The position numbers and the translations under genes were made by a program. This document shows, one piece after another, positions 1-64,000 of a stretch of DNA of 64,000 nucleotides. Numbering within the stretch: the first letter of the stretch is position 1; each line of letters begins with the position of its first letter. Source of the stretch: Streptomyces roseifaciens (lineage in GTDB: Bacteria; Actinomycetota; Actinomycetes; Streptomycetales; Streptomycetaceae); contig NZ_LNBE01000004.1 of assembly GCF_001445655.1 (NCBI RefSeq), positions 2,615,218 to 2,679,217 of the forward strand, read 5' to 3'. Under the pieces are notes generated by a model. It worked only from the letters and a program-made list of their open reading frames with translations. It did not search any database and had not been told where the DNA came from.

Positions 1-35
1 CTCCCCCAGCTACCGCTGGGGGTGCCCCCAACGCC
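1..35 (-). repeat. Dispersed 35-bp hairpin repeat, copy 1
   Basis: These 35 bases are the exact reverse complement of 30798-30832. Read on the minus strand, the repeat can fold into GGGGG-CA-CCCCC or, mutually exclusively, CCCCCAGC-GGTA-GCTGGGGG. Here it lies inside the open 3' end of modB. Very similar short elements are, from memory, common between Streptomyces genes. Confidence 0.85.
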
Positions 36-854
36 CCTTGCCGGCCCCGGACCACCCCGGCCCCTCCCGTTCGTTCGCGGCTGCAGCCAGTGGCCCCTGA
101 GGCCCAGGAGTACGGCTGTCGCGATCAGCAGGAGGAGGAGTGATACCGCTGTGGCCCCTTGGGGGTCGTCCTGGAGGAGCAGGTACACCTGCAGGGGGAG
201 TGTTTGCGTTTCGCCCGGGAGATTGCCCGCGAAGGTGATCGTCGCGCCGAACTCCCCCAGGGCCCTCGCCCAGCTGAGCGCCGCCCCCGCGAGCAGGCCG
301 GGAGCCACCATCGGCAGAGTGATCGTGCGGAAGACGCGGAGCGGCGCCGCCCCCAGGGACGTCGCCGTCTCCTCGTAGCGGGGGTGGAGGCCCGCCAGCG
401 CGCCCTCCAGGCTGATCACCAGGAACGGCATCGCCACGAAGGCCGATGCCACCACTGCCCCTGCCGTGGAGAAGGGGAGGGTGACGTTCATGGATTCCAG
501 GGCCGGGCCCAGGACGCCGCGGCGGCCGTAGCCCTGCAGGAGTGCCACGCCGGCGACCGTGGGCGGCAGCACCATCGGCAGCATCACCAGGCAGCGCACC
601 AGGGACTTGCCCCGGAACTCCACCCGCGCCAGCAGCCACGCCAGCGGCACGCCCAGGATCAGGGAGAGCAGGAGTGCCCAGGCCGAGGCGAGGAGGGACA
701 GTTGCAGGGCTTCGGTGACCGGTTGGGAGGTGAGGCGGGACGGGAGCGTCTCCCACGGGGTGCGGGCGAGGATGCCTGTCAGCGGCAGCAACAGGAACGC
801 CACCGCCAGCGCGGCGGGCAGCCCGAGCGCCAGAGGCGTGCGGGCCCTGGTCAC
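1..854 (-). CDS. modB: Molybdate ABC transporter permease ModB (partial, 3' end off window)
   Basis: Inner-membrane permease of the molybdate importer, working with ModA and a ModC ATPase that should lie just beyond the left edge. The GTG start overlaps the modA stop by four bases (GTGA), so translation is coupled. The frame stays open from 854 to base 1. It encodes several hydrophobic segments and the EAA-type loop that docks on the ATPase (EETATSLGAAPLRVFRTITLP around residues 165-185). The conserved LGEFGATITFAG stretch of ModB follows. The residues after about position 270 come from a 35-bp dispersed repeat (bases 1-35), so the visible C-terminal tail (GVGGTPSGSWG) is not a family feature and the natural stop is unseen. 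Family identity is firm; the C-terminus is not. Confidence 0.88.
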   Translation of the reverse strand, partial: MTRARTPLALGLPAALAVAFLLLPLTGILARTPWETLPSRLTSQPVTEALQLSLLASAWALLLSLILGVPLAWLLARVEFRGKSLVRCLVMLPMVLPPTVAGVALLQGYGRRGVLGPALESMNVTLPFSTAGAVVASAFVAMPFLVISLEGALAGLHPRYEETATSLGAAPLRVFRTITLPMVAPGLLAGAALSWARALGEFGATITFAGNLPGETQTLPLQVYLLLQDDPQGATAVSLLLLLIATAVLLGLRGHWLQPRTNGRGRGGPGPARGVGGTPSGSWG

Positions 855-1606
855 GGCTGCTGGAAGCCCGCTGCCCGCAGGAGCTTCTGGGCCTCGTCCG
901 TGCCGAGCCACTTCACGAAATCGTCGGCCTGCTGCGCGTGCTTGGAGCCCTTGAGCGTGGCCGCGGGGTACGACGCCACGGCGTTCTGCTCGTCGGGCAC
1001 CGTGACGGTGGCGACCTTGTCCTTGGCCGCGTCGGTCACGTAGACGATCCCGGCGTCGGCCTCGCCCAGGGTGACCTTGCTCAGGACGGCTCGCACGCTG
1101 GGCTCCTGGGAGACCGGCTTCACCGTGACGTGCTGCTGGTCCAGGACCTTCTTGCTGTAGCGGCCCACCGGCACCTCCGGCGCCGCCAGGACGACCTTGA
1201 GGTCGCTGCGGGAGAGGTCCGACAGGGCCTTGATGTTCTTGGGGTTGTTCTTCGCCGTGGCGATCGTCAGGCGGTTCTTTGCGATCACCTTGGGGGTGTT
1301 CGTCTCGCTCTTCAGATCTTGCATGGTTTTCGTGTCCGCCGTCACCAGTGCGTCCGCCGGGGCGCCCTGGCGTACCTGCGCTGCCAGCTCCTGCGAACCC
1401 GCGAAGGAGAACTTGACCTTGGTGCCCGGGTGTTCCTTCTCGTAGGCCTGGCCCGCCTGCTTGAAGACGTCCGTCAAGGATGCTGCCGCCAGGACGGTGA
1501 GCGTGGTTTCGTTCTTGGCGTCGGCTTTGTCCTCGCTGCCGCAGGCAGCCAGGAGCGGGATGAGCATCGTGCCGGCCAGGAGCGGCAGCGCGCGGCGAGA
1601 GTGCAT
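851..1606 (-). CDS. modA: Molybdate-binding lipoprotein ModA
   Basis: Extracytoplasmic solute-binding protein that captures molybdate or tungstate and delivers it to ModB. The 251-residue protein starts with a lipoprotein signal: basic MHSRR, hydrophobic core, and lipobox L-A-A-C with the lipidated cysteine at residue 22. The mature part carries the ModA pattern LTVLAAASLTDVF, in which the serine contacts oxyanion, then FAGSQELAAQVRQGAPADALVTAD. Length fits the family. It sits 13 bp downstream of the HTH/MOP gene and overlaps modB by four bases, so the three form one operon. Confidence 0.95.
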   Translation of the reverse strand: MHSRRALPLLAGTMLIPLLAACGSEDKADAKNETTLTVLAAASLTDVFKQAGQAYEKEHPGTKVKFSFAGSQELAAQVRQGAPADALVTADTKTMQDLKSETNTPKVIAKNRLTIATAKNNPKNIKALSDLSRSDLKVVLAAPEVPVGRYSKKVLDQQHVTVKPVSQEPSVRAVLSKVTLGEADAGIVYVTDAAKDKVATVTVPDEQNAVASYPAATLKGSKHAQQADDFVKWLGTDEAQKLLRAAGFQQP

Positions 1607-1619
1607 CGGTTCTCCGTGG

Positions 1620-2021
1620 TCAGGTGCGGTCGATGTGCACGTTGGTGGCCTTCACCCGGGCCACCGCTTCCATCCCGACCGCCAGCCCCAGCTCCTCGAC
1701 GGCCTCGCGCGTGAGCAGGGAGACGAGGCGGTGCGGGCCGGCCTGGATCTCCACCTGCGCTGCGACGTCGCCGAGCTTGACGGCCGTGATGATGCCGGGG
1801 AAGGCGTTGCGGGCGCTGGTGTACGCGTCCTCGCCGTCCGCCGCCTCCGCCGCGAGCGACACCGAGAACGCGGCCAGGTCGGCCCCGTCGATGTGCCGCT
1901 TCCCCGCCTCGTCACGGCGCGTCGGTATCCGGCCGGCATCGGCCCACCGCCGGACGGTGTCGGCGCTGACGCCCAGCAGCTTGGCGGCACGGCCGATCGT
2001 GTAGGAACGCATATGCGGCAC
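1620..2021 (-). CDS. Molybdenum-dependent HTH/MOP-domain protein
   Basis: A 133-residue protein with two parts. Residues about 4-50 form an excisionase/MerR-type helix-turn-helix (YTIGRAAKLLGVSADTVRRW). Residues about 65-130 form one MOP/TOBE molybdate-binding domain (ARNAFPGIITAVKLGDVAAQ). It is first in the modAB operon, so it plausibly senses molybdate and controls uptake, as ModE does in other bacteria; storage (molbindin-like) is the alternative. Starts at GTG 2021 or ATG 2012 are both possible; a GAGGGA motif upstream suits either weakly. Confidence 0.85.
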   Translation of the reverse strand: MPHMRSYTIGRAAKLLGVSADTVRRWADAGRIPTRRDEAGKRHIDGADLAAFSVSLAAEAADGEDAYTSARNAFPGIITAVKLGDVAAQVEIQAGPHRLVSLLTREAVEELGLAVGMEAVARVKATNVHIDRT

Positions 2022-2090
2022 CGTAGGTGCTTGTCCCTCGCATTTGCAAGGGGTTGGGGTTGGGGTGCTGGCAGATGCGGTAGCCCCGGG

Positions 2091-4781
2091 TTAGATCGCG
2101 CCCTTGCGGGTCAGGTGCGTGAAGCACAGCCACCCCGGCAGGACCGGCAGCCACAGCGTCATCAGGCGGAAGAGGAGCACCGCCGGCGTGCCCTGCTCCG
2201 CCGGCAGGCCCGCCACCGTCAGGGCCGCGGTCAGCGCGAGCTCCACCGCGCCGACGCCGCCCGGCGTCGGCGCCGCCGAACCCAGCGCGTTCGCCGTCAG
2301 GTAGACCACCGCGATGCTCGCGTAGCTCAGCTCGCCGCCGAACGCGCGGATCGCGGCGTCCAGGCACATGACGTTCGCGGCCGTCAGCAGCAGCATTCCG
2401 CCGATGCCCGAGAGGAGCTTCTGCGGGCGCTGCGTGACGTCCAGCATGCGCGGGACCACGCCCGCGAACAGCGACCGCACGCGCGTCGAGACGAACTTCC
2501 GCAGGACGGGGATCGCCGCCACGACGAGCACCAGGACCGCGGCCGTCAGCAGGCCGCCGATGACCGTGCGCGAGGGGCCGAGCGAGGAGCTGCGCTCGGT
2601 GCCGGTGACGTAGCCGAAGGACAGCAGCAGCATGATGTGGCAGGCGAGGCCGAACAGCTGGGACGCGCCGACGCTGGCCACCGCCAGGCCGGGGCGGACG
2701 CCCGAGCGCTGCAGGAAGCGGGTGTTCAGCGCCACGCCGCCGACCGCCGCGGGGGCGACCAGCTTGACGAACGAGCCGGCCACCTGGGCCAGCACCGTGC
2801 GGGCGAAGCCCACCTTCTCGGGCACGAAGCCCAGCAGGCTGAGGGCCGCGGCGACGTACGTCAGCGCCTGGAAGGCCACCGCGACCGCGACCCACGGCCA
2901 CTCCGCCTTGTCGACGAGGTCGCCGAACTGCACGTGGGTGAGCTGCGACAGCAGGAAGTACGCGGCGAAGGCGCCGGCGACGAAGCTGATCAGGGTGCGC
3001 GGCCTGATGCGCTCCAGGCGTACGGGCTCTATCGGGGCCTGGGGGCGGATGAGGAGCACCTGGCGGCGGATCTGGGCCAGCAGGTCCTCCTCGCGGGCCT
3101 CTTCCATGGCCTCGTCGATGGCCCGCTTCTCGGCCTGGCGCTCGGCCTTGAGCGCCTTGCGCCCGCTGACCTCCTCCTCGGCCGCCGCCGCCTTGGCCTC
3201 CTTGGCGGCGCTCGCGGCCTCCAGGACCTTCTCGCGCTCCCGCTGGGCCCGCTCGCGGGCGAGCTGGCGCAGGGTCGCCCGGCTGGTGCGGGTGAGGGCG
3301 ATGGACTGCAGGAGCGGGAGGCTGTCGGCGACGGCGTCCGGGCCTAGGACCGCCACGCCGGTGGCCACGGCGCGCTCGGCGCCGACCCGCAGGCCGAGCG
3401 TGACGAGCAGCTGGGCGACGTCCATGCGCAGGACGATGTCGCCGGCCGCGATCTCGCCGCCGCGCAGGTCGGTCAGCACCACGTTGCCGGAACGATCCAC
3501 CAGCAGGGCGTCGCCGTCGAGCCTGCGGTGGGCGATACGGCGCGACTGCAGGGCATGGACCTGGCGCCACGCGCCCGCCATGAGCTCGTCGGTGATCTCC
3601 TCGGTGGGCACCTGCCCGAAGGGGCGGCCGCCGATGTGCTCGTAGACGAGCATGACGGCGTCCGGGCCCAGCTCGGAGGTGGCGATCAGCTTGGGCGCGT
3701 TGGCGCCGGCGGCGATGGCCGCGTAGGCGAGCAGGGCCTCCTGCTCCAGGGCCTGGCGCAGGGACTGCAGGCTGCGGCGCTGGGTGATGCCGCGCAGGGC
3801 GAGGCGCTGCCAGACGCGGTAGAAGAAGCCCTGCGCCTGCTGTTCGCGGTCGACGACCGTGACGTCCAGGGGCGGGCCGTCCTCCAGGGTGACGATGTAG
3901 CGGCGGCCCCGCTCGTGCGGCTCGGTGTCGTCGGCTCCGTCCTCGGCGCGCAGCGCGGTGACCGGCTTGAAGCCGACGCGGCGCAGGCCGGTCAGCAGGT
4001 GGCGGCCGGTGGGGCGGACGTTGGGGGAGCCGACCGCGTAGAGCGTGCCGTAGGCGACCGTCCAGCCGATCAGGACCGTGGTGACGATCGAGAACGGTGT
4101 CGTGTAGCCGTTGACCAGGACCGCGAAGGCGTCCAGGAGCAGGACCGCCCACATCGCCACGCGCCAGCGGGGGCGCCGGGACATGCCGACGGCCGTCATA
4201 TAGGCGATCACGGGGGCCAGATAGCCGTGGACCGGGTCGGTGAGGCCGCCCGTGGGCGCGAGCTGGGTGAGGGCGGCGCGGATCGAGTCGGGGGCCGTGC
4301 GGGCCACCCACAGGTCGGTGGCCAGGGAGACGCCGTGCGCGAGCACGGCGGCCAGCACGCCGTCGGCGATGCGCAGCCCGTCCCGCTTGATCAGCCGCTC
4401 GACGGCGAAGGCCACGGGGACGATGAAGATGGCGATGTTGGCCGCGAGGCCCGCGAAGCTCGCCAGCAGCTGCGGGGCGCGCCCCGTGCTCTCGTTGATG
4501 TCCTGTGCGAGACCCGTGGTGGTGCCGTGCGCGAAGGCGGCCAGGGCGAGGACGAGCGCGATGCCGACGATGCCGAGGAGGAGCCGGAGCAGGTCGGCCG
4601 GGCGGTGCACGCGGGCGGGCAGCAGCGGTTCGTCACCGGAGACCCGGTCGATCTGCACGCCCCCCTCGTCGCATTCGTATGCTCCCGGGCCGGACGAGGA
4701 CAGCGCTTGGGGAGCGCGGTCCCCTTCAGGAGGCTCCGCGCCCTGCATCCGGTCCTTCTCGTCTTCTTGGTCTCGTATCAC
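2091..4781 (-). CDS. Flippase-like membrane protein (UPF0104/LPG-synthase TM family) with kinase-like domain
   Basis: An 896-residue membrane protein in three parts. Residues about 65-260 hold an N-terminal multi-helix membrane block. Residues about 290-480 resemble aminoglycoside/RIO-type kinases. A charged, Ala/Lys/Glu-rich probable coiled coil (about 505-570) leads to a C-terminal polytopic block (about 595-890) of the lysylphosphatidylglycerol synthase transmembrane family. The C-terminal block contains the family pattern APAAVGGVALNTRFLQRSG and APTPGGVGAVE. The kinase-like part lacks the usual HxD...N catalytic loop, reading IAHRRLDGDALLVD, so it may be a pseudokinase. Substrate is unknown; a lipid or glycolipid is the usual guess. 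It is a single-gene unit divergent from the gene at 4934. Confidence 0.8.
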   Translation of the reverse strand: MIRDQEDEKDRMQGAEPPEGDRAPQALSSSGPGAYECDEGGVQIDRVSGDEPLLPARVHRPADLLRLLLGIVGIALVLALAAFAHGTTTGLAQDINESTGRAPQLLASFAGLAANIAIFIVPVAFAVERLIKRDGLRIADGVLAAVLAHGVSLATDLWVARTAPDSIRAALTQLAPTGGLTDPVHGYLAPVIAYMTAVGMSRRPRWRVAMWAVLLLDAFAVLVNGYTTPFSIVTTVLIGWTVAYGTLYAVGSPNVRPTGRHLLTGLRRVGFKPVTALRAEDGADDTEPHERGRRYIVTLEDGPPLDVTVVDREQQAQGFFYRVWQRLALRGITQRRSLQSLRQALEQEALLAYAAIAAGANAPKLIATSELGPDAVMLVYEHIGGRPFGQVPTEEITDELMAGAWRQVHALQSRRIAHRRLDGDALLVDRSGNVVLTDLRGGEIAAGDIVLRMDVAQLLVTLGLRVGAERAVATGVAVLGPDAVADSLPLLQSIALTRTSRATLRQLARERAQREREKVLEAASAAKEAKAAAAEEEVSGRKALKAERQAEKRAIDEAMEEAREEDLLAQIRRQVLLIRPQAPIEPVRLERIRPRTLISFVAGAFAAYFLLSQLTHVQFGDLVDKAEWPWVAVAVAFQALTYVAAALSLLGFVPEKVGFARTVLAQVAGSFVKLVAPAAVGGVALNTRFLQRSGVRPGLAVASVGASQLFGLACHIMLLLSFGYVTGTERSSSLGPSRTVIGGLLTAAVLVLVVAAIPVLRKFVSTRVRSLFAGVVPRMLDVTQRPQKLLSGIGGMLLLTAANVMCLDAAIRAFGGELSYASIAVVYLTANALGSAAPTPGGVGAVELALTAALTVAGLPAEQGTPAVLLFRLMTLWLPVLPGWLCFTHLTRKGAI

Positions 4782-4933
4782 CTGTCACCGCCCGGAAGAT
4801 GGTGGCATGGCCCCGCCGGGCGAGGGGGCATCAGGGTGCAATTCGGGGGCGCGGACTCCGGATCGTACGCCCTGTAGTGCGGTTCCGCACTGTGCGTGAT
4901 CACTGGGCGGAGCTGTCGGCGGGGTGCGGCACC

Positions 4934-5302
4934 ATGGACCGGGTGAGCGAGGACGAGGAGCTTCCCGAGTACGCGGAACGTGTGCTGGCGGTCGCCGAGC
5001 AGATCCCACCCGGGCGGGTGATGACCTACGGGGACGTCGCCGAGTGGCTGGGCGAGGGCGGGCCCCGTCAGGTGGGGCGCGTCATGGCGCTCTACGGCGG
5101 CCCCGTGCCCTGGTGGCGCGTCGTCCGCGCGGACGGCGTCCTGCTGCCCGGCCACGAACTGCGCGCCCTCGCCCGCTACCGCGAGGAGGGCACGCCCCTG
5201 CGCGAGGCCGCGCGGTCGGCCGAGGGGCACGTCCCCCGGATCGCCATGGCCCTCGCCCGCTGGGACGGCCGCAGCCCCGGGGATGTGACTCCGCACACCT
5301 GA
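4934..5302 (+). CDS. Alkyltransferase-like (ATL) MGMT-family protein
   Basis: A 122-residue protein matching the DNA-binding/catalytic domain of O6-alkylguanine-DNA alkyltransferases: QIPPGRVMTYGDVAEWLG and GGPRQVGRVMAL, then PVPWWRVVRADG. The acceptor cysteine of the PCHR motif is replaced by tryptophan, as in the ATL proteins, which bind O6-alkylguanine without repairing it and hand it to nucleotide excision repair. Start chosen at ATG 4934 because it begins the homologous region; longer in-frame extensions upstream are low-complexity. It is adjacent to the AdnAB and UvrD2 repair genes. Confidence 0.88.
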   Translation: MDRVSEDEELPEYAERVLAVAEQIPPGRVMTYGDVAEWLGEGGPRQVGRVMALYGGPVPWWRVVRADGVLLPGHELRALARYREEGTPLREAARSAEGHVPRIAMALARWDGRSPGDVTPHT

Positions 5303-5331
5303 CGGCACCCACCGCCCGCGGTCGCGGGACC

Positions 5332-5357
5332 CGGTCTCACCCGAACGGGTGAGACCG
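5332..5357. terminator. Hairpin after the ATL gene
   Basis: Perfect 12-bp stem (CGGTCTCACCCG / CGGGTGAGACCG) with a two-base loop, 30 bp past the ATL stop and 140 bp before the adnA start. No T-tract follows. It may stop transcription or act as an operator. Confidence 0.55.
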
Positions 5358-5498
5358 TTGAAGCCGTGCGCCGGCTCCCGCGACGCCCTGCGCCCCGGAC
5401 GCCGCCTGGCGTAGCGTCGGGAACCGCCGTCACTCCCCGGCCTCCCGCCCCGCACGGCCGCACGACTCCCCGCACCCCCACCAGGACCGGCAACCCAC

Positions 5499-8400
5499 GT
5501 GAGCTCCTTCCCGCCTTCCGGCTCGACCCGGCCGCAGCACCAGCACGCACGGCAGCCCTCCCCGGGCTCCTACCGCCTCGTGCGCACCCGGCCGGGCTCC
5601 ACGGCCCTTCCTGAGCTGGACGCACGCCAGCGCGCCGTGGTTGAGCACGCCGGAGGGCCGTTGCTCGTGCTCGCGGGCCCCGGCACGGGGAAGACGACGA
5701 CGCTGGTCGAGGCCGTCGCGGAGCGGGTGCGCCGGGGCACCCCGCCGGAGCGGATCCTCGTCCTCACCTTCAGCCGCAAGGCCGCCGTCGAGCTCCGCGA
5801 CCGGATGGCCGCCCGGCTCGGCGCGGGCGCCGCCGCGCCCCAGGCCACGACCTTCCACTCGTACTGCTACGCCCTCGTCCGCGCCCACCAGGACGCCGAC
5901 CTGTTCATCGACCCCCTGCGGCTGCTGTCCGGCCCCGAGCAGGACGCCGTCGTGCGCGAGCTGCTGGCCGGCCAGGCCGAGCTCGAGCGCGCCGGCCGCG
6001 CCCGCGTGCGCTGGCCCGACGAACTGCGCGCCTGCCTGACCACCCGCGGCTTCGCCGACGAGGTGCGCGCCGTCCTCGCCCGCAGCCGCGAGCTCGGCCT
6101 GGGCCCCGGCTCCCTCGGCGACTTCGCCGCCCGCACCGGGCGGCCCGACTGGGCGGCGGCCGCCTCCTTCCTCGCCGAGTACCTCGACCTGCTCGACCTG
6201 CGCGGCGTCCTCGACTACGCCGAGCTCGTGCACCGCGCCGTCCTCCTCGCCGAGGGGCCCGAGACCGCCGCCGAGCTGGCCGGCCGCTACGACGCCGTCT
6301 TCGTCGACGAGTACCAGGACACCGACGCCGCCCAGGTGCGGCTGCTGCGGGCGCTCGCCGGAGGCGGCCGCACCCTCGTCGCCTTCGGCGACCCCGACCA
6401 GTCGATCTACGCCTTCCGGGGCGCCGACATCAACGGCATCCTCGACTTCCCGGACGCCTTCCCCCGCCGCGACGGCGCCCCCGCCCCCGTCGAGGTCCTC
6501 ACCACCTCGCGCCGCTCCGCCGCGGACCTCCTCGCGGCCACCCGGCTGCTCACCCGCCGGATGCCCCTCACCCGCCTCCCCGCGGACGCCGTCCGCGCGC
6601 ACCGGGACCTCGCCGCCGTCCGCGAGGGCGGGCGCGTGGAGGCCTTCACGTACCCGACGGCGGGCGCGGAGACCGACAACATCGCCGACATCCTGCGCCG
6701 CGCGCACCTGGAGGACGGCGTCCCCTGGCACGAGATGTCCGTCCTCGTCCGCGCGGGCTCCCGATCCATACCGGCCCTGCGCCGCGCCCTGACCTCGGCG
6801 GGCGTCCCGGTGGAGGTCGACGGCGACGACATCCCCCTGCGCCAGGAACCGGCGGTGACGCCGTTGCTGACGGCGCTGCGGGTGGTGGCGGAGGACGTCG
6901 CGGAACCCGCGGTGGCTGCCGCTCCGAGTGCGTCTGCCGGGGCGCTTGCGGCTCCCGCCGTCATGGGCGACGGCAGCCCGGCCGGGCCTACGGTTCCGGC
7001 TGCTGCGGAGGCATCCGACGACAGTGGGGCCTCTGATGGGGCTCCTGCCGCTCCGACCGTCGTGGGCGGTCGGGAGGGTGCCGGGACCGAAGACCCCGCG
7101 CCGCAGGCGCGGGCACCCCGCATCGACCCCGAGACCGCACTCGCCCTCCTCACCTCCCCCCTCGGCGGCATGGACGCCGCAGACCTCCGCCGCCTCGGCC
7201 GCGCCCTGAGGGACGAAGAGCGCGCCGCAGGCGAAGCCGTACCCCGCCCCTCCGACACCCTCATCGCCGAAGCCCTCGCCGAGCCGGAGCGACTGGCCGT
7301 CCACGACCCCGCCTACGCCCGCGGCGCCCAGCGCCTGGGCGCCCTCCTCCGCGGGGCGCGCGAGATCCTCGCAGCCGGAGGCACCGCCGAAGAGGCCCTC
7401 TGGGCCCTTTGGGACGGCACCCCCTGGCCCGCCCGCCTGCAGCGCGCAGCCCACCGCGGCGGCGCGGCCGGCCGCAACGCCGACCGCGACCTGGACGCCG
7501 TCTGCGCCCTGTTCGAGACCGCCGCCCGCGCCGAGGAACGCACCGGCGGCCGCGGCGCCCTGAACTTCCTCGACGAGCTCGAGGCGCAGGACATCGCGGC
7601 CGACACCCTCACCCGCAGGGCCGTCCGCCCCGACGCCGTGCGCCTGATGACCGCCCACCGCTCCAAGGGCCTCGAATGGCGGCTCGTGGTCGTCGCGGGC
7701 GTCCAGGAAGGGCTCTGGCCCGACCTGCGGCGCCGCGGCTCGCTCCTGGAGGCCGACCGGATCGGCCGCGACGGCATCGCCGAGCCCCTCAGCCCCGGCG
7801 CGCTGCTGGCCGAGGAGCGCCGCCTGTTCTACGTGGCGGCCACGCGTGCGCGCGAGCGCGTGGTCGTCACCGCGGTCAAGGCAGCGGCGGAGGACGGCGA
7901 CCAGCCGTCCCGGTTCCTGACCGAGCTGGGCGTCGAGCCCGTCGACGTCACCCAGCGCCCGCGCCGCCCCCTGGCCGTCGCCGCCCTCGTGGCGGAGCTG
8001 CGCGCCACCACCGTCGACCCCGCCGCCTCGGACGCCCTGCGGGCCGCCGCCGCGGAACGGCTCGCCCGGCTCGCGGCCCTGCGCGACGAGGAGGGCCAGC
8101 CGCTCGTACCGGCCGCCCACCCGTACCGCTGGTGGGGCCTGCACGAGCCGACCCACAGCGAGGTGCCGCTGCGCGACCGCACCCGTCCGGTCGCCCTGTC
8201 CGGTTCGGCCCTCGGCCAGCTGGGCACCTGCTCGCTGCAGTGGTACCTGGGCCGAGAGGTGAAGGCCGACGCGCCCGCCACCGCCGCCCAGGGGTTCGGC
8301 AACGTCGTGCACGTCCTCGCCGACGAGGTGGCCTCCGGCCGCACCCCCGCCGACCTCGCCGTGCTCATGGAGCGCCTCGACTCCGTCTGGGACGCGCTCG

Positions 8401-8990
8401 CCTTCGACGCCCCGTGGAAGTCGGCGCAGGAGAAGGAGAACGCCCGCGCGGCCCTGGAGCGCTTCCTGCGCTGGCACGTCATGGAGCGCGGCGGCCGGGC
8501 CCCCGTCGCCACCGAGCACGCCTTCGACGTCACCCTGAAGGCCGACGACTACCTCGTGCGCATCCGCGGCTCCATGGACCGCGTGGAGGCGGACGACCAC
8601 GGCCGCGCCTACGTCGTCGACTTCAAGACCGGCAAGGGCACCGTCTCCGCCAAGGACGTCGAGCGCCACCCCCAGCTCGCCGTCTACCAGCTCGCCGTCG
8701 AGCACGGGGCCGTCGACGAGGTCTTCGACGGCGCCCGGCCCCGGGCCGGCGGCGCCGAGCTCGTCCAGCTGCGCCAGGGCGCGGCGAAGCGGGACGGCGG
8801 CGACGCCGTGCCGAAGGTGCAGGGCCAGGAGCCGCTGGGCGAGGGCGAGTGGGTCGGCGGGCTGCTCGCCGAGGCGGCGGGCCGGGTCCTGGAGGAGCGG
8901 TTCGCCCCCCGCCCCGGCCAGCACTGCTCGCACTGCTCCTTCCGGGCCTCCTGCACGGCCCTGCCCGAGGGCCGGCAGATCGTCGAATAG
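5499..8990 (+). CDS. adnA: AdnA-like UvrD/PcrA-type helicase with PD-(D/E)XK nuclease and Fe-S cysteines
   Basis: A 1,163-residue subunit of the actinobacterial end-resection motor-nuclease AdnAB, the RecBCD/AddAB counterpart. Superfamily 1 motifs appear in order: Q-motif LDARQ (about 40), Walker A GPGTGKTT (60-67), FVDEYQDTD (about 267), GDPDQSIYAFRG (about 296), TAHRSKGLEW (about 717) and FYVAATRARER (about 775). The C-terminal nuclease has GSMDRVEADD and VVDFKTGKG (about 1025-1047). TCSLQWYL (about 909) and the terminal CSHCSFRASC (about 1143-1152) supply four candidate Fe-S cysteines. Residues about 465-550 are a low-complexity Ala/Pro/Asp linker. The adnA/adnB assignment rests on gene order matching mycobacteria (adnA first, then adnB, nudC, mrx, uvrD2). 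Start is GTG 5499. Confidence 0.87.
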   Translation: MSSFPPSGSTRPQHQHARQPSPGSYRLVRTRPGSTALPELDARQRAVVEHAGGPLLVLAGPGTGKTTTLVEAVAERVRRGTPPERILVLTFSRKAAVELRDRMAARLGAGAAAPQATTFHSYCYALVRAHQDADLFIDPLRLLSGPEQDAVVRELLAGQAELERAGRARVRWPDELRACLTTRGFADEVRAVLARSRELGLGPGSLGDFAARTGRPDWAAAASFLAEYLDLLDLRGVLDYAELVHRAVLLAEGPETAAELAGRYDAVFVDEYQDTDAAQVRLLRALAGGGRTLVAFGDPDQSIYAFRGADINGILDFPDAFPRRDGAPAPVEVLTTSRRSAADLLAATRLLTRRMPLTRLPADAVRAHRDLAAVREGGRVEAFTYPTAGAETDNIADILRRAHLEDGVPWHEMSVLVRAGSRSIPALRRALTSAGVPVEVDGDDIPLRQEPAVTPLLTALRVVAEDVAEPAVAAAPSASAGALAAPAVMGDGSPAGPTVPAAAEASDDSGASDGAPAAPTVVGGREGAGTEDPAPQARAPRIDPETALALLTSPLGGMDAADLRRLGRALRDEERAAGEAVPRPSDTLIAEALAEPERLAVHDPAYARGAQRLGALLRGAREILAAGGTAEEALWALWDGTPWPARLQRAAHRGGAAGRNADRDLDAVCALFETAARAEERTGGRGALNFLDELEAQDIAADTLTRRAVRPDAVRLMTAHRSKGLEWRLVVVAGVQEGLWPDLRRRGSLLEADRIGRDGIAEPLSPGALLAEERRLFYVAATRARERVVVTAVKAAAEDGDQPSRFLTELGVEPVDVTQRPRRPLAVAALVAELRATTVDPAASDALRAAAAERLARLAALRDEEGQPLVPAAHPYRWWGLHEPTHSEVPLRDRTRPVALSGSALGQLGTCSLQWYLGREVKADAPATAAQGFGNVVHVLADEVASGRTPADLAVLMERLDSVWDALAFDAPWKSAQEKENARAALERFLRWHVMERGGRAPVATEHAFDVTLKADDYLVRIRGSMDRVEADDHGRAYVVDFKTGKGTVSAKDVERHPQLAVYQLAVEHGAVDEVFDGARPRAGGAELVQLRQGAAKRDGGDAVPKVQGQEPLGEGEWVGGLLAEAAGRVLEERFAPRPGQHCSHCSFRASCTALPEGRQIVE

Positions 8991-9075
8991 CCCGGCCCTC
9001 GAAGAGAGGCGGGGAGAGGCGCTCTGACCTGCGGCGATGCCGATATGTCAGTGGCGGCCGTTAGCGTGGTGTGCC

Positions 9076-12000
9076 GTGACCCCGCGCCTGACCGACCCCG
9101 AGCAGCTCAAGGAGCTCCTCGGCATCCCGTTCACCCCGGAGCAGACGGCCTGCATCACCGCGCCGCCCGCCCCGCAGGTCATCGTGGCCGGCGCCGGGTC
9201 CGGCAAGACCACGGTGATGGCCGCGCGCGTGGTCTGGCTCGTCGGCACCGGGCAGGTCGCCCCCGAGCAGGTCCTCGGCCTCACCTTCACCAACAAGGCC
9301 GCCGGCGAGCTGTCCGAGCGCGTCCGCAAGGCCCTCGTCGCGGCCGGCGTCACCGACCCCGACCCCGAGCCCGCCGCCGACCCCGACCAGGCCCCCGGCG
9401 AGCCGCAGATCTCCACGTACCACGCCTTCGCCGGCCGCCTCCTGAAGGAGCACGGCCTGCGCATCGGCCTGGAGCCCGGCGCCCGCCTCCTCGCCGACGC
9501 CACCCGCTTCCAGCTCGCCGCCCGCGTCCTGCGCGGCTCCCCGGGCCCCTTCCCGGCCCTCACCCGCTCCTTCGGCGACCTCGTCGCCGACCTCCTGGCC
9601 CTCGACGGCGAGCTCGCCGAGCACCTCGTGCCGGCCGAGCGCCTCCGCGCCCACGACCGCGAGCTGCTGGCCGCCCTGGAGGGCTCCCGGCTCACCAACG
9701 CCGACCTGCGCAAGGTCCCCGAGACCGCCCGCGCCCGCCTCGAACTGCTGGAGCTCGTCGGCGGCTACCGCGCGGAGAAGCGCAAGCGCGACCTGCTCGA
9801 CTTCGGCGACCAGATCGCCCTCTCCGCCGAGCTCGCCCGCAGCCGCCCCGAAGTGGGCCGGATCCTGCGCGAGCAGTTCGCGGTCGTCCTCCTCGACGAG
9901 TACCAGGACACCTCCGTCGCCCAGCGCCTCCTGCTCTCCGGCCTCTTCGGCGGCGGCACCGGCCACGCCGTCACCGCCGTCGGCGACCCCTGCCAGGCCA
10001 TCTACGGCTGGCGCGGCGCCTCCGTCGCCAACCTGGACGACTTCCCGCAGCACTTCCCCTTCGCCGACGGCAGCCCCGCCCGGCGCTTCGCGCTCAGCGA
10101 GAACCGGCGCAGCGGCGGCCGCCTCCTCGACCTCGCCAACGGCCTCGCCACCGAGCTGCGCGAGCGCCACGAGGGAGTCGAGGCCCTGCGCCCCGCCCCG
10201 GGCGCCGAGCGGGACGGCGTGGTGCGCTGCGCCCTGCTGCCCACCCACGCCGAGGAGCTGGAGTGGCTCGCCGACTCCCTCGCCCACCTCGTGCGCACCG
10301 GCACCCGCCCCGGCGACATCGCCGTCCTGTGCCGCACCGCAGCCGACTTCGCGCAGATCCAGGGCGCGCTCGTGCGGCGCGACCTGCCCGTCGAGGTCGT
10401 CGGCCTGTCCGGGCTGCTGCACCTGCCCGAGATCGCCGACCTCGTCGCCGTCTGCGAGGTCCTCCAGGACCCCGCCGCCAACGCCTCCCTGGTCCGGCTG
10501 CTGATCGGCCCGCGCTGGCGCATCGGCCCCCGCGACCTCGCGCTCCTCGGCCGCCGCGCCCGCACGCTCGTGCCCTACGGCAGCGCGGGCGGCGACCCCG
10601 AGCGCCGCCTCGCCGAGGCCGTCGAGGGCACCGACCCCGCCGAGACGGTCTCCCTCGCCGACGCGCTCGACACCTTCCTCGCCGCCGACGCCCCGGGCAC
10701 CCCTCAGGACGGACTGCCGTTCTCGGCCGAGGCCCGGGTCCGCTTCGCCCGCCTCGCCGCCGAACTGCGCGACCTGCGCCGCTCCCTGGCCGACCCCCTC
10801 ATGGACGTCCTCCACCGCGTCCTGGCCGTCACCGGCCTGGAGGTCGAGCTGTCCGCCTCGCCGCACGCCCTGGCCGCCCGCCGCCGCGAGACCCTCTCGC
10901 ACTTCATGGACATCGCCGCGGGCTTCGCCGCCGTCGACGGCGAGACCACCCTGCTCGCCTTCCTCGGCTTCCTGCGCACCGCCGCGCAGTACGAGAAGGG
11001 CCTCGACAGCTCCCTCCCCGGAGGGGAGGACACCGTCAAGGTCCTCACCGCGCACAAGTCCAAGGGCCTGGAGTGGGACGTCGTCGCCGTCCCCGGCCTC
11101 GTCGAGCGCACCTTCCCCAGCGAGCAGTCCCGCGACTCCTGGACCGCCCAGGCCAAGGTCCTCCCGCACGCCCTGCGCGGCGACGCCGACACCCTGCCCG
11201 ACGTCGCCGCGTGGGACGCCAAGGGCATGAGCGCCTTCAAGGCCGCCATGAAGGAACACCAGCGCATCGAGGAACTCCGCCTCGGCTACGTCACCTTCAC
11301 CCGCCCCCGCTCCCTGCTCCTCGGCTCCGGCCACTGGTGGGGCCCCAGCCAGAAGAAGCCCCGCGGGCCGTCCGCGTTCCTCGAAGCCCTCCGCGCGCAC
11401 TGCGAGGCCGGCCACGGCGAGATCGAGGCCTGGGCCGCCCCTCCGGAGGAGGACGCCGAGAACCCCGCGCTGCAGGAGGACGAGACCGACCGCTCCTGGC
11501 CGCTGCCCCTGGACCCGGAATCCCTCGCCCGCCGCCGCGCCGCGGCGGACGCGGTGCTCGCGCACCTGGAGCGGCTGGAGAGCGGGGTCGCCGCGGGCGC
11601 CGGTGCGCCGACGTCCCACGACGGCTTCCGCACGCCCGCCGGGGACGCCGGCCCCGCCGACGATCCGGAGTGGCCGACCCCGCCGCCGGACGACGAGGAC
11701 TTCGACACGTACGCACCGGAGCCGGCCCCGCACGAGGACGAGCACCTTGCCGACCCTGACGCGTGGGACGCCTTGCCGACGGCCCGGCCGGACGACCCGG
11801 TGCCTGGTGCAGACCCCGAGCGCCTCGCCGGCCCCGGCACCCGGGACGCCCTCCCGGCTGCCCGCCAGGAGGCCACCACAACTCCCGGTGCACCCGGGGA
11901 CGCGCCGATGTCGCCCGCCCGCGGCGGCCCGGTGCTGCCCGGACCCCGCCGCGCACCCGGCACCCCTGAGCCCGCGCGGGACGATCACGCTCCCGCCCGG

Positions 12001-12771
12001 TCCGGCCCCGCCGGCGGGCTGCCCCACCCGGCGCCGGAGCCCGACGGGCTCCCGGCGTCAGTGCTCGTGCCCGAAGAGGCCCGCCTGGCCGCCTCCTGGG
12101 ACCGGGATCTCGACGCCCTGGCGGGCGAGCTCCGCCGGGCACGCGCGCGTGAGCGCGACGTGCCCCTGCCCGCTTCGCTCAGCGCGTGGCAGCTGGTCCG
12201 GCTCGCCGCGGACCCCGACGGGTTCGCGCGCGAGCTCGCCCGGCCCATGCCACGCCCGCCGCAGCCCGCGGCCCGCCGCGGCACCCGCTTCCACGCCTGG
12301 ATCGAATCCCGCTTCGAGCCGCTGCCGCTGCCCCTGCTCGGCCCCGACGAGCTGCCCGGCGGCGCGGAGGACGGCTTCGGCCCGGAGATCGCCGACGAGC
12401 AGGACCTCGCCGAGCTCAAGGAGGCCTTCGAGCGCACCCCGTACGCCCGCCGCGTGCCCCACCGGATCGAGGTGCCCGTCCAGCTCACCCTCGCGGGCCG
12501 GGTCGTCCGCGGCCGCATCGACGCGGTCTACCGCGACCGCGGCCCCGACGGCGACACGTACGAGATCGTCGACTGGAAGACCAGCCGCGCCCACGACGCC
12601 GACCCCCTGCAGCTCGCGATCTACCGCGTCGCCTGGGCCGAGCAGCACGGGATCCCGCTGTCCTCGGTCACGGCCGCCTTCGTCTACGTGCGCGACGGCG
12701 GGACGGTCCGCCCGGACGGCCTCCCCGACCGCGCCGGGCTGGAGCGGCTCCTCCTGGGGGAGCACCCGTGA
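9076..12771 (+). CDS. adnB: AdnB-like UvrD-type helicase with PD-(D/E)XK nuclease
   Basis: Partner of the preceding gene, 1,231 residues from GTG 9076, 85 bp downstream. Upstream in-frame codons encode nothing conserved. Motifs: FTPEQ, Walker A GAGSGKTT (39-46), LLDEYQDTS (about 271), GDPCQAIYGWRGAS (about 305), TAHKSKGLEWDVV (about 659) and a diverged motif VI, YVTFTRPRSLLL (about 737). The nuclease reads GTRFHAWIESRF, GRIDAVYRD (about 1146) and IVDWKTSR (about 1163), followed by QLAIYR. No cysteine cluster is present, unlike AdnA. About 150 residues between helicase and nuclease (about 830-990) are a Pro/Asp/Ala-rich, presumably disordered linker. Confidence 0.88.
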   Translation: MTPRLTDPEQLKELLGIPFTPEQTACITAPPAPQVIVAGAGSGKTTVMAARVVWLVGTGQVAPEQVLGLTFTNKAAGELSERVRKALVAAGVTDPDPEPAADPDQAPGEPQISTYHAFAGRLLKEHGLRIGLEPGARLLADATRFQLAARVLRGSPGPFPALTRSFGDLVADLLALDGELAEHLVPAERLRAHDRELLAALEGSRLTNADLRKVPETARARLELLELVGGYRAEKRKRDLLDFGDQIALSAELARSRPEVGRILREQFAVVLLDEYQDTSVAQRLLLSGLFGGGTGHAVTAVGDPCQAIYGWRGASVANLDDFPQHFPFADGSPARRFALSENRRSGGRLLDLANGLATELRERHEGVEALRPAPGAERDGVVRCALLPTHAEELEWLADSLAHLVRTGTRPGDIAVLCRTAADFAQIQGALVRRDLPVEVVGLSGLLHLPEIADLVAVCEVLQDPAANASLVRLLIGPRWRIGPRDLALLGRRARTLVPYGSAGGDPERRLAEAVEGTDPAETVSLADALDTFLAADAPGTPQDGLPFSAEARVRFARLAAELRDLRRSLADPLMDVLHRVLAVTGLEVELSASPHALAARRRETLSHFMDIAAGFAAVDGETTLLAFLGFLRTAAQYEKGLDSSLPGGEDTVKVLTAHKSKGLEWDVVAVPGLVERTFPSEQSRDSWTAQAKVLPHALRGDADTLPDVAAWDAKGMSAFKAAMKEHQRIEELRLGYVTFTRPRSLLLGSGHWWGPSQKKPRGPSAFLEALRAHCEAGHGEIEAWAAPPEEDAENPALQEDETDRSWPLPLDPESLARRRAAADAVLAHLERLESGVAAGAGAPTSHDGFRTPAGDAGPADDPEWPTPPPDDEDFDTYAPEPAPHEDEHLADPDAWDALPTARPDDPVPGADPERLAGPGTRDALPAARQEATTTPGAPGDAPMSPARGGPVLPGPRRAPGTPEPARDDHAPARSGPAGGLPHPAPEPDGLPASVLVPEEARLAASWDRDLDALAGELRRARARERDVPLPASLSAWQLVRLAADPDGFARELARPMPRPPQPAARRGTRFHAWIESRFEPLPLPLLGPDELPGGAEDGFGPEIADEQDLAELKEAFERTPYARRVPHRIEVPVQLTLAGRVVRGRIDAVYRDRGPDGDTYEIVDWKTSRAHDADPLQLAIYRVAWAEQHGIPLSSVTAAFVYVRDGGTVRPDGLPDRAGLERLLLGEHP

Positions 12772-12853
12772 CCAGGCGCGATGACGGAAGGTGTGTCCGG
12801 CGGTACGCCGGGCCGGTCATGGTCACGCCGTGTGTCCGGATAGGCTCGACGGC

Positions 12854-14281
12854 ATGAGCGAGACTCCGGACAGCGCCGTCCGCGCGTTTATCGAAGGCCA
12901 CCGCGCCGCGTTCCTCGACGATCTCGTCGAGTGGCTCCGCATCCCCTCCGTGTCGGCCGACCCCGGCCGTTCCGGGGACGTGCGCCGCAGCGCGGACTGG
13001 CTGGCCGCGAAGCTCACGGAGACCGGCTTCCCGACCGCGGAGGTCTGGGAGACCGACGGCGCACCGGCGGTGTTCGCCGAGTGGCCCTCGGGCGACGAGG
13101 GGGCGCCGACCGTCCTGGTCTACGGCCACCACGACGTCCAGCCCGCGGCCCGTGAGGACGGCTGGCACACCGAGCCCTTCGAGCCCGTCTTCAAGGACGG
13201 CCGGCTGTACGCCCGCGGCGCCGCCGACGACAAGGGCCAGGTCTTCTTCCACACGCTCGGCGTCCGCGCCCACCTGGCCGCCACCGGCCGCACGGCGCCC
13301 GCGGTCAACCTCAAGCTGCTCATCGAGGGCGAGGAGGAGTCCGGCTCGGAGCACTTCGCCGACCTCGTCCGGGCCCGCGCCGGCCGCCTCGCGTGCGACG
13401 CGGTCATCGTCTCGGACACCGGCATGTGGTCCGAGGACACCCCGACCGTCTGCACCGGCATGCGCGGCCTCGCCGACTGCCAGATCGACCTCTACGGCCC
13501 GGACCAGGACATCCACTCCGGCTCCTTCGGCGGCGCGGTGCCCAACCCCGCCATGGAGGCCGCCCGGCTCGCCGCCGCCCTGCACGACGAGAACCTCCGC
13601 GTGGCGATCCCCGGCTTCTACGACGGTGTCGTCGAGCTCACCGACCGCGAGCGCGAGCTCTTCGCCGAGCTGCCCTTCGACGAGAAGCAGTGGCTGCGCA
13701 CCGCCCACTCGCACGCCCCCCTGGGCGAGGCGGGTTACAGCACCCTGGAGCGCATCTGGGCCCGCCCCACCGCCGAGGTCAACGGCATGGGCGGCGGCTA
13801 CCAGGGCCCCGGCGGGAAGACCATCGTCCCGTCCACCGCCCAGCTGAAGCTGTCCTTCCGGCTCGTGGCGGGCCAGGACACCGACCAGGTCCAGCAGGCC
13901 GTGCGCCGGTGGGTGGCCGGCACCCTGCCGGACGGCATCCGCCACGAGATCACCTTCTGGGGCGCGACCCGCCCCTGCCTGACCCCGCTGGACCACCCGT
14001 ACCTCCGGTCGGTGGTGCGGGCCATGGAGCGCGCCTTCGGCAAGAAGGTCCGCTTCACCCGCGAGGGCGGCTCCGGCCCCGCCGCGGACCTGCAGGACGT
14101 GCTCGGCGTCCCGGTGCTCTTCCTCGGCATCTCGGTGCCCTCGGACGGCTGGCACGCGCCGAACGAGAAGGTCGAGCTGGACCTCCTGATGAAGGGCGTC
14201 GAGACCTCCGCCCACCTGTGGTCCGACCTCGCGGCCGCGGGCGCGTCCGGGACGGGGCCCGGGGGAGGGCTCGCCGGCTAG
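12854..14281 (+). CDS. M20-family zinc dipeptidase
   Basis: A 475-residue cytosolic metallopeptidase of the M20 (CNDP/DapE/PepV) clan. The two-metal site can be read off: YGHHDVQP (His), ARGAADDKGQ (bridging Asp), IEGEEESGSE (catalytic Glu and metal Glu), VSDTG (Asp) and the late His in GWHAPNEK. A dimerisation/lid insertion with GPDQDIHSGSFGG lies between. Start is ATG 12854; the extra 21 codons upstream look like leader. In mycobacteria an ion-channel gene occupies this place between adnB and nudC, so the dipeptidase is a lineage difference. Confidence 0.92.
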   Translation: MSETPDSAVRAFIEGHRAAFLDDLVEWLRIPSVSADPGRSGDVRRSADWLAAKLTETGFPTAEVWETDGAPAVFAEWPSGDEGAPTVLVYGHHDVQPAAREDGWHTEPFEPVFKDGRLYARGAADDKGQVFFHTLGVRAHLAATGRTAPAVNLKLLIEGEEESGSEHFADLVRARAGRLACDAVIVSDTGMWSEDTPTVCTGMRGLADCQIDLYGPDQDIHSGSFGGAVPNPAMEAARLAAALHDENLRVAIPGFYDGVVELTDRERELFAELPFDEKQWLRTAHSHAPLGEAGYSTLERIWARPTAEVNGMGGGYQGPGGKTIVPSTAQLKLSFRLVAGQDTDQVQQAVRRWVAGTLPDGIRHEITFWGATRPCLTPLDHPYLRSVVRAMERAFGKKVRFTREGGSGPAADLQDVLGVPVLFLGISVPSDGWHAPNEKVELDLLMKGVETSAHLWSDLAAAGASGTGPGGGLAG

Positions 14282-14334
14282 TCCGCGCACCACAGACCAT
14301 TCGCAGGGATTCGTAGGGGGAGTTGGAAGCAGCA

Positions 14335-15276
14335 GTGACCACCTGGACCGATCTCTCGGCCGCCCGGCCGATCACCCTCACCGCCGAGAGCGGCATCGAC
14401 CGTGCCGCCCACCACCGCCTGGACGAGGCGTGGCTCGCCGCGGCCTGGAGCCACCCCTCCACGAGAGTCTTCGTGGTCTCCGGCGGCCAGGTGCTGATCG
14501 ACGACACCCCCGACGGCCGCACCGAGCTCGTGATGACGCCCGCCTTCGAGGCGCCCGTCACCGAGACGCACCGCTACTTCCTCGGCGAGGACGCGGACGG
14601 CATCGCCTACTTCGCGCTGCAGAAGGACGCCCTGCCGGGCCGGATGGACCAGTCCGCGCGCCCCGCCGGGCTGCGCGAGGCCGGCCTGCTGCTCTCGCCG
14701 CGCGACGCCGGCCTGATGGTGCACGCGGTGGCCCTGGAGAACTGGCAGCGGCTGCACCGCTTCTGCTCGCGCTGCGGCGAGCGCACGGTCGTCGCGGCCG
14801 CGGGCCACATCCGCCGCTGCCCGGCCTGCGGCGCCGAGCACTACCCGCGCACCGACCCGGCCGTGATCATGCTGGTCACCGACGGGGACGACCGCGCGCT
14901 GCTCGGCCGCCAGATGCACTGGCCCGAGGGCCGCTTCTCCACGCTCGCGGGCTTCGTCGAGCCGGGGGAGTCGCTGGAGCAGGCGGTGCGGCGCGAGGTC
15001 GCCGAGGAGGCGGGCGTCGTCGTCGGGGACGTGGAGTACGTCGCGAGCCAGCCCTGGCCGTTCCCGTCGAGCCTGATGCTGGGCTTCATGGCGCGGGCCA
15101 CGTCCTGCGACATCCAGGTGGACGGCGAGGAGATCCACGAGGCGCGCTGGTTCTCGCGCAAGGAGCTGCGGGCCGCCTTCGACTCGGGGGAGGTCCTGCC
15201 CCCGACCGGCATCTCCATCGCGGCCCGGCTGCTGGAGCTCTGGTACGGCGAGCCGCTGCCGCAGAGCCAGCCCTGA
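14335..15276 (+). CDS. nudC: NAD(+) diphosphatase NudC (Nudix)
   Basis: Hydrolyses NAD(H) to NMN and AMP and, in characterised homologues, decaps NAD-capped RNA. The 313-residue protein has the NudC architecture: an N-terminal domain, a four-cysteine zinc ribbon (FCSRCGER ... CPACGAEHYPR, about 142-172), the Nudix box beginning GFVEPGES and ending REVAEEAGV, and the diagnostic SQPWPFPSSLMLGF. GTG 14335 is preferred because the AGGGGGAG ribosome site ends 12 bases before it; the TTG at 14323 would abut that site. Short imperfect direct repeats (CCTGAGGAAG-like) follow the stop. Confidence 0.93.
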   Translation: MTTWTDLSAARPITLTAESGIDRAAHHRLDEAWLAAAWSHPSTRVFVVSGGQVLIDDTPDGRTELVMTPAFEAPVTETHRYFLGEDADGIAYFALQKDALPGRMDQSARPAGLREAGLLLSPRDAGLMVHAVALENWQRLHRFCSRCGERTVVAAAGHIRRCPACGAEHYPRTDPAVIMLVTDGDDRALLGRQMHWPEGRFSTLAGFVEPGESLEQAVRREVAEEAGVVVGDVEYVASQPWPFPSSLMLGFMARATSCDIQVDGEEIHEARWFSRKELRAAFDSGEVLPPTGISIAARLLELWYGEPLPQSQP

Positions 15277-15310
15277 GGAAGCCCTGAGGAAGCCGCCCTG
15301 GGGAAACCCT

Positions 15311-15375
15311 GAGGAACGCGTCACACCCGCGTTCCTCACGGAGACGGCGAAGGCCCCGGTCCGCGGACCGGGGCC
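15311..15375. terminator. Double hairpin terminator between convergent nudC and mycoredoxin genes
   Basis: Two hairpins in tandem. The first is GAGGAACGCG / CGCGTTCCTC (15311-15320 with 15328-15337, 7-nt loop). The second is a fully palindromic 24-bp block at 15352-15375 (GGCCCCGGTC arm) followed by GTTCT. They serve both convergent genes. Confidence 0.8.
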
Positions 15376-15395
15376 GTTCTGTCTCCGCGCCCGCG

Positions 15396-15653
15396 TCAGG
15401 ACGCCAGGGCCTGCTTGACCTGGGCCAGGGACGGGTTGGTCATGGTGACCGGCGCGGCGCCGCTGAGCGGGTTCACCAGGACCGTCGGGACCGTCTGGTT
15501 GCCGTCGTTCGCCTTTTCCACGAAGGCCGCCGACTCGGCGTCGTGCTCGATGTTGATCTCGTTGTAGGCGATTCCCTCGCGGTCCAGCTGGCTCTTCAGC
15601 CGGCGGCAGTAGCCGCACCAGGTGGTGCTGTACATCGTCACGGTGCCCGACAT
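15396..15653 (-). CDS. mrx: Mycoredoxin
   Basis: An 85-residue glutaredoxin-fold protein that reduces mycothiol mixed disulfides. The active site is TTWCGYC (Cys13, Cys16), with the cis-proline stretch TVPTVLVN after it and a glutaredoxin-like C-terminal helix. ATG 15653 starts the homologous region. It is transcribed against its neighbours and carries its own perfect sigma-R promoter 90-120 bp upstream, so it should be induced by thiol oxidation through the sigR/rsrA pair at 54-55.5 kb. The neighbourhood nudC-mrx-uvrD2 is conserved with mycobacteria. Confidence 0.93.
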   Translation of the reverse strand: MSGTVTMYSTTWCGYCRRLKSQLDREGIAYNEINIEHDAESAAFVEKANDGNQTVPTVLVNPLSGAAPVTMTNPSLAQVKQALAS

Positions 15654-15742
15654 TCGACTTCGTGCCCCTTCTCTCGTGGTGGTGTTCCGGTCCGTTCCCG
15701 GTCGTGCCGTGGGTACCGATCCGGGTGTTGTTCCGGTGGTAG

Positions 15743-15769
15743 AACGTGCACCTGTCCACAGCCATTCCC
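15743..15769 (-). promoter_or_regulatory. Sigma-R promoter of the mycoredoxin gene
   Basis: On the minus strand, GGGAAT (15769-15764) is followed by exactly 18 bases and then GTT (15745-15743). This matches the sigma-R consensus GGAAT-N18-GTT without mismatch. It points towards the mycoredoxin start about 90 bp downstream. Confidence 0.85.
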
Positions 15770-15844
15770 GTATTCGTACGACTGCCGCGGCACCCCTGTG
15801 GACGGCATTCCCGGTCGCCCCTGCGGACCTGGCAGCATGGCGGG

Positions 15845-18049
15845 GTGACAGCAGCAACGCACTCCACCCTCTTCCCGCCGGTTCCGGACTCCCCGGACGC
15901 GGTGCTCGACGGGCTCGACCCCGAGCAGCGCGAGGTGGCGACGGCCCTCGACGGCCCGGTGTGCGTGCTGGCCGGCGCCGGCACGGGCAAGACCCGCGCG
16001 ATCACCCACCGCATCGCCTACGGCGTCCGGTCCGGAGTGCTCCAGCCCTCCAGCGTGCTCGCCGTCACGTTCACCAACCGCGCCGCCGGCGAGATGCGCG
16101 GCCGGCTCCGCCAGCTCGGCGCCGGCGGCGTCCAGGCGCGCACGTTCCACTCGGCCGCCCTGCGCCAGCTGCAGTACTTCTGGCCCAAGGCCGTGGGCGG
16201 GGAGCTGCCGCGCCTGGCCGAGCGGAAGGTCCAGATCGTCGCCGAGGCCGCCGCCCGCTGCCGCATCCGCCTCGACCGCACCGAGCTGCGCGACGTGACC
16301 GGCGAGATCGAATGGGCCAAGGTCACCCAGACCGTCCCCGAGGACTATCCGGCCGCCGCCGCCAAGGCGGGCCGCGACATGCCCCGCGACCCCGCCGAGA
16401 CCTCCCGGGTCTACGCCGCCTACGAGGAGCTCAAGCGCGACCGCGGCGTGATCGACTTCGAGGACGTCCTGCTGCTGACCGTCGGCGTCCTGCAGGACCG
16501 GCACGACATCGCCGAGACCGTCCGCCGCCAGTACCAGCACTTCGTCGTCGACGAGTACCAGGACGTCAGCCCCCTCCAGCAGCGCCTCCTGGAGCTGTGG
16601 CTGGGCGACCGGGACAACCTGTGCGTGGTCGGCGACGCCAGCCAGACCATCTACTCCTTCACCGGCGCCACCCCCGACCACCTGCTGAACTTCCGCACCC
16701 GCCACCCGCACGCCACCGTCGTCAAGCTCATCCGGGACTACCGCTCCACCCCCCAGGTCGTCCACCTGGCCAACGGCCTGCTCTCCCAGGCCCGCGGCCG
16801 GGCCGCCGAGCACCGCCTGGAGCTCGTCTCCCAGCGCGAGGCCGGCCCCGAGCCCGTCTACGGCGAGTACGCGGACGAGCCCGCGGAGGCCGAGGGCACC
16901 GCCCGCCGCGTCCGGGACCTCATCGACTCCGGGGTGCCCGCGAGCGAGATCGCGATCCTCTACCGCATCAACGCCCAGTCCGAGGTCTACGAGCAGGCCC
17001 TCGCCGATGCCGGTGTCCCCTACCAGCTGCGCGGGGCCGAGCGGTTCTTCGAGCGGCCCGAGGTGCGCGAGGCCGGGCTGCTGCTGCGCGGCGCCGCCCG
17101 CGCCGGCGGGGGCGACACCCAGCTCGCCGGCGCCGATGACATCCCGTCCCAGGTGCGGGCCGTCCTGGGCACCCGCGGCTGGACGCCCGAGCCGCCCACC
17201 GGCTCGGGGGCGGTGCGGGACCGCTGGGAGTCCCTCGCGGCCCTCGTGCGCCTCGCCGAGGACTTCGTCCGGGCCAGACCCGCCGCCACCCTCGCCGATC
17301 TCGTGGCCGAGCTCGACGAGCGGGCGAGCGCCCAGCACGCCCCCACCGTCGAGGGTGTGACTCTCGCCTCACTTCACGCCGCCAAGGGCCTTGAGTGGGA
17401 CGCCGTGTTCCTCGTCGGTCTCGCCGAGGGCATGATGCCGATCACATACGCCAAGACGGACGAGCAGATCGAGGAGGAGCGCCGCCTCCTCTACGTCGGC
17501 GTCACGCGGGCCCGCCGCCACCTCTCCCTGTCCTGGGCGCTCTCCCGCACGCCGGGCGGCCGCCCCTCCCGGCGCCCCACCCGCTTCCTGAACGGCCTGC
17601 GGCCGGGCTCCGCGGCCGTCCGCCCCGCCCCCGGCTCTCCCGGCGGCACGGCGGGCGTCGAGCGGGGTCCCGCCCGCCGCCGCCAGCGGGGCTCCGCCCG
17701 CTGCCGAGTCTGCGGCCGCACCCTGACCGACGCGGGCGAGATCAAGCTCATGCGCTGCGAGGACTGCCCCTCCGAGCTCGACGAGGCGCTCTACGAGCGG
17801 CTGCGCGACTGGCGCGCCGGGGAGGCCGGCCGGCTCGGCCAGCCCGCCTACTGCATCTTCACCGACAAGACGCTGCTCGCCATCGCGGAGGCCGTTCCGG
17901 GAACCGAAGCGGAGCTCGCGCGCATCTCAGGGGTGGGAAGACGGAAGCTCGACTCGTTCGGTGCCGACGTCCTCGCTCTGTGCGCAGGCACCTGCCTGAC
18001 GTCGGAGGATGCGTCCCACGACGCATCCGAAGAATCTCGCGAAAAATAG
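15845..18049 (+). CDS. uvrD2: ATP-dependent DNA helicase UvrD2
   Basis: A 734-residue superfamily 1A helicase with the special C-terminus of actinobacterial UvrD2. Motifs: LDPEQREV, Walker A GAGTGKTR (about 46), FVVDEYQDVS (about 235), GDASQTIYSFTGA, LASLHAAKGLEWD (about 508) and LLYVGVTRARRHL. It then has a tetracysteine zinc module (CRVC ... CEDC, about 618-640) and an HRDC domain (about 655-715). GTG 15845 is preferred over the upstream frame extension. It is divergent from mycoredoxin and followed by the wblC leader. Confidence 0.93.
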   Translation: MTAATHSTLFPPVPDSPDAVLDGLDPEQREVATALDGPVCVLAGAGTGKTRAITHRIAYGVRSGVLQPSSVLAVTFTNRAAGEMRGRLRQLGAGGVQARTFHSAALRQLQYFWPKAVGGELPRLAERKVQIVAEAAARCRIRLDRTELRDVTGEIEWAKVTQTVPEDYPAAAAKAGRDMPRDPAETSRVYAAYEELKRDRGVIDFEDVLLLTVGVLQDRHDIAETVRRQYQHFVVDEYQDVSPLQQRLLELWLGDRDNLCVVGDASQTIYSFTGATPDHLLNFRTRHPHATVVKLIRDYRSTPQVVHLANGLLSQARGRAAEHRLELVSQREAGPEPVYGEYADEPAEAEGTARRVRDLIDSGVPASEIAILYRINAQSEVYEQALADAGVPYQLRGAERFFERPEVREAGLLLRGAARAGGGDTQLAGADDIPSQVRAVLGTRGWTPEPPTGSGAVRDRWESLAALVRLAEDFVRARPAATLADLVAELDERASAQHAPTVEGVTLASLHAAKGLEWDAVFLVGLAEGMMPITYAKTDEQIEEERRLLYVGVTRARRHLSLSWALSRTPGGRPSRRPTRFLNGLRPGSAAVRPAPGSPGGTAGVERGPARRRQRGSARCRVCGRTLTDAGEIKLMRCEDCPSELDEALYERLRDWRAGEAGRLGQPAYCIFTDKTLLAIAEAVPGTEAELARISGVGRRKLDSFGADVLALCAGTCLTSEDASHDASEESREK

Positions 18050-18078
18050 TTTGCGCACGCGGACGGCATACCCATAGC
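18050..18078 (+). promoter_or_regulatory. Probable WblC-type promoter of the leader ORF/wblC
   Basis: Directly after the uvrD2 stop, an AT-rich GAAAAATAG precedes TTTGCG (18050-18055, possible -35), with CATAGC (18073-18078, possible -10) 17 bases further. WhiB7/WblC-controlled promoters are known for an AT-rich element beside the -35, so autoactivation is plausible. The hexamers are poor, so this is tentative. Confidence 0.4.
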
Positions 18079-18084
18079 CTTCCG

Positions 18085-18182
18085 AGCACGGAGACAACGG
18101 CTCTTCCGGGAGCCGGCGGATCCGTGCTGTACTGAACCGGCTGTACCGAACTTTAAAAGCCCGGACCTGTCCCGACAGGTCC
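18085..18182 (+). other. Structured 5' leader upstream of the wblC leader ORF
   Basis: Three nested or successive stems: AGCACGGA (18085-18092) with TCCGTGCT (18121-18128); inside it CGGCTC / GAGCCG (18098-18103 with 18110-18115); then a near-perfect 9-bp hairpin GGACCTGTC / GACAGGTCC (18163-18171 with 18174-18182). They could be the uvrD2 terminator or part of the wblC 5' UTR, depending on where transcription starts. Confidence 0.5.
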
Positions 18183-18210
18183 CCGAAGACGCCGAGAGGA
18201 GGCGAGACCA

Positions 18211-18558
18211 ATGATCAGCTTCAAGACCAGCAACAAAATGACCGATCGCCCGGTCATCGCCGCCCGTCCGCTCGGCTTCTCCTTCGACTCGCTCCGGGGC
18301 ACCGGTCTGTCCGGCGCCGGTTTCGCTCTGATCAACGGCTCCGCCCTGATCGGCGAATCCTCCCTGATCAACGAAACCTCCCTGATCAATGAGCGACCGA
18401 CCAAGGCGTCCGCGGTAAAGGCAGCAGCATCGGCACAGGCCCAGGCCTATGCCCTTGCGGCGACGACCAACGGCGCCGGATCCGTCAGCACGCAGCAGCA
18501 CCAGCACCACACGATGTGGGCCTTCCGTGGGCTCGAACCCTGGAGAGATCCAGCCTGA
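18211..18558 (+). CDS. Leader ORF upstream of wblC, hexapeptide-repeat protein (unknown)
   Basis: A 115-codon ORF starting with ATG behind a strong AGGAGG site (8-base spacing), so translation is likely. Residues about 40-63 are four copies of a Leu-Ile-Asn/Gly-x-x-x hexapeptide, encoded by 18-bp tandem repeats whose CTGATC cores start at 18328, 18346, 18364 and 18382. An Ala/Gln stretch and a His-rich run follow, and it ends MWAFRGLEPWRDPA. Its stop lies 28 bp before the attenuator stem in front of wblC. I do not recognise it. Given the known uORF/attenuator control of whiB7/wblC genes, it may be the regulatory leader whose translation state decides readthrough. It could also be an independent small protein. 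An internal ATG at 18514 would give a 14-codon peptide, without a good ribosome site. Confidence 0.6.
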   Translation: MISFKTSNKMTDRPVIAARPLGFSFDSLRGTGLSGAGFALINGSALIGESSLINETSLINERPTKASAVKAAASAQAQAYALAATTNGAGSVSTQQHQHHTMWAFRGLEPWRDPA

Positions 18559-18572
18559 TCGGCATGATCAGG
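18554..18572 (+). other. Small stem-loop overlapping the leader ORF stop
   Basis: CCTGATC-GGCAT-GATCAGG is a perfect 7-bp stem with a five-base loop. The leader ORF stop TGA (18556-18558) lies within its left arm, so a ribosome at the stop would melt it. It sits 13 bases before the attenuator stem. Confidence 0.6.
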
Positions 18573-18585
18573 TCGGCACCTTCCA

Positions 18586-18627
18586 GGGCCGCGGAACCCA
18601 CACCGGGATCCGCGGCCCTTTTGTTTG
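18586..18627 (+). terminator. Rho-independent attenuator in front of wblC
   Basis: A 10-bp perfect stem (GGGCCGCGGA 18586-18595 / TCCGCGGCCC 18609-18618) with a 13-nt loop, followed at once by TTTTGTTTG. T-tracts this good are rare in Streptomyces DNA. It lies between the leader ORF stop and the wblC start, so it would abort wblC transcription unless antitermination occurs. Confidence 0.85.
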
Positions 18628-18689
18628 CCCCCTCACCGAGGGGAACCAGCCCGGCCACGAGCCGGAAGACAGACGAGGAAAAAGACACC

Positions 18690-19052
18690 GTGCAACTCAA
18701 GGCACACACCCCGTCAGTAGCGACCGACCTGATCCCCCCGCCCGTCCCCACGGAGGACACCTTGACCCCCCTCACCGCCCTGACCGACCTCGACGACGCG
18801 ATCGAGAACCTGGGCACCCCCGTCCCCTGCCGCAGCTACGACCCGGAGGTCTTCTTCGCCGAGTCGCCCGCGGACGTGGAGTACGCCAAGTCGCTCTGCC
18901 GGACCTGCCCGCTGCGTGAGGCCTGCCTCGCCGGCGCGATGGACCGCCGCGAGCCGTGGGGCGTCTGGGGAGGCGAGCTCTTCGTCCAGGGCGTCGTGGT
19001 GGCCCGCAAGCGGCCCCGTGGCCGTCCGCGCAAGAACCCGGTCGCCGCATGA
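18690..19052 (+). CDS. wblC: WhiB-family regulator WblC (WhiB7 type)
   Basis: A 120-residue Fe-S transcription regulator that acts with the principal sigma factor to induce intrinsic antibiotic-resistance genes. The cluster cysteines are in VPCRSYDPE and LCRTCPLREAC. The WhiB turn GVWGGE follows, and the C-terminal RPRGRPRKNP is the AT-hook that distinguishes WhiB7/WblC from other Wbl proteins. Start is GTG 18690 with GAGGA 11 bases upstream; the longer in-frame ORF would cross the attenuator. Expression is probably controlled by the upstream leader ORF and terminator. It overlaps the next gene by four bases. Confidence 0.95.
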   Translation: MQLKAHTPSVATDLIPPPVPTEDTLTPLTALTDLDDAIENLGTPVPCRSYDPEVFFAESPADVEYAKSLCRTCPLREACLAGAMDRREPWGVWGGELFVQGVVVARKRPRGRPRKNPVAA

Positions 19053-19375
19053 ACGTCTTCGGCACCATCGACCGCCCCACCACGCACGACCCCAAGAAGC
19101 AGGATCCGACGATGCACCGCCCCTCCGCCGAGCCGTTCGGCCCCGAAGTCCCCACCCGTGACGCCTTCAGCGCGATCGCCTCGCGCCAGAACAGGAACCT
19201 CGAAATGCAACTCATCCCAGAAGCCCTGGCCCGTGCCCATATGCACGAGCGACTGAGGGAGGCCGAGTCCGAACGCAGGGCCACTCGGCTGGCCGCCGCC
19301 CGGCGCATGCAGCGCCGCGCCGAGCGCGCCTCGATGCGCGCCCGCCGGGCCCTGGCCATGGCGGTCATGCACTGA
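19049..19375 (+). CDS. Small basic protein coupled to wblC (unknown)
   Basis: A 108-residue protein whose ATG overlaps the wblC stop (ATGA), implying translational coupling. The N-terminal half is Pro-rich and unremarkable. Residues about 45-108 are highly charged, with Arg/Ala-rich helix-forming sequence (ERRATRLAAARRMQRRAERA), likely a basic helix or coiled coil that could bind nucleic acid or ribosomes. No family recognised. Position in the wblC transcript suggests induction by the same antibiotics. Confidence 0.7.
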   Translation: MNVFGTIDRPTTHDPKKQDPTMHRPSAEPFGPEVPTRDAFSAIASRQNRNLEMQLIPEALARAHMHERLREAESERRATRLAAARRMQRRAERASMRARRALAMAVMH

Positions 19376-19396
19376 CCGCCCCACCCTCGTCGTCAC

Positions 19397-19435
19397 CCCC
19401 GCGGGGCCGGATCCGAACGGACCGGCCCCGCGGGG
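19397..19435. terminator. Strong hairpin terminator after the wblC operon
   Basis: Perfect 14-bp GC stem (CCCCGCGGGGCCGG 19397-19410 / 19422-19435) with an 11-nt loop, 22 bp after the last stop. It separates the wblC unit from the next gene. Confidence 0.8.
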
Positions 19436-19486
19436 CGTCGGGTGCGTTGTGCCCTCCCGGCCCCTTCGCGGGGATATCGTCTGGGA

Positions 19487-19702
19487 GTGGACCAGAAGAC
19501 GCATGAATCAGGGCAGTTGGACCCTGAGGCCACCGAGCCCGCCGAGACCATCACCTGTGCTCGCTGCGGCACCCCCGCCGACGGTGCGCCGCCGACCTGG
19601 ACCTGCTCCTTCGAGAACGGCAGCCGCCGCTACTTCTGCGACGACTGCGCCCGGGCCAACATCAGATCGATCGAGGGCCGCCTCGACTCCTCCTGGTGGT
19701 GA
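19487..19702 (+). CDS. Small zinc-ribbon protein (unknown)
   Basis: A 71-residue protein from GTG 19487. Two cysteine pairs, TCARCGTP and YFCDDCARA, about 30 residues apart form a likely zinc ribbon; the N-terminus is acidic and short. No enzymatic motif is present. It is convergent with the ABC1 kinase, with a 19-bp gap. Function unknown; a nucleic-acid- or protein-binding role is the usual guess for such ribbons. Confidence 0.75.
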   Translation: MDQKTHESGQLDPEATEPAETITCARCGTPADGAPPTWTCSFENGSRRYFCDDCARANIRSIEGRLDSSWW

Positions 19703-19721
19703 GGCCGGGGGCCCGGCCCCG

Positions 19722-21104
19722 TCAGGCAGGCGTCTCCCGGCTCTCCTCCTCCGCCGCGCCGCCGCCCGCCGCCGCGAAGCCGGGCACCCACGCCTCCATC
19801 TCCTCGCGCAGCCGCACGGTCGCACCCAGCTGGCACAGCACCCCGATGGTGCTCATCGTCACGCGGTGTATCAGCAGATACGCCGGCGGGAGGTTGAGCC
19901 GGCGGGCCAGCTGGTACGCGGGGGAGCGGGGGTCGGCGATCCGCGTCGCCTGGGCGCGCATCCAGCCCCGGGTGAAGGTGAACTCCGCCGCCTGCGCCGG
20001 TTCGATGATCGGCAGCAGATAGTCGAGCACGGCGCCCGGATCCAGATCGATCTCCGGCTTGACGAACCCCTCCTCCCGCAGCAGCTCGTGGACCGCCTCG
20101 GCCCGGCCGTCCAGCGTCAGCCGCAGCGCGGTGCCGATCTCCGGCGGGAGGCCCTGCGGCAGCCGGTCGACTGTGCCGAAGTCCAGCACGCCCAGCCGCC
20201 ACTTCTCCGGCGGGCCGTCGGGGTCGTCCCCGGTGAGCAGCCGGAAATTGCCCGGATGCGGGTCGGCGTGCAGCAGCCCCGTGCGCGCTGCGCCCGAGAA
20301 GAGGAAGCGCGCCAGCAGCTGCCCGGCCCGGTCCCGCTGCTCCTGGGTGCCCTCCGCTATCACCTCGGACAGCGGCAGCCCTTCCATCCATTCGGTGACC
20401 AGCACCTGGTCGCTCTGGTGCACGACGGCCGGCACCACCACATCCGGATCGCCCGCGAACTCCTGCGCGTGCGCGCTCTGGGCCCGCGCCTCCAGGCCGT
20501 AGTCCAGCTCCTCGGAGACCCGGTCGCGCAGCTCGGAGATCAGCGGCTTGATGTCCATGCCCGGCACCAGCGGCCCCAGCAGTCTCGCGAACCGCCCCAG
20601 CTGGGTGAGGTCCGACAGCAGCGCCTCGCCCGCCCCCGGGTACTGCACCTTGACCGCGACCCGCCGCCCGTCGTGCCACACCGCCCGGTGCACCTGCCCG
20701 ATCGAGGCGGCCGCCGCCGGGCGGTCGTCGAACTCCTCGAACAGATCCCGCCAGTCCTCGCCGAGCCGCTCCGCCAGGGCCGCGTGCACCGTCTTCACCG
20801 GCATGGGAGGGGCGGCTTCCTGAAGCTTGGTCAGGGCGGCCCGGTAGGGTCCGGCGATCTGCTCGGGAAGCGCCGACTCGAAGACCGACAGCGCCTGACC
20901 CAGCTTCATCGCACCCCCCTTGAGCTGCCCGAGTGTCGCGAAGAGCTGCTCTGCGGTGCGCTGCTGCAACTCGGTCGCGATCAGCTCCGCCGGCCGCCCC
21001 CCGATGCGCTTGCCGAGCCCCAGGGCCGTGCGCCCCGCGAACCCCAGTGGCAGCGCGGCCAACTTGGCGGTGCGCGTTACCGCCTTGCGGGGTAGATCAG
21101 ACAT
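19722..21104 (-). CDS. ABC1/AarF/UbiB-family kinase-like protein
   Basis: A 460-residue member of the ABC1 atypical kinase family. It has the family's KxGQ signature (GGAMKLGQALSVFE), the Ala-rich loop AAASIGQVHRAV in place of a Gly-rich loop, the ATP-anchoring Lys in VAVKVQYPG, catalytic LLHADPHPGNF and metal-binding LDFGTVDRLP. Members are tied to isoprenoid-quinone and lipid metabolism; in Streptomyces the role is unproven. ATG 21104 is chosen because GGAGGGG lies five bases upstream. Confidence 0.9.
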   Translation of the reverse strand: MSDLPRKAVTRTAKLAALPLGFAGRTALGLGKRIGGRPAELIATELQQRTAEQLFATLGQLKGGAMKLGQALSVFESALPEQIAGPYRAALTKLQEAAPPMPVKTVHAALAERLGEDWRDLFEEFDDRPAAAASIGQVHRAVWHDGRRVAVKVQYPGAGEALLSDLTQLGRFARLLGPLVPGMDIKPLISELRDRVSEELDYGLEARAQSAHAQEFAGDPDVVVPAVVHQSDQVLVTEWMEGLPLSEVIAEGTQEQRDRAGQLLARFLFSGAARTGLLHADPHPGNFRLLTGDDPDGPPEKWRLGVLDFGTVDRLPQGLPPEIGTALRLTLDGRAEAVHELLREEGFVKPEIDLDPGAVLDYLLPIIEPAQAAEFTFTRGWMRAQATRIADPRSPAYQLARRLNLPPAYLLIHRVTMSTIGVLCQLGATVRLREEMEAWVPGFAAAGGGAAEEESRETPA

Positions 21105-21146
21105 TCGCCCCTCCAACTAGCTGAACAGCCACGCCGCGGACGGCGG

Positions 21147-22361
21147 TTACCTGCTCATTGTCCCGTGCGGTGACCCCGTGGCCGCGGCATACCCGGGATC
21201 CGGGGAACGCGCCGCGCCGCAGGGGCACCGCGGATGCGGCTCGACGGGCCGCGGGGACCAGGCCGGACCGGGCAGAGCCAGCTCCAGCCGCACCCCCGCG
21301 CTCGCCGGGGACCCACCGTCGAGGAAGGCCAGCGCCCGCGCCACGGTCAGCCCCGCCACAACCGTGGCCAGTGCCATGTCGCACGACGGTACCCCCGAGC
21401 CGCGGCCGGACCTCCACTGGGCGAGCATCCGGGGCCAGGCGGGGTCACGGCCGGCCCGCCCCAGCTCGATGCAGCCCGCGCACGCCGTCCCTCCGGGGAG
21501 CACCAACGGCCCCACCAGCCCGGTGGCTTCCAGCACCCCCGCGTACAGGTGCGGCGTACCCGAGGCGAGGAGCTCCTGCGAGGATCCGGGGTCGGGCGCG
21601 TAGGCCGCGAGCCCGTCCCGCGGGGCGAAGACCACCAGCCCCAGCGGCGGCTCCGGCTCACCGCCCCGCCGCGGCCTGCGCCGCACCCCCGGCGCCGCCG
21701 CCCGCACGGCCCGCCGCGCCGCCGTCTCCCGCCGCTCCCCGGTCCGCGCGGCGTCCAGCCCGCCGGGCCCCGCGTCCCACGGCTCGACACAGCCGCCGTC
21801 CATCACATCGACGCGGCCCACCCCCGACGCCGACAGCAGCGCCGCGACGGCCGCGCCCACCCGCCCGGCGCCGCGCACCTGCACCCGCATGGCCTGCCGC
21901 GCCGCCATCAGCCGCATCGCCTCGCCCGGCCCCGGGTGCAGCACGGACAGCGAAGCCAGGTCGGGCCGCAGCCGGTCCAGCGCCGGTCCCGTCTCGCGCA
22001 GGGCCGCCGCGGCCTCCCCGCCACCGCGCACGTCATCGAGCAGCCCGGCCGCGGAGAGCCGCTCCACCAGGGCGTCCGCCCGCCCTTCGGGCAGCCCCAC
22101 GGCTCTCGCCTCCTCGCGCAGGAGCGGCATGCCGCGCGTGCCGTCGAGCAGGGTCAGGAAGCTGCCCGTGGCCGTGTCCACCGGACCCACTGCCACGGCG
22201 TGGGCCGGGGCCACCCCGAACTGGACGGTGTCGCGATTGCGCCAGCTGCGCCGCAGTGCGGGCTTGAGCATGGGATGTGCGGACGTGCCCGTTACGGAGC
22301 TCTCCTCCACGGCCGTCCTCTGCACGGCGGTCCTCTGCACGGTTCCCCCCTCGGTCGGCAT
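21147..22361 (-). CDS. ThiF/E1-like protein (TOMM leader-binding type)
   Basis: A 404-residue protein. The N-terminal part (about 28-105, PALRRSWRNRDTVQFGV onward) resembles the winged-helix-type module of ocin/TOMM ThiF-like proteins. It is followed by an E1-type Rossmann motif (RGAGRVGAAVAALL, about 185) and paired cysteines CAGC and CPC near the C-terminus that form the E1 zinc site. The ATP-contacting part is poorly conserved, so adenylation activity is uncertain. No YcaO or precursor peptide gene is nearby. Start is ATG 22361 with GGGGGAGG just upstream. The first residues come from a tandem repeat, and a later start is possible. Confidence 0.7.
   Translation of the reverse strand: MPTEGGTVQRTAVQRTAVEESSVTGTSAHPMLKPALRRSWRNRDTVQFGVAPAHAVAVGPVDTATGSFLTLLDGTRGMPLLREEARAVGLPEGRADALVERLSAAGLLDDVRGGGEAAAALRETGPALDRLRPDLASLSVLHPGPGEAMRLMAARQAMRVQVRGAGRVGAAVAALLSASGVGRVDVMDGGCVEPWDAGPGGLDAARTGERRETAARRAVRAAAPGVRRRPRRGGEPEPPLGLVVFAPRDGLAAYAPDPGSSQELLASGTPHLYAGVLEATGLVGPLVLPGGTACAGCIELGRAGRDPAWPRMLAQWRSGRGSGVPSCDMALATVVAGLTVARALAFLDGGSPASAGVRLELALPGPAWSPRPVEPHPRCPCGAARSPDPGYAAATGSPHGTMSR
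22308..22345. repeat. 15-bp tandem repeat in the ThiF-like gene N-terminus
   Basis: About two and a half copies of a unit containing GTCCTCTGCACGGCG, encoding repeated T-V-Q-R-T-A-V in the ThiF-like protein. It lies right at the start of the coding region and casts some doubt on the true start. Confidence 0.6.
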
Positions 22362-22532
22362 GGCCCTCCCCCTTGATCGGCCTTCAGCATGGACCGTTCG
22401 CGCTGTCACCGTGAGAAGTTGTCCACAAGCGCGGTGTGATGGTCGTACAAGCTCGGTCCCCGTGGGGTCTTTGCGCCCGACAAGGAGTGATGGGCGGGAC
22501 TTCACGCGCCGCCAGCCGGTAACGTCGGGGCC

Positions 22533-23126
22533 GTGCCCGTCGACCCTCTGCACAGTGCCGCACGACCGCGCAGTGCTCCCAGCCCGCTCACCGGCGGTGC
22601 CGAGCCCGGAGCGGTCGAGGTCCGACGGAGCGCGCGCCGCCGCAGGACGGTCTCCGCGTACCGGGAGGGGGACCGCACCGTCGTCCTCATCCCCGCCCGC
22701 ATGTCGGAGGCCGAGGAGCAGCGCTGGGTGACGGTGATGCTCGACAGGCTCGCCGCGCAGGAGAGCAAGCGGATGCTCGGCGACACCGAGCTCGCCGAGC
22801 GCGCCGCGCGCCTGTCCGCGCAGTACCTGGGCGGCCGGGCCCGCCCCGCGACCGTCCGCTGGGTCACCAACCAGAACACCCGCTGGGGCTCGTGCACCCC
22901 CACCGAGGGCAGCATCCGCCTCTCGCACCGGCTGCAGGGGATGCCCGAGTACGTCCTCGACTACGTGCTCCTGCACGAGCTGGCGCACCTGCTCGTCCCC
23001 GGCCACGGCCCCGGCTTCTGGCGGCTCCTCGACGCCTACCCGCGTACCGAGCGTGCCCGCGGCTACCTCGAAGGTGTGGTGGCCGCCGACAGGTTGCCGC
23101 ACCTCCCCGCAGCGCGCGGCGAATGA
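22533..23126 (+). CDS. YgjP-like (DUF45/WLM) metallopeptidase
   Basis: A 197-residue protein with the zincin motif HELAH in YVLLHELAHLLVPGHGPGFW. The preceding signature WGSCTPTEGSIRLSHRL is typical of YgjP/DUF45 proteins. A third ligand is provided by the His after PG. Start is GTG 22533; the first 30 residues are probably flexible. Substrate unknown; homologues are soluble. It is divergent from the ThiF-like gene across a 171-bp intergenic region. Confidence 0.88.
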   Translation: MPVDPLHSAARPRSAPSPLTGGAEPGAVEVRRSARRRRTVSAYREGDRTVVLIPARMSEAEEQRWVTVMLDRLAAQESKRMLGDTELAERAARLSAQYLGGRARPATVRWVTNQNTRWGSCTPTEGSIRLSHRLQGMPEYVLDYVLLHELAHLLVPGHGPGFWRLLDAYPRTERARGYLEGVVAADRLPHLPAARGE

Positions 23127-23266
23127 GCCGGGCCCGGTGCCGGCGGGCCCCTGTGGGGGACACGTCCGGTCCGGAGTCGGTTGAATCCGCCCTCAGCCGT
23201 TAGCCTGACGCAACGCATTCATCACACGTTTTCATCGCACGTTCGGATGGGGGACGGTCGTTACGC

Positions 23267-24115
23267 ATGGCCAGGGAATTCCAGCGCGGCCACAAGGCCA
23301 AGATCAGTGACCTGACGGCGGGGACCGATCTGTACGTGGGAGTGCAGATCGCGGGCCCCGGCCTGACCTTCGACATCAGCTGTTTCGGCCTCGACGCCGC
23401 GGAGCGGCTCTCGGACGACCGGTATTTCGTCTTCTTCAACCAGCCCAAGTCGCCCGAGGGCGCCATTCAGCAGCTCGGGGCGCAGGCCGGTGACACGGAA
23501 TCCTTCCGCGTCACCCTCGACCAGATCCCCGCGCACATCCAGCGGCTCTCTTTCACGGCCACCCTCGACGGCGCGGGCCAGATGTCGCAGATCGCACCCG
23601 GCTATCTCCGTATCGTCGCCGGCGGCCAGGAAGTCGCGCGCTACTCCTTCACCGGGGCCGAATTCAGCACCGAACGCGCGGTGATGCTCGGCGACATCTA
23701 CCTGAAGGACGTCTGGCGCTTCGCCGCTGTCGGGCAGGGCTTCGACGGCGGACTGGAGGCACTGCTCCAGCACTTCGGCGGCGAGGTGCTCGAAGAGGAG
23801 CCCCAGGCGCCGGCCCCGGCCGCGCCCGCGCCCGCCGCAGCGCCCGCCTTCGCCCCTCCGCAGCAGGCGGGCCCGCCCCCGGCCGCGCCCGCGCCCGCCG
23901 CAGCGCCCGCCTTCGCCCCTCCGCAGCAGGCGGGCCCGCCTGCTGCGGAGGGGCGAAGGCGGGCGCTGCGGCGGGCGCGGGCGCGGCCGGGGCCGGCGCC
24001 TGGGGCGGCTGACCGTACGGCTGCTGGCCGGGCTGGCCCGGGAAGGGCTGGCCGTGCTGGGGCGCGGAGTGCGGCTGGCCGGGGACGCCGGGCGGACCGG
24101 GCGGCGGCGGGGTGA
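23267..24115 (+). CDS. TerD-domain protein, C-terminal part broken (first half of a split TerD-AIM24 gene)
   Basis: Residues 1-190 are a TerD domain (tellurium/stress-response, Ca2+-binding in studied homologues): LTAGTDLYVGVQIAGPG, FDISCFGLD, and later SFTGAEFSTERAVMLGDIYLK. After residue about 225 the frame runs into an inverted copy of its own Pro/Gln linker, giving a meaningless Arg/Ala-rich tail and a TGA at 24113. Removing or re-inverting the segment between the two palindrome centres (23935-24147, 213 bp, 71 codons) restores one open frame into the AIM24 half. So the gene is a TerD-linker-AIM24 fusion interrupted by a rearrangement or a mis-assembly. Start ATG 23267 opens the TerD domain. 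Confidence 0.8.
   Translation: MAREFQRGHKAKISDLTAGTDLYVGVQIAGPGLTFDISCFGLDAAERLSDDRYFVFFNQPKSPEGAIQQLGAQAGDTESFRVTLDQIPAHIQRLSFTATLDGAGQMSQIAPGYLRIVAGGQEVARYSFTGAEFSTERAVMLGDIYLKDVWRFAAVGQGFDGGLEALLQHFGGEVLEEEPQAPAPAAPAPAAAPAFAPPQQAGPPPAAPAPAAAPAFAPPQQAGPPAAEGRRRALRRARARPGPAPGAADRTAAGRAGPGRAGRAGARSAAGRGRRADRAAAG
23877..23992. repeat. Spacerless inverted repeat, 58-bp arms, in the TerD-AIM24 linker
   Basis: Left arm 23877-23934 and right arm 23935-23992 are reverse complements meeting at GGGCCC with no spacer. The left arm is itself the second copy of a tandem direct repeat (first copy about 23803-23873). The right arm is the start of the inverted segment. Confidence 0.85.
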
Positions 24116-24300
24116 ACTGGCCGCCGGTGGAGGCCCCCGGGCTGTTGAAGAAGCCCGGGGGCCTCCACCGGCGGCCAGTTCACCCCGCCGCCGCCCGGTC
24201 CGCCCGGCGTCCCCGGCCAGCCGCACTCCGCGCCCCAGCACGGCCAGCCCTTCCCGGGCCAGCCCGGCCAGCAGCCGTACGGTCAGCCGCCCCAGGCGCC
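23995..24300. repeat. 306-bp near-perfect palindrome (149-bp arms, 8-nt spacer)
   Basis: Bases 23995-24143 are the exact reverse complement of 24152-24300, separated by GTTGAAGA. The right arm is the normal coding orientation of the Pro/Gly/Gln linker; the left arm is its inverted duplicate. It introduces TGA codons at 24113 and 24146 into the TerD-AIM24 frame. Palindromes of this length are normally unstable in bacteria, so a local assembly error must be considered. Confidence 0.9.
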
Positions 24301-24409
24301 CGCTCCGGCCCCGGCGCCCGCCGCCCCCCAGGCCCAGACGCCGCCGCCCCACCAGGGCTTCCCGCCCCCGCCCGGCAGCACCCCGCCGCCGGCACCGCCC
24401 GCCGGGCAG

Positions 24410-25402
24410 GTGCACGCCGCGCAGACCCTGGCCGCGCCGATCGCCCCTCCGGGCTTCTTCAACAGCCCGGGGGCCTCCACCGGCGGCCAGTTCACCCCGC
24501 CGCCGCCCGGTCCGCCCGGCGTCCCCGGCCAGCCGGGCCCGTACGGCCAGCAGCAGCCCACCCCGTACGGTCAGCCGCAGCAGCAGCCCTACGGCCAGCC
24601 CGGCCAGCAGCCGTACGGTCAGCCGCCCCAGGCGCCCCAGCAGAACGCGCCCTACCCCGGCCAGCCGCACTCCGCGCCCCAGCACGGCCAGCCCTTCCCG
24701 GGCCAGCCCGGCCAGCAGCCCTACGGCCAGCCGGCCGCGGCGGCCGGCGTCCAGGCGGCGCTGCAGAAGTACCGGGAGGCCCCCACCGGCCAGCGCTGGA
24801 CCCAGCAGAACCCCAAGCTCGTCCGCGTCGACCTCGGCGTCGACGGCCAGCCCGTGCTCGCCCGCCAGGGCAGCATGGTGCTGTACCAGGGCAAGGTCGA
24901 CTTCGGCTACAAGGGCGCCGGCTTCGCCGGCCGCATCGTCGGCAACGCCACCGGCCAGGAGCTGCAGCTGATGCGCTGCACCGGCCGCGGGCAGGTCTTC
25001 CTCGCGGAGAACTCCGCCCACGTGCACCCCATCGAGCTCCAGGGCGACGCCATCTGCGTCTCCGCGGAGTCGGTGCTCGCCTTCGACGAGTCGCTGCAGC
25101 ACGAGGTCCGCCGGATCGAGGGCCACGGCATCCCCGGCGGCGCCCTGTTCACCATGCAGTTCCAGGGCCACGGCACCGTCGTCGTCAAGACCCACGGCAT
25201 CCCCGTCGTGCTGCCGGTCACCCCGTCGACCTACGCGGACAGCAACGCCGTCATCGCCTGGTCCGCGGGCGCCCAGGTGATCATCTCCAGCCAGGTGCGC
25301 CTGCGCCGCAGCTCCTACCCGGGGCACAGCGGAGAAGCCGTGAACCTCCAATTCCGGGGCGCTCCCGGCAATTTCGTCGTCGTCCAGCCCTACGAGGTCT
25401 GA
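24410..25402 (+). CDS. AIM24-family protein with Pro/Gln-rich N-terminus (second half of a split TerD-AIM24 gene)
   Basis: A 330-residue reading frame; the same frame is open back to 24149, and no ribosome site precedes GTG 24410, so this is the 3' half of the fusion gene. The first 110 residues are repetitive linker (PYGQP and PGQPG units). Residues about 130-330 form an AIM24 beta-sandwich: VRVDLGVDGQPVLARQGSMV, ELQLMRCTGRGQVFLAENSA, and terminal FRGAPGNFVVVQPYEV. AIM24 proteins are named for a mitochondrial protein; the bacterial role is unknown. The other two operon genes encode AIM24 domains alone. Confidence 0.75.
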   Translation: MHAAQTLAAPIAPPGFFNSPGASTGGQFTPPPPGPPGVPGQPGPYGQQQPTPYGQPQQQPYGQPGQQPYGQPPQAPQQNAPYPGQPHSAPQHGQPFPGQPGQQPYGQPAAAAGVQAALQKYREAPTGQRWTQQNPKLVRVDLGVDGQPVLARQGSMVLYQGKVDFGYKGAGFAGRIVGNATGQELQLMRCTGRGQVFLAENSAHVHPIELQGDAICVSAESVLAFDESLQHEVRRIEGHGIPGGALFTMQFQGHGTVVVKTHGIPVVLPVTPSTYADSNAVIAWSAGAQVIISSQVRLRRSSYPGHSGEAVNLQFRGAPGNFVVVQPYEV

Positions 25403-25418
25403 GGGACCAGCGAAGACC

Positions 25419-26102
25419 ATGAACCAGACACCGATCCAGGGCTACGCCCCCACCCCCGTCACCACCCGCATGGAGAACCACGGCAGCAGCATGCTGAAGG
25501 TCGCCATGCAGACCGGCCAGGACCTCTTCGCCCGCACCGGCTCGATGGTCGCCTACGAGGGCTACGTCCAGTACGACCCGAACCCGCCCGCGGTCCGCCA
25601 GATGGCCTCCCAGTGGCTCACCGGCGAGGGCGTGCCCCTCATGCGCTGCCACGGCGACGGCCTGCTCTACCTCGCCGACTACGGGGCCGACGTGGTCTGC
25701 CTGCAGCTCAACGGCGACTCCCTCTCCGTCAACGGCACCAACGTGCTCGCCTTCGACGCCCACCTCCAGTGGGGCGTGGAGCGCGTGAAGGGCATGGCGA
25801 AGTTCGCCGGACAGGGCCTGTTCAACGTCGGCATCAGCGGCACCGGCTGGGTCGCCCTGACCTCCCGCGGCACCCCCATCGTCGTGGACTGCGGGCGCGG
25901 CGACGACGAGACCTACGTCGACCCCGACGCGCTCGTCGCCTGGTCCAGCAACCTCCGGATGAAGGGCAAGCGCAGCTTCAAGGCCTCCTCGCTGATCGGC
26001 CGGGGCAGCGGCGAGGCCTACCAACTGGGCTTCTCCGGAGAGGGCTTCGTGGTCGTACAGCCCAGCGAGGACAGCACCGACCGGCTCCGGGCCCGGGGCT
26101 GA
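25419..26102 (+). CDS. AIM24-family protein
   Basis: A 227-residue AIM24 domain protein without the TerD module: MLKVAMQTGQDLFARTGSMV, GVPLMRCHGDGLLYLADYGA, and C-terminal YQLGFSGEGFVVVQPSE. It lacks signal peptide and membrane segments, so it is cytosolic by sequence. It lies 16 bp after the AIM24 half of the fusion gene and 17 bp before the third member, so the three form one operon. Function is unknown; co-occurrence with TerD suggests a membrane- or metal-stress role. Confidence 0.85.
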   Translation: MNQTPIQGYAPTPVTTRMENHGSSMLKVAMQTGQDLFARTGSMVAYEGYVQYDPNPPAVRQMASQWLTGEGVPLMRCHGDGLLYLADYGADVVCLQLNGDSLSVNGTNVLAFDAHLQWGVERVKGMAKFAGQGLFNVGISGTGWVALTSRGTPIVVDCGRGDDETYVDPDALVAWSSNLRMKGKRSFKASSLIGRGSGEAYQLGFSGEGFVVVQPSEDSTDRLRARG

Positions 26103-26119
26103 GGGGGAACGAGGACATC

Positions 26120-26875
26120 ATGCAGAGCCCGCTTTTCGGCTTCACCGAGGCCCAGACGCAGGACCGCTACGCCCTGCAGAACCCGCAGATGCTGCGCGTC
26201 TCCCTCACCGGCCACGACGACGTGCTCGCCCGCAAGGGCTCGATGGTCGCCTACCAGGGCCTGATCGAGTTCGACGGCGAGTACCAGACCCGCGGCCAGC
26301 AGACCTCCCGCGCCCACACGGGCGAGGGCCTGGACCTGATGCGCTGCTCGGGCCAGGGCACGGTCTACTTCGCCAACCTGGCCCAGCACGTCCACGTGGT
26401 CGACGTCGACCGCGACGGGCTGACCGTGGACGGCGCCTACGTCCTCGCCCTGGACTCCACGCTGCACTGGGAGGCCATCGCCGTCGACAGCCAGTACGGC
26501 ATCTCCGGCACCGGCGCCTACCAGCTCAACATCAGCGGCCAGGGCAAGGTCGCGCTGATGACCTCCGGCGAGCCCCTGATGCTCCAGGTCACGCCCGACC
26601 GGGTCGTCAGCGCCGACGCCGACGCCGTGATCGCCTGGTCGACGTCCCTGCGCGTGCAGATGCAGGCCCAGACGTCGTCCTCGGGCGTGTGGCGACGGCG
26701 CGGCAGCACGGGGGAGGGCTGGGAGCTGAGCTTCGCCGGCCACGGCTACGCCCTCGTCCAGCCCAGCGAGCTCCTGCCGCCCCAGGGCGCCGAGATCGGC
26801 CAGGGCCTCATGGCGCAGTACGGCGTGGGCCAGCAGGGTGCGCACGGCCGCAACCAGGGCAACATCTGGTCCTGA
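26120..26875 (+). CDS. AIM24-family protein
   Basis: Third AIM24 domain of the operon, 251 residues from ATG 26120 with GAGG six bases upstream. Family signatures are repeated: MLRVSLTGHDDVLARKGSMV, GLDLMRCSGQGTVYFANLAQ and WELSFAGHGYALVQPSE. The C-terminus adds a Gly/Gln-rich tail. The three paralogous domains have diverged well beyond recent duplication, which suggests distinct subunits of one assembly. A strong bidirectional terminator follows. Confidence 0.85.
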   Translation: MQSPLFGFTEAQTQDRYALQNPQMLRVSLTGHDDVLARKGSMVAYQGLIEFDGEYQTRGQQTSRAHTGEGLDLMRCSGQGTVYFANLAQHVHVVDVDRDGLTVDGAYVLALDSTLHWEAIAVDSQYGISGTGAYQLNISGQGKVALMTSGEPLMLQVTPDRVVSADADAVIAWSTSLRVQMQAQTSSSGVWRRRGSTGEGWELSFAGHGYALVQPSELLPPQGAEIGQGLMAQYGVGQQGAHGRNQGNIWS

Positions 26876-26903
26876 GCCCGGCCGCTCGCCGGGCGGAGCA
26901 CGC

Positions 26904-26963
26904 GTAAGGGGCGGTCACCATGGGTGACCGCCCCTTACCTGCGCCCTGACTGCATCAGGGCGC
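26904..26963. terminator. Tandem bidirectional terminators between convergent genes
   Basis: A 16-bp perfect stem (GTAAGGGGCGGTCACC 26904-26919 / 26923-26938, 3-nt loop) is followed by GCGCCCTGA / TCAGGGCGC (26941-26949 with 26955-26963). They serve the AIM24 operon and the opposing Nudix gene. Confidence 0.85.
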
Positions 26964-26972
26964 ATCAGGCTC

Positions 26973-27494
26973 TTACAGCCGCTCCAGCGTGCGCCGCATC
27001 AGCTGCACGACCGAGTCGTCGGCGACCTCGCCCACCTCGGCGTACGGGAACCAGCGCAGGTCCAGGGACTCGTCGCTGATGGCCGCCGTCGCACCCGCGG
27101 GCACCAGGGCCGCGTACTGGACGTCCAGGTGCCAGTTGCAGGGCGAGGGGATCGGGTGCCGGTCGAGCCGCACGGGGCCGCCCGGCAGCAGCGTCAGCCC
27201 GGCGATCCCGGACTCCTCCGTGGCCTCCCGCAGGGCCGCCGCCTCGACCGTCGCGTCACCGGGCTCGCAGTGGCCGCCCATCTGCAGCCACATCCGCAGC
27301 TTGCGGTGGAGTGTGAGCAGCACCTGACCGCGCGACGGATCGATCACCAGGGCGCTCGCCGTGACGTGACCGGCCTCACAAGGCTTCCACATGCCGTCCG
27401 GGTGGGACGCCAGGTGGTCCAGATAGAGCCCGCGCAGCTCCTCCTGGTCCGCGTACTCCTTCAGCACGCGGACCGCATCCTCGTGCAGGCTCAC
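26973..27494 (-). CDS. Nudix hydrolase
   Basis: A 173-residue Nudix protein; the Nudix helix reads GGHCEPGDATVEAAALREAT then EESGI. The box is one residue longer than canonical and has Asp in place of the first Glu, so substrate and metal binding may differ from MutT. GTG 27494 overlaps the stop of the upstream DUF2342 gene by four bases (GTGA), so both are translated together. Substrate unknown. Confidence 0.87.
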   Translation of the reverse strand: MSLHEDAVRVLKEYADQEELRGLYLDHLASHPDGMWKPCEAGHVTASALVIDPSRGQVLLTLHRKLRMWLQMGGHCEPGDATVEAAALREATEESGIAGLTLLPGGPVRLDRHPIPSPCNWHLDVQYAALVPAGATAAISDESLDLRWFPYAEVGEVADDSVVQLMRRTLERL

Positions 27495-28909
27495 TTCTTG
27501 TCGTCGCCTTCGCCCTCGGGCTTGCCCTTGTCGTCCTGGCCGCCCTTCTCGCCCCTGGCCGCCTCGCCGAGCATCTTGTCGATCTCGGAGAAGTCCAGGT
27601 GCTCGCGGTGGACGAAGCCGTCCGGGTCGTCCAGGTCGGCCGCCGTGGGCAGCATGTCCGGGTGCTCCCAGAGGGCGTCACGGCCCTCCGGGCCGCGCGC
27701 GTCCGCCAGGGAGGCCCACAGCCGGGAGGCGTCGCGCAGCCGGCGCGGGCGCAGCTCCAGGCCGATCAGCGTGGCGAAGGTCTGCTCGGCCGGGCCGCCG
27801 GAGGCACGCCGCCTGCGCAGCGTCTCGCGCAGGGCACCGGCCGACGGCAGGTGCGGGGCGGCGGCCGCGTGCACGACGGCGTCCACCCAGCCCTCGACGA
27901 GCGCCAGGGCGGTCTCCAGGCGGGCCAGGGCCGCCTTCTGCTCCGGAGTGTCCTCCGGCTGGAACATGCCCTGCTGGAGGGCGTCCTGCAGCTGCTCGGG
28001 GTGGGTGGGGTCGAGCTGGCCGACCACGTCCTCCAGCTTGGAGGTGTCGACCTTGATGCCGCGCGCGTAGCCCTCGACGGCGCCGAAGAGGTGCGAGCGC
28101 AGCCACGGCACGTGCGCGAAGAGGCGCTGGTGGGCGGCCTCGCGTAGGGCCAGGTAGAGCCGGACCTCGTCCTGCGGGACGCCGAGGCCCTCGCCCAGCG
28201 CCGCGATGTTCACCGGGAGCAGCGCGGCCTTGCCCGCGGGGCCCAGCGGCAGGCCGATGTCGGTGGAGCCGACCACCTCGCCCGCCAGCACGCCCACGGC
28301 CTGGCCGATCTGCGTGCCGAACATGGCGCCGCCCATGGAGCGCATCATGCCGAGCAGCGGGCCCGCCATGGCCTGCATCTCCTCGGGCAGCACGTCGCCC
28401 ATGGCCGCGCCCACGCGCTCGGCCACCGGGTCCACGAGCTCCTTCCACACCGGAAGGGTCGCCTCGACCCACTCGGCGCGGCTCCAGGCGAGCGCCGTGC
28501 CCGAGCCCGACGGCAGCGACGTCGCGCCGTCCAGCCACAGGTCGGCCAGGCGCACGGCCTCCTCGACCGCGCTCCGCTCGCCGGAGGTGACGCTGGCGTC
28601 CTTGGTGCCGTCGGCGGTGCCCTGCGCGACGGTCTGGCGCGCGATGTCCTTGGCCATGTCCCAGTTCACCGGGCCGCCCTCGTAGGAGAGCATCTGCCCG
28701 AGCTGCTGGAAGGCCGCCCCGAGGTCGCCCGGGTTCATGCCGCCGCCGAACATCGCGGCGAAGGGGTTGTCCCCCGCGCCGCCCGGCCCGCCGAACCCGA
28801 ACGGATTCGCAGGCCCCTGGCCGCCCTGGCCCTCGCCCTTCTTCTTGCCGTCGCCGCCGTTCTCCGGCTCCTCCGGCGGAAGATTGAATCCGAATGGGGT
28901 GTCACTCAC
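27491..28909 (-). CDS. DUF2342-family zincin-like metalloprotease homologue
   Basis: A 472-residue actinobacterial protein. The N-terminal 60 residues are Gly/Pro/Lys-rich and low-complexity (NPFGFGGPGG, NPFAAMFGGG). The conserved region holds AMFGTQIGQAVGVLAGEVVG and the family motif LREAAHQRLFAHVPWL, where an HExxH zinc site is replaced by EAAH. The family is annotated as zinc-dependent metalloprotease by fold similarity, so activity is uncertain. The C-terminus is Lys/Asp/Glu-rich. Start GTG 28909 with GAGGA six bases upstream. Divergent from the SDR gene. Confidence 0.82.
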   Translation of the reverse strand: MSDTPFGFNLPPEEPENGGDGKKKGEGQGGQGPANPFGFGGPGGAGDNPFAAMFGGGMNPGDLGAAFQQLGQMLSYEGGPVNWDMAKDIARQTVAQGTADGTKDASVTSGERSAVEEAVRLADLWLDGATSLPSGSGTALAWSRAEWVEATLPVWKELVDPVAERVGAAMGDVLPEEMQAMAGPLLGMMRSMGGAMFGTQIGQAVGVLAGEVVGSTDIGLPLGPAGKAALLPVNIAALGEGLGVPQDEVRLYLALREAAHQRLFAHVPWLRSHLFGAVEGYARGIKVDTSKLEDVVGQLDPTHPEQLQDALQQGMFQPEDTPEQKAALARLETALALVEGWVDAVVHAAAAPHLPSAGALRETLRRRRASGGPAEQTFATLIGLELRPRRLRDASRLWASLADARGPEGRDALWEHPDMLPTAADLDDPDGFVHREHLDFSEIDKMLGEAARGEKGGQDDKGKPEGEGDDKK

Positions 28910-29100
28910 GGGTTTCCTCGGCTCGTAGGGCCGCCGGCACAGGACCGGCGGCGAATGCCCGACATCACCACCAGCCTAGACACCTCACCGGTATCCGGGC
29001 TTGGTGCTTCGCCGACCCGGGGCCTGCGGCAGGATGGACGTCACCTGGTCCGTACGCGTCATCTCTCGTACGTACTGAAGACAACCGCTGGAGACGCCCG

Positions 29101-30228
29101 GTGAGTTCCCCCGACCCAGAAGTTCGCGCAGCGCGAAACGGTTCCGCGCGAGACAGTACGACCCCGCACGGCGGCCGAAGGCCCGTCGTGGCGGTCACCG
29201 GTGCCGCGCGCGGCGTCGGCGCCCTGCTCACGCAGCGGCTCGCCGTGTCCGAGCAGATCAAGCAGGTCGTGGCCATCGACGAGCGCCGCGGCGACGTGAC
29301 CGAGGCGCAGTGGCACGTGCTCGACGTCCGCGACCCGGCGATCGCCGAGAAGCTGCGCGGCGCCGACGTCGTCGTGCACCTCGCGCTCGACCTCGACCTG
29401 GAGACCGACGCGGCCGCCCGCACCGCCTACAACGTGCGCGGCACCCAGACCGTCCTGACGGCCGCCGCGGCCGCCGGAGTGCACCGCGTCGTGCTGTGCA
29501 CCTCCGCGATGGTCTACGGGGCCCTGCCCGACAACGACGTGCCGCTCGCCGAGGACGCCGAGCTGCGCGCCACCGCCGAGGCCACCGGTGTCGGCGACCT
29601 GCTGGAGATCGAACGGCTCGCCCGCCGCGCGCCGCGCGCCCACCCCGGCCTGAACGTCACGGTGCTGCGGCCCGCCGTCCTCGTCGGCGGCACCGACACC
29701 GCCCTGACCCGCTACTTCGAGTCGCCCCGCCTCCTGGTCGTCGCCGGATCCCGGCCGACCTGGCAGTTCTGCCACGTGGAGGACCTGGTCAGCGCCCTGG
29801 AGTTCGCCGCCCTGGAGAAGGCCGAGGGGGAGCTCGCGGTGGGCTGCGACGGCTGGCTGGAGCAGGAGGAGGTCGAGGAGCTCTCCGGCATCCGCCGCAT
29901 GGAGCTGCCCTCCGCGGTCGCCCTCGGGGCGGCCTCCCGGCTGCACCGCCTCGGCCTGACGCCGTCGCCCGCGGGGGACCTCGAGTACACGATGCACCCG
30001 TGGGTCGTCAGCGGGAGCCGGCTGCACGAGGCCGGCTGGCGGCCGCGCTGGACGAACGAGGAGGTCCTCGCCGAGCTGCTGGAGGAGGTCTCCGGCCGGC
30101 ACACGGTCGCGGGCCGCCGCCTGGGCCGCAAGGACGCCACCGCCGCGGGCGCCGCGGGGGCGACCGTGGCACTGCTGGGCACCGCCGCGCTGGTCCGTCG
30201 CGCGCGCAAGGCGCGCCGCCGCCTCTAG
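29101..30228 (+). CDS. NAD-dependent epimerase/dehydratase-family (SDR) protein
   Basis: A 375-residue extended-SDR protein with the dinucleotide motif VTGAARGVG (about 31-39), an acidic DERRGD loop, TSAMVYGALPDN where the YxxxK catalytic lysine is not seen, and NVTVLRPAVLVGG. The missing lysine suggests weak or no oxidoreductase activity. The C-terminus has a hydrophobic segment (GAAGATVALLGTAALV) ending in a basic tail, so it is probably membrane-tethered. Start is GTG 29101; upstream in-frame codons encode no conserved sequence. Confidence 0.82.
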   Translation: MSSPDPEVRAARNGSARDSTTPHGGRRPVVAVTGAARGVGALLTQRLAVSEQIKQVVAIDERRGDVTEAQWHVLDVRDPAIAEKLRGADVVVHLALDLDLETDAAARTAYNVRGTQTVLTAAAAAGVHRVVLCTSAMVYGALPDNDVPLAEDAELRATAEATGVGDLLEIERLARRAPRAHPGLNVTVLRPAVLVGGTDTALTRYFESPRLLVVAGSRPTWQFCHVEDLVSALEFAALEKAEGELAVGCDGWLEQEEVEELSGIRRMELPSAVALGAASRLHRLGLTPSPAGDLEYTMHPWVVSGSRLHEAGWRPRWTNEEVLAELLEEVSGRHTVAGRRLGRKDATAAGAAGATVALLGTAALVRRARKARRRL

Positions 30229-30330
30229 GGGCCCGCGGCGAGGGCCCGGGGGCCTTGGAGGACCGTCCACAGACCGTCTCGTACGGCTGTTTGAAAGGCC
30301 GGTCCTCGCCCACGCCCTCCGTACGGCACG

Positions 30331-30798
30331 ATGGGGGACATGGCCCGTACGTACGATCACCCCGGCGAGCTCGCCGCGACGGATCCGGTCCGCCTTCTGG
30401 CGGTCCGCGACGCCCCCCTGTCCGTGGACGAGGTCTTCGCCGCGGTCGGCGACCACGCCGCGGGGGGCACGGCGCTCTTCGTGGGCACCGTGCGTGACCA
30501 CGACGGCGGCGCCGGCGTCCGGGGGCTCGGCTATTCCGCGCACCCCACCGCCGAGGCGGAGCTGCGCCGCGTGGCCGAGAAGGTCGCGGCGGACTTCCCG
30601 GTGCGGGCGCTGGCGGCCGTGCACCGGGTGGGCGATCTGGAGATCGGTGACCTGGCCGTCGTGGTGGCCGTCTCGTGCCCGCACCGGGCGGAGGCGTTCG
30701 AGGCCTGCCGGCGGCTCATCGACGACCTCAAGCGCGAGGTGCCGATCTGGAAGCACCAGGTCTTTTCGGACGGGACAGAGGAGTGGGTGGGCGCTTAG
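30331..30798 (+). CDS. moaE: Molybdopterin synthase catalytic subunit MoaE
   Basis: Large subunit of molybdopterin synthase, inserting sulfur from MoaD thiocarboxylate into precursor Z. The 155-residue protein has FVGTVRDHDGG, YSAHPTAEAEL, the HRVGDLEIGD stretch and the catalytic LKREVPIWKHQ lysines near the end. ATG 30331 and ATG 30340 are both possible starts. Its stop codon is the end of a 9-bp direct repeat flanking a short dispersed element. No moaD is adjacent. It shares its pathway with the molybdate transporter at the left edge. Confidence 0.93.
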   Translation: MGDMARTYDHPGELAATDPVRLLAVRDAPLSVDEVFAAVGDHAAGGTALFVGTVRDHDGGAGVRGLGYSAHPTAEAELRRVAEKVAADFPVRALAAVHRVGDLEIGDLAVVVAVSCPHRAEAFEACRRLIDDLKREVPIWKHQVFSDGTEEWVGA

Positions 30799-30832
30799 GC
30801 GTTGGGGGCACCCCCAGCGGTAGCTGGGGGAG
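30798..30832 (+). repeat. Dispersed 35-bp hairpin repeat, copy 2, flanked by 9-bp direct repeats
   Basis: Identical to bases 1-35 read on the other strand. It is bracketed by GGCGCTTAG at 30790-30798 (containing the moaE stop) and again at 30837-30845, as if a 38-bp piece had been inserted with duplication of the target. Confidence 0.85.
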
Positions 30833-30984
30833 GGTCGGCGCTTAGTGCTGCTGCTCGGGATCCGGCGTCCTGAAGGATCACTTCCGGTTGCGTAACCGGC
30901 CCCCTGACGCGAGCGTTGACTCTACGAAAGACTAATCTGCTCATCGGTCTTTTCAGTGGTGGTGTCCGGGGGTCGGAGGTCGGT

Positions 30985-31173
30985 ATGGCGGCACTCGTGT
31001 GGTTGCTGATTCCGGTTGCCGCGGCCGTCGTTGCCCTGCTGTGGGGCACCTGGGCCGCTCGTAACCGCAAGAGCGGGGACATCTCCGAACTCGCGGGGTA
31101 TGCCCGGTTCCGTGAGGCGATGGAGCGGCGTGAGGCGATGGAACGGCAGGATTCCGGTACCGGGGTCTCCTGA
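30985..31173 (+). CDS. Small single-pass membrane protein (unknown)
   Basis: A 62-residue protein from ATG 30985, with GGAGG four bases upstream. Residues 2-22 are a transmembrane helix (ALVWLLIPVAAAVVALLWG), followed by a basic stretch and a charged cytoplasmic tail. The tail contains the tandem REAMER-REAMER, an 18-bp duplication near 31111-31146. No family recognised. A hairpin follows the stop. Confidence 0.75.
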   Translation: MAALVWLLIPVAAAVVALLWGTWAARNRKSGDISELAGYARFREAMERREAMERQDSGTGVS

Positions 31174-31174
31174 A

Positions 31175-31200
31175 GCGCCCCCCGGCTCACGCCGGGGCGC
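31175..31200. terminator. GC hairpin after the small membrane protein
   Basis: GCGCCCCCCGGC pairs with GCCGGGGCGC (one bulge), loop TCAC, immediately after the stop codon. No T-tract, as usual in this genus. Confidence 0.5.
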
Positions 31201-31286
31201 CGGCGCTTTTCCGCGAGCCCCGGGTGGCCTCCCCGGACGGACCGCCCCGCGGGTGGACTGTCGGACCCGTCCCGTACTGTCGTTCC

Positions 31287-32375
31287 ATGCCCCGCCGCAC
31301 CGCGACGATGCTCGCCTCCCTCTTGATGCTGATCGCGCTCCTCTGCGCAGGCGTGCTGATCCCCGTGCCCTACTCGGAGATGTCGCCCGGGCCGACGGTC
31401 AACACGCTCGGTGAGCACGACGGGGAGCCGGTGCTGCAGATCTCGGGGCGCCAGACGTATCCGACGACCGGCAACCTCAACATGACGACGGTCCGCGTCA
31501 CCGGCTCGCGGTACCGGATGAACCTGGTGGAGGCGGTCTACGGCTGGATCGCCCACGACAACCTCGTCGTCCCGCACAGCACGCTCTACCCGGACGACAA
31601 GACGCCCGACGAGCTCAACCAGGAGACGGCGGAGGAGTTCAGCCAGTCCCAGGAGAGCGCCAAGGTGGCGGCGCTCAAGCAGCTGGGCATCCCGGTCGGC
31701 ACCCGCACGGTCGTGGCGTCGGTCGTCAAGAACAGCCCGGCCGAGGGCCAGCTGCACGCCGGCGACGTGATCAAGGCCGTCGACGGTACGGAGATCAAGC
31801 AGCCCGGGGACGTCGCCAAGCTGGTCACCAAGCACCAGCCGGGCCAGAAGGTCACCTTCCGGATCGTTCCGGCCAAGGAGGCCGCCGCGGCCGAGAAGGA
31901 GAAGCGGCAGCCGTCCGTGGAGCAGGACGTGACCCTCACGACGGGCAAGGCGCCGGACGACAAGCGCGCCCTGGTCGGCATCCAGGCCGGGACGGACCAC
32001 ACCTTCCCGTTCACGATCAACATCAAGCTGGCGGACGTCGGCGGGCCGAGCGCCGGTCTGATGTTCGCCCTCGGGATAGTCGACAAGCTGACCCCCGGGG
32101 ACCTGACCGGCGGCAAGTTCGTCGCCGGCACGGGGACCATAGACGAGGACGGCAAGGTCGGCCCGATCGGCGGCGTCGAGATGAAGACGGTGGGCGCGCG
32201 CTCCAAGGGCGCCCGCTACTTCCTCACGCCCAAGGACAACTGCGCGGCCGCCGCGAAGGACAAGCCCTCCGGGCTCACGCTGGTCAAGGTCGACACCATA
32301 GGTGACGCCGTCGGCGCCCTGGAGAAGATCCGCAAGGGGGACTCGGCCGGCCTGCCCTTGTGCAAGGCCGGCTGA
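31287..32375 (+). CDS. PDZ-domain Lon-like (S16) serine protease
   Basis: A 362-residue YlbL-type protease anchored by an N-terminal hydrophobic segment (residues 7-27). A PDZ domain spans about 130-215 (VVASVVKNSPAEGQLHAGDVI). The C-terminal Lon-type catalytic domain carries the nucleophile serine in GGPSAGLMFALGI and the dyad lysine region GPIGGVEMKTVGA. The active domain should face outside the membrane. Start is ATG 31287. It is convergent with the PPA1309-family gene. Confidence 0.9.
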   Translation: MPRRTATMLASLLMLIALLCAGVLIPVPYSEMSPGPTVNTLGEHDGEPVLQISGRQTYPTTGNLNMTTVRVTGSRYRMNLVEAVYGWIAHDNLVVPHSTLYPDDKTPDELNQETAEEFSQSQESAKVAALKQLGIPVGTRTVVASVVKNSPAEGQLHAGDVIKAVDGTEIKQPGDVAKLVTKHQPGQKVTFRIVPAKEAAAAEKEKRQPSVEQDVTLTTGKAPDDKRALVGIQAGTDHTFPFTINIKLADVGGPSAGLMFALGIVDKLTPGDLTGGKFVAGTGTIDEDGKVGPIGGVEMKTVGARSKGARYFLTPKDNCAAAAKDKPSGLTLVKVDTIGDAVGALEKIRKGDSAGLPLCKAG

Positions 32376-32396
32376 GCCCCCGCTGCGGGTGCGGCA

Positions 32397-32996
32397 TCAG
32401 TCCTCGAACGTCGCAGCCAGCGCCTCCGCCAGCCCCGGCACCAGGTCCGGGCCCGTGAGGACCTCGGTCGGCGAGTCCTTCTCGCGCAGCCGCACCGCGG
32501 TCTCCCGCGCCCCGTCCCGCAGTACGGCGACGGTCATCCGCACCTCCTGCCGGTCCGGGTGGGCGGCGACCCACTTGGCGAGCTGCTTCTCGTTCATCCC
32601 GTTGGGCACGGTGCCCTCGGCGGACGGCGGCAGCATCAGCCGCTCCACGGTCAGGGCGCACCCCGTCACGGCACCGGGCCACGCGATGGTGCCGAGGAAC
32701 TTGTCCAGGGCGGTGCCCGCCGGGACCTCGTCCTGCTCGATCGGGGTGAGGGAGCCGGCCTGGGCGGTCGCGTCGAGGCCGAGCTGATCGGCGAGACCGG
32801 GCTCCTGGGCGCGCAGCTTGGCCGTGTCGACCAGGGCGAACAGCCGCGCGGGCTGGTCCCAGCCGAGGGTGGAGGCGTACTGGTCGATCTCGAGAACGGC
32901 GCGGGTCAGCGGGCTGGCCGCCATGGGGGTGTCGCCGCCCGGGCCGCCGGGGCCGGACGGGAGGGAGGGGTCGGGGGTGCTGGAAGTGCTGGACAT
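32397..32996 (-). CDS. PPA1309-family protein (unknown function)
   Basis: A 199-residue actinobacterial protein. The N-terminal 25 residues are Ser/Pro/Gly-rich. The conserved body has LTRAVLEIDQYASTLGWDQPARLFALVDT and MNEKQLAKWVAAHPDRQEVRM, and a terminal acidic stretch. This matches my recollection of the PPA1309 family, which has no assigned activity. ATG 32996 is the natural start. It is divergent from the UPF0182 gene; the two are often neighbours. Confidence 0.8.
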   Translation of the reverse strand: MSSTSSTPDPSLPSGPGGPGGDTPMAASPLTRAVLEIDQYASTLGWDQPARLFALVDTAKLRAQEPGLADQLGLDATAQAGSLTPIEQDEVPAGTALDKFLGTIAWPGAVTGCALTVERLMLPPSAEGTVPNGMNEKQLAKWVAAHPDRQEVRMTVAVLRDGARETAVRLREKDSPTEVLTGPDLVPGLAEALAATFED

Positions 32997-33128
32997 GAGC
33001 AATATCGTGCCCTGAGAGTGACCGAAAACGGGAACTGAGTAAAGCCTCGGTAAGTTGCCACCTTGGGCCCTAGTATCGCTGGGCCCTGATCGACAGCTCC
33101 CCTGACAGCGAACTTCGAGGTGCGCACC

Positions 33129-36065
33129 TTGGCTTTCCAGATGCCGGACCGCGGCGGAGGCCCGACAGGGCCACGGATCAGAGTCGGCCGACCGTCCCGG
33201 CGGATCCGGACCCTGCTCACCACGCTGGGCGTGCTGGCCGCACTGGCCATGCTCTTCGTGATGTTCGCAGGGTTCTGGACGGACTGGCTCTGGTACCGCT
33301 CGGTGGACTACTCCTCGGTCTTCACCACCACCCTCGGCACCAAGATCGGGCTCTTCGCGGTCTTCGGCCTGCTGATGGCGCTGGCGGTGGGGACCAACAT
33401 CTGGCTGGCGCACCGGCTCCGGCCGCCGCTGAGCGCGATGTCGATGGAACAGCAGAGCCTCGACCGCTACCGGATGAGCATCGCGCCGTACAAGAAGTGG
33501 GTGCTCCTCGCGGTCACCGCCCTCGTGGGCCTGGTCGCGGGCGCCTCGGCGGCCGGGCAGTGGCGCACCTGGCTGCAGTGGGTCAACGGCGTCCCCTTCC
33601 ACCAGAAGGACCCGCAGTTCCACAAGGACATCGCGTTCTACACCTTCGACCTGCCCTGGTACCGCTTCCTGCTGAGCTTCGGCTTCGCGGCCGCGGTGCT
33701 GTCGCTGATCGCCGCCGCCCTCGTGCACTACCTCTACGGCGGCCTGCGGCTGACCAGCCCGGGCCACCGGGCGACGGCCGCGGCCACGGGGCACCTGTCG
33801 GTGCTGCTCGGCATCTTCGTGGGCCTGAAGGCCATCGCCTACTGGCTGGACCGCTACGGCCTGGCGGTGAAGTCCAGCGGCCTGAAGTCCACCGACGGCT
33901 GGACGGGGCTGCGCTACGTCGACGCCAATGCGTATCTGCCGGCCAAGACGATCCTGTTCATCATCGCGCTGATCTGTGCGGTGCTGTTCTTCGCCACGCT
34001 GTGGCGCCGCACCTGGCAGCTGCCGGTGATCGGCTTCGGGCTGATGGTGCTCTCGGCCGTCCTGATCGGCGGGCTCTACCCGGCGATCGTGCAGAAGTTC
34101 CAGGTCCAGCCGAACGAGCAGGCCAAGGAAGCGCCGTACATCAAGAAGAACATCACGGCGACGCGTGAGGCGTACGGCATCGGCGATGCGGACGTCCAGA
34201 ACTACAAGGGCAACAGCGACCTGACGGGCAAGGACCCCGAGAAGCTGCGCGCCGCGGTGAATTCGACGGCCAGCCTCCGCCTCCTCGACCCCAATCTCGT
34301 CTCGCCCGCCTTCCAGCAGGAGCAGCAGGTCAAGGGGTACTACCAGTTCCCCTCCACGCTGGATGTCGACCGCTACAAGGTGGACGGCAAGGAGCAGGAC
34401 ACGGTCATCGGTCTGCGCGAGCTCAACCTCAAGGGCATTCCCGAGCGCAACTGGATCAACGACCACTTCAAGTACACCCACGGCTACGGCGCCATCACCG
34501 CGAAGGGCACCACGACCGACAAGGCCGGGGCGCCGGACTTCACGGCCAAGAGCCTGCCGACCGAGGGCCTGTTCGGCCCCTACGAGCAGCGCGTCTACTA
34601 CGGCGAGAAGACGACGCAGTATTCGATCGTCGGCGGTCCGCAGGAGGAGCTGGACTACTCCTCGGACAAGGGCGAGCGGAGCTACTCGTACAAGGGGAAG
34701 AGCGGGGTCAACCTGTCCAACCCCGTCAACCGCGCCGCGTACGCGGTGGCTTTCGGCGAGCCGCAGATCCTCTACTCGGGTGCCATCGGAAAGGGTTCGC
34801 GGATTCTTTACCACCGCACCCCCAAGGAGCGCGTCGAGGCGGTCGCCCCGTGGCTGACCATCGACGGCGACGCCTATCCGGCGGTGGTCGACGGCCGCAT
34901 CCAGTGGATCGTGGATGCGTACACGACGACGAACGGCTATCCGTACGCCTCCCGTACGACCCTCGGTGACACCACGGCCGACTCGCTGACGACCGGCCAG
35001 CGCGCCGTCGTCGCCCAGCAGAACCAGGTCAACTACATCCGCAATTCCGTCAAGGCGACCGTTGACGCCTACGACGGCACGGTGAAGCTGTACCAGTGGG
35101 ACGAGAAGGACCCGGTCCTCAAGACCTGGATGAAGGCGTTCCCGGGCACGGTGAAGGCGAAGAGCGCCATCGGCTCCGCGCTGATGGACCACCTGCGCTA
35201 CCCGCAGGACCTCTTCAAGGTCCAGCGCGAGCTGCTCTCCCGCTACCACGTCACCGACTCGGAGACGTTCTACACCGGCAGTGAGCGCTGGGAGGTGCCG
35301 GACGACCCGACCAACACCAAGGGCAACGCGGTTCCGCCGTACTACCTGAGTATGAAGATGCCCCGCCAGGAGAAGCAGACCTTCTCGCTGACGACGACCT
35401 TCACGCCCAAGAACCGGACGAACCTCGGTGCCTTCATGGCCGTGGACGCCGATGCCAAGAGCAAGGACTACGGCAAGATCCGGATACTGAAACTGCCGTC
35501 CGAGACCTCGGTCTGGGGACCGCGGCTGGCACAGGGCAAATTCAACAGCCACACACCCGTCGCCGACCAGATCAACATCTGGAAGAAGGGCGATTCCGAG
35601 GTCGAGTACGGAAACCTGCTGACCGTGCCGCTGGACGGCGGGCTGTTGTACGTGGAACCGGTCTATCTGCGGGGCGCCGGCTCCAATTACCCGCTCCTGA
35701 AGAAGGTGCTGGTGAACTACGGCGACAAGATCGCCTTCAGGGACACCCTCGACGAGGCCCTGGACGAGATCTTCGGCAGCAAGACCGCGCCCGCCAAGCC
35801 CTCCGAAGGCACGCAGAAACCGGCTCCCTCCCAGGACCCCACGGTCAAGCAGGCCCTGAAGGACGCCCAGGACGCCTTCACGGCCGGCCAGAAGGCCCTG
35901 GAGAACAAGAACTGGGCGGAGTACGGCAAGGCCCAGGACGCCCTGAGGGACGCCCTCGACCGGGCCGCCAAGGCCGAGGCCAAGGCCGCCGAGAAGAGTG
36001 GCGACAAGGGCGGCGACAAGGCCGGGGACAAGGGCAGCGAGCAGGGCGGCAAGCCCGGAAGTTGA
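33129..36065 (+). CDS. UPF0182-family large membrane protein
   Basis: A 978-residue membrane protein. About seven transmembrane helices fill residues 25-330 ([20 protein letters not shown] is the first), including the family motif [18 protein letters not shown] long extracytoplasmic domain follows (GHAY-type repeats absent; [20 protein letters not shown] present). An acidic/Lys-rich, probably coiled tail covers about 885-978. TTG 33129 is preferred: GAGGTG lies six bases upstream, whereas the GTG at 33120 is part of that ribosome site. Function unknown. Confidence 0.85.
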
Positions 36066-36107
36066 TCAAGCTCCGCCCCGCGCCGTGGTACGGTTGTTCC
36101 ACAACAG

Positions 36108-36181
36108 CGCGGGGTGGAGCAGCTCGGTAGCTCGCTGGGCTCATAACCCAGAGGTCGCAGGTTCAAATCCTGTCCCCGCTA
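36108..36181 (+). tRNA. Initiator tRNA-fMet (CAT), copy 1
   Basis: A 74-nt cloverleaf without encoded CCA. Anticodon CAT sits in loop CTCATAA, flanked by three G:C pairs (GGG/CCC), and position 1 (C) cannot pair with position 72 (T). Those two features mark an initiator rather than an elongator tRNA. T-loop GGTTCAAATCC is present. Identical to 38358-38431. Confidence 0.95.
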
Positions 36182-36188
36182 CTTCATG

Positions 36189-36226
36189 ACAAGGCCCGGA
36201 GTCCAACCTCGGACTCCGGGCCTTGT
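36189..36226 (+). terminator. Hairpin terminator after the first tRNA-fMet
   Basis: 16-bp perfect stem (ACAAGGCCCGGAGTCC 36189-36204 / 36211-36226) with a 6-nt loop and a following CGTT. Eight bases after the tRNA. Confidence 0.85.
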
Positions 36227-36417
36227 CGTTCCCGGACCCCGCCGGCCACCCCGGCCGTGCGGTGTCCGGGTGACGCGGACTGTGCGGGTTGTGTGCGGGG
36301 CTTCTGTGGAGAGTTTGGAGCCCCGTCGTGTCGGGAAGTCGGGAAGTCGACAAAACGCTGAAGTGACCTCACTGGCTGCGGTATACCAGGTGTACGCGGG
36401 TTGCGGGTGGTGCGACG

Positions 36418-38295
36418 ATGGGGCTTATGGGGGACAGGACGACGCTGTGGGAGACAGGCCGGCTTGTAGAGGCTCCCGGTGACGGGAGCGACCAGGAAAT
36501 GCCGGGGTTCCGTCCCGGCACGGCGGACTCCGCCGACGCCGGCGACGCCGCCGACCTCGAGCTGGAGACCGCCCGCCGCCGTGCCGCGGAGAGCGGCGAC
36601 CCCGCCGCTCTGAGCATGCTCGGCGCCCTGCTGCTGCGTCGTGGGGACCTCGACGGGGCGGAGCGCCACCTGCGCGCCGCCACCGCCGACGGCGACCGCT
36701 CCGCCGCGAACAACCTCGGCGTCCTGCTGCACCAGCGGGGCTACGCCGACGAGGCCGCCGGGTGGTGGCGCATCGCCGCCGTCGCCGGTTCCGCCGCCGC
36801 CGCGCACGCCCTCGGCCGCTACCACCGCGAGCGCGGGGACGAGCCCGCCGCCGAGTACTGGCTGCGCCAGTCGGCCGAAACCGGGCACGCCCTCGGCGCC
36901 TACGCCCTTGCCGACCTGCTGGAGCACCGAAGCGACGTCGGGGCCGAGCGCTGGTTCCGGTCCGCGGCCGAGCGCGGCCACCGCGAGGCCGCCTACCGCC
37001 TGGCCAGGATCCTCGACGGCCGGGCGCCGCGCTCGCGCGCCGAGAGCCTGGGCCCGGGCGGCGTCGAGACCTCCGTCCGCGAGCTGCGCGCCGCCGCCGC
37101 GGGCGGCCGCGACGGCGGGAGCCCGGCCCGCGAGGCCGAGCAGTGGTACCGCCAGGCCGCCGCCCGCGGCCACCGCCGGGCCGCCCTGCACCTCGGCACC
37201 CTGCTGGAGGGCCGCGGCGAGACCCAGGAGGCCGCCCGCTGGTACCTGACCTCCGCCAAGGACGGCGAGCCCCGGGCCGCCTGCGCGCTCGGCTTCCTGC
37301 TGCGCGACGCCGGGGACGCCGACAGCGCCGCCGTGTGGTGGCGCCGCGCCGCCCAGGACGGCGACGGCAACGCCGCCAACGCCCTGGGCGCCCTGCACGC
37401 CGACCGGGGCGAGTCGCAGGAGGCCGAGCGCTGGTACCGCACGGCGCTCGACCACGGCGACGTCAACGGCGCCTACAACCTGGCCCTGCTCTGCGCCGAG
37501 CAGGGCCGCACGGCCCAGGCCGAGCAGTGGTACCGCCGCGCGGCCTACGCCGGGCACAAGGAGGCGGCCAACGCCCTCGCCGTGCTGCTGCTCCAGGGCG
37601 GTGACGCGGCCGGTGCGGAGCCCTGGTTCTCCAAGGCCGCCGAGGCGGGCAGCGTCGACGCCGCCTTCAACCTCGGCATCCTCTACGCCGGGCGCGACGA
37701 GGACCGCACGGCCTTCCAGTGGTACGAGCGCGCGGCCACGGCCGGGCACACCGACGCCGCCCTCCAGGTCGCCATGGCCCTGCTGCGGGACGGCGACGAG
37801 GAGGCCGCCGAGCGCCACCTGCGGGTGGCCGTGCGCGGCGGCAGCGCGGAGGCCGCCTTCCGGCTGGGCGCGTTGCTCGACCGGGACGAGGAGGCCCGCG
37901 AGGAGTGCGAGGAGTGGTACGAGCGGGCGGCCCGGCAGGGCCACCGGCGGGCCCAGGTGCGGCTGGGGATGATCGTCGCCGAGCGGGGCGACGTGGTCGG
38001 GGCCGCGCACTGGTACCGCGAGGCGGCCGAGGCCGGCAGCCGCAACGGCGCCTTCAACCTGGGGCTGCTGCTGGCCCGCGAGGGCAGCGAGCCGGAGGCG
38101 GCCTTGTGGTGGGCCCGCGCGGCCGAGGCCGGGCACGGGCGCGCCGCACTGCGGCTCGCCCTGCTGGCGGCCCGGCGCGGTGATCTCACCGAGGGGCGGC
38201 ACTGGTGCGACCGGGCGGTCGCGCTCGGCCCCCCGGAGGTGGCCGAGCGCGCGGCGCGGCTGCGCGATGCGCTGCAGCAGGAGCTGACGGCGTAG
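36418..38295 (+). CDS. Sel1-like/TPR repeat protein
   Basis: A 625-residue protein made almost entirely of about 14 Sel1-type repeats of 34-38 residues (for example AAHALGRYHRERGDEPAAEYW, with WYRRAA and AFNLG motifs). No signal peptide or catalytic domain is visible, so a cytosolic protein-interaction scaffold is likely. Starts at ATG 36418 or ATG 36427 are equivalent; neither has a good ribosome site. It lies alone between the two initiator tRNA genes. Confidence 0.87.
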   Translation: MGLMGDRTTLWETGRLVEAPGDGSDQEMPGFRPGTADSADAGDAADLELETARRRAAESGDPAALSMLGALLLRRGDLDGAERHLRAATADGDRSAANNLGVLLHQRGYADEAAGWWRIAAVAGSAAAAHALGRYHRERGDEPAAEYWLRQSAETGHALGAYALADLLEHRSDVGAERWFRSAAERGHREAAYRLARILDGRAPRSRAESLGPGGVETSVRELRAAAAGGRDGGSPAREAEQWYRQAAARGHRRAALHLGTLLEGRGETQEAARWYLTSAKDGEPRAACALGFLLRDAGDADSAAVWWRRAAQDGDGNAANALGALHADRGESQEAERWYRTALDHGDVNGAYNLALLCAEQGRTAQAEQWYRRAAYAGHKEAANALAVLLLQGGDAAGAEPWFSKAAEAGSVDAAFNLGILYAGRDEDRTAFQWYERAATAGHTDAALQVAMALLRDGDEEAAERHLRVAVRGGSAEAAFRLGALLDRDEEAREECEEWYERAARQGHRRAQVRLGMIVAERGDVVGAAHWYREAAEAGSRNGAFNLGLLLAREGSEPEAALWWARAAEAGHGRAALRLALLAARRGDLTEGRHWCDRAVALGPPEVAERAARLRDALQQELTA

Positions 38296-38357
38296 GGACG
38301 GGCCGGGGCAACCCGTTTGCTTCTACTGCGCCGGAAGGGTTAGGGTGAAGCTAACGA

Positions 38358-38431
38358 CGCGGGGTGGAGCAGCTCGGTAGCTCGCTGGGCTCATAACCCA
38401 GAGGTCGCAGGTTCAAATCCTGTCCCCGCTA
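38358..38431 (+). tRNA. Initiator tRNA-fMet (CAT), copy 2
   Basis: Base-for-base identical to the copy at 36108, with the same C1:T72 mismatch and GGG/CCC anticodon stem. It lies 62 bp after the Sel1 gene stop; the upstream sequences of the two copies differ, so each probably has its own promoter. Confidence 0.95.
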
Positions 38432-38440
38432 CTCCAAGGC

Positions 38441-38469
38441 AAGGCCCGGATCCTCAGGATCCGGGCCTT
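38441..38469 (+). terminator. Hairpin terminator after the second tRNA-fMet
   Basis: 13-bp perfect stem (AAGGCCCGGATCC / 38457-38469) with loop TCA. The first nine bases match the terminator of copy 1. Confidence 0.85.
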
Positions 38470-38525
38470 CGCCGTTTCCGGGCCCCTCACGCTGACGGCC
38501 GCCCCCCCCGGGCGCCCCCCCGCGC

Positions 38526-38942
38526 TCAGCTCGTGGAGCAGTTGGGGCAGACGCCGCGGTACGTGACCTCGACGGCAGCCACCTGGAAGCCGAAGCGCTC
38601 GTCGGCCGGCAGGACGGCCAGCAGGTCGCCCGTGGGGTGCACGTCGCGGATCGTGCCGCACCGGGAGCACACCAGGTGCTGGTGCGCGTGGTGGGCATTG
38701 GGGTCGTAACGCTTGGCGCGCCCGTCCGTGCTCACTTCCATGACCTCACCCAGGGAGACCAGCTCCCCGAGGGTGTTGTACACGGTCGCGCGCGAGATCT
38801 CCGGCAGTAGTTCCGCGGCCTTGGCGTGCACTTCGTCCGCGGTGTAGTGCACGTGGTCCCCGTTCAGGACCTCGGCCACGACGCGTCGCTGTGCGGTCAG
38901 CCGCCAGCCGCGTCCCCGGAGCCGTTCCAGCAGGTCACTCAT
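38526..38942 (-). CDS. Fur-family repressor (PerR/CatR type)
   Basis: A 138-residue metalloregulator: winged-helix DNA-binding domain (RLTAQRRVVAEVL, ISRATVYNTLGELVSLG) and a C-terminal dimerisation domain. Metal sites are HHAHQHLVC and zinc cysteines CSRC and CPNC. Divergence from a catalase and a 7-1-7 Fur-type box between them point to peroxide-sensing repression of catalase. ATG 38942 is chosen because AGGTGA lies five bases upstream; GTG 38951 is the alternative. Confidence 0.9.
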   Translation of the reverse strand: MSDLLERLRGRGWRLTAQRRVVAEVLNGDHVHYTADEVHAKAAELLPEISRATVYNTLGELVSLGEVMEVSTDGRAKRYDPNAHHAHQHLVCSRCGTIRDVHPTGDLLAVLPADERFGFQVAAVEVTYRGVCPNCSTS

Positions 38943-39025
38943 GCCATTCACCTATCAGTCAGATGGGACCAGCGTAGCAGCGGCCCTCGTCCACGATTGG
39001 ATCTTGTTTTTATGTTAGGTCCATC

Positions 39026-39053
39026 TTGACTTAGACATTGTCTAATGTAGGAT
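39026..39053 (+). promoter_or_regulatory. Catalase promoter with embedded Fur/CatR operator
   Basis: TTGACT (39026-39031) and TAGGAT (39048-39053) are 16 bases apart. Between and overlapping them, TTAGACA-T-TGTCTAA (39031-39045) is a perfect 7-1-7 inverted repeat, the standard Fur/PerR operator geometry. A repressor bound here would cover the promoter spacer. Confidence 0.8.
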
Positions 39054-39146
39054 CGAGCTCGGCTCAGGCCAAGCGATCAGGTCAAGCCAAAGCGATCGGG
39101 TCCGGCCAGGTGACGGCTGGGGCCCAGTGGCCGAGTGAGGGACGAG

Positions 39147-40637
39147 ATGACGGAGGCACACGTGTCGGTTCAGGGCGAGACCATTCCCACGACGGGCCCG
39201 CTGACCACGGAGTCCGGAGCTCCGGTCGCGGACAACCAGAACAGCGAGACCGCGGGCCTCGGCGGTCCCGTTCTGATCCAGGACCAGTCGCTGCTGGAGA
39301 AGCTCGCGCACTTCAACCGCGAGCGGATCCCGGAGCGCGTGGTGCACGCCCGCGGCGCCGGTGCGTACGGCACGTTCACCGTCACCGCCGACGTCTCCCG
39401 GTACACCCGGGCGAAGTTCCTGTCCCAGGTGGGCAAGCAGACCGAGACGTTCCTGCGGTTCTCCACCGTCGCCGGCAGCCTCGGCTCCGCCGACACGGTG
39501 CGCGACCCCCGCGGCTTCGCCCTGAAGTTCTACACCGAGGAGGGCAATTACGACCTCGTCGGCAACAACACCCCGGTGTTCTTCATCAAGGACGCCATCA
39601 AGTTCCCCGACTTCATCCACACCCAGAAGCGCGACCCGTACACCGGCTCGCAGGAGGCGGACAACGTCTGGGACTTCTGGGGGCTTTCGCCCGAGGCCAC
39701 CCACCAGGTGACCTGGCTCTTCGGCGACCGCGGCATCCCCGCCTCGTACCGCCACATGAACGGCTACGGCTCGCACACCTACCAGTGGCAGAACGAGGCC
39801 GGCGAGGTCTTCTGGGTCAAGTACCACTTCAAGACCGACCAGGGCATCAAGAACTTCACCCAGGACGAGGGCAACCGCGTCGCCGGCGAGGACCCCGACT
39901 TCCACCAGCGCGACCTGCGCGAGGCCATCGAGCGCGGCGAGTTCCCCACCTGGACCCTGCAGGTGCAGATCATGCCGGCGGACGAGGCGGCCCACTACCG
40001 CTTCAACCCGTTCGACCTCACCCGCGTGTGGCCGCACGAGGACTACCCGCCGATCGAGGTCGGCAAGCTGGAGCTCAACCGCAACCCCGACAACGTCTTC
40101 GCCGAGGTCGAGCAGTCCGCCTTCTCGCCGGCGCACTTCGTGCCGGGCATCGGTCCCTCCCCGGACAAGATGCTGCAGGGCCGGCTCTTCGCCTACGGCG
40201 ACGCCCACCGCTACCGCGTCGGCATCAACGCCGACCACCTGCCGGTGAACCGCCCGCGCGCCACCGTGGCGAACACCTACGGCCGTGACGGCTATGCCTA
40301 CGACGGCCGCCACGGCCGGGCCAAGAACTACGAGCCCAACAGCTTCGGCGGCCCCCGGGAGACCGGGCAGCCGCTTTGGGGTTCCACCTCCGTCACCGGC
40401 GGCACCGGCAATCACGCGGTGCCCTCGCACGCGGAGGACGACGACTTCGTCCAGGCGGGCAACCTCTACCGGCTGATGTCGGAGGAGGAGAAGGAGCGCC
40501 TCATCGCCAACCTCGCGGGCTTCATCGCGAAGGTGTCGCGCGACGAGATCGCCGAGCGGGCCATCAACAACTTCCGCCAGGCGGACGCGGACTACGGCAA
40601 GCGACTGGAGGCCGCGGTCCAGGCCCTGCGCGGCTGA
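39147..40637 (+). CDS. Monofunctional haem catalase
   Basis: A 496-residue clade-type small-subunit catalase. Distal-site residues: His in [13 protein letters not shown], Asn in [11 protein letters not shown]; proximal haem Tyr in [12 protein letters not shown]. The substrate channel region ([20 protein letters not shown]) is intact, so it should be active. Start is ATG 39147 (in-frame codons upstream lie inside the promoter region). Regulated by the divergent Fur-family gene through the box at 39031-39045. Confidence 0.96.
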
Positions 40638-40657
40638 CAGGCCGCTTGCCGTACAAA

Positions 40658-40696
40658 CCGGAGAGGCCGGACGCCAATGGGCTCCGGCCTCTCCGG
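40658..40696. terminator. Bidirectional terminator after the catalase
   Basis: 14-bp perfect stem (CCGGAGAGGCCGGA 40658-40671 / 40683-40696), 11-nt loop, between the convergent catalase and CBS genes. Confidence 0.8.
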
Positions 40697-40710
40697 CTGC
40701 CCTCAGCCCC

Positions 40711-41133
40711 TCATCCCGTCAGTGCCCCCGCCGCCGCGTCCTCCCGGGCCCCCCGCGCGCCCGTCCGCAGCCAGCACCGGATGATGTCGCGCACCGACAC
40801 CACGCCGACCGGCCCCTGCCCGTCGAGGACGATCAAGTGGCGGAAGCCGCCGCGCGACATGGCGTTCGCGGCCTCGTCCAGCGTCCACTCGGGCGCCGCG
40901 AAGACGACGTCCGTCGTGGTGTGCGCGTGGGCGGTCTCCCGGTCCGGGTCCTGCCCGGCGCCGACGGAGTTGAGGATGTCCCGCTCGGTGAGGATGCCGA
41001 GGCCGCTGGTGTCGGGATCGAGGACGACCGCGGCGCCTATCCTGCGCGCGGACATCAGCCTGGCTGCCTGTCGGAGGGTGTGGGCGGGGCCGATGATGAG
41101 GACCACCGTGCTCATGGCGTCGCGGACGAGCAT
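40711..41133 (-). CDS. CBS-domain pair protein
   Basis: A 140-residue protein consisting of two CBS domains: VRDAMSTVVLIIGPAHTLRQA ... GLGILTERDIL and DVVFAAPEWTLDEAA ... PVGVVSVRDIIRCWL. Such stand-alone CBS pairs sense adenine nucleotides or other ligands; the partner is not evident here. ATG 41133 is preferred, with AGGAGG 11 bases upstream; GTG 41145 would overlap that site. Confidence 0.9.
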   Translation of the reverse strand: MLVRDAMSTVVLIIGPAHTLRQAARLMSARRIGAAVVLDPDTSGLGILTERDILNSVGAGQDPDRETAHAHTTTDVVFAAPEWTLDEAANAMSRGGFRHLIVLDGQGPVGVVSVRDIIRCWLRTGARGAREDAAAGALTG

Positions 41134-41290
41134 GGCTGGAGCCACCTCCTTGGTGGACCGCGAACCCCCTGCCGGGATTCACAAGTTCACAAGCGTGGGG
41201 CCTTCATCGTCACACGGCACGGCGTGCCCAACAAGGGGCGCGCAGGGCTGTAACCGCACTCGGCGGCACTCCCGGATCCGCCCGGGCGCG

Positions 41291-42097
41291 CTACGTGCGC
41301 AGGTAGCCCAGGAGCTCGTCGTGGAGCAGGCCGTTGGACGCCGCGGCGTCGCCGCTGTGCGGGCCCGGCCGGCCGTCCAGCCCGGTGAAGCGGCCGCCCG
41401 CCTCCTCGACGATGACCACGTTCGCCGCCATGTCCCACAGGGACAGCTCCGGCTCGGCACAGATGTCCACCGACCCCTCGGCGACCATCATGTACGGCCA
41501 GAAGTCGCCGTAGCCGCGGGTGCGCCAGCAGTCGCGCGTGAGGTCGAGGAAGCCCGGCAGCAGGCCGCGCTCCTCCCAGCCGCCGATCGAGGAATAGGCG
41601 AACGAGGCGTCCTCGATACGGCCCACGCGGGACGCCTGCAGGCGGGTCGCCGATGTCAGGCTGCGGCCGGTGTACGCACCGGAGCCCTTGGCCGCCCACC
41701 ACCGGCGGCCCAGCGCCGGTGCCGACACCACGCCCACGACGGGCTCCCAGCTGATCGAGCCGGCGTACTCGGACTGCACCATCAGGGAGATCAGCGTGGC
41801 CCAGACCGGCACCCCGCGCACGTAGTTCTTGGTGCCGTCGATCGGGTCGATCACCCAGCGGCGCGGGCCCGTGCCCTCGCTGCCGAACTCCTCGCCCAGC
41901 ACCGCATCACGCGGCCGTGCGCGTTGCAGGTGACCGCGGATCAGCTCCTCGGCGGCCTTGTCCGCCTCGCTCACCGGGGTCATGTCCGGTTTGGTCTCGA
42001 CCTTCAGGTCGAGGGCCTTGAACCGGTCCATGGTGGCCGCGTCGGCGGCATCCGCGAGGACATGGGCCAGCCGCAGATCATCGTGGTAGTCGGACAT
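41291..42097 (-). CDS. hisN: Inositol-monophosphatase-family histidinol-phosphatase HisN
   Basis: A 268-residue Mg2+/Li+-sensitive phosphatase of the IMPase fold. Motifs: GEEFGSEG (metal Glu), WVIDPIDGTKNYVRGVPVW (metal Asp pair) and LSLWDMAANVVIVEEAGG (third Asp). In Streptomyces this position is occupied by the IMPase-type histidinol-phosphate phosphatase HisN of histidine biosynthesis, hence the symbol. Inositol phosphatase activity is the alternative. Divergent from the TetR gene. Confidence 0.88.
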   Translation of the reverse strand: MSDYHDDLRLAHVLADAADAATMDRFKALDLKVETKPDMTPVSEADKAAEELIRGHLQRARPRDAVLGEEFGSEGTGPRRWVIDPIDGTKNYVRGVPVWATLISLMVQSEYAGSISWEPVVGVVSAPALGRRWWAAKGSGAYTGRSLTSATRLQASRVGRIEDASFAYSSIGGWEERGLLPGFLDLTRDCWRTRGYGDFWPYMMVAEGSVDICAEPELSLWDMAANVVIVEEAGGRFTGLDGRPGPHSGDAAASNGLLHDELLGYLRT

Positions 42098-42223
42098 GGC
42101 TGAACAGTACCCGTGGCCGCCGCTCCGGCACTCGCGGCCCGCCCAGGGCTCTTGACACCGTATGGCGGCACGTCAATTCTGTGGCCACAGTCGTGGTACG
42201 GCCGGACGGCCGGGGAGGCGACG

Positions 42224-42874
42224 ATGCCCGCGGCACGAGAGCTCTTGCTGGACGCGGCCTTCGCGGCGCTTCGCACCCGGCCCTGGAACGGGGTCCGGAT
42301 GGTGGACGTCGCGGCCGCGGCCGGGGTCTCCCGGCAGACGCTCTACAACGAGTTCGGCAGCAAGGACGGCCTCGCCCGCGCCCTGGTCCGCCGGGAGGCG
42401 GAGGCTTTCCTCGCCGGTGTCGAGCGGGCCCTGGCGGCCGCGCCCGCCGGCGCCGCCGCGGACGCCGGGGACCGCTGTGCGGCCGCCGCCTGCTGGATCC
42501 TGCGCACGGCCCGGGCCAACCCCCTCGTCCGGGCCGCGCTCACGGGGTGCCGCGGGGAGCGGCTCCCGGCCGCCGCGGCGCCTGCCCTGCCGGCCCCGCG
42601 GGGGCCGTTCGCCGCTCCCCGGGGGCGCTCCGGGCCCGCCGCCGCGGCCCTCGCCGAGGCCGTCCGCGACCGCACCGTCCGGGCGGTCTCCGGCACGGCT
42701 CCCGACCGGGCGCCGGAGGTCACGCGGTGGGCCTGTGAGGCGGCCGTACGGCTGACGTTGTCCTACGTCGTCGCCCCGGGCGCGTCGGACGAGGAGGCCG
42801 CCGGACAGGTCGCCCGTCTGGTCCGCACCCTGGTGGGGGAGTACGCGACGGAAGCGCCCCGTCCGGAGCAGTGA
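42224..42874 (+). CDS. TetR-family transcriptional regulator
   Basis: A 216-residue regulator from ATG 42224, with GGGGAGG five bases upstream. The N-terminal HTH is AFAALRTRPWNGVRMVDVAAAAGVSRQTLYNEFGSKDGL in its usual spacing (given here as landmarks AAAAGVSRQTLYNEFGSK). The C-terminal ligand domain is Ala/Pro/Arg-rich. Divergent from hisN and convergent with the peptide transporter binding protein; its target is unknown. Confidence 0.88.
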   Translation: MPAARELLLDAAFAALRTRPWNGVRMVDVAAAAGVSRQTLYNEFGSKDGLARALVRREAEAFLAGVERALAAAPAGAAADAGDRCAAAACWILRTARANPLVRAALTGCRGERLPAAAAPALPAPRGPFAAPRGRSGPAAAALAEAVRDRTVRAVSGTAPDRAPEVTRWACEAAVRLTLSYVVAPGASDEEAAGQVARLVRTLVGEYATEAPRPEQ

Positions 42875-42902
42875 CCGGTCGGGGCGGTGGTTGCTCCGGC
42901 GG

Positions 42903-44603
42903 TTACTTCAGCCATCCGATCCGGACGCTGTTCTCGTCGCCCAGCCCCGGCGCACCGGTGTTGGCCAGGCCCTTGCGGATCGCGATGATCTGGGGCCGCT
43001 GGTAGAGCGGCACCGAGTGACCGAGCTCCCAGACCTTGGCGTCCGCCTCGTTGTACAGCGCGACCTGCTTCGCGGCGTCCGTGGTCCGGGACGCCTCCAC
43101 CAGCAGCTTGTCCACCTCGGGCGACGAGACCCGGCCGTAGTTGGTGAAGGCGTTGTCGCCGTCCGGCTGCCGGTAGTCCTGGTAGGAGCTGGAGCGGTGG
43201 ATCCGGTCGACCTGGCGGAACTGCGTGAGGTCGTAGTTGCCGCGGTGGACGTACCGGTCGAAGTAGTCGTCGCCCGGGACCTTGCGCAGGTCGACCTTGA
43301 TGCCGATCTCGCCGAGCATCTGCTGGGTGAGCTTGGCCTGGTCCTCGGCGAGCGGGACCGCGTCGGCGGGCATCACGTACTCCAGGGCGAGCGGCTTGCC
43401 GTCCTTGGTGCGCGGCTTGCCCGCGCCCTCCTCCTTCCAGCCCGCCTCGTCCAGCAGCTTCTTTGCCCGGGCGACGTCCCGCTTGCCGAAGGAGCCGGCG
43501 TTGTCCCGGTAGCCCTCCTGGTTCGGCATGAAGAAGTGGTTGTTGACGACCTTGGGCCGGAACGGCAGGTCCTTGCCCGCCACCTTTGCCAGCGCCTCGC
43601 GGTCCACGCCGAGGGTCACGGCCTGGCGCGCCTTGACGTCCTGGAGCGGCCCCCGGGCGCCGTTCATGCTGAGCGTGACCTGGTCCCAGCGCGCGCCGAT
43701 GCGGAAGTCGGTGTCCTTGTCGCCCTTCAGGCGCTGGTACGCCTCGGGGGTGGAGGCGGGCGTGTCGTCGATCTCCTTGTTGAGGTAGGCGTCGGTGCGG
43801 GCCTTGCTGTCCATGGCCCAGAAGATGTACTTGTCCAGCTTCGGCTTCTCGCCCCACCAGGCGGGGTCCGGGACCAGGGTGATGGTCTTCGCGGTCTTGT
43901 CGTACTGGCCGACCTTCCAGGCGTTGCCGGTGACCGGGACCCGTCCCGCCCAGCCCTTGTTGAAGCTGTCCGGGGTGGCGTTGAGGGAGGCCGGGAGCAG
44001 CGGGTCGAAGAGCATCTGCCAGTCGGCGAACGGGGTCGCGAAGGTGACCCGCACCTCGTGCTCGTCCTTGCCCTGCTCGACCTTGGTGATCTGGTCGTAG
44101 CCACTGGTGGAGGCGACCTGGAAGCCCTTGTCCTTGCCGCTGAGCGCCTTCCACTGGGCCTCGAAGTCGGCGACGCCCAGCGGCTTTCCGTCCGACCACC
44201 CGGCCTTCGGGTTGAGCTCGTACGACACCACCTGCGGGTCGGTGGAGACGACCTTCGCGGAGGCCAGGTAGTCCGGGTTGGAGTGCGGGACGCCCTTCGC
44301 GTCGAAGGTGAACAGATCGGGCTCCACCAGGGCGGTGATCGCCGCGGCGTCGCCCTGGGTGCCGTCCGTCTGGTTGGGGTTGTACTGGTTGATCCACTGC
44401 TGGATCGAGACCTTGTGGATGCCGCCCTGCTTCAGGTCCTCCGCCGGGTGCGGGTTGAGGTCCTGGGCGCCGACCGCCGGTGCCGCCTTGTCCTGTGCGC
44501 CGTCGTCCGAGGACTTCCCCGAGCCGCTGCCGCAGGCGGTGACCACCAGCGCGGCGGAGACGGCCGCGGCCGCTAGGGCGGTGGCTCTGACGGGCCTGAT
44601 CAT
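42903..44603 (-). CDS. Peptide ABC transporter substrate-binding lipoprotein (family 5)
   Basis: A 566-residue extracellular binding protein of the OppA/DppA type. Lipobox V-T-A-C at about residue 24, then a Ser/Gly/Asp linker. Family landmarks: ALVEPDLFTFDAKGVPHSNP, WSDGKPLGVADFEAQW (the classic WxDGxP motif) and RQAVTLGVDREAL. ATG 44603 has AGAGGA eight bases upstream. It is divergent from the two permeases and dual ATPase at 44758-48760, which complete the importer. Confidence 0.93.
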   Translation of the reverse strand: MIRPVRATALAAAAVSAALVVTACGSGSGKSSDDGAQDKAAPAVGAQDLNPHPAEDLKQGGIHKVSIQQWINQYNPNQTDGTQGDAAAITALVEPDLFTFDAKGVPHSNPDYLASAKVVSTDPQVVSYELNPKAGWSDGKPLGVADFEAQWKALSGKDKGFQVASTSGYDQITKVEQGKDEHEVRVTFATPFADWQMLFDPLLPASLNATPDSFNKGWAGRVPVTGNAWKVGQYDKTAKTITLVPDPAWWGEKPKLDKYIFWAMDSKARTDAYLNKEIDDTPASTPEAYQRLKGDKDTDFRIGARWDQVTLSMNGARGPLQDVKARQAVTLGVDREALAKVAGKDLPFRPKVVNNHFFMPNQEGYRDNAGSFGKRDVARAKKLLDEAGWKEEGAGKPRTKDGKPLALEYVMPADAVPLAEDQAKLTQQMLGEIGIKVDLRKVPGDDYFDRYVHRGNYDLTQFRQVDRIHRSSSYQDYRQPDGDNAFTNYGRVSSPEVDKLLVEASRTTDAAKQVALYNEADAKVWELGHSVPLYQRPQIIAIRKGLANTGAPGLGDENSVRIGWLK

Positions 44604-44757
44604 GGCGGGTTTCCTCTCATGGGGGACGGACGGCCCGGTCACCGTAAGCACGTCGCTGCCGCCTCAACAGGCCTATACGGTCAAGCGTTTACATCATTTA
44701 TCACGTACGAAACACATCCGAAACAGAAAGAAACCGAATGGTAGGTTCCGCCGGATA

Positions 44758-45753
44758 GTGTCACTCACCGTGCTCGCCTATCTGACGAAACGACTCGGCT
44801 ACTATGCGCTGCTTCTGGCCGTGGCCGTCTTCCTGTCGTACGTGCTGTCGTCGCTGGCGCTCTCCCCGCGCGGGTACTTCGAAGGCCGCCAACCGCCGCC
44901 CCCCGCCGAGTCGGTGGAGGCGCAGCTGACCGCGCTCGGGATCAACGACCACACGCCACTGCTGGAACGATTCGGCACCTGGGCCTCGCACGCCGTGCGC
45001 GGGGACTTCGGGCGGACCATCGACAGCAGCAGCGTGGGCGAGGAGTTCGGCCGCCGCATCGGCGTCAGCCTGCGGCTGCTGCTCGCGGGCACCCTGTTCG
45101 GCACCGTCGCCGGCATCCTCGCGGGTGCCTGGGGCGCGCTCCGGCAGTACCGGTTCTCCGACCGCGCGGTCACCGTCCTCGCCTTCCTGCTGCTGTCCAC
45201 GCCCACCTTCCTCCTCGCCGTCCTGCTCAAGATCGGGGCCATGAAGGTCAATCAGGCCGCGGGCACCGAACTGATCTCCTTCACCGGCGAGAAGACCCCG
45301 GGCCTCACCGGCTCCGCGGGCACGCTCCTCGGCGACCGCGCCGCCCACCTGCTCCTGCCCACCCTCTCCATCGCGCTCGGCACCGCCGCCGCCTACAGCC
45401 GCTACCAGCGCGGCACCATGCTCGACGTCCTCGGCTCGGACTTCCTGCGCACCGCGCGCGCCAAGGGGCTCACCCACCGCAGGGCCGTCCTCACCCACGG
45501 GCTGCGCACGGCGCTCGTGCCCATGTCCACGTTCTTCGCCTACGGGTTCCTCGCCCTGTTCACCGGCGCCGCCTTCACCGAGAAGATCTTCGGCTGGCAC
45601 GGCATGGGCTCGTGGTTCATCGACGCCATCGGCAAGAGCGACGTCAACTCCGTCGTCGCGGTCAACGTGTTCGCCGCCGTCATGGTGCTGCTCTCCGGCT
45701 TCCTGGCCGACGTCCTCCACGCCGCGCTCGACCCGCGCGTCCGCACCAGCTGA
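44758..45753 (+). CDS. Peptide ABC transporter permease (DppB type)
   Basis: A 331-residue permease: N-terminal helix (LGYYALLLAVAVFLSYVLSS), the extracytoplasmic block typical of DppB, further helices, and the EAA loop FLRTARAKGLTHRRAVLTHG that contacts the ATPase. GTG 44758 or GTG 44770 may start it. It is first of three transporter genes, 15 bp before the second permease. Confidence 0.93.
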   Translation: MSLTVLAYLTKRLGYYALLLAVAVFLSYVLSSLALSPRGYFEGRQPPPPAESVEAQLTALGINDHTPLLERFGTWASHAVRGDFGRTIDSSSVGEEFGRRIGVSLRLLLAGTLFGTVAGILAGAWGALRQYRFSDRAVTVLAFLLLSTPTFLLAVLLKIGAMKVNQAAGTELISFTGEKTPGLTGSAGTLLGDRAAHLLLPTLSIALGTAAAYSRYQRGTMLDVLGSDFLRTARAKGLTHRRAVLTHGLRTALVPMSTFFAYGFLALFTGAAFTEKIFGWHGMGSWFIDAIGKSDVNSVVAVNVFAAVMVLLSGFLADVLHAALDPRVRTS

Positions 45754-45768
45754 GCGAGGCACACGACC

Positions 45769-46728
45769 GTGACCACCACCGCCACCGTCCCCACCGCCGG
45801 CCCCGCCGCGGCCCCACCGCCCGCGGCCCGCGGGCGGGGCCGCACCGCACTGCGCCGCTTCGCCGCCAACCGCAACGCCGTCACCGGCGCCGGCGTCCTC
45901 CTGCTGCTGTTCCTGCTCGCCTTCGCCGGCCCGTATCTCAGCCCCTGGAGCCACACCGACATCGACTACGGCGCGCTGCGCGAAGCACCCTCGGCCGATC
46001 ACTGGTGGGGGACCAACCGCATCGGCCAGGACGTGTACGCGCAAGTCCTCCACGGGCTGCAGAAATCGCTGCTGATCGGCCTGCTCACGGCCCTGACTTC
46101 GACCGTGCTGGCCTCCGTCGTCGGCGCCTGCGCGGGCTACTTCGGCGGCTGGGCCGACCGGGCCGTCACCTTCTTCATCGACCTGCTCCTCGTCTTCCCC
46201 GCCTTCCTGATCATCGCCATCGTCTCGCCCCGGCTCCGCGACAGCGGCTGGATCGTCTTCGTCGGACTCCTCGCCGTCTTCGGCTGGATGATCACCGCGC
46301 GGGTGGTGCGGTCCATGACCCGCTCCCTCAAGGAGCGCGAATTCGTCCGGGCCGCCCAGCTCATGGGGGTGCACCCGCTGCGCATCATCCTGCGCCACAT
46401 CCTCCCCAACATCTCCTCCTTCCTCATCGTCGACGCCACCATCGCCGTCGGCGGCGCCGTGATGAGCGAGACCGGCCTGTCGTACTTCGGCTTCGGCGTG
46501 CAGCCCCCCGACGTCTCCCTCGGCACCCTCATCGCCGACGGCTCCGACGCCGCCCTCACCTACCCCTGGATGTTCTTCTTCGCCGCCGGACTCCTCGTCG
46601 TCTTCGTCCTCGCGGTCAACTTCCTCGGCGACGGCCTGCGCGACGCCCTCGACCCCACCTCGGGCCTCCACCGCACCAGGCGCCGCCCGCGCCGGAAGGG
46701 AACCACCCATGACCGCGCCGCCCGCTGA
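45769..46728 (+). CDS. Peptide ABC transporter permease (DppC type)
   Basis: A 319-residue partner permease. The first 25 residues are Ala/Pro/Thr-rich; then LRRFAANRNAVTGAGVLLLL opens the first helix, with WWGTNRIGQDVYAQVLHG and the EAA loop FVRAAQLMGVHPLRIILRHI. It overlaps the ATPase gene by 20 bp, showing translational coupling. Confidence 0.94.
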   Translation: MTTTATVPTAGPAAAPPPAARGRGRTALRRFAANRNAVTGAGVLLLLFLLAFAGPYLSPWSHTDIDYGALREAPSADHWWGTNRIGQDVYAQVLHGLQKSLLIGLLTALTSTVLASVVGACAGYFGGWADRAVTFFIDLLLVFPAFLIIAIVSPRLRDSGWIVFVGLLAVFGWMITARVVRSMTRSLKEREFVRAAQLMGVHPLRIILRHILPNISSFLIVDATIAVGGAVMSETGLSYFGFGVQPPDVSLGTLIADGSDAALTYPWMFFFAAGLLVVFVLAVNFLGDGLRDALDPTSGLHRTRRRPRRKGTTHDRAAR

Positions 46729-48760
46729 CGCGGTGACCCCGGCCCGCACGGCCGCCCTGGCCGTACGGGACCTGCACGTCGACTTCGACGGGCCCGAGGG
46801 CCCGGTACCCGCCGTGCGGGGCGTCGACCTCACCCTGAACCGCGGCGAAGTCCTCGGCCTCGTCGGCGAGTCGGGCTCCGGCAAGTCCACCGTCGCCCTC
46901 GCCGCCATGGGCCTGCTGCCCCGCACCGCACGCGTCCGCGGTTCCGTGCTGGCCGGCGGCACCGAGATGCTCGGCGCGGGGGAGAAGGCGCTGTCCCGGC
47001 TGCGCGGCAGCCGCGTCGCCATGGTCTTCCAGGACCCGCTCTCCGCCCTCACCCCCGTCCACCGCATCGGCGACCAGATCGCCGAAGCCGTCCGCATCCA
47101 CCAGGACGTCACGCGCGACCAGGCCCGGCGCCGTGCCGTCGAGCTCCTGGACCTCGTCGGCATCCCCGACCCCGCCCGGCGCGCCCGCGCCTACCCGCAC
47201 GAGTTCTCCGGCGGCATGCGCCAGCGCGCGATGATCGCCATGGCCGTCGCCAACGACCCCGACGTCATCCTCGCCGACGAGCCCACCACCGCCCTCGACG
47301 TCACCGTCCAGGCCCAGATCCTCGACGTCCTGCGCACCGCCCGGCGCGAGACGGGCGCTGCGCTGCTCCTCGTCAGCCACGACCTCGGCGTGATCGCCGG
47401 CATGGCCGACCGCGTCGCCGTGATGTACGCGGGCCGAGTCGTGGAGAGCGCGCCCGTGGACGAGCTGTTCGCCGCACCGCGCATGCCGTACACCATCGGG
47501 CTGCTCGGCGCCGTGCCCCGCCCGGACACCGGCGGACACCCGCTCACCCCCGTACCCGGCTCACCGCCCGACCTGCGCAAGCCGTCCGGCGGCTGCCCCT
47601 TCGCGCCCCGCTGCCCGCTCGCCGACGAGGCCTGCGGCGACGAACCCGAGCTCACAGGGTCCGGCGACCACCTCGCGGCCTGCGTGAAGACGCCCGGCCC
47701 CGACCTCTACCCGGTGCCCGGCCTCCCGCCCGCACGCGCCGCCGCCGACGTGCCCCGCGACGAACTGCCCGCCGTACTGCGCGTGCAGGGGCTGACCAAG
47801 ACCTTCCCGGTGTTCAAGGGCACCGCCTTCCGCCGCCGCGTCGGCAGCGTGTACGCCGTCGACGGCGTCGACCTCGACATCCGGCGGGGAGAGACCCTGG
47901 GACTCGTCGGCGAGTCCGGCTCCGGCAAGTCCACCGCCCTGATGGAGATCCTGCGGCTCGCGGCCCCCGAGTCCGGGGAGGTCGAGATCCTCGGCCGCTC
48001 CGCCGCCGAGCTGACGAAGCGCCAGGCACACGCCCTGCGCGGCTCCGTACAGATCGTCTTCCAGGACCCCATGGCCAGCCTCGACCCGCGGATGCCGGTA
48101 GGCGAGATCGTCGCCGAGCCGCTGCGCGCCCAGGGCCACGGGCGCGCGGTCGCCGCCGGCCGCATCCCCGAACTGCTGGAGCTCGTCGGCCTGGAGGCCG
48201 GCCACGCGGACCGCTTCCCGCACGAGTTCTCCGGCGGGCAGCGGCAGCGGATCGGCATCGCGCGGGCGCTCGCGGTCGAACCGGAGCTGCTCGTCCTCGA
48301 CGAACCGGTGTCCGCGCTGGACGTCTCCGTGCAGGCCGGCGTGCTCAACCTCCTGCAGCGCCTCAAGCGCGAACTGGGCCTCGCCTACCTCTTCGTCTCG
48401 CACGACCTGGCCGTCGTGCGGCACGTCGCGGACCGCGTCAGCGTCATGTACCTCGGCCGCACCGTGGAGTCCGGGCCGGTCGAGGAGGTCTTCGCCCGGC
48501 CGCGGCACCCGTACACGCAGGCGCTGCTGTCGGCCGTCCCGGTGCCGGATCCCTCGCGGGAGCGGTTGCGGGAACGGATCCTGCTGGCGGGGGACCCGCC
48601 CAGTCCCGAGGTACGGGACGAAGGGTGCCGGTTCCGCGGGCGGTGCGCCGTGTACACGGGGCTGGGGGATGCGGAGCGCTCGCGGTGCGAGGGGGTGCGG
48701 CCCGTGCCCCGGGCGTTCGGCGGTGACCAGGTGGCGGCATGCCACTTCGCCGCGGGCTAG
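46709..48760 (+). CDS. Dual ATP-binding protein of the peptide ABC transporter (DppDF fusion)
   Basis: A 683-residue protein with two complete nucleotide-binding domains. Each has Walker A GESGSGKST (about 54 and about 404), signature FSGGMRQRAMIA or FSGGQRQRIGIA and Walker B with catalytic Glu (ILADEPTTALD, LVLDEPVSALD). Each ends with the oligopeptide-type cysteine motif (CPFAPRCPLADEAC; CRFRGRCAVY). It fuses what are two genes (dppD, dppF) elsewhere and powers import with the permeases upstream. Confidence 0.95.
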   Translation: MTAPPADAVTPARTAALAVRDLHVDFDGPEGPVPAVRGVDLTLNRGEVLGLVGESGSGKSTVALAAMGLLPRTARVRGSVLAGGTEMLGAGEKALSRLRGSRVAMVFQDPLSALTPVHRIGDQIAEAVRIHQDVTRDQARRRAVELLDLVGIPDPARRARAYPHEFSGGMRQRAMIAMAVANDPDVILADEPTTALDVTVQAQILDVLRTARRETGAALLLVSHDLGVIAGMADRVAVMYAGRVVESAPVDELFAAPRMPYTIGLLGAVPRPDTGGHPLTPVPGSPPDLRKPSGGCPFAPRCPLADEACGDEPELTGSGDHLAACVKTPGPDLYPVPGLPPARAAADVPRDELPAVLRVQGLTKTFPVFKGTAFRRRVGSVYAVDGVDLDIRRGETLGLVGESGSGKSTALMEILRLAAPESGEVEILGRSAAELTKRQAHALRGSVQIVFQDPMASLDPRMPVGEIVAEPLRAQGHGRAVAAGRIPELLELVGLEAGHADRFPHEFSGGQRQRIGIARALAVEPELLVLDEPVSALDVSVQAGVLNLLQRLKRELGLAYLFVSHDLAVVRHVADRVSVMYLGRTVESGPVEEVFARPRHPYTQALLSAVPVPDPSRERLRERILLAGDPPSPEVRDEGCRFRGRCAVYTGLGDAERSRCEGVRPVPRAFGGDQVAACHFAAG

Positions 48761-48771
48761 CGGCTGAGGTG

Positions 48772-49095
48772 TCAGTGCGCCGAACCCGACAACTGCAGCC
48801 CCATGACCCCCAGGATCACCAATCCGATCGACACCAGCTTCAGCGTCGAGACCAGGTCGCCGAGGAAGACCATGCCGTAGATCGCCGTGCCGGCCGCGCC
48901 GATGCCCGTCCACACGGCGTAGGCCGGGCCCACGTCGAGCTTCTTGAGGGAGAGCGTCAGCAGGCCGAAGCTGCCGAGCGCGAAGCACGCGAACGCGATC
49001 GTCGGCCACAGCCGGGTGAAACCGTGGGAGAGCTTGAGACAGACCGCGAAGCCGGTTTCCAGCAGTCCGGCGACCACGACCAGCAGCCACGCCAT
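48772..49095 (-). CDS. SMR-family small multidrug transporter (SugE/QacE-like)
   Basis: A 107-residue four-helix membrane protein. The essential glutamate lies in the first helix (VVVAGLLETGFAVCLKLS), and the family pattern GPAYAVWTGIGAAGTAIYG covers helix 3. The WTGIGAAGTAIYGM stretch with the helix-1 LLETGFAV fits SugE/guanidinium exporters as well as QacE types. ATG 49095 follows GGGAGG six bases upstream. Only one SMR gene is present, so a homodimer is expected unless a partner lies elsewhere. Confidence 0.88.
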   Translation of the reverse strand: MAWLLVVVAGLLETGFAVCLKLSHGFTRLWPTIAFACFALGSFGLLTLSLKKLDVGPAYAVWTGIGAAGTAIYGMVFLGDLVSTLKLVSIGLVILGVMGLQLSGSAH

Positions 49096-49183
49096 CAGTT
49101 TGCCTCCCGCGTCTCGGCGACCGCCGTCCGTCCCGGTGTGCTTGATGCCCTTGCCACTGGCGGTCACTCGCAAACGTAGGCGA

Positions 49184-50191
49184 TCAATCGCCTTCGCGTC
49201 GCTCCCGCGTGGAAAGCAGTCGGCGCAGTGAGTAGAGGCGCTGCGGATCGGCGTGGCCGTCGGCCACCCACGCGTCCAGAGCGCATTCCGGTTCGTCGTG
49301 GCTGCAGGCCCGCGGACAGCCCTCCGTGCCCGGCTCCAGGTCGGGGAAGGCGTGGATGACGCGGGACGGATCGATGTGGTGGAGGCCGAACGACCGGACG
49401 CCCGGGGTGTCGATGACCCAGCCCGAACCGCCGGGCAGCGGCAGGGCCAGCGCGGAGGTGGTGGTGTGCCGGCCGCGGCCGGTGACCGCGTTGACGTGGC
49501 CGGTGGCCCGCTGCCGGTCCGGGACGAGCGCGTTGACCAGAGTCGTCTTGCCGACGCCGGAGTGGCCGACGAAGGCGGTCACCCGGCCCGCCAGCTGCTC
49601 GCGGACCCGGTCCGCGGCGCCGCCGTCCGCGAGCTCCTCGCGGCTGGTGACCACGTGGTGCACGCCCAGCGAGCCGTAGGACTCCAGGAGCTTGTCCGGC
49701 GAGGCCAGGTCCGACTTCGTCAGGACGAGCAGCGGCTCCAGGCCCGCGTCGAAGGCGGCGACCAGACAGCGGTCGATCAGCCGGGGCCGCGGCTCGGGGT
49801 CCGCGAGGGCGGTGACGATCGCGAGCTGGTCGGCGTTGGCCACCACCACGCGCTCGAAGGGGTCGTCGTCGTCCGCCGTGCGGCGCAGCACCGACGAGCG
49901 CTCCTCGACCCGCACGATGCGCGCGAGCGTGTCCTTGGCGCCGGACAGATCCCCGACGACCGCGACCCGGTCACCGACCACGACCCCCTTGCGGCCCAGC
50001 TCGCGGGCCTTCATCGCCATCACGATGCGGTCCTCGACCAGACAGGTCAGCCGGCCGCGGTCGACGGTCAGGACGAAGCCCTCGGAGGCGTCCTCGTGCT
50101 TGGGGCGGATGTTGGTGCGGGGGCGGTTGCCCTTGCGGTTGGGGCGGACGCGGATGTCGTCCTCGTCGGGGTTCTTGCCGTAGCGGCGCAT
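49184..50191 (-). CDS. rsgA: Ribosome-assembly GTPase RsgA
   Basis: A 335-residue circularly permuted GTPase that checks 30S maturation. Motif order G4-G5-G1-G3 is visible: LTKSDL, then Walker A GHSGVGKTTLVNAL, then DTPGVRSFG. An N-terminal OB-type domain precedes, and the zinc knuckle CPRACSHDEPEC ends the protein. ATG 50191 lies 20 bp after aroA, so the two genes form one transcript. Confidence 0.95.
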   Translation of the reverse strand: MRRYGKNPDEDDIRVRPNRKGNRPRTNIRPKHEDASEGFVLTVDRGRLTCLVEDRIVMAMKARELGRKGVVVGDRVAVVGDLSGAKDTLARIVRVEERSSVLRRTADDDDPFERVVVANADQLAIVTALADPEPRPRLIDRCLVAAFDAGLEPLLVLTKSDLASPDKLLESYGSLGVHHVVTSREELADGGAADRVREQLAGRVTAFVGHSGVGKTTLVNALVPDRQRATGHVNAVTGRGRHTTTSALALPLPGGSGWVIDTPGVRSFGLHHIDPSRVIHAFPDLEPGTEGCPRACSHDEPECALDAWVADGHADPQRLYSLRRLLSTRERREGD

Positions 50192-50211
50192 TGCTGGCTT
50201 TCCTGGATCTC

Positions 50212-51582
50212 TCAGACTCTCGGCGCCGTCGCCGCCCCCGCGACGGTGCCCAGCATCCCGGTCCACAGCTCCGGGAAGTCGGGCAGGGTCTTGGCGGTGG
50301 TGGCCACGTTCTCCACCTGGACGCCGTCGACCGCGAGGCCGATGACGGCGGCCGCGGTGGCGAGCCGGTGGTCCTCGTAGGTGTGGAAGACGCCCCCGTG
50401 CAGCGGGCGCGGGCGGATGTGCAGCCCGTCCTCGGTCTCGGTGACGTCGCCGCCGAGCTCGTTGATCTCCTTGGCCAGGGCGGCCAGCCGGTCCGTCTCG
50501 TGCAGCCGCAGGTGGGCGATGCCGCGCAGGGTGGACTCGGAGTCGGCGAGCGCCGCGACGGCGGCGATCACCGGGGTCAGCTCGCCGACCTCGTGCAGGT
50601 CGGCGTCGATGCCGGTGATGCGGCCCGTGCCGGTGAAGGTCAGGCCGGCCTCGGTCAGCTCGCAGGAGCCGCCCATCGCGGTGAAGATCTCCCGCAGGGC
50701 GTCGCCGGGCTGGGTGGTGCGCTCGGGCCAGTCGGGGACGGTGACCCGGCCGCCGGTGACCAGGGCGGCGGCCAGGAACGGCGCCGCGTTGGACAGGTCC
50801 GGCTCGATCACGACGTCGCGGCCGAGCAGGGCGCTGGGGGAGACCCGCCACACGTTCGGCTCGCCGCCGGACTCGGGGGTGTCCACCTGCGCACCGGCCT
50901 GGCGCAGCATGTCGACGGTCATCCGGATGTGCGGCATCGAGGGCAGCACGGAGCCCACGTGCCGGACCTCCACGCCCTGGTTGAAGCGCGGCCCCGACAG
51001 CAGCAGCGCGCTCACGAACTGCGACGAGGACGAGGCGTCGATCTCGACGGTGCCGCCCTCCAGGGCGCCGCCGCCGTGCACGGTCAGGGGCAGGGCGCCG
51101 CGCTCGTTGTCGTCTATGCGGGCGCCCAGGGCGCGCAGTGCGTCGATCACGCCGTGCAGGGGGCGCTCGTAGCTGCGCGGGTCGCCGTCGAAGCGGATCG
51201 GGCCGTCGGCCAGGCTCGCCACGGGCGGCAGGAAGCGCATCACGGTGCCGGCGTTGCCGACGTCCACGGTGGAGGGGCCGCGCAGCCGCGCGGGGATCAC
51301 CCGCCACGCCTCGCCGGAGCCGGCCGGGCCGTCGGGATCGCCGGAGCTGGAGGAGACGGTCTCCTCGATGCCGACGCCCATGGCGCGCAGCGCCTCGGCC
51401 ATCAGCAGGGTGTCGCGGGAGCGCAGGGGGCGGCGCAGCCAGCCGGGCTCGGAGGCGAGCGCGGCCAGCACCAGGGCGCGGTTGGTGACCGACTTCGAAC
51501 CGGGCACGGTGACGGTCGCGTCGACCGCTCCCGTGGCGAGGGGGGCGGGCCAGAGGTCTGCGTGCGCGGGGTTCTCGGTCAT
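50212..51582 (-). CDS. aroA: 3-phosphoshikimate 1-carboxyvinyltransferase AroA (EPSP synthase)
   Basis: A 456-residue enzyme of the shikimate pathway, joining shikimate-3-phosphate with phosphoenolpyruvate. Signature blocks: [33 protein letters not shown], and late [17 protein letters not shown]. Length matches the family. It is first in a two-gene unit with rsgA, a pairing common in actinobacteria. Confidence 0.96.
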
Positions 51583-51701
51583 GCCTTTACCTTACTGACG
51601 TTCGCCGCGTGGTTCGGTCCCCGAAGTCCTATGGCCTGAGGTTCCCGGCCCGGGCGGCGTCCGCCGGTGCCCCGTGCGCGCCCCGTACGCGCCCCTCCCG
51701 G

Positions 51702-52415
51702 TCACAGCCCCAGCAGCCAGCGCCCCCCGCCGGTCAGCGCGCACAGCGAGATCACATGGAAGAAAACCAGCCACACCGTGGCGGGCAGGTTGGTGAGCCG
51801 GGCGAGCTGGTCCGCGTCCGAGTCCGGGGCCCCTCCGTAGCGGCGCTTGCTCTGCAGCTCGAAGGCCGGGCGGACGCCGCCGAGCAGCAGGAACCACACG
51901 ACCCCGTACGCGAACAGGGCCTGCACGGCGGGCCCCGCCAGCCAGGAGACCAGCACGAACAGGGAGCCCGAGAGCACCACCGTCAGCACCCCGTAGGCAT
52001 TGCGGATCATCAGCAGCATCGCGGCGAGCAGCGCCGTGGCGAGCCACAGCAGTGCCGTGATGTGACCGGCCGAAAGCAGCCACGCGCCGCCGAGCCCCAG
52101 CAGCGAGGCGGCGGGGTAGCCCGCGGCGGCGGTGAGGATCATGCCGAGGCCGGTCGGCCTGCCGCGCGACACGGTCAGGCCGGAGGTGTCCGAGTGCAGC
52201 CGGATGCCCTCCAGCCGCCGCCCGGCGAGCAGGGCCACCAGGCCGTGGCCGCCCTCGTGGGCGATGGTGACGGCGTTGCGGGTCACCAGCCATATGCCGC
52301 GCGGGGCCACCGCCGCGAGGGCGACGAGCGCCGTGGCGGCCACCAGCCACACGGAGGGCGCGGGCTGGGTTCCCACCACGCGGTCCCACAGGGCGGTGGC
52401 TTCGGTGCTGTCCAT
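51702..52415 (-). CDS. M50-like integral membrane metalloprotease
   Basis: A 237-residue polytopic protein. The zinc motif HEGGH lies in TIAHEGGHGLVALLAGR at about residue 53, inside or next to a membrane segment. Several hydrophobic segments follow, and GGVRPAFELQSKRRYG is near the C-terminus. It resembles M50B-type site-2-like proteases, though it is short and lacks a PDZ domain. Substrate unknown. ATG 52415 has GAGGAG upstream. Divergent from the SRAP gene, with 42 bp between starts. Confidence 0.85.
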   Translation of the reverse strand: MDSTEATALWDRVVGTQPAPSVWLVAATALVALAAVAPRGIWLVTRNAVTIAHEGGHGLVALLAGRRLEGIRLHSDTSGLTVSRGRPTGLGMILTAAAGYPAASLLGLGGAWLLSAGHITALLWLATALLAAMLLMIRNAYGVLTVVLSGSLFVLVSWLAGPAVQALFAYGVVWFLLLGGVRPAFELQSKRRYGGAPDSDADQLARLTNLPATVWLVFFHVISLCALTGGGRWLLGL

Positions 52416-52457
52416 TTGTGCGCGGCTCCTCGTGGGTCCGTGGCAGGGTTGGCGAAC

Positions 52458-53288
52458 ATGTGTGGTCGATATGCGGCGAGCCGGGAGCCCGAGGATCTCG
52501 TGGGGCTCTTCGGCATCGGGAAGTGGGAGCCGACCGAGGCCCTCGCTCCGGACTGGAACGTGGCCCCGACGAAGAGCGTCCATGCGGTGCTCGAACGTCC
52601 TCTGAAAGACGCAGCCGACCGGCGTCCGGTTCGCCAGCTGCGCCCGCTGCGCTGGGGCCTGGTCCCGCCGTGGGCGAAGTCGCCCGAGGGCGCCGCGAAG
52701 ATGATCAACGCCCGGTCCGAGACCGTCCACGAGAAGCCGTCCTACCGGCAGGCCTTCGAGAGGCGCCGCTGTCTGATACCCGCCGACGGATACTACGAGT
52801 GGGTCACCGGAGCGGCCGAACGGGAGCTGGAGGAACAGGGCCGCAAGAAGAGGACCCGGAAGCAGCCCTACTTCGTCACCTCGGCCGACGGCTCGGTCAT
52901 GGCGATGGCCGGGCTGTACGAGTTCTGGCGCGACCCCGCGCTGCCGCCCGACCACGCCCACGCCTGGTGGGCCACCTGCACGGTGATCACGACGGAGGCC
53001 GAGCCCGCGCCGTTCGCTTCCCCGGAGGGGGACCCGGCCCCGGACGGCGGCCCGCGCTCCCTGGCCGAGATCCACCCCCGGATGCCGCTGGTGCTGCCGC
53101 CGGACCGGTGGGACGCCTGGCTGGACCCGGCGTGCACGGACGTGGAGGAGCTGCGCTCCCTGCTCGCCCCGCCGCCCGCGGGATCCGTCCGCGCCTACCC
53201 GGTCGCGACCGCGGTCAGCGACGTCCGCAAGAACGGCCCCGAGCTCCTGAAGGAACTGGACGCGCCGGAGGAAGCGACGCTGTTCTGA
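52458..53288 (+). CDS. SRAP-domain (YedK/HMCES-type) abasic-site protein
   Basis: A 276-residue protein of the SOS-response-associated peptidase family, which crosslinks to abasic sites in single-stranded DNA. The obligatory Cys2 after initiator Met is present (MCGRYA), as are PRWGLVPPWA-like RPLRWGLVPPWAK, NARSETV and CLIPADGYYEW, and the late His in EIHPRMPLVLP. All key residues are intact. A 20-residue charged insertion (ELEEQGRKKRTRK) is typical of actinobacteria. Confidence 0.94.
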   Translation: MCGRYAASREPEDLVGLFGIGKWEPTEALAPDWNVAPTKSVHAVLERPLKDAADRRPVRQLRPLRWGLVPPWAKSPEGAAKMINARSETVHEKPSYRQAFERRRCLIPADGYYEWVTGAAERELEEQGRKKRTRKQPYFVTSADGSVMAMAGLYEFWRDPALPPDHAHAWWATCTVITTEAEPAPFASPEGDPAPDGGPRSLAEIHPRMPLVLPPDRWDAWLDPACTDVEELRSLLAPPPAGSVRAYPVATAVSDVRKNGPELLKELDAPEEATLF

Positions 53289-53354
53289 GGGATGGCCTGG
53301 GGACCGCCTGAGGGACGGCCTGGGGAGGGATGGCCTGGGGACTGCCTGAGGGAT
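53287..53354. repeat. Imperfect tandem repeats after the SRAP gene
   Basis: Repeated GCCTGGGGA and GCCTGAGGGA units alternate four to five times just past the stop codon. They are low-complexity and have no clear hairpin. Confidence 0.6.
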
Positions 53355-53416
53355 CGAGCGCTGTCCGGGGTCCCGAGGTCGAGGGGTTCCGGGGCGCGGT
53401 GGACGAAGATGGACGG

Positions 53417-54073
53417 GTGATCGAGACCGTTCCCACCCCCGCGGGCGACGCCCGGATCCACTGGTACCCCGCCCCGCAGGCGCGCCTCGTGCTCGCCCTC
53501 GGCCACGGCGCCGGCGGCGGCATCGAGGCCCGCGACCTGCAGGCCCTCGCCGCCGCACTGCCCGCCCACGGCGTCACCGTCGCCCTGGTGGAGCAGCCCT
53601 GGCGCGTCGCCGGCAAGAAGGTCGCCCCGGCGCCGAAGACGCTGGACGCCGCCTGGACGGCCCTGTGGCCGGCGCTGCGGAAGCCTGGGCATCCGGTCGT
53701 GGCCGGCGGCCGCAGCGCGGGTGCCCGTGTCGCCTGCCGCACCGCGGCCGGCCTCGGCGCCGTCGCCGTGCTCGCCCTGAGCTTCCCGCTCCACCCGCCG
53801 GGCAAGCCGGAGAAGTCCCGCGCGGACGAGCTGACCGGCGCCGGCCTGCCCACTCTCGTCGTCCAGGGCGCCAAGGACCCGTTCGGCCGCCCAGAGGAGT
53901 TCCCGCCCGGCACCCGTCTGGTGCCCGTGCCGCACGGGGACCACGGTTTCGCCGTGCCGAAGAAGGCGGATCCCGGGCAGGAGGAGGCCCTGGCCGGCCT
54001 CACCGGGGCGGTCGCCGGCTGGCTGGACGGCATCGACGGCGCCGGCATCGATGGCGTCGGCGCCGGCCGCTGA
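53417..54073 (+). CDS. Alpha/beta-hydrolase-family protein
   Basis: A 218-residue hydrolase resembling the KAT8/dienelactone-type subfamily. Nucleophile elbow [14 protein letters not shown] (Ser about 103), oxyanion region GHGAGGG, acid in VQGAKDPFG and late His in [10 protein letters not shown] complete the triad. GTG 53417 is preferred over a start inside the tandem repeats upstream. Substrate unknown. The C-terminus ends in a Gly/Asp/Ile repeat ([14 protein letters not shown]). Confidence 0.85.
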
Positions 54074-54168
54074 AGCCGCCGTCGGACCAGCCGAATCCGT
54101 TACAGCCGGATCCGCCCCAGCTTCGGAATTCCGTATTCCGGAAGAGCCGTTGAATTCCGGAGGATTCC

Positions 54169-54195
54169 GGGAATGCCCCGTGCCCGGGCGATGTT
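54169..54195 (+). promoter_or_regulatory. Sigma-R autoregulatory promoter of sigR
   Basis: GGGAAT (54169-54174), exactly 18 bases, then GTT (54193-54195): a perfect sigma-R promoter. Transcripts from here would include the upstream in-frame ATG at 54261 and so could make the longer SigR isoform. The preceding 50 bases contain several ATTCCG repeats. Confidence 0.88.
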
Positions 54196-54425
54196 GTGCC
54201 AGTCGTCATCAGCTACTGGACCGGTGGCTACTGGCCGACCGAGGAATGGGAGCTCGCCGCATGGGATCGATCGCATGCCTGTCCCGCCCGCAGACCGCTG
54301 ACCTGGGGTGGGCGGCACTGCATGTGGCGCAGCCCGCCCCGGCTGGAGCGGCGGACGGGCGGGATCGTCGTCTATTCTCCGATTCGAGCGGGTCCGCATC
54401 CGGTCCTGCCGTCGTGTTGGAGGAG

Positions 54426-55157
54426 GTGGGTCCGGTCACTGGGACCGACGAGGGGACCGAAGACACCGGGGCCACGGGCATGAAGAGCGCCACCGAGAAC
54501 GCCGCCGCCATGGGCGACGCCGCCGGCGCGGAGACCGCCGCCGAGCGCAACGCCCGGTTCGAGCGCGACGCCCTCACCTTCCTCGACCAGATGTACTCCG
54601 CGGCCCTGCGCATGACGCGCAACCCGGCGGACGCGGAGGACCTGGTGCAGGAGACCTACGCCAAGGCGTACGCGTCCTTCCACCAGTTCCGCGACGGCAC
54701 GAACCTCAAGGCGTGGCTGTACCGCATCCTGACCAACACCTTCATCAACTCCTACCGCAAGAAGCAGCGCGAGCCGCTGCGCAGCGCGTCGGAGGAGATC
54801 GAGGACTGGCAGCTGGCCCGTGCCGAGTCGCACATGTCGACCGGCCTGCGCTCCGCCGAGTCCCAGGCGCTGGACCACCTCCCGGACTCCGATGTCAAGG
54901 AGGCCCTCCAGGCCATCCCCGAGGAATTCCGGATAGCGGTCTACCTCGCGGACGTCGAGGGCTTTGCCTACAAGGAGATCGCGGACATCATGGGTACGCC
55001 CATCGGCACGGTCATGTCCCGGCTCCACCGGGGCCGCCGCCAGCTGCGCGGAATGCTGGAGGACTACGCCCGTGAGCGGGGTCTCGTCCCGGCCGGGGCG
55101 GCCCCCGCGCCGAACGGCTCCGACGAGTCGCACAACCGGAAAGGCTCGGACTCATGA
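54426..55157 (+). CDS. sigR: Thiol-oxidative-stress ECF sigma factor SigR
   Basis: Group 4 sigma factor (243 residues) that directs transcription of thioredoxin, mycothiol and protease genes when RsrA releases it. Region 2: [20 protein letters not shown] and [17 protein letters not shown]. Region 4: [20 protein letters not shown] and [18 protein letters not shown] 54426 (VGPVTGTD) is taken as the main start from memory of the S. coelicolor protein. The in-frame ATG at 54261, with GGGAG eight bases upstream, would add exactly 55 residues, the size reported for the unstable SigR' isoform. It overlaps rsrA by four bases. Confidence 0.95.
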
Positions 55158-55558
55158 GCTGCGGAGACCCGCACGAGACGGACTGCTCCGAGGTCCTCGA
55201 CCACCTCTACGAGTTCCTCGACCACGAGATGCCCGACGGGGACTGCGCCAAGTTCGAGGTGCACATCGACGAGTGCTCCCCGTGCCTGGAGAAATACGGC
55301 CTGGAACAGGCGGTGAAGAAGCTGGTCAAGCGCTGCTGCGGTCACGATGACGTGCCCGCGGACCTGCGCTCGAAGGTGATGGGCCGGATCGAGCTGATCC
55401 GCGCCGGGCAGTCGGTGCCCGACCAGGACGTCGTGGCCGAGGCCAGGGCGGCGGAGGCCGCCGCCCGGACGCAGGGCGCCCAGAGCGCTCCGGGCGTCCG
55501 CAGCGCGTCGGGCGGCTCCGCCGGTGCGGGCCCCCTGGGCGCCACGGCACAGGAGTAG
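55154..55558 (+). CDS. rsrA: Zinc redox anti-sigma factor RsrA
   Basis: A 134-residue ZAS-family anti-sigma factor that holds SigR when reduced and releases it on disulfide formation. The critical residues fall at the same numbers as in the characterised protein: Cys11, His37, Cys41 and Cys44 (HIDECSPC). Extra cysteines at 3, 31 and 61-62 are present too. Residues about 95-134 are an Ala/Gly/Ser-rich tail longer than I recall for S. coelicolor RsrA. ATG overlaps the sigR stop (ATGA). Confidence 0.95.
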
Positions 55559-55814
55559 ACGCGGGCGCGGTGCCCGTACCGCGCGGTCCGCGTACGTCCG
55601 CGTAGTTCCTCCGCGTCCCTCCGCGTAGCCCTTCCGGGCCTGATGCGGCCCGGGCCCGGCATGCCGCCCGGCGGGGATTATCACCCGAAGGTGTGCATCT
55701 GGTCGGTTCGCGCGGGGCAATCCCCGAATGCGCCGTTCCCCGGCCCTGCCGGACCCTATTCTCCCCTTCCTGACGGCAAGCATGTCGGCACCGGACGGGA
55801 CGGGAGGACGCACC

Positions 55815-57182
55815 ATGGGGGCACTTCCGGCGGCAGCGCGCGCCTGTGTCCTGTGCGCCGCCCTCGTCGCCGCGCTGTGCGCCGCCCCCGTCCTGCGGGC
55901 CGCCCACGGCGTCCCCTGGGGCGCGGTGGCCCTCCTGGCCGCGGTCTGCGCCGTCTGCGAGCGCCTGCCGCGCCGCACCCTGACGCTGCCCGTCCTGCTC
56001 GCCGGGGCCTTCCTGCTGCCGCCCGCCGCCGCGGGGCTCGTGGCCGTGCCGGGGGCGCTCGCCGGCCGAGTCGAGCAGCGCCCGGCGTGGGTCCGGCGGC
56101 TGTGGCACGCCGCCCAGCTCTCGCTGGCCACCTGTGCCGCCTCCCACGTCTTCGCCCTCACGGCCCCGGCCACGGCTCCGCCTGCCGCCCCGGACACAGG
56201 TTTCCCTCCGGTCGCCCCCGCGGACTTCCCCTCCGCGCTGCTGCCCGCCCTCGCCGCCGCCCTCGTCCTCTCGCTCGTCGCCGCCCTCCTCGACGGCGCC
56301 GTCCGCGTGGCCGCCGAGCGCCGCCGCCCGCGCGCCGCATGGAGCGGGCTCCTGCTGCCCGGCCCGCTGCTGCCGGCCCTCGTGCACGGCCCCATCGGGC
56401 TGCTGACCGCGGCCCTCTGGCACAGCACCTACGGCCCGGCCACGGCGCTGCTCGTCCTGCTGCCGATGTCCGTCTCGTCCTGGTTCCTGGACCGCTGCGA
56501 GCGCGAGCGGGCCGCCCACCAGGCCACCATCCGGGCGCTCGTCCAGGCCGTCGACCTCAAGGACCAGTACACCCGCGGCCACAGCGAGCGCGTGGGGCGC
56601 GCCTCGGTGCTCATCGGCCGCGAGCTCGGCATGGCCGGCGAGCGGCTGGAGGCGCTGCGCTTCGCGGGCATCCTGCACGACGTCGGCAAGCTCGGCGTCC
56701 CCACCCGCCTGCTGCGCAAGGACGGACCGCTCACCCCGGAGGAGCGGCGCGTCATCGAGCTGCACCCGGAGTACGGGCACGAGATGGTGCGCGGCATCGG
56801 CTTCCTGGACGAGGCGCGGGCCGCGATCCTCCACCACCACGAGCGCCTGGACGGCACCGGCTATCCCTACGGCCTGATGGGCCCTCAGATTCCCTTCTTC
56901 GCGCGGATCGTGGCCGTCGCCGACGCGTTCGACGCCATGACCTCCACGCGCAGTTACAGCCGGGCCCGTCCCGTACCGGCCGCCCTCGCCGAGCTCCACC
57001 GCTGCGCGGGAAGCCAGTTCGACCCTCGCATGGTCGCGGCCCTGTCCGCGGCCCTCGACCGTCACGGATGGCATTCGACAGTGACCTCGGAGGCTACGGA
57101 GAGTGCAACTCCGCCCAGCGGAAACGTCCCTTCTTCCCGCCGGCCGGTCACCGGGGCCGGCCACCCGGGAGGTGAGGGGTGA
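55815..57182 (+). CDS. HD-GYP-domain membrane protein
   Basis: A 455-residue protein: about six hydrophobic segments in residues 1-220, then an HD-GYP phosphohydrolase domain. The metal and GYP signatures are intact: RGHSERVGR, ILHDVGKLGVPTRLL (HD at about 287), HPEYGHEM, HHHERLDGTGYPYGL (about 340) and AVADAFDAMTS. HD-GYP domains usually degrade cyclic di-GMP, which controls development in Streptomyces. ATG 55815 has GGGAGG seven to eight bases upstream and is preferred to ATG 55782 and the upstream ATG 55728. It overlaps the next gene (GTGA). Confidence 0.88.
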   Translation: MGALPAAARACVLCAALVAALCAAPVLRAAHGVPWGAVALLAAVCAVCERLPRRTLTLPVLLAGAFLLPPAAAGLVAVPGALAGRVEQRPAWVRRLWHAAQLSLATCAASHVFALTAPATAPPAAPDTGFPPVAPADFPSALLPALAAALVLSLVAALLDGAVRVAAERRRPRAAWSGLLLPGPLLPALVHGPIGLLTAALWHSTYGPATALLVLLPMSVSSWFLDRCERERAAHQATIRALVQAVDLKDQYTRGHSERVGRASVLIGRELGMAGERLEALRFAGILHDVGKLGVPTRLLRKDGPLTPEERRVIELHPEYGHEMVRGIGFLDEARAAILHHHERLDGTGYPYGLMGPQIPFFARIVAVADAFDAMTSTRSYSRARPVPAALAELHRCAGSQFDPRMVAALSAALDRHGWHSTVTSEATESATPPSGNVPSSRRPVTGAGHPGGEG

Positions 57183-58462
57183 CGGGACGCGGTGACGGAA
57201 TGCTGATACGGAGCGTGCACGCCGCGGCCGTAGCGCTCTCCCTGGCCGCCCTGGCCCGCACCGCCTGGCACGGCGTCGCCCAGCCCCAAGTCGCCCTCGC
57301 CTACGGCCTCCTGATCGCCGTCGGCGAGGCCGCCCGGCGCCGCCGCCCCACGACCGGCCCGGGCGACCGCCAGACCGCCCCCGTCGGCGCCGCCGGAGCC
57401 CTCTCCTACGCCCTGCTCGGGGAGATCGGCGGCCGGCCCACCGCGCACTGCGCCCCGCAGGTCGTCGCCGTCGTGCTCGCCGCGACCCTCGCCGGGGCGG
57501 TCGGCCGCCCGCCCACCCGCGACCACCTCGCCCGCCGCCTGCTCACCACCGGCTTCGCCGCCGTCTGCTTCCAGCCGCTGCACCACTCCGGCGCCCTCGA
57601 CCGCTGGCCCGGCCACGGCCCCGCCTACGCCTTCGTCCTGCTCCTCGTCCTCGCGCTGACCACCCTCTTCGACGCCGTCCTCGCCGCGGTCCTCACCCGC
57701 GCCCGCACCGGCGGCCCCTACGGGCCCGTCCTCCGCGACGAGCTGCGCGCCCTCGCCGGCATCGGCACCGCGATCTGCGCCACCGGCGCCGTCATGGCCC
57801 TGGCCGTGGGCGTCGCCGGCCTGTGGGCCCTGCCGGTCTTCTGCCTGCCCCTGCTGCTCACCCAGCTCTCCTTCCACCGCTACACCGCCGTACGGGCCAC
57901 GTACCACCAGACCATCGCCTCCCTCGCCCGCTCCACGGAGATCGCGGGCCACACCCCGGCCGGGCACGCCCGCCGCGTCGCCGCCCTCAGCCGGGCCGCC
58001 GGACGCGAGCTCGGCCTGTCCGAGACGGACCTCACCGTTCTGGAGTACGCGGCCCTCATGCACGACATCGGCCAGCTCTCCCTCCTCGACCCCGTCCCCG
58101 CCGGGGCCACGGAGCCGCTGCCCCCCGAGCAGCGCCGCCGCATCGCCCTCCTGGGCGGGGCCGTGGTCCGCCAGACCGGGGTGCCCTCCGACGTCGCCGT
58201 CGTCGTGGAGCGCCAGGCGGACCCCTACCGCGAGCAGCCGCTCGCCGCCCGCGTCGTCCGCACCGTCAACGCCTACGAGGACCTCGTGGGCCGCACCGGC
58301 TGCGGGCCCCTGTGCGCCCTGGAGCGGCTGCGCCTCGACACCGCCCACGAGCACGACCCGCAGGTCGTGGCCGCCCTGTCCCGGGTGCTCGCGCGCGGGG
58401 GCGGCGGCGGGGGAGCGGAGCCGGGGCGCAGCGGGGGTGGACCGGGGCCGGACCAGGGGTAA
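57179..58462 (+). CDS. HD-domain membrane protein, degenerate HD-GYP paralogue
   Basis: A 427-residue protein sharing the plan of the preceding gene: hydrophobic N-terminal two-thirds and a C-terminal HD domain. The helix SLARSTEIAGHTPAGHARRVAALSR is seen in outline and LMHDIGQLSLLD retains HD (about 294). The HHHERxDGxGYP block is replaced by VVVERQADPYREQPL, so the GYP signature and some metal ligands are missing. It may be inactive or a sensor partner of its neighbour. Gly/Pro-rich C-terminal tail. Translationally coupled through GTGA. Confidence 0.83.
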   Translation: MTGRGDGMLIRSVHAAAVALSLAALARTAWHGVAQPQVALAYGLLIAVGEAARRRRPTTGPGDRQTAPVGAAGALSYALLGEIGGRPTAHCAPQVVAVVLAATLAGAVGRPPTRDHLARRLLTTGFAAVCFQPLHHSGALDRWPGHGPAYAFVLLLVLALTTLFDAVLAAVLTRARTGGPYGPVLRDELRALAGIGTAICATGAVMALAVGVAGLWALPVFCLPLLLTQLSFHRYTAVRATYHQTIASLARSTEIAGHTPAGHARRVAALSRAAGRELGLSETDLTVLEYAALMHDIGQLSLLDPVPAGATEPLPPEQRRRIALLGGAVVRQTGVPSDVAVVVERQADPYREQPLAARVVRTVNAYEDLVGRTGCGPLCALERLRLDTAHEHDPQVVAALSRVLARGGGGGGAEPGRSGGGPGPDQG

Positions 58463-58526
58463 GAGTCCGGTCAAAGCGGGAGTACCGCGGTGAACCCACG
58501 GGTAATGAGCGGGCGTCCAAAGGGGC

Positions 58527-58742
58527 ATGGTTGGATGCGAAGAGGAGAAGACGACAGAGAAAGACGGGGAAACCACAGAGACGACGGGGGGCGTCGGGCG
58601 CGCCGCCTCCGGCACGGAGGCGGATCGGGCGCGACTTCCCGGAGCGAGTGAGATGTGGCAGGTTGTCGTCAGGGAGGACGGCGGCCTTCACCTGGGTCAT
58701 CCGGCGTGGTCGCACGCAGAAACCGGCAGGCGGGAATCGTGA
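58527..58742 (+). CDS. Possible small coupled ORF upstream of the TPR gene (doubtful)
   Basis: A 71-codon ORF whose TGA overlaps the GTG start of the TPR gene (GTGA), the same coupling pattern used by other gene pairs in this window. The first 45 residues are Glu/Thr-rich and low in hydrophobics; an internal ATG at 58653 would give a 29-residue version. No strong ribosome site and no family recognised. It could equally be leader sequence. Confidence 0.3.
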   Translation: MVGCEEEKTTEKDGETTETTGGVGRAASGTEADRARLPGASEMWQVVVREDGGLHLGHPAWSHAETGRRES

Positions 58743-59725
58743 GGATCTTCGGCAAGGTACGGCACCGGCCTTCCGCCTCGTGGCGGCAGGCCACCGACCG
58801 TGCCTTCACACTCATCGGCGACGGCCGGTACGAGGACGCGGGCGCGCTGCTGACGCGCGCGGCCGACATGGAGCCGTGGCTCTCCGAGTCGTGGTTCAAC
58901 CTGGCGCTGCTGCACAAGTTCCGCCACGACTGGGAGCAGGCCCGCGCGGCCGGGTTGCGCGCCGTGGCGCTCCTGGACCGCGAGGCCGGCGCCCCGGACT
59001 GGTGGAACGTGGGCATCGCCGCCACCGCCCTGCAGGACTGGCCGCTGGCCCGCCGGGCCTGGCAGGCGTACGGCCTGCGGGTCCCCGGCGAGGGCACCCC
59101 GGCCGGCGAGCCCGTCGGCATGGAGCTGGGCAGCGCGGCCGTCAGACTCTCGCCCGAGGGCGAGGCGGAGGTCGTGTGGGGCCGCAGGCTCGACCCGGCC
59201 CGCATGGAGGTCCTCTCCATCCCGCTGCCCTCCTCGGGGCGCCGCTGGGGCGAGGTCGTGCTGCACGACGGCGTCCCGCACGGCGAGCGCGTCACCGCCG
59301 CCGGGCCCTCCTACCCCGTCTTCGACGAGATCGAGCTGTGGGCCCCCTCGCCCGTGCCGACGTGGGTCGTGCTGCTGGAGGCCGCCACCGAGGCCGACCG
59401 GGACGCCCTGGAGCGCCTCGCGGCCGACGCCGGCTTCGCCGCCGAGGACTGGTCCTCGTCCGTGCGCCTGCTGTGCCGCACGTGCTCCGAGAGCCGCATG
59501 CCCAGCGACGAGGGCAACGGCGAGCACCTCGACCCGCACGATCACAGCGAGCCCGGTCACCCCGGCCCCCTCGGCCACCGCACGGCCGGCTCCGGCTCCC
59601 TGTGGGTGCCCGAGCGCGAGTGCGGCATCGCCGCCCCCGCCGGGCTGGTGCGGGGCCTGCTGGACGGCTGGGTCGCGGACAGCCCCGACACACGCGAGTG
59701 GCGTGATCTGGAAGAGGTCTGCTGA
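58739..59725 (+). CDS. Tetratricopeptide-repeat protein (unknown function)
   Basis: A 328-residue protein. Residues about 15-125 are TPR helices (AFTLIGDGRYEDAGALLTRA, SWFNLALLHKFRHDWEQARA, WNVGIAATALQDWPLARRAW). The rest is a distinct beta-rich domain containing VVWGRRLDPARMEV, WVVLLEAATEADRDAL and three cysteines (LLCRTCSESR, CGIAAP). GTG 58739 follows GGCGGGA. This resembles a conserved actinobacterial family with no assigned role. Confidence 0.82.
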   Translation: MRIFGKVRHRPSASWRQATDRAFTLIGDGRYEDAGALLTRAADMEPWLSESWFNLALLHKFRHDWEQARAAGLRAVALLDREAGAPDWWNVGIAATALQDWPLARRAWQAYGLRVPGEGTPAGEPVGMELGSAAVRLSPEGEAEVVWGRRLDPARMEVLSIPLPSSGRRWGEVVLHDGVPHGERVTAAGPSYPVFDEIELWAPSPVPTWVVLLEAATEADRDALERLAADAGFAAEDWSSSVRLLCRTCSESRMPSDEGNGEHLDPHDHSEPGHPGPLGHRTAGSGSLWVPERECGIAAPAGLVRGLLDGWVADSPDTREWRDLEEVC

Positions 59726-59794
59726 CGCCCCCCAGGGGGCCCCTTACCCTGTATAGGCATCCTTTTGGGTTTTGAGAGAGGCATAACGGCGGAC

Positions 59795-60433
59795 ATGTCG
59801 CAGCAGTCGCAGCAAGAGACCGACCAGCCGGTGGACGACGAGTTCATCGTGGACACCGAGGACTGCGAGGAGCGCGAGCTCGCGCACCGCGAGCGCGGCA
59901 CGTCCCGCCCGATCACCGTCGTCGGCAACCCCGTCCTGCACCGTGAGTGCAAGGACGTCACCTCGTTCGACGATGAGCTCGCACAGCTGATCGACGACAT
60001 GTTCGCCAGCCAGCGCACCGCGGAGGGCGTGGGCCTCGCCGCCAACCAGATCGGCGTCGACCTCAAGGTCTTCGTCTACGACTGCATGGACGACGAGGGC
60101 GTCCGCCACGTGGGCACCGTGTGCAACCCCGTCCTGGAGGACCTCCCGGCCGACCGCCGGATCCTGGACGACTCCAACGAGGGCTGCCTCTCCGTCCCCA
60201 CCGCCTACGCCGCCCTCGCCCGCCCCGACTACGCGGTCGTCAGCGGCCAGGACGCCGAGGGCAACCCCATCCGCGTCCGGGGCACCGGCTACTTCGCCCG
60301 CTGCCTGCAGCACGAGACCGACCACCTCTACGGCCGGCTCTACATCGACCGCCTCTCCAAGCGCGACCGCAAGGACGCCCTGAAGCAGATGGAAGAGGGC
60401 ACGCCGCGCTACCCGGTCGTCGCCAACGACTGA
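59795..60433 (+). CDS. def: Peptide deformylase
   Basis: Iron/zinc hydrolase that removes the formyl group from nascent chains. The three motifs are intact: [10 protein letters not shown] (motif 1), EGCLSVP (motif 2, metal Cys) and QHETDHLYG (motif 3, HExxH). The 212-residue length includes an acidic 45-residue N-terminal extension ([20 protein letters not shown]) typical of Streptomyces forms. ATG 59795 starts it. The initiator tRNA genes at 36 and 38 kb serve the same formyl-Met pathway. Confidence 0.95.
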
Positions 60434-60455
60434 CCTCGCGCCCGCCACACGCGTT

Positions 60456-60821
60456 CTACGAGCCGTCCGGGAAGTCGGAGGCCTCGAAGACCGGGCGCAC
60501 CTCGACCTCGCCCTCCCGGAAGGGGATGCACCGGGCCCACTCCAGGGCCTCGTCCATGGAGCCGGCCCGGATGACCCAGAAACCGGCGACCAGATCCTTC
60601 GCCTTCCCGCCGAAGGGCCCCTCCGTGACGACCGGCGGGCCGTCCGAGAACGTCACCCGCGCACCCTCGGAGCTGGGACGCAGCCCCTCGCCCGCGAGCA
60701 TCACCCCGGCCTGCTGCAGCCGGTCGTTGTACGCCCCCATCTCGGCGAGCATCTCCTCGGTCGGCAGCACACCGGCCTCGGACTCCTCGCTCGCCTTGAC
60801 GATCACCATGAAACGCGGCAT
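60456..60821 (-). CDS. YCII-domain (DGPF-type) protein
   Basis: A 121-residue ferredoxin-like-fold protein: MPRFMVIVKASEESEAG at the start and the DGPF variant TEGPFGGKAKDLVAGFWVI in the middle. Such proteins often pair with ECF sigma-41 factors, but none is adjacent here. Function unknown. ATG 60821 has GGGAGG seven bases upstream. Confidence 0.9.
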   Translation of the reverse strand: MPRFMVIVKASEESEAGVLPTEEMLAEMGAYNDRLQQAGVMLAGEGLRPSSEGARVTFSDGPPVVTEGPFGGKAKDLVAGFWVIRAGSMDEALEWARCIPFREGEVEVRPVFEASDFPDGS

Positions 60822-61274
60822 CGGCCGCCTCCCGTTTCGATTTGTATGGGTTGGATGTTCCATTTTTCGCCTATATGTCGAACGGGGGTGGGTGGCGTCG
60901 AACGTGTCGCGGGAAGATTTGCGCCGGGGGTAGTGGCGCGTTCGGCATCATCCGTGGCCGGAACTCGTCATCTGCTTGTCCGTCAATTCCACTACCCCTT
61001 AACGTGTTTGGCGTACGTGCCACGTGGTGGTGATGTGTCGTAGGGGCCGGGAACTGTCCTGGAGGCTCTCCTGGAGGGCTGCTGCTGGCGGAGCGAGGAA
61101 GCCCATGGGGGGTGGAACCGCTGGTCGAGCGGCATCCGCGCGCGTGCTTCTCACGTGCCGTTGCGCGTGGTGATGGAGGCCCCAGCGCCCCGTTAATGAG
61201 CGGGGAACGGCCCGGCTGCCCAGCCGAGTTCGGCCGGAACAGGTCTCTGGTTGGGGGTGGTCGAGCTGGCCACC
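60822..61274. other. 453-bp intergenic stretch, locally AT-richer, no gene seen
   Basis: No frame here has convincing coding bias, and the bases near 60836-60880 are clearly AT-richer than the surroundings. GTCGAACG occurs twice within about 25 bp, and TTGTCC (60976-60981) with TAACGT (61000-61005) 18 bases apart is a possible promoter pointing right. This marks the boundary between conserved core genes and the unknown pair that follows. Confidence 0.4.
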
Positions 61275-61943
61275 ATGCAGGGAAACTTCCGGATCGTCTA
61301 CGTCGACGACTCCGGCAACGCCCGTGACGTTGCGGCACTGGGCTGGATCGAGATCGACGTGCGCAGCTGGAACGCTGCCATGTCGGCCTGGAAGCGCTTC
61401 CGGACTCAGCTGTACGAGGACGAGAAGACCAGGATTCCGGTGGACTACGAGTTCCACTCGGTGAACTTCATCCCCGGCCGCGGAAACCCCTCGCTCCTGG
61501 AGTCCTGGAACCGGCAGAAGCGCCATCGCGGCCGGGTCGCCCTCGGGGCGCTCGACGCCATCGCCCAGATGCCCGGCACCCGCGCCGGAGCCGTCTACCG
61601 AGAGACCCGGAACTACGCCCACGACCGAGTCGATCTCTACCGGGCATGGCTCCACCGGCTCAACGAGGAGCTCGGGGCCACGGACTCCCACGCGCTGGTC
61701 GTCGTGGACGGGGACGGCACCGAGCACGCGTACCGCCGTGTGCACCGGGAGCTGCCGGAAGCCACACGCCGCATCGTCGAGGACTCGCTGTTCCAGCCGG
61801 CGAAGGACAGCCACTTGCTGCAGTGCGCGGACATCGTGGCGTACACCGCCTTCCAGAGCGTGGTCAGGGCTCCGGGCAAGCGGTTCATGTGGGACTGGTT
61901 CCGCTCCAGGCTGCCCCTGGCGCAGGGGCCGACGGCGCTCTGA
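61275..61943 (+). CDS. DUF3800-domain protein
   Basis: A 222-residue protein with the two DUF3800 hallmarks: an early YVDDSGN (residues 9-15) and a late LLQCADIVAYTAFQ (about 180-193), with conserved acidic positions between (VVVDGDG). The fold is thought to be RNase H-like, so nuclease activity is plausible but unproven. ATG 61275 begins the conserved region; TTG 61251 is an alternative. DUF3800 genes often lie in accessory regions beside defence or mobile genes. Here it precedes an unrecognised large gene by 171 bp. Confidence 0.85.
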   Translation: MQGNFRIVYVDDSGNARDVAALGWIEIDVRSWNAAMSAWKRFRTQLYEDEKTRIPVDYEFHSVNFIPGRGNPSLLESWNRQKRHRGRVALGALDAIAQMPGTRAGAVYRETRNYAHDRVDLYRAWLHRLNEELGATDSHALVVVDGDGTEHAYRRVHRELPEATRRIVEDSLFQPAKDSHLLQCADIVAYTAFQSVVRAPGKRFMWDWFRSRLPLAQGPTAL

Positions 61944-61965
61944 GCGCCGGTCCGCGGCAAACACA

Positions 61966-61990
61966 GAGCCCCGGCCGTGGGCCGGGGCTC
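61966..61990. terminator. Hairpin after the DUF3800 gene
   Basis: 11-bp perfect stem (GAGCCCCGGCC / GGCCGGGGCTC) with loop GTG, 22 bp past the stop. No T-tract. It suggests the next gene is transcribed separately. Confidence 0.65.
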
Positions 61991-62114
61991 GGAAAAGCTG
62001 GACCCGGTGCCCCGAATACTCGGGCCGGGACCGCCCGTCCAGTCTCCCAGATCAACATTCTGTACGCAACAACCAGTCGATGGCTACACACAGTGATCGA
62101 CGGAGGGGGGAGAG

Positions 62115-64000
62115 GTGCCAGAAGATCTCGACAGTCCGCGTCCCGTATACGTCGAGGCACCGGACCCGGCCGAGACGTTCAAGGTCAAGTGGGGTGACGG
62201 CGACGAGGAGATCACCGTCACCGGCTTCAAACGGTTCATGCCCGAACAGTCCGCTGCCGGCGAGCGGACCAAGGTCGTGCGTGCGGGCCAGGCCAACGAG
62301 TACACCGACCTGTCCGAGGACGCCTGGCACGCCGTCGCGCGGGCCGTGGTGCACCCTGAGGCCCTTGCGTCGCAGCTGAGGCAGCAGCAGGCCGGAGCCG
62401 CAGCCAGCATGCTCGTCGAAGAGCACGTCGACGGTGCGACGCTCAGGTCCGTGCACGCCCGGGTTTGGCTCACCGAGCTCTTTCCCGGGCTGCAGCCGCG
62501 AACGGGCCAGGAGGCCCTGCCCACGCCGGACCCCGAGGTGCGGGGGGTGCTGTCCGAGCGTGGCCCCCAGGCTGCCGTCCACTACCGCTACCGCGACCGC
62601 GGCCACATGCGGGACCACATCTATCAGACCATCGCGGCGACCTTGCGGATCAACAGGTACGACGAGTCGATCCTGGCCCGGAGAGTAACCAGGGCCGTCA
62701 TCGCCCACCCGGTGGTCTTCGAGTTCGAGGACGGTACGGAGCCGGTGCACGCCCTTGCCGTGCGCGACGGCATCACCCGGCTCGCCAGCGCCTGGAAGGT
62801 GCTCGCCGGGCCGTCTGCGTCATCGGAGGAAGTGGCGCAGGAGGCGGTGCGCTTGCTGTTCGCCGAGCGCCCTCAGCGCCGGGGTGCAGCCCAACGACCG
62901 CTCAGCCAGCGGATGGCGCACGGGCGGGAGGACGTCCTGTCCGAACTGCGGGGTGAATTCCTCAAGGGCGTCGCCGGTGACGAAGTGTCGCTCAAGGCCG
63001 TCCAGATCGCCCAGGCGTCCGTGCTGCCCGCTCAGATCGCGGTCGGTGTGGAGGCTCACCGCGGGGGGTCCTTGCGGGGGCCCGATCTGTTCGACGACGC
63101 GGTGCGCAGCATCCTGGCCTCTGTGCACGTCGAGTTCAAGGCGTGGGACCCCGCCGCTCAGAATGTCGAGGTCGGCACCAGGGCCCTCAAGCGGGTGGTC
63201 CAGGCCGGTGCCCGCCACTGGGAGCCGGTGGAACTGCGTGATCTCTACGACCTCGTGGTGGGCCGGAAGGACGCGTCGGCCACTCCGGCGGTCTTCCGCG
63301 ACGACCGGATTCCGGGGACGCCGCTGTGGCGGGCTGTATACATCGTCCATGCCCTGACCCGCACCGGGTTCTTCGAGCCGCTGAAGCACTACGCGAAAGA
63401 GATCAAGGGCGACAAGCGCATGGGCGTGCCCGGCTTCGCCGGTCTGCTGGGGCCCATGGTGGACCTCCCCTGGCGAGCGGCCAAGCAGCGTGTGCTCAAG
63501 CAGGCCAGAAACGCGTGGGGGAACGGCGGCGTGCTCTGCCAGGACGTGCTCCACGGCGACTGGGATCCGGTGCCGACGGAGGACTTCACGACGCTGGTGA
63601 GCCGTGCGATGGCAGGCGACGACAACGCACGCAACACCCTGGCCGTGGCCGGCGGCGTGGCCCTGATCGCCGACAAGCTCGTCACCCGGAACGTCGGGTC
63701 GGCCGTCGGGATCGCCGTCCCCTTCCGCGCCGACGTGCACAAGGTCGTCGGAAGCCTGGCCCGGTCGGACAACGAGAAGGGCCTGTGGACCCTGGCGCTG
63801 GCGGCCAATTGCTTCGATGCCGAGCGCCTGCCGTTGAACGCCCTCACCGAGAAGCAATTCGAGAAGGGGAACGACGGCTCGGTTGCCGGAGACCACTATG
63901 AAGTGGTGTCCGTGGATCTGGCCTCTCCGGACCGCATCAACCGTGACGGCGCCGGTGCGCCCGTGCCGCTGACGCAGTACGAGGTCGTGTGGATCTCGGA
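62115..64000 (+). CDS. Large protein of unknown function (partial, runs off the window)
   Basis: GTG 62115 stands four bases after a GGAGGGGGG ribosome site, and the frame is open for 628 codons to the window end. Coding bias is clear. I recognise no established family. It is soluble-looking, with no signal or membrane helix. HALAVRDGITRLASAWKVL (about 210-228) vaguely recalls the DG-x-x-R-L-x-A-A pattern of ParB/DGQHR proteins, and GPMVDLPWRAAKQRVLKQAR is strongly basic. Context with DUF3800 and an AT-richer upstream gap suggests accessory DNA. Function is not assigned. Confidence 0.7.
   Translation, partial: MPEDLDSPRPVYVEAPDPAETFKVKWGDGDEEITVTGFKRFMPEQSAAGERTKVVRAGQANEYTDLSEDAWHAVARAVVHPEALASQLRQQQAGAAASMLVEEHVDGATLRSVHARVWLTELFPGLQPRTGQEALPTPDPEVRGVLSERGPQAAVHYRYRDRGHMRDHIYQTIAATLRINRYDESILARRVTRAVIAHPVVFEFEDGTEPVHALAVRDGITRLASAWKVLAGPSASSEEVAQEAVRLLFAERPQRRGAAQRPLSQRMAHGREDVLSELRGEFLKGVAGDEVSLKAVQIAQASVLPAQIAVGVEAHRGGSLRGPDLFDDAVRSILASVHVEFKAWDPAAQNVEVGTRALKRVVQAGARHWEPVELRDLYDLVVGRKDASATPAVFRDDRIPGTPLWRAVYIVHALTRTGFFEPLKHYAKEIKGDKRMGVPGFAGLLGPMVDLPWRAAKQRVLKQARNAWGNGGVLCQDVLHGDWDPVPTEDFTTLVSRAMAGDDNARNTLAVAGGVALIADKLVTRNVGSAVGIAVPFRADVHKVVGSLARSDNEKGLWTLALAANCFDAERLPLNALTEKQFEKGNDGSVAGDHYEVVSVDLASPDRINRDGAGAPVPLTQYEVVWIS

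What the first reader, a model, noticed from the sequence alone, without database searches (positions are those of the whole stretch)
23935..24300. 306-bp palindrome splits a TerD-AIM24 fusion gene; re-inverting 213 bp restores the frame
Arms 23995-24143 and 24152-24300 are exact reverse complements, and a second spacerless palindrome is centred at 23934/23935. The segment between the two centres (213 bp, 71 codons) is an inverted copy of the gene's own linker repeats. Flipping it in place gives one open frame of 711 residues; deleting it gives 640. As given, the gene makes TerD only. This is either a real inverted duplication (possibly an on/off configuration) or a repeat mis-oriented by assembly.
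Basis: seen in the sequence. Interest (0 to 1): 0.8.

Follow-up and report, generated by a model that had tools for sequence, protein, structure and literature searches.

The report
Assembly fold-back inside a repeat-rich gene
The striking palindrome in this bacterial gene is really in the published letters, but it is almost certainly a sequencing or assembly error: the same draft genome carries similar fold-backs elsewhere, one of them splitting its only found copy of an essential replication gene, while sampled relatives have none.

Summary
Arms 23995-24143 and 24152-24300 are exact (149 nt, 8-nt loop), a second centre lies at 23934/23935, and the 711 and 640 residue sums hold. The gene is a TerD / proline-rich linker / AIM24 fusion, in a Streptomyces judging by named relatives.

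It is most likely an artefact, and not simply a mis-oriented repeat. In the closest relative found, the DNA runs on from window 23911 to 24287, so about 375 bp is extra. All of it is exact pieces of the local linker on both strands, joined at shared words of 6-20 nt.

Same assembly: 6 of 60 sampled 20-kb stretches hold perfect inverted pairs of 40 nt or more; four relatives: 0 of 60. One splits the only dnaG found, and that insert matches another scaffold. The linker is hard to assemble: 19 of 80 relatives' contigs end in or beside it. The segment's flanks share no inverted homology, so no recombinational flip is evident.

Reads were not available. A real multi-step template switch is not excluded (about 6%).

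The parts
23267..24115 (+). TerD-domain reading frame (282 codons) that runs into the inverted material and stops
   Evidence: PF02342 E 1.3e-36
23810..23935 (+). 63-nt proline/alanine linker repeat in two direct copies (98% alike)
   Evidence: family D6
23877..23992 (.). palindrome 1, spacerless, centre 23934/23935, 58-nt perfect arms
23912..24286 (.). extra DNA not present in the closest relative; 375 of 375 nt are exact pieces of the neighbouring linker on both strands
23935..24006 (-). exact inverted copy of 23800-23871 (72 nt)
24007..24158 (-). inverted mosaic of 24624-24593, 24700-24655 and 24522-24449
23995..24143 (-). left arm of palindrome 2
24144..24151 (.). 8-nt loop; centre 2
24152..24300 (+). 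right arm of palindrome 2; from 24159 a direct mosaic of 24471-24535, 24668-24720 and 24613-24637
24290..24770 (+). native linker, collinear with the closest relative and including the single native GFFN..PGAS module near 24452
24410..25402 (+). AIM24-domain part of the fusion, in frame to its stop
   Evidence: PF01987 E 4.5e-26

Best explanation
The palindrome is an artefact of sequencing or assembly, not a feature of the chromosome. The linker of this TerD-AIM24 gene is 83.5% G+C and full of short repeats and hairpins. The likely course is that chimeric fold-back reads, or an extension step at a gap, turned round at a short natural palindrome on each side (GGCGGGCCCGCC on the left; the CCGGGCT..AGCCCGG hairpin on the right). 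The two turned-back ends were then joined through a 12-nt shared word. The result is X.X'-Y'.Y in place of the plain linker, with both sides' linker pieces copied and scrambled. Shown: the structure, the exact local origin of all the extra letters, its absence from the relatives looked at, and similar structures elsewhere in this assembly including inside dnaG. Inferred: which step (library chimera, gap filling or contig joining) made it.
For: (1) Closest relative found (G060, 90% over the AIM24 half) is collinear through window 23200-23911 and 24287-25402 with nothing between, and carries the GFFN module once in a 585-residue frame, as S. roseoverticillatus does in 593. (2) All 355 nt of 23935-24289, or 375 of 375 nt of 23912-24286, are exact copies of neighbouring linker pieces, with junction words of 6, 12, 20, 13, 7, 13 and 20 nt. 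(3) In 60 stretches (1.2 Mb of 8.64 Mb) of the same assembly, 6 hold 12 perfect inverted pairs of 40-257 nt; 60 stretches (1.2 Mb) from four relatives hold none, longest 38 nt. (4) One of the six lies inside the only dnaG match in G000, between the catalytic part and the C-terminal DnaB-binding domain; the frame there is 520 codons against 634-698 in five relatives. DnaG is essential in bacteria (established knowledge). (5) The dnaG insert holds pieces 94% and 98% identical to scaffold C3; the L170 insert holds one 99% identical to C3. (6) In L166 and L170 the relative is also collinear across the insert, with only 22 and 33 nt between. (7) 19 of 80 relatives' contigs end within 361 nt of the match start in this linker; 0 of 80 end elsewhere in the 3 kb held on either side; 2 of 80 have runs of N in it. 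(8) Hairpin-forming chimeric reads in library preparation are described in PMC8674242 (passages seen).
Against: No reads could be examined. The L181 palindrome (54 nt) is not an insertion relative to G060, and the right half of L151 could not be placed there, so not all six are shown to be errors. L157 looks more like an inverted middle than an added piece. The other inserts are not wholly local mosaics: flank copies explain 132 of 229 nt (L166), 131 of 600 (L172), 810 of 1155 (L170) and 232 of 353 (L157). No inverted pair was seen beside three N runs of this assembly. The C3 matches are 94-99%, not 100%. The assembly is rated 100% complete with 0.5% contamination.
Confidence: 0.92

Rival explanations
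1. A real, very recent inverted duplication made in vivo by replication template switching: the nascent strand turned back at one short palindrome, jumped at a 12-nt word, turned back again at a hairpin and went on, leaving a disrupted gene.
For: Both centres sit at natural short palindromes and every other junction has 12-20 nt of shared sequence. Foldback and template-switch events of this shape are described in yeast and humans (PMC10766186, passages seen). Real coding palindromes of up to 284 bp are reported in nematomorph mitochondria (PMC6649704, abstract start and passages seen).
Against: It would need several independent events in one strain, one of them splitting the only dnaG found, while four relatives show none in 1.2 Mb. 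Long palindromes are said to be unstable in organisms into which they were introduced (PMC10766186).
Confidence: 0.06
2. An invertible on/off switch: the 213-nt segment flips to make TerD alone or the TerD-AIM24 fusion.
For: The 213-nt segment keeps the frame when taken on the other strand.
Against: No inverted repeats flank the segment: 8 nt shared between the flanks, against 8-11 nt in 20 shuffles. The larger inverted pairs (I1-I4) do not end at its two centres. No inverted copy was seen in the linker of any of 138 loci of relatives, some fetched twice and some cut by a contig end. I did not search the window for a recombinase gene.
Confidence: 0.01
3. Only the orientation is wrong: the chromosome carries the same 213 nt as a direct repeat of the linker.
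For: The flipped piece reads as linker, and linker repeats do occur here.
Against: The two relatives read in full have one GFFN module, and the closest is collinear from 23911 to 24287. A flip alone would leave a linker mosaic found in neither.
Confidence: 0.04

Closest known systems
Hairpin-induced chimeric reads (microhomology-induced chimeric reads, PMC8674242)
   Same: A strand folds back at nearby palindromic words and is copied, so forward and reverse pieces of one locus are fused; a second type joins different regions through shared words.
   Different: Described for reads from formalin-fixed tumour samples; here the fusion stands in a contig, and the step that made it is not known.
Misassembly in repetitive actinobacterial drafts (review PMC4849082)
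   Same: G+C-rich, repeat-rich Streptomyces genes misassembled in draft genomes.
   Different: The passages seen concern PKS/NRPS modules and terminal repeats, not fold-back palindromes.
Inverted triplication with palindromic junctions (ODIRA model, PMC10766186; tandem inversion duplications recalled)
   Same: Strand switching at short inverted repeats leaves forward-inverted-forward copies with palindromic junctions.
   Different: Those are real, usually far larger rearrangements; the letters here are a scrambled mosaic, and similar fold-backs recur across one assembly, including in dnaG.
Streptomyces TerD-AIM24 fusion gene
   Same: Same order TerD, proline-rich linker, AIM24; 46 of 55 relatives with a strong match have an open frame of 532 codons or more.
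   Different: Here the frame is interrupted by the fold-back insert.

Membership tests
Assembly or library fold-back artefact | Extra sequence is an exact copy of neighbouring DNA, part of it inverted, with no divergence | tested here: met
   355 of 355 nt and 375 of 375 nt explained by exact local pieces
Assembly or library fold-back artefact | Absent from relatives at the same place | tested here: met
   G060 collinear; no linker inverted copy in 138 loci examined, some duplicated, some cut by contig ends
Assembly or library fold-back artefact | Recurs elsewhere in the same assembly, not in other assemblies | tested here: met
   6 of 60 stretches against 0 of 60 in four relatives
Assembly or library fold-back artefact | Breaks genes that cannot be broken | tested here: met
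   dnaG split, one match in G000; essentiality is established knowledge, not tested here
Assembly or library fold-back artefact | Not supported by reads from single molecules | not testable with these tools
   no reads available
Invertible DNA switch (phase variation) | Inverted repeats at the two ends of the invertible segment | tested here: not met
   8 nt shared between flanks; shuffles 8-11 nt
Invertible DNA switch (phase variation) | A recombinase acting on the site | not tested
   no search for a recombinase gene was made
Replication template-switch / tandem inversion duplication | Turn-back points at short natural palindromes and junctions at microhomology | tested here: met
   also expected of an in-vitro chimera, so it does not separate the two
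Replication template-switch / tandem inversion duplication | Present in the living chromosome | not testable with these tools
   no reads available; dnaG case argues against
TerD-AIM24 fusion | TerD domain, linker and AIM24 domain in one gene | tested here: inconclusive
   both domains found and spaced as in relatives, but the frame as given is interrupted

The most novel reading that the evidence does not exclude
The palindromes are real: this strain makes or tolerates many fresh fold-back inversions through repeated template switching at hairpins, including in a repeat-rich stress-gene linker, so that coding linkers are rebuilt on both strands within one lineage.
Probability: 0.06. Interest if true: 0.6.

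Novelty: not a real feature. Interest (0 to 1): 0.1.

Why it matters
It matters as a warning. A well-rated assembly (100% complete, 0.5% contaminated) holds clean, exact palindromes in coding genes that look like switches. The cheap tests used here (comparison with the nearest relative, the same scan elsewhere in the assembly, and whether an essential gene is hit) separate such errors from biology without reads. If the palindromes were real, they would be an unusual burst of inverted duplication in one bacterium.

Tried and rejected
On/off inversion: rejected because the segment's flanks share no inverted homology above shuffles. Mis-oriented direct repeat: rejected because the relatives read in full have the module once and the closest is collinear across the place. 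Recurrent fold-backs in the same linker of other species: first seemed to show two (L077, L107), but reading them showed runs of N, which my script had paired with themselves; these are gaps or masked stretches, not palindromes. A link between palindromes and N runs in this assembly: three N runs had no long inverted pair beside them, so gap filling as the exact step is not shown; N may also mark withheld letters. Other frame breaks in the same gene (L023, L028) show no palindrome of 16 nt or more and were not pursued. Papers: listings; passages read. I found no paper in those searches describing this locus or this assembly.

Full report
What was claimed. The letters bear this out: arms 23995-24143 and 24152-24300 are exact (149 nt, 8-nt loop), centre 1 at 23934/23935 has 58-nt perfect arms, the segment is 213 nt, and the three pieces read apart add up to 711 or 640 residues. 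The next longest perfect palindrome in the window has 17-nt arms. As written the TerD frame ends at 24115.

What gene it is. The upstream frame has a TerD domain (PF02342) and the downstream frame an AIM24 domain (PF01987). Among 61 genomes searched in the genus, 55 besides the window's own have a strong match (E 3.3e-102 or better); in 46 of these 55 the open frame is 532 codons or more and in 9 it is 261-397. At least five of those nine lie at a contig end by the contig lengths and coordinates.

What the extra DNA is. In the closest relative found (G060) window 23200-23911 and 24287-25402 are collinear and meet, with a 9-nt overlap, so about 375 bp of the window has no counterpart there. G060 and S. 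roseoverticillatus carry the GFFN..PGAS module once, in frames of 585 and 593 residues. The extra DNA is wholly made of exact local pieces: 23935-24006 is the inverse of 23800-23871, 24007-24158 an inverse mosaic of 24624-24593, 24700-24655 and 24522-24449, and 24159-24301 the direct mosaic of 24471-24535, 24668-24720 and 24613-24637. Junction words are 6, 12, 20, 13, 7, 13 and 20 nt. The two turn-back points are a natural 12-bp palindrome of the left repeat and a hairpin of the native GFFN module; this is read from the sequence.

Is it a switch? A segment that flips by recombination needs inverted repeats at its ends. The 235 nt to the left and 303 nt to the right share at most 8 nt in inverted orientation, against 8-11 nt in 20 shuffles. 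No inverted copy was seen in the linker of the other 138 loci examined; some of these are the same genome fetched twice and some are cut by a contig end.

The control that decides. I sampled 60 stretches of 20 kb from the same assembly (five were placed on weak secondary matches, the rest spaced along the scaffolds). Six of 60 hold 12 perfect inverted pairs with arms of 40-257 nt: L151, L157, L166, L170, L172 and L181. Sixty stretches from four relatives (G012 20, G060 20, G064 10, G058 10) hold none; the longest is 38 nt. Four of the seven loci (window, L166, L170, L172) show two turn-backs close together, and L151, L157 and L181 one (a count made by eye).

dnaG. In L172 (C4:503210-505894) the palindrome sits between a frame with the zinc, catalytic and DnaB_bind domains of DNA primase and a frame with the C-terminal DnaG_DnaB_bind domain, with a stop codon between. 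The N-terminal part has one match in the whole assembly, with a frame of 520 codons; five relatives have 634-698. In G060 the two parts are adjacent. The 600-nt insert holds a 130-nt inverted flank copy and pieces 94% and 98% identical to two places on scaffold C3. Primase is essential in bacteria (established knowledge), so this palindrome at least is very unlikely to be real.

Other loci. L166 and L170 are collinear in G060 with 22 and 33 nt in place of 229 and 1155; part of the L170 insert is 99% identical to scaffold C3. Not everything fits: L181 is not an insertion relative to G060, L151 could not be placed on its right side and involves an interspersed repeat, L157 looks like an inverted middle, and the other inserts are explained by their own flanks only in part (132 of 229, 131 of 600, 810 of 1155, 232 of 353).

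Why here. The stretch 23800-24770 is 83.5% G+C against 72.8% for the window. In 19 of the 80 best loci the contig ends within 361 nt upstream of the match, that is in or beside this linker, and none of the 80 ends elsewhere in the 3 kb on either side; two more have runs of N in it. The list is the best 80 of 153, and contigs under 3 kb are not held, which may bias the count.

Verdict. The palindrome is most likely a fold-back artefact of sequencing or assembly (0.92). Which step made it is not known: hairpin-induced chimeric reads are a described cause (PMC8674242, passages), and misassembly of repeats in actinobacterial drafts is noted in a review (PMC4849082, passages). A real template-switch event is kept at 0.06 because no reads could be looked at.

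Noticed in passing
L172:3210-5894 (G000:C4:503210-505894): The only dnaG match in this assembly is split by a palindromic fold-back insert that includes pieces matching scaffold C3.
   Followed up: yes
L151:11487-11986, L157:13902-14490, L166:18910-19306, L170:249-2001, L181:13479-13586: Further long perfect inverted pairs in the same assembly, in or beside genes such as phosphoglucomutase/phosphomannomutase, an ATP_bind_1 protein and a protein kinase.
   Followed up: partly
L151:11617-11755: An intergenic element of about 120-140 nt with a hairpin; more than ten similar places in relative G060, so an interspersed repeat family.
   Followed up: no
L023 (G020), L028 (G012), and G041: The TerD-AIM24 frame is also short in these genomes although the match is not at the end of its contig (L023, L028; contig length not seen for G041); no palindrome of 16 nt or more in L023 or L028.
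   Followed up: partly
L106:1-56: A Streptomyces africanus contig that stops in this linker begins with a 21-nt inverted pair, as if folded back at the contig end.
   Followed up: no
window 25419-26102 and the frame ending at 26875: A second AIM24 gene (PF01987) and a further frame of similar sequence follow the fusion gene directly; the latter was not scanned.
   Followed up: no
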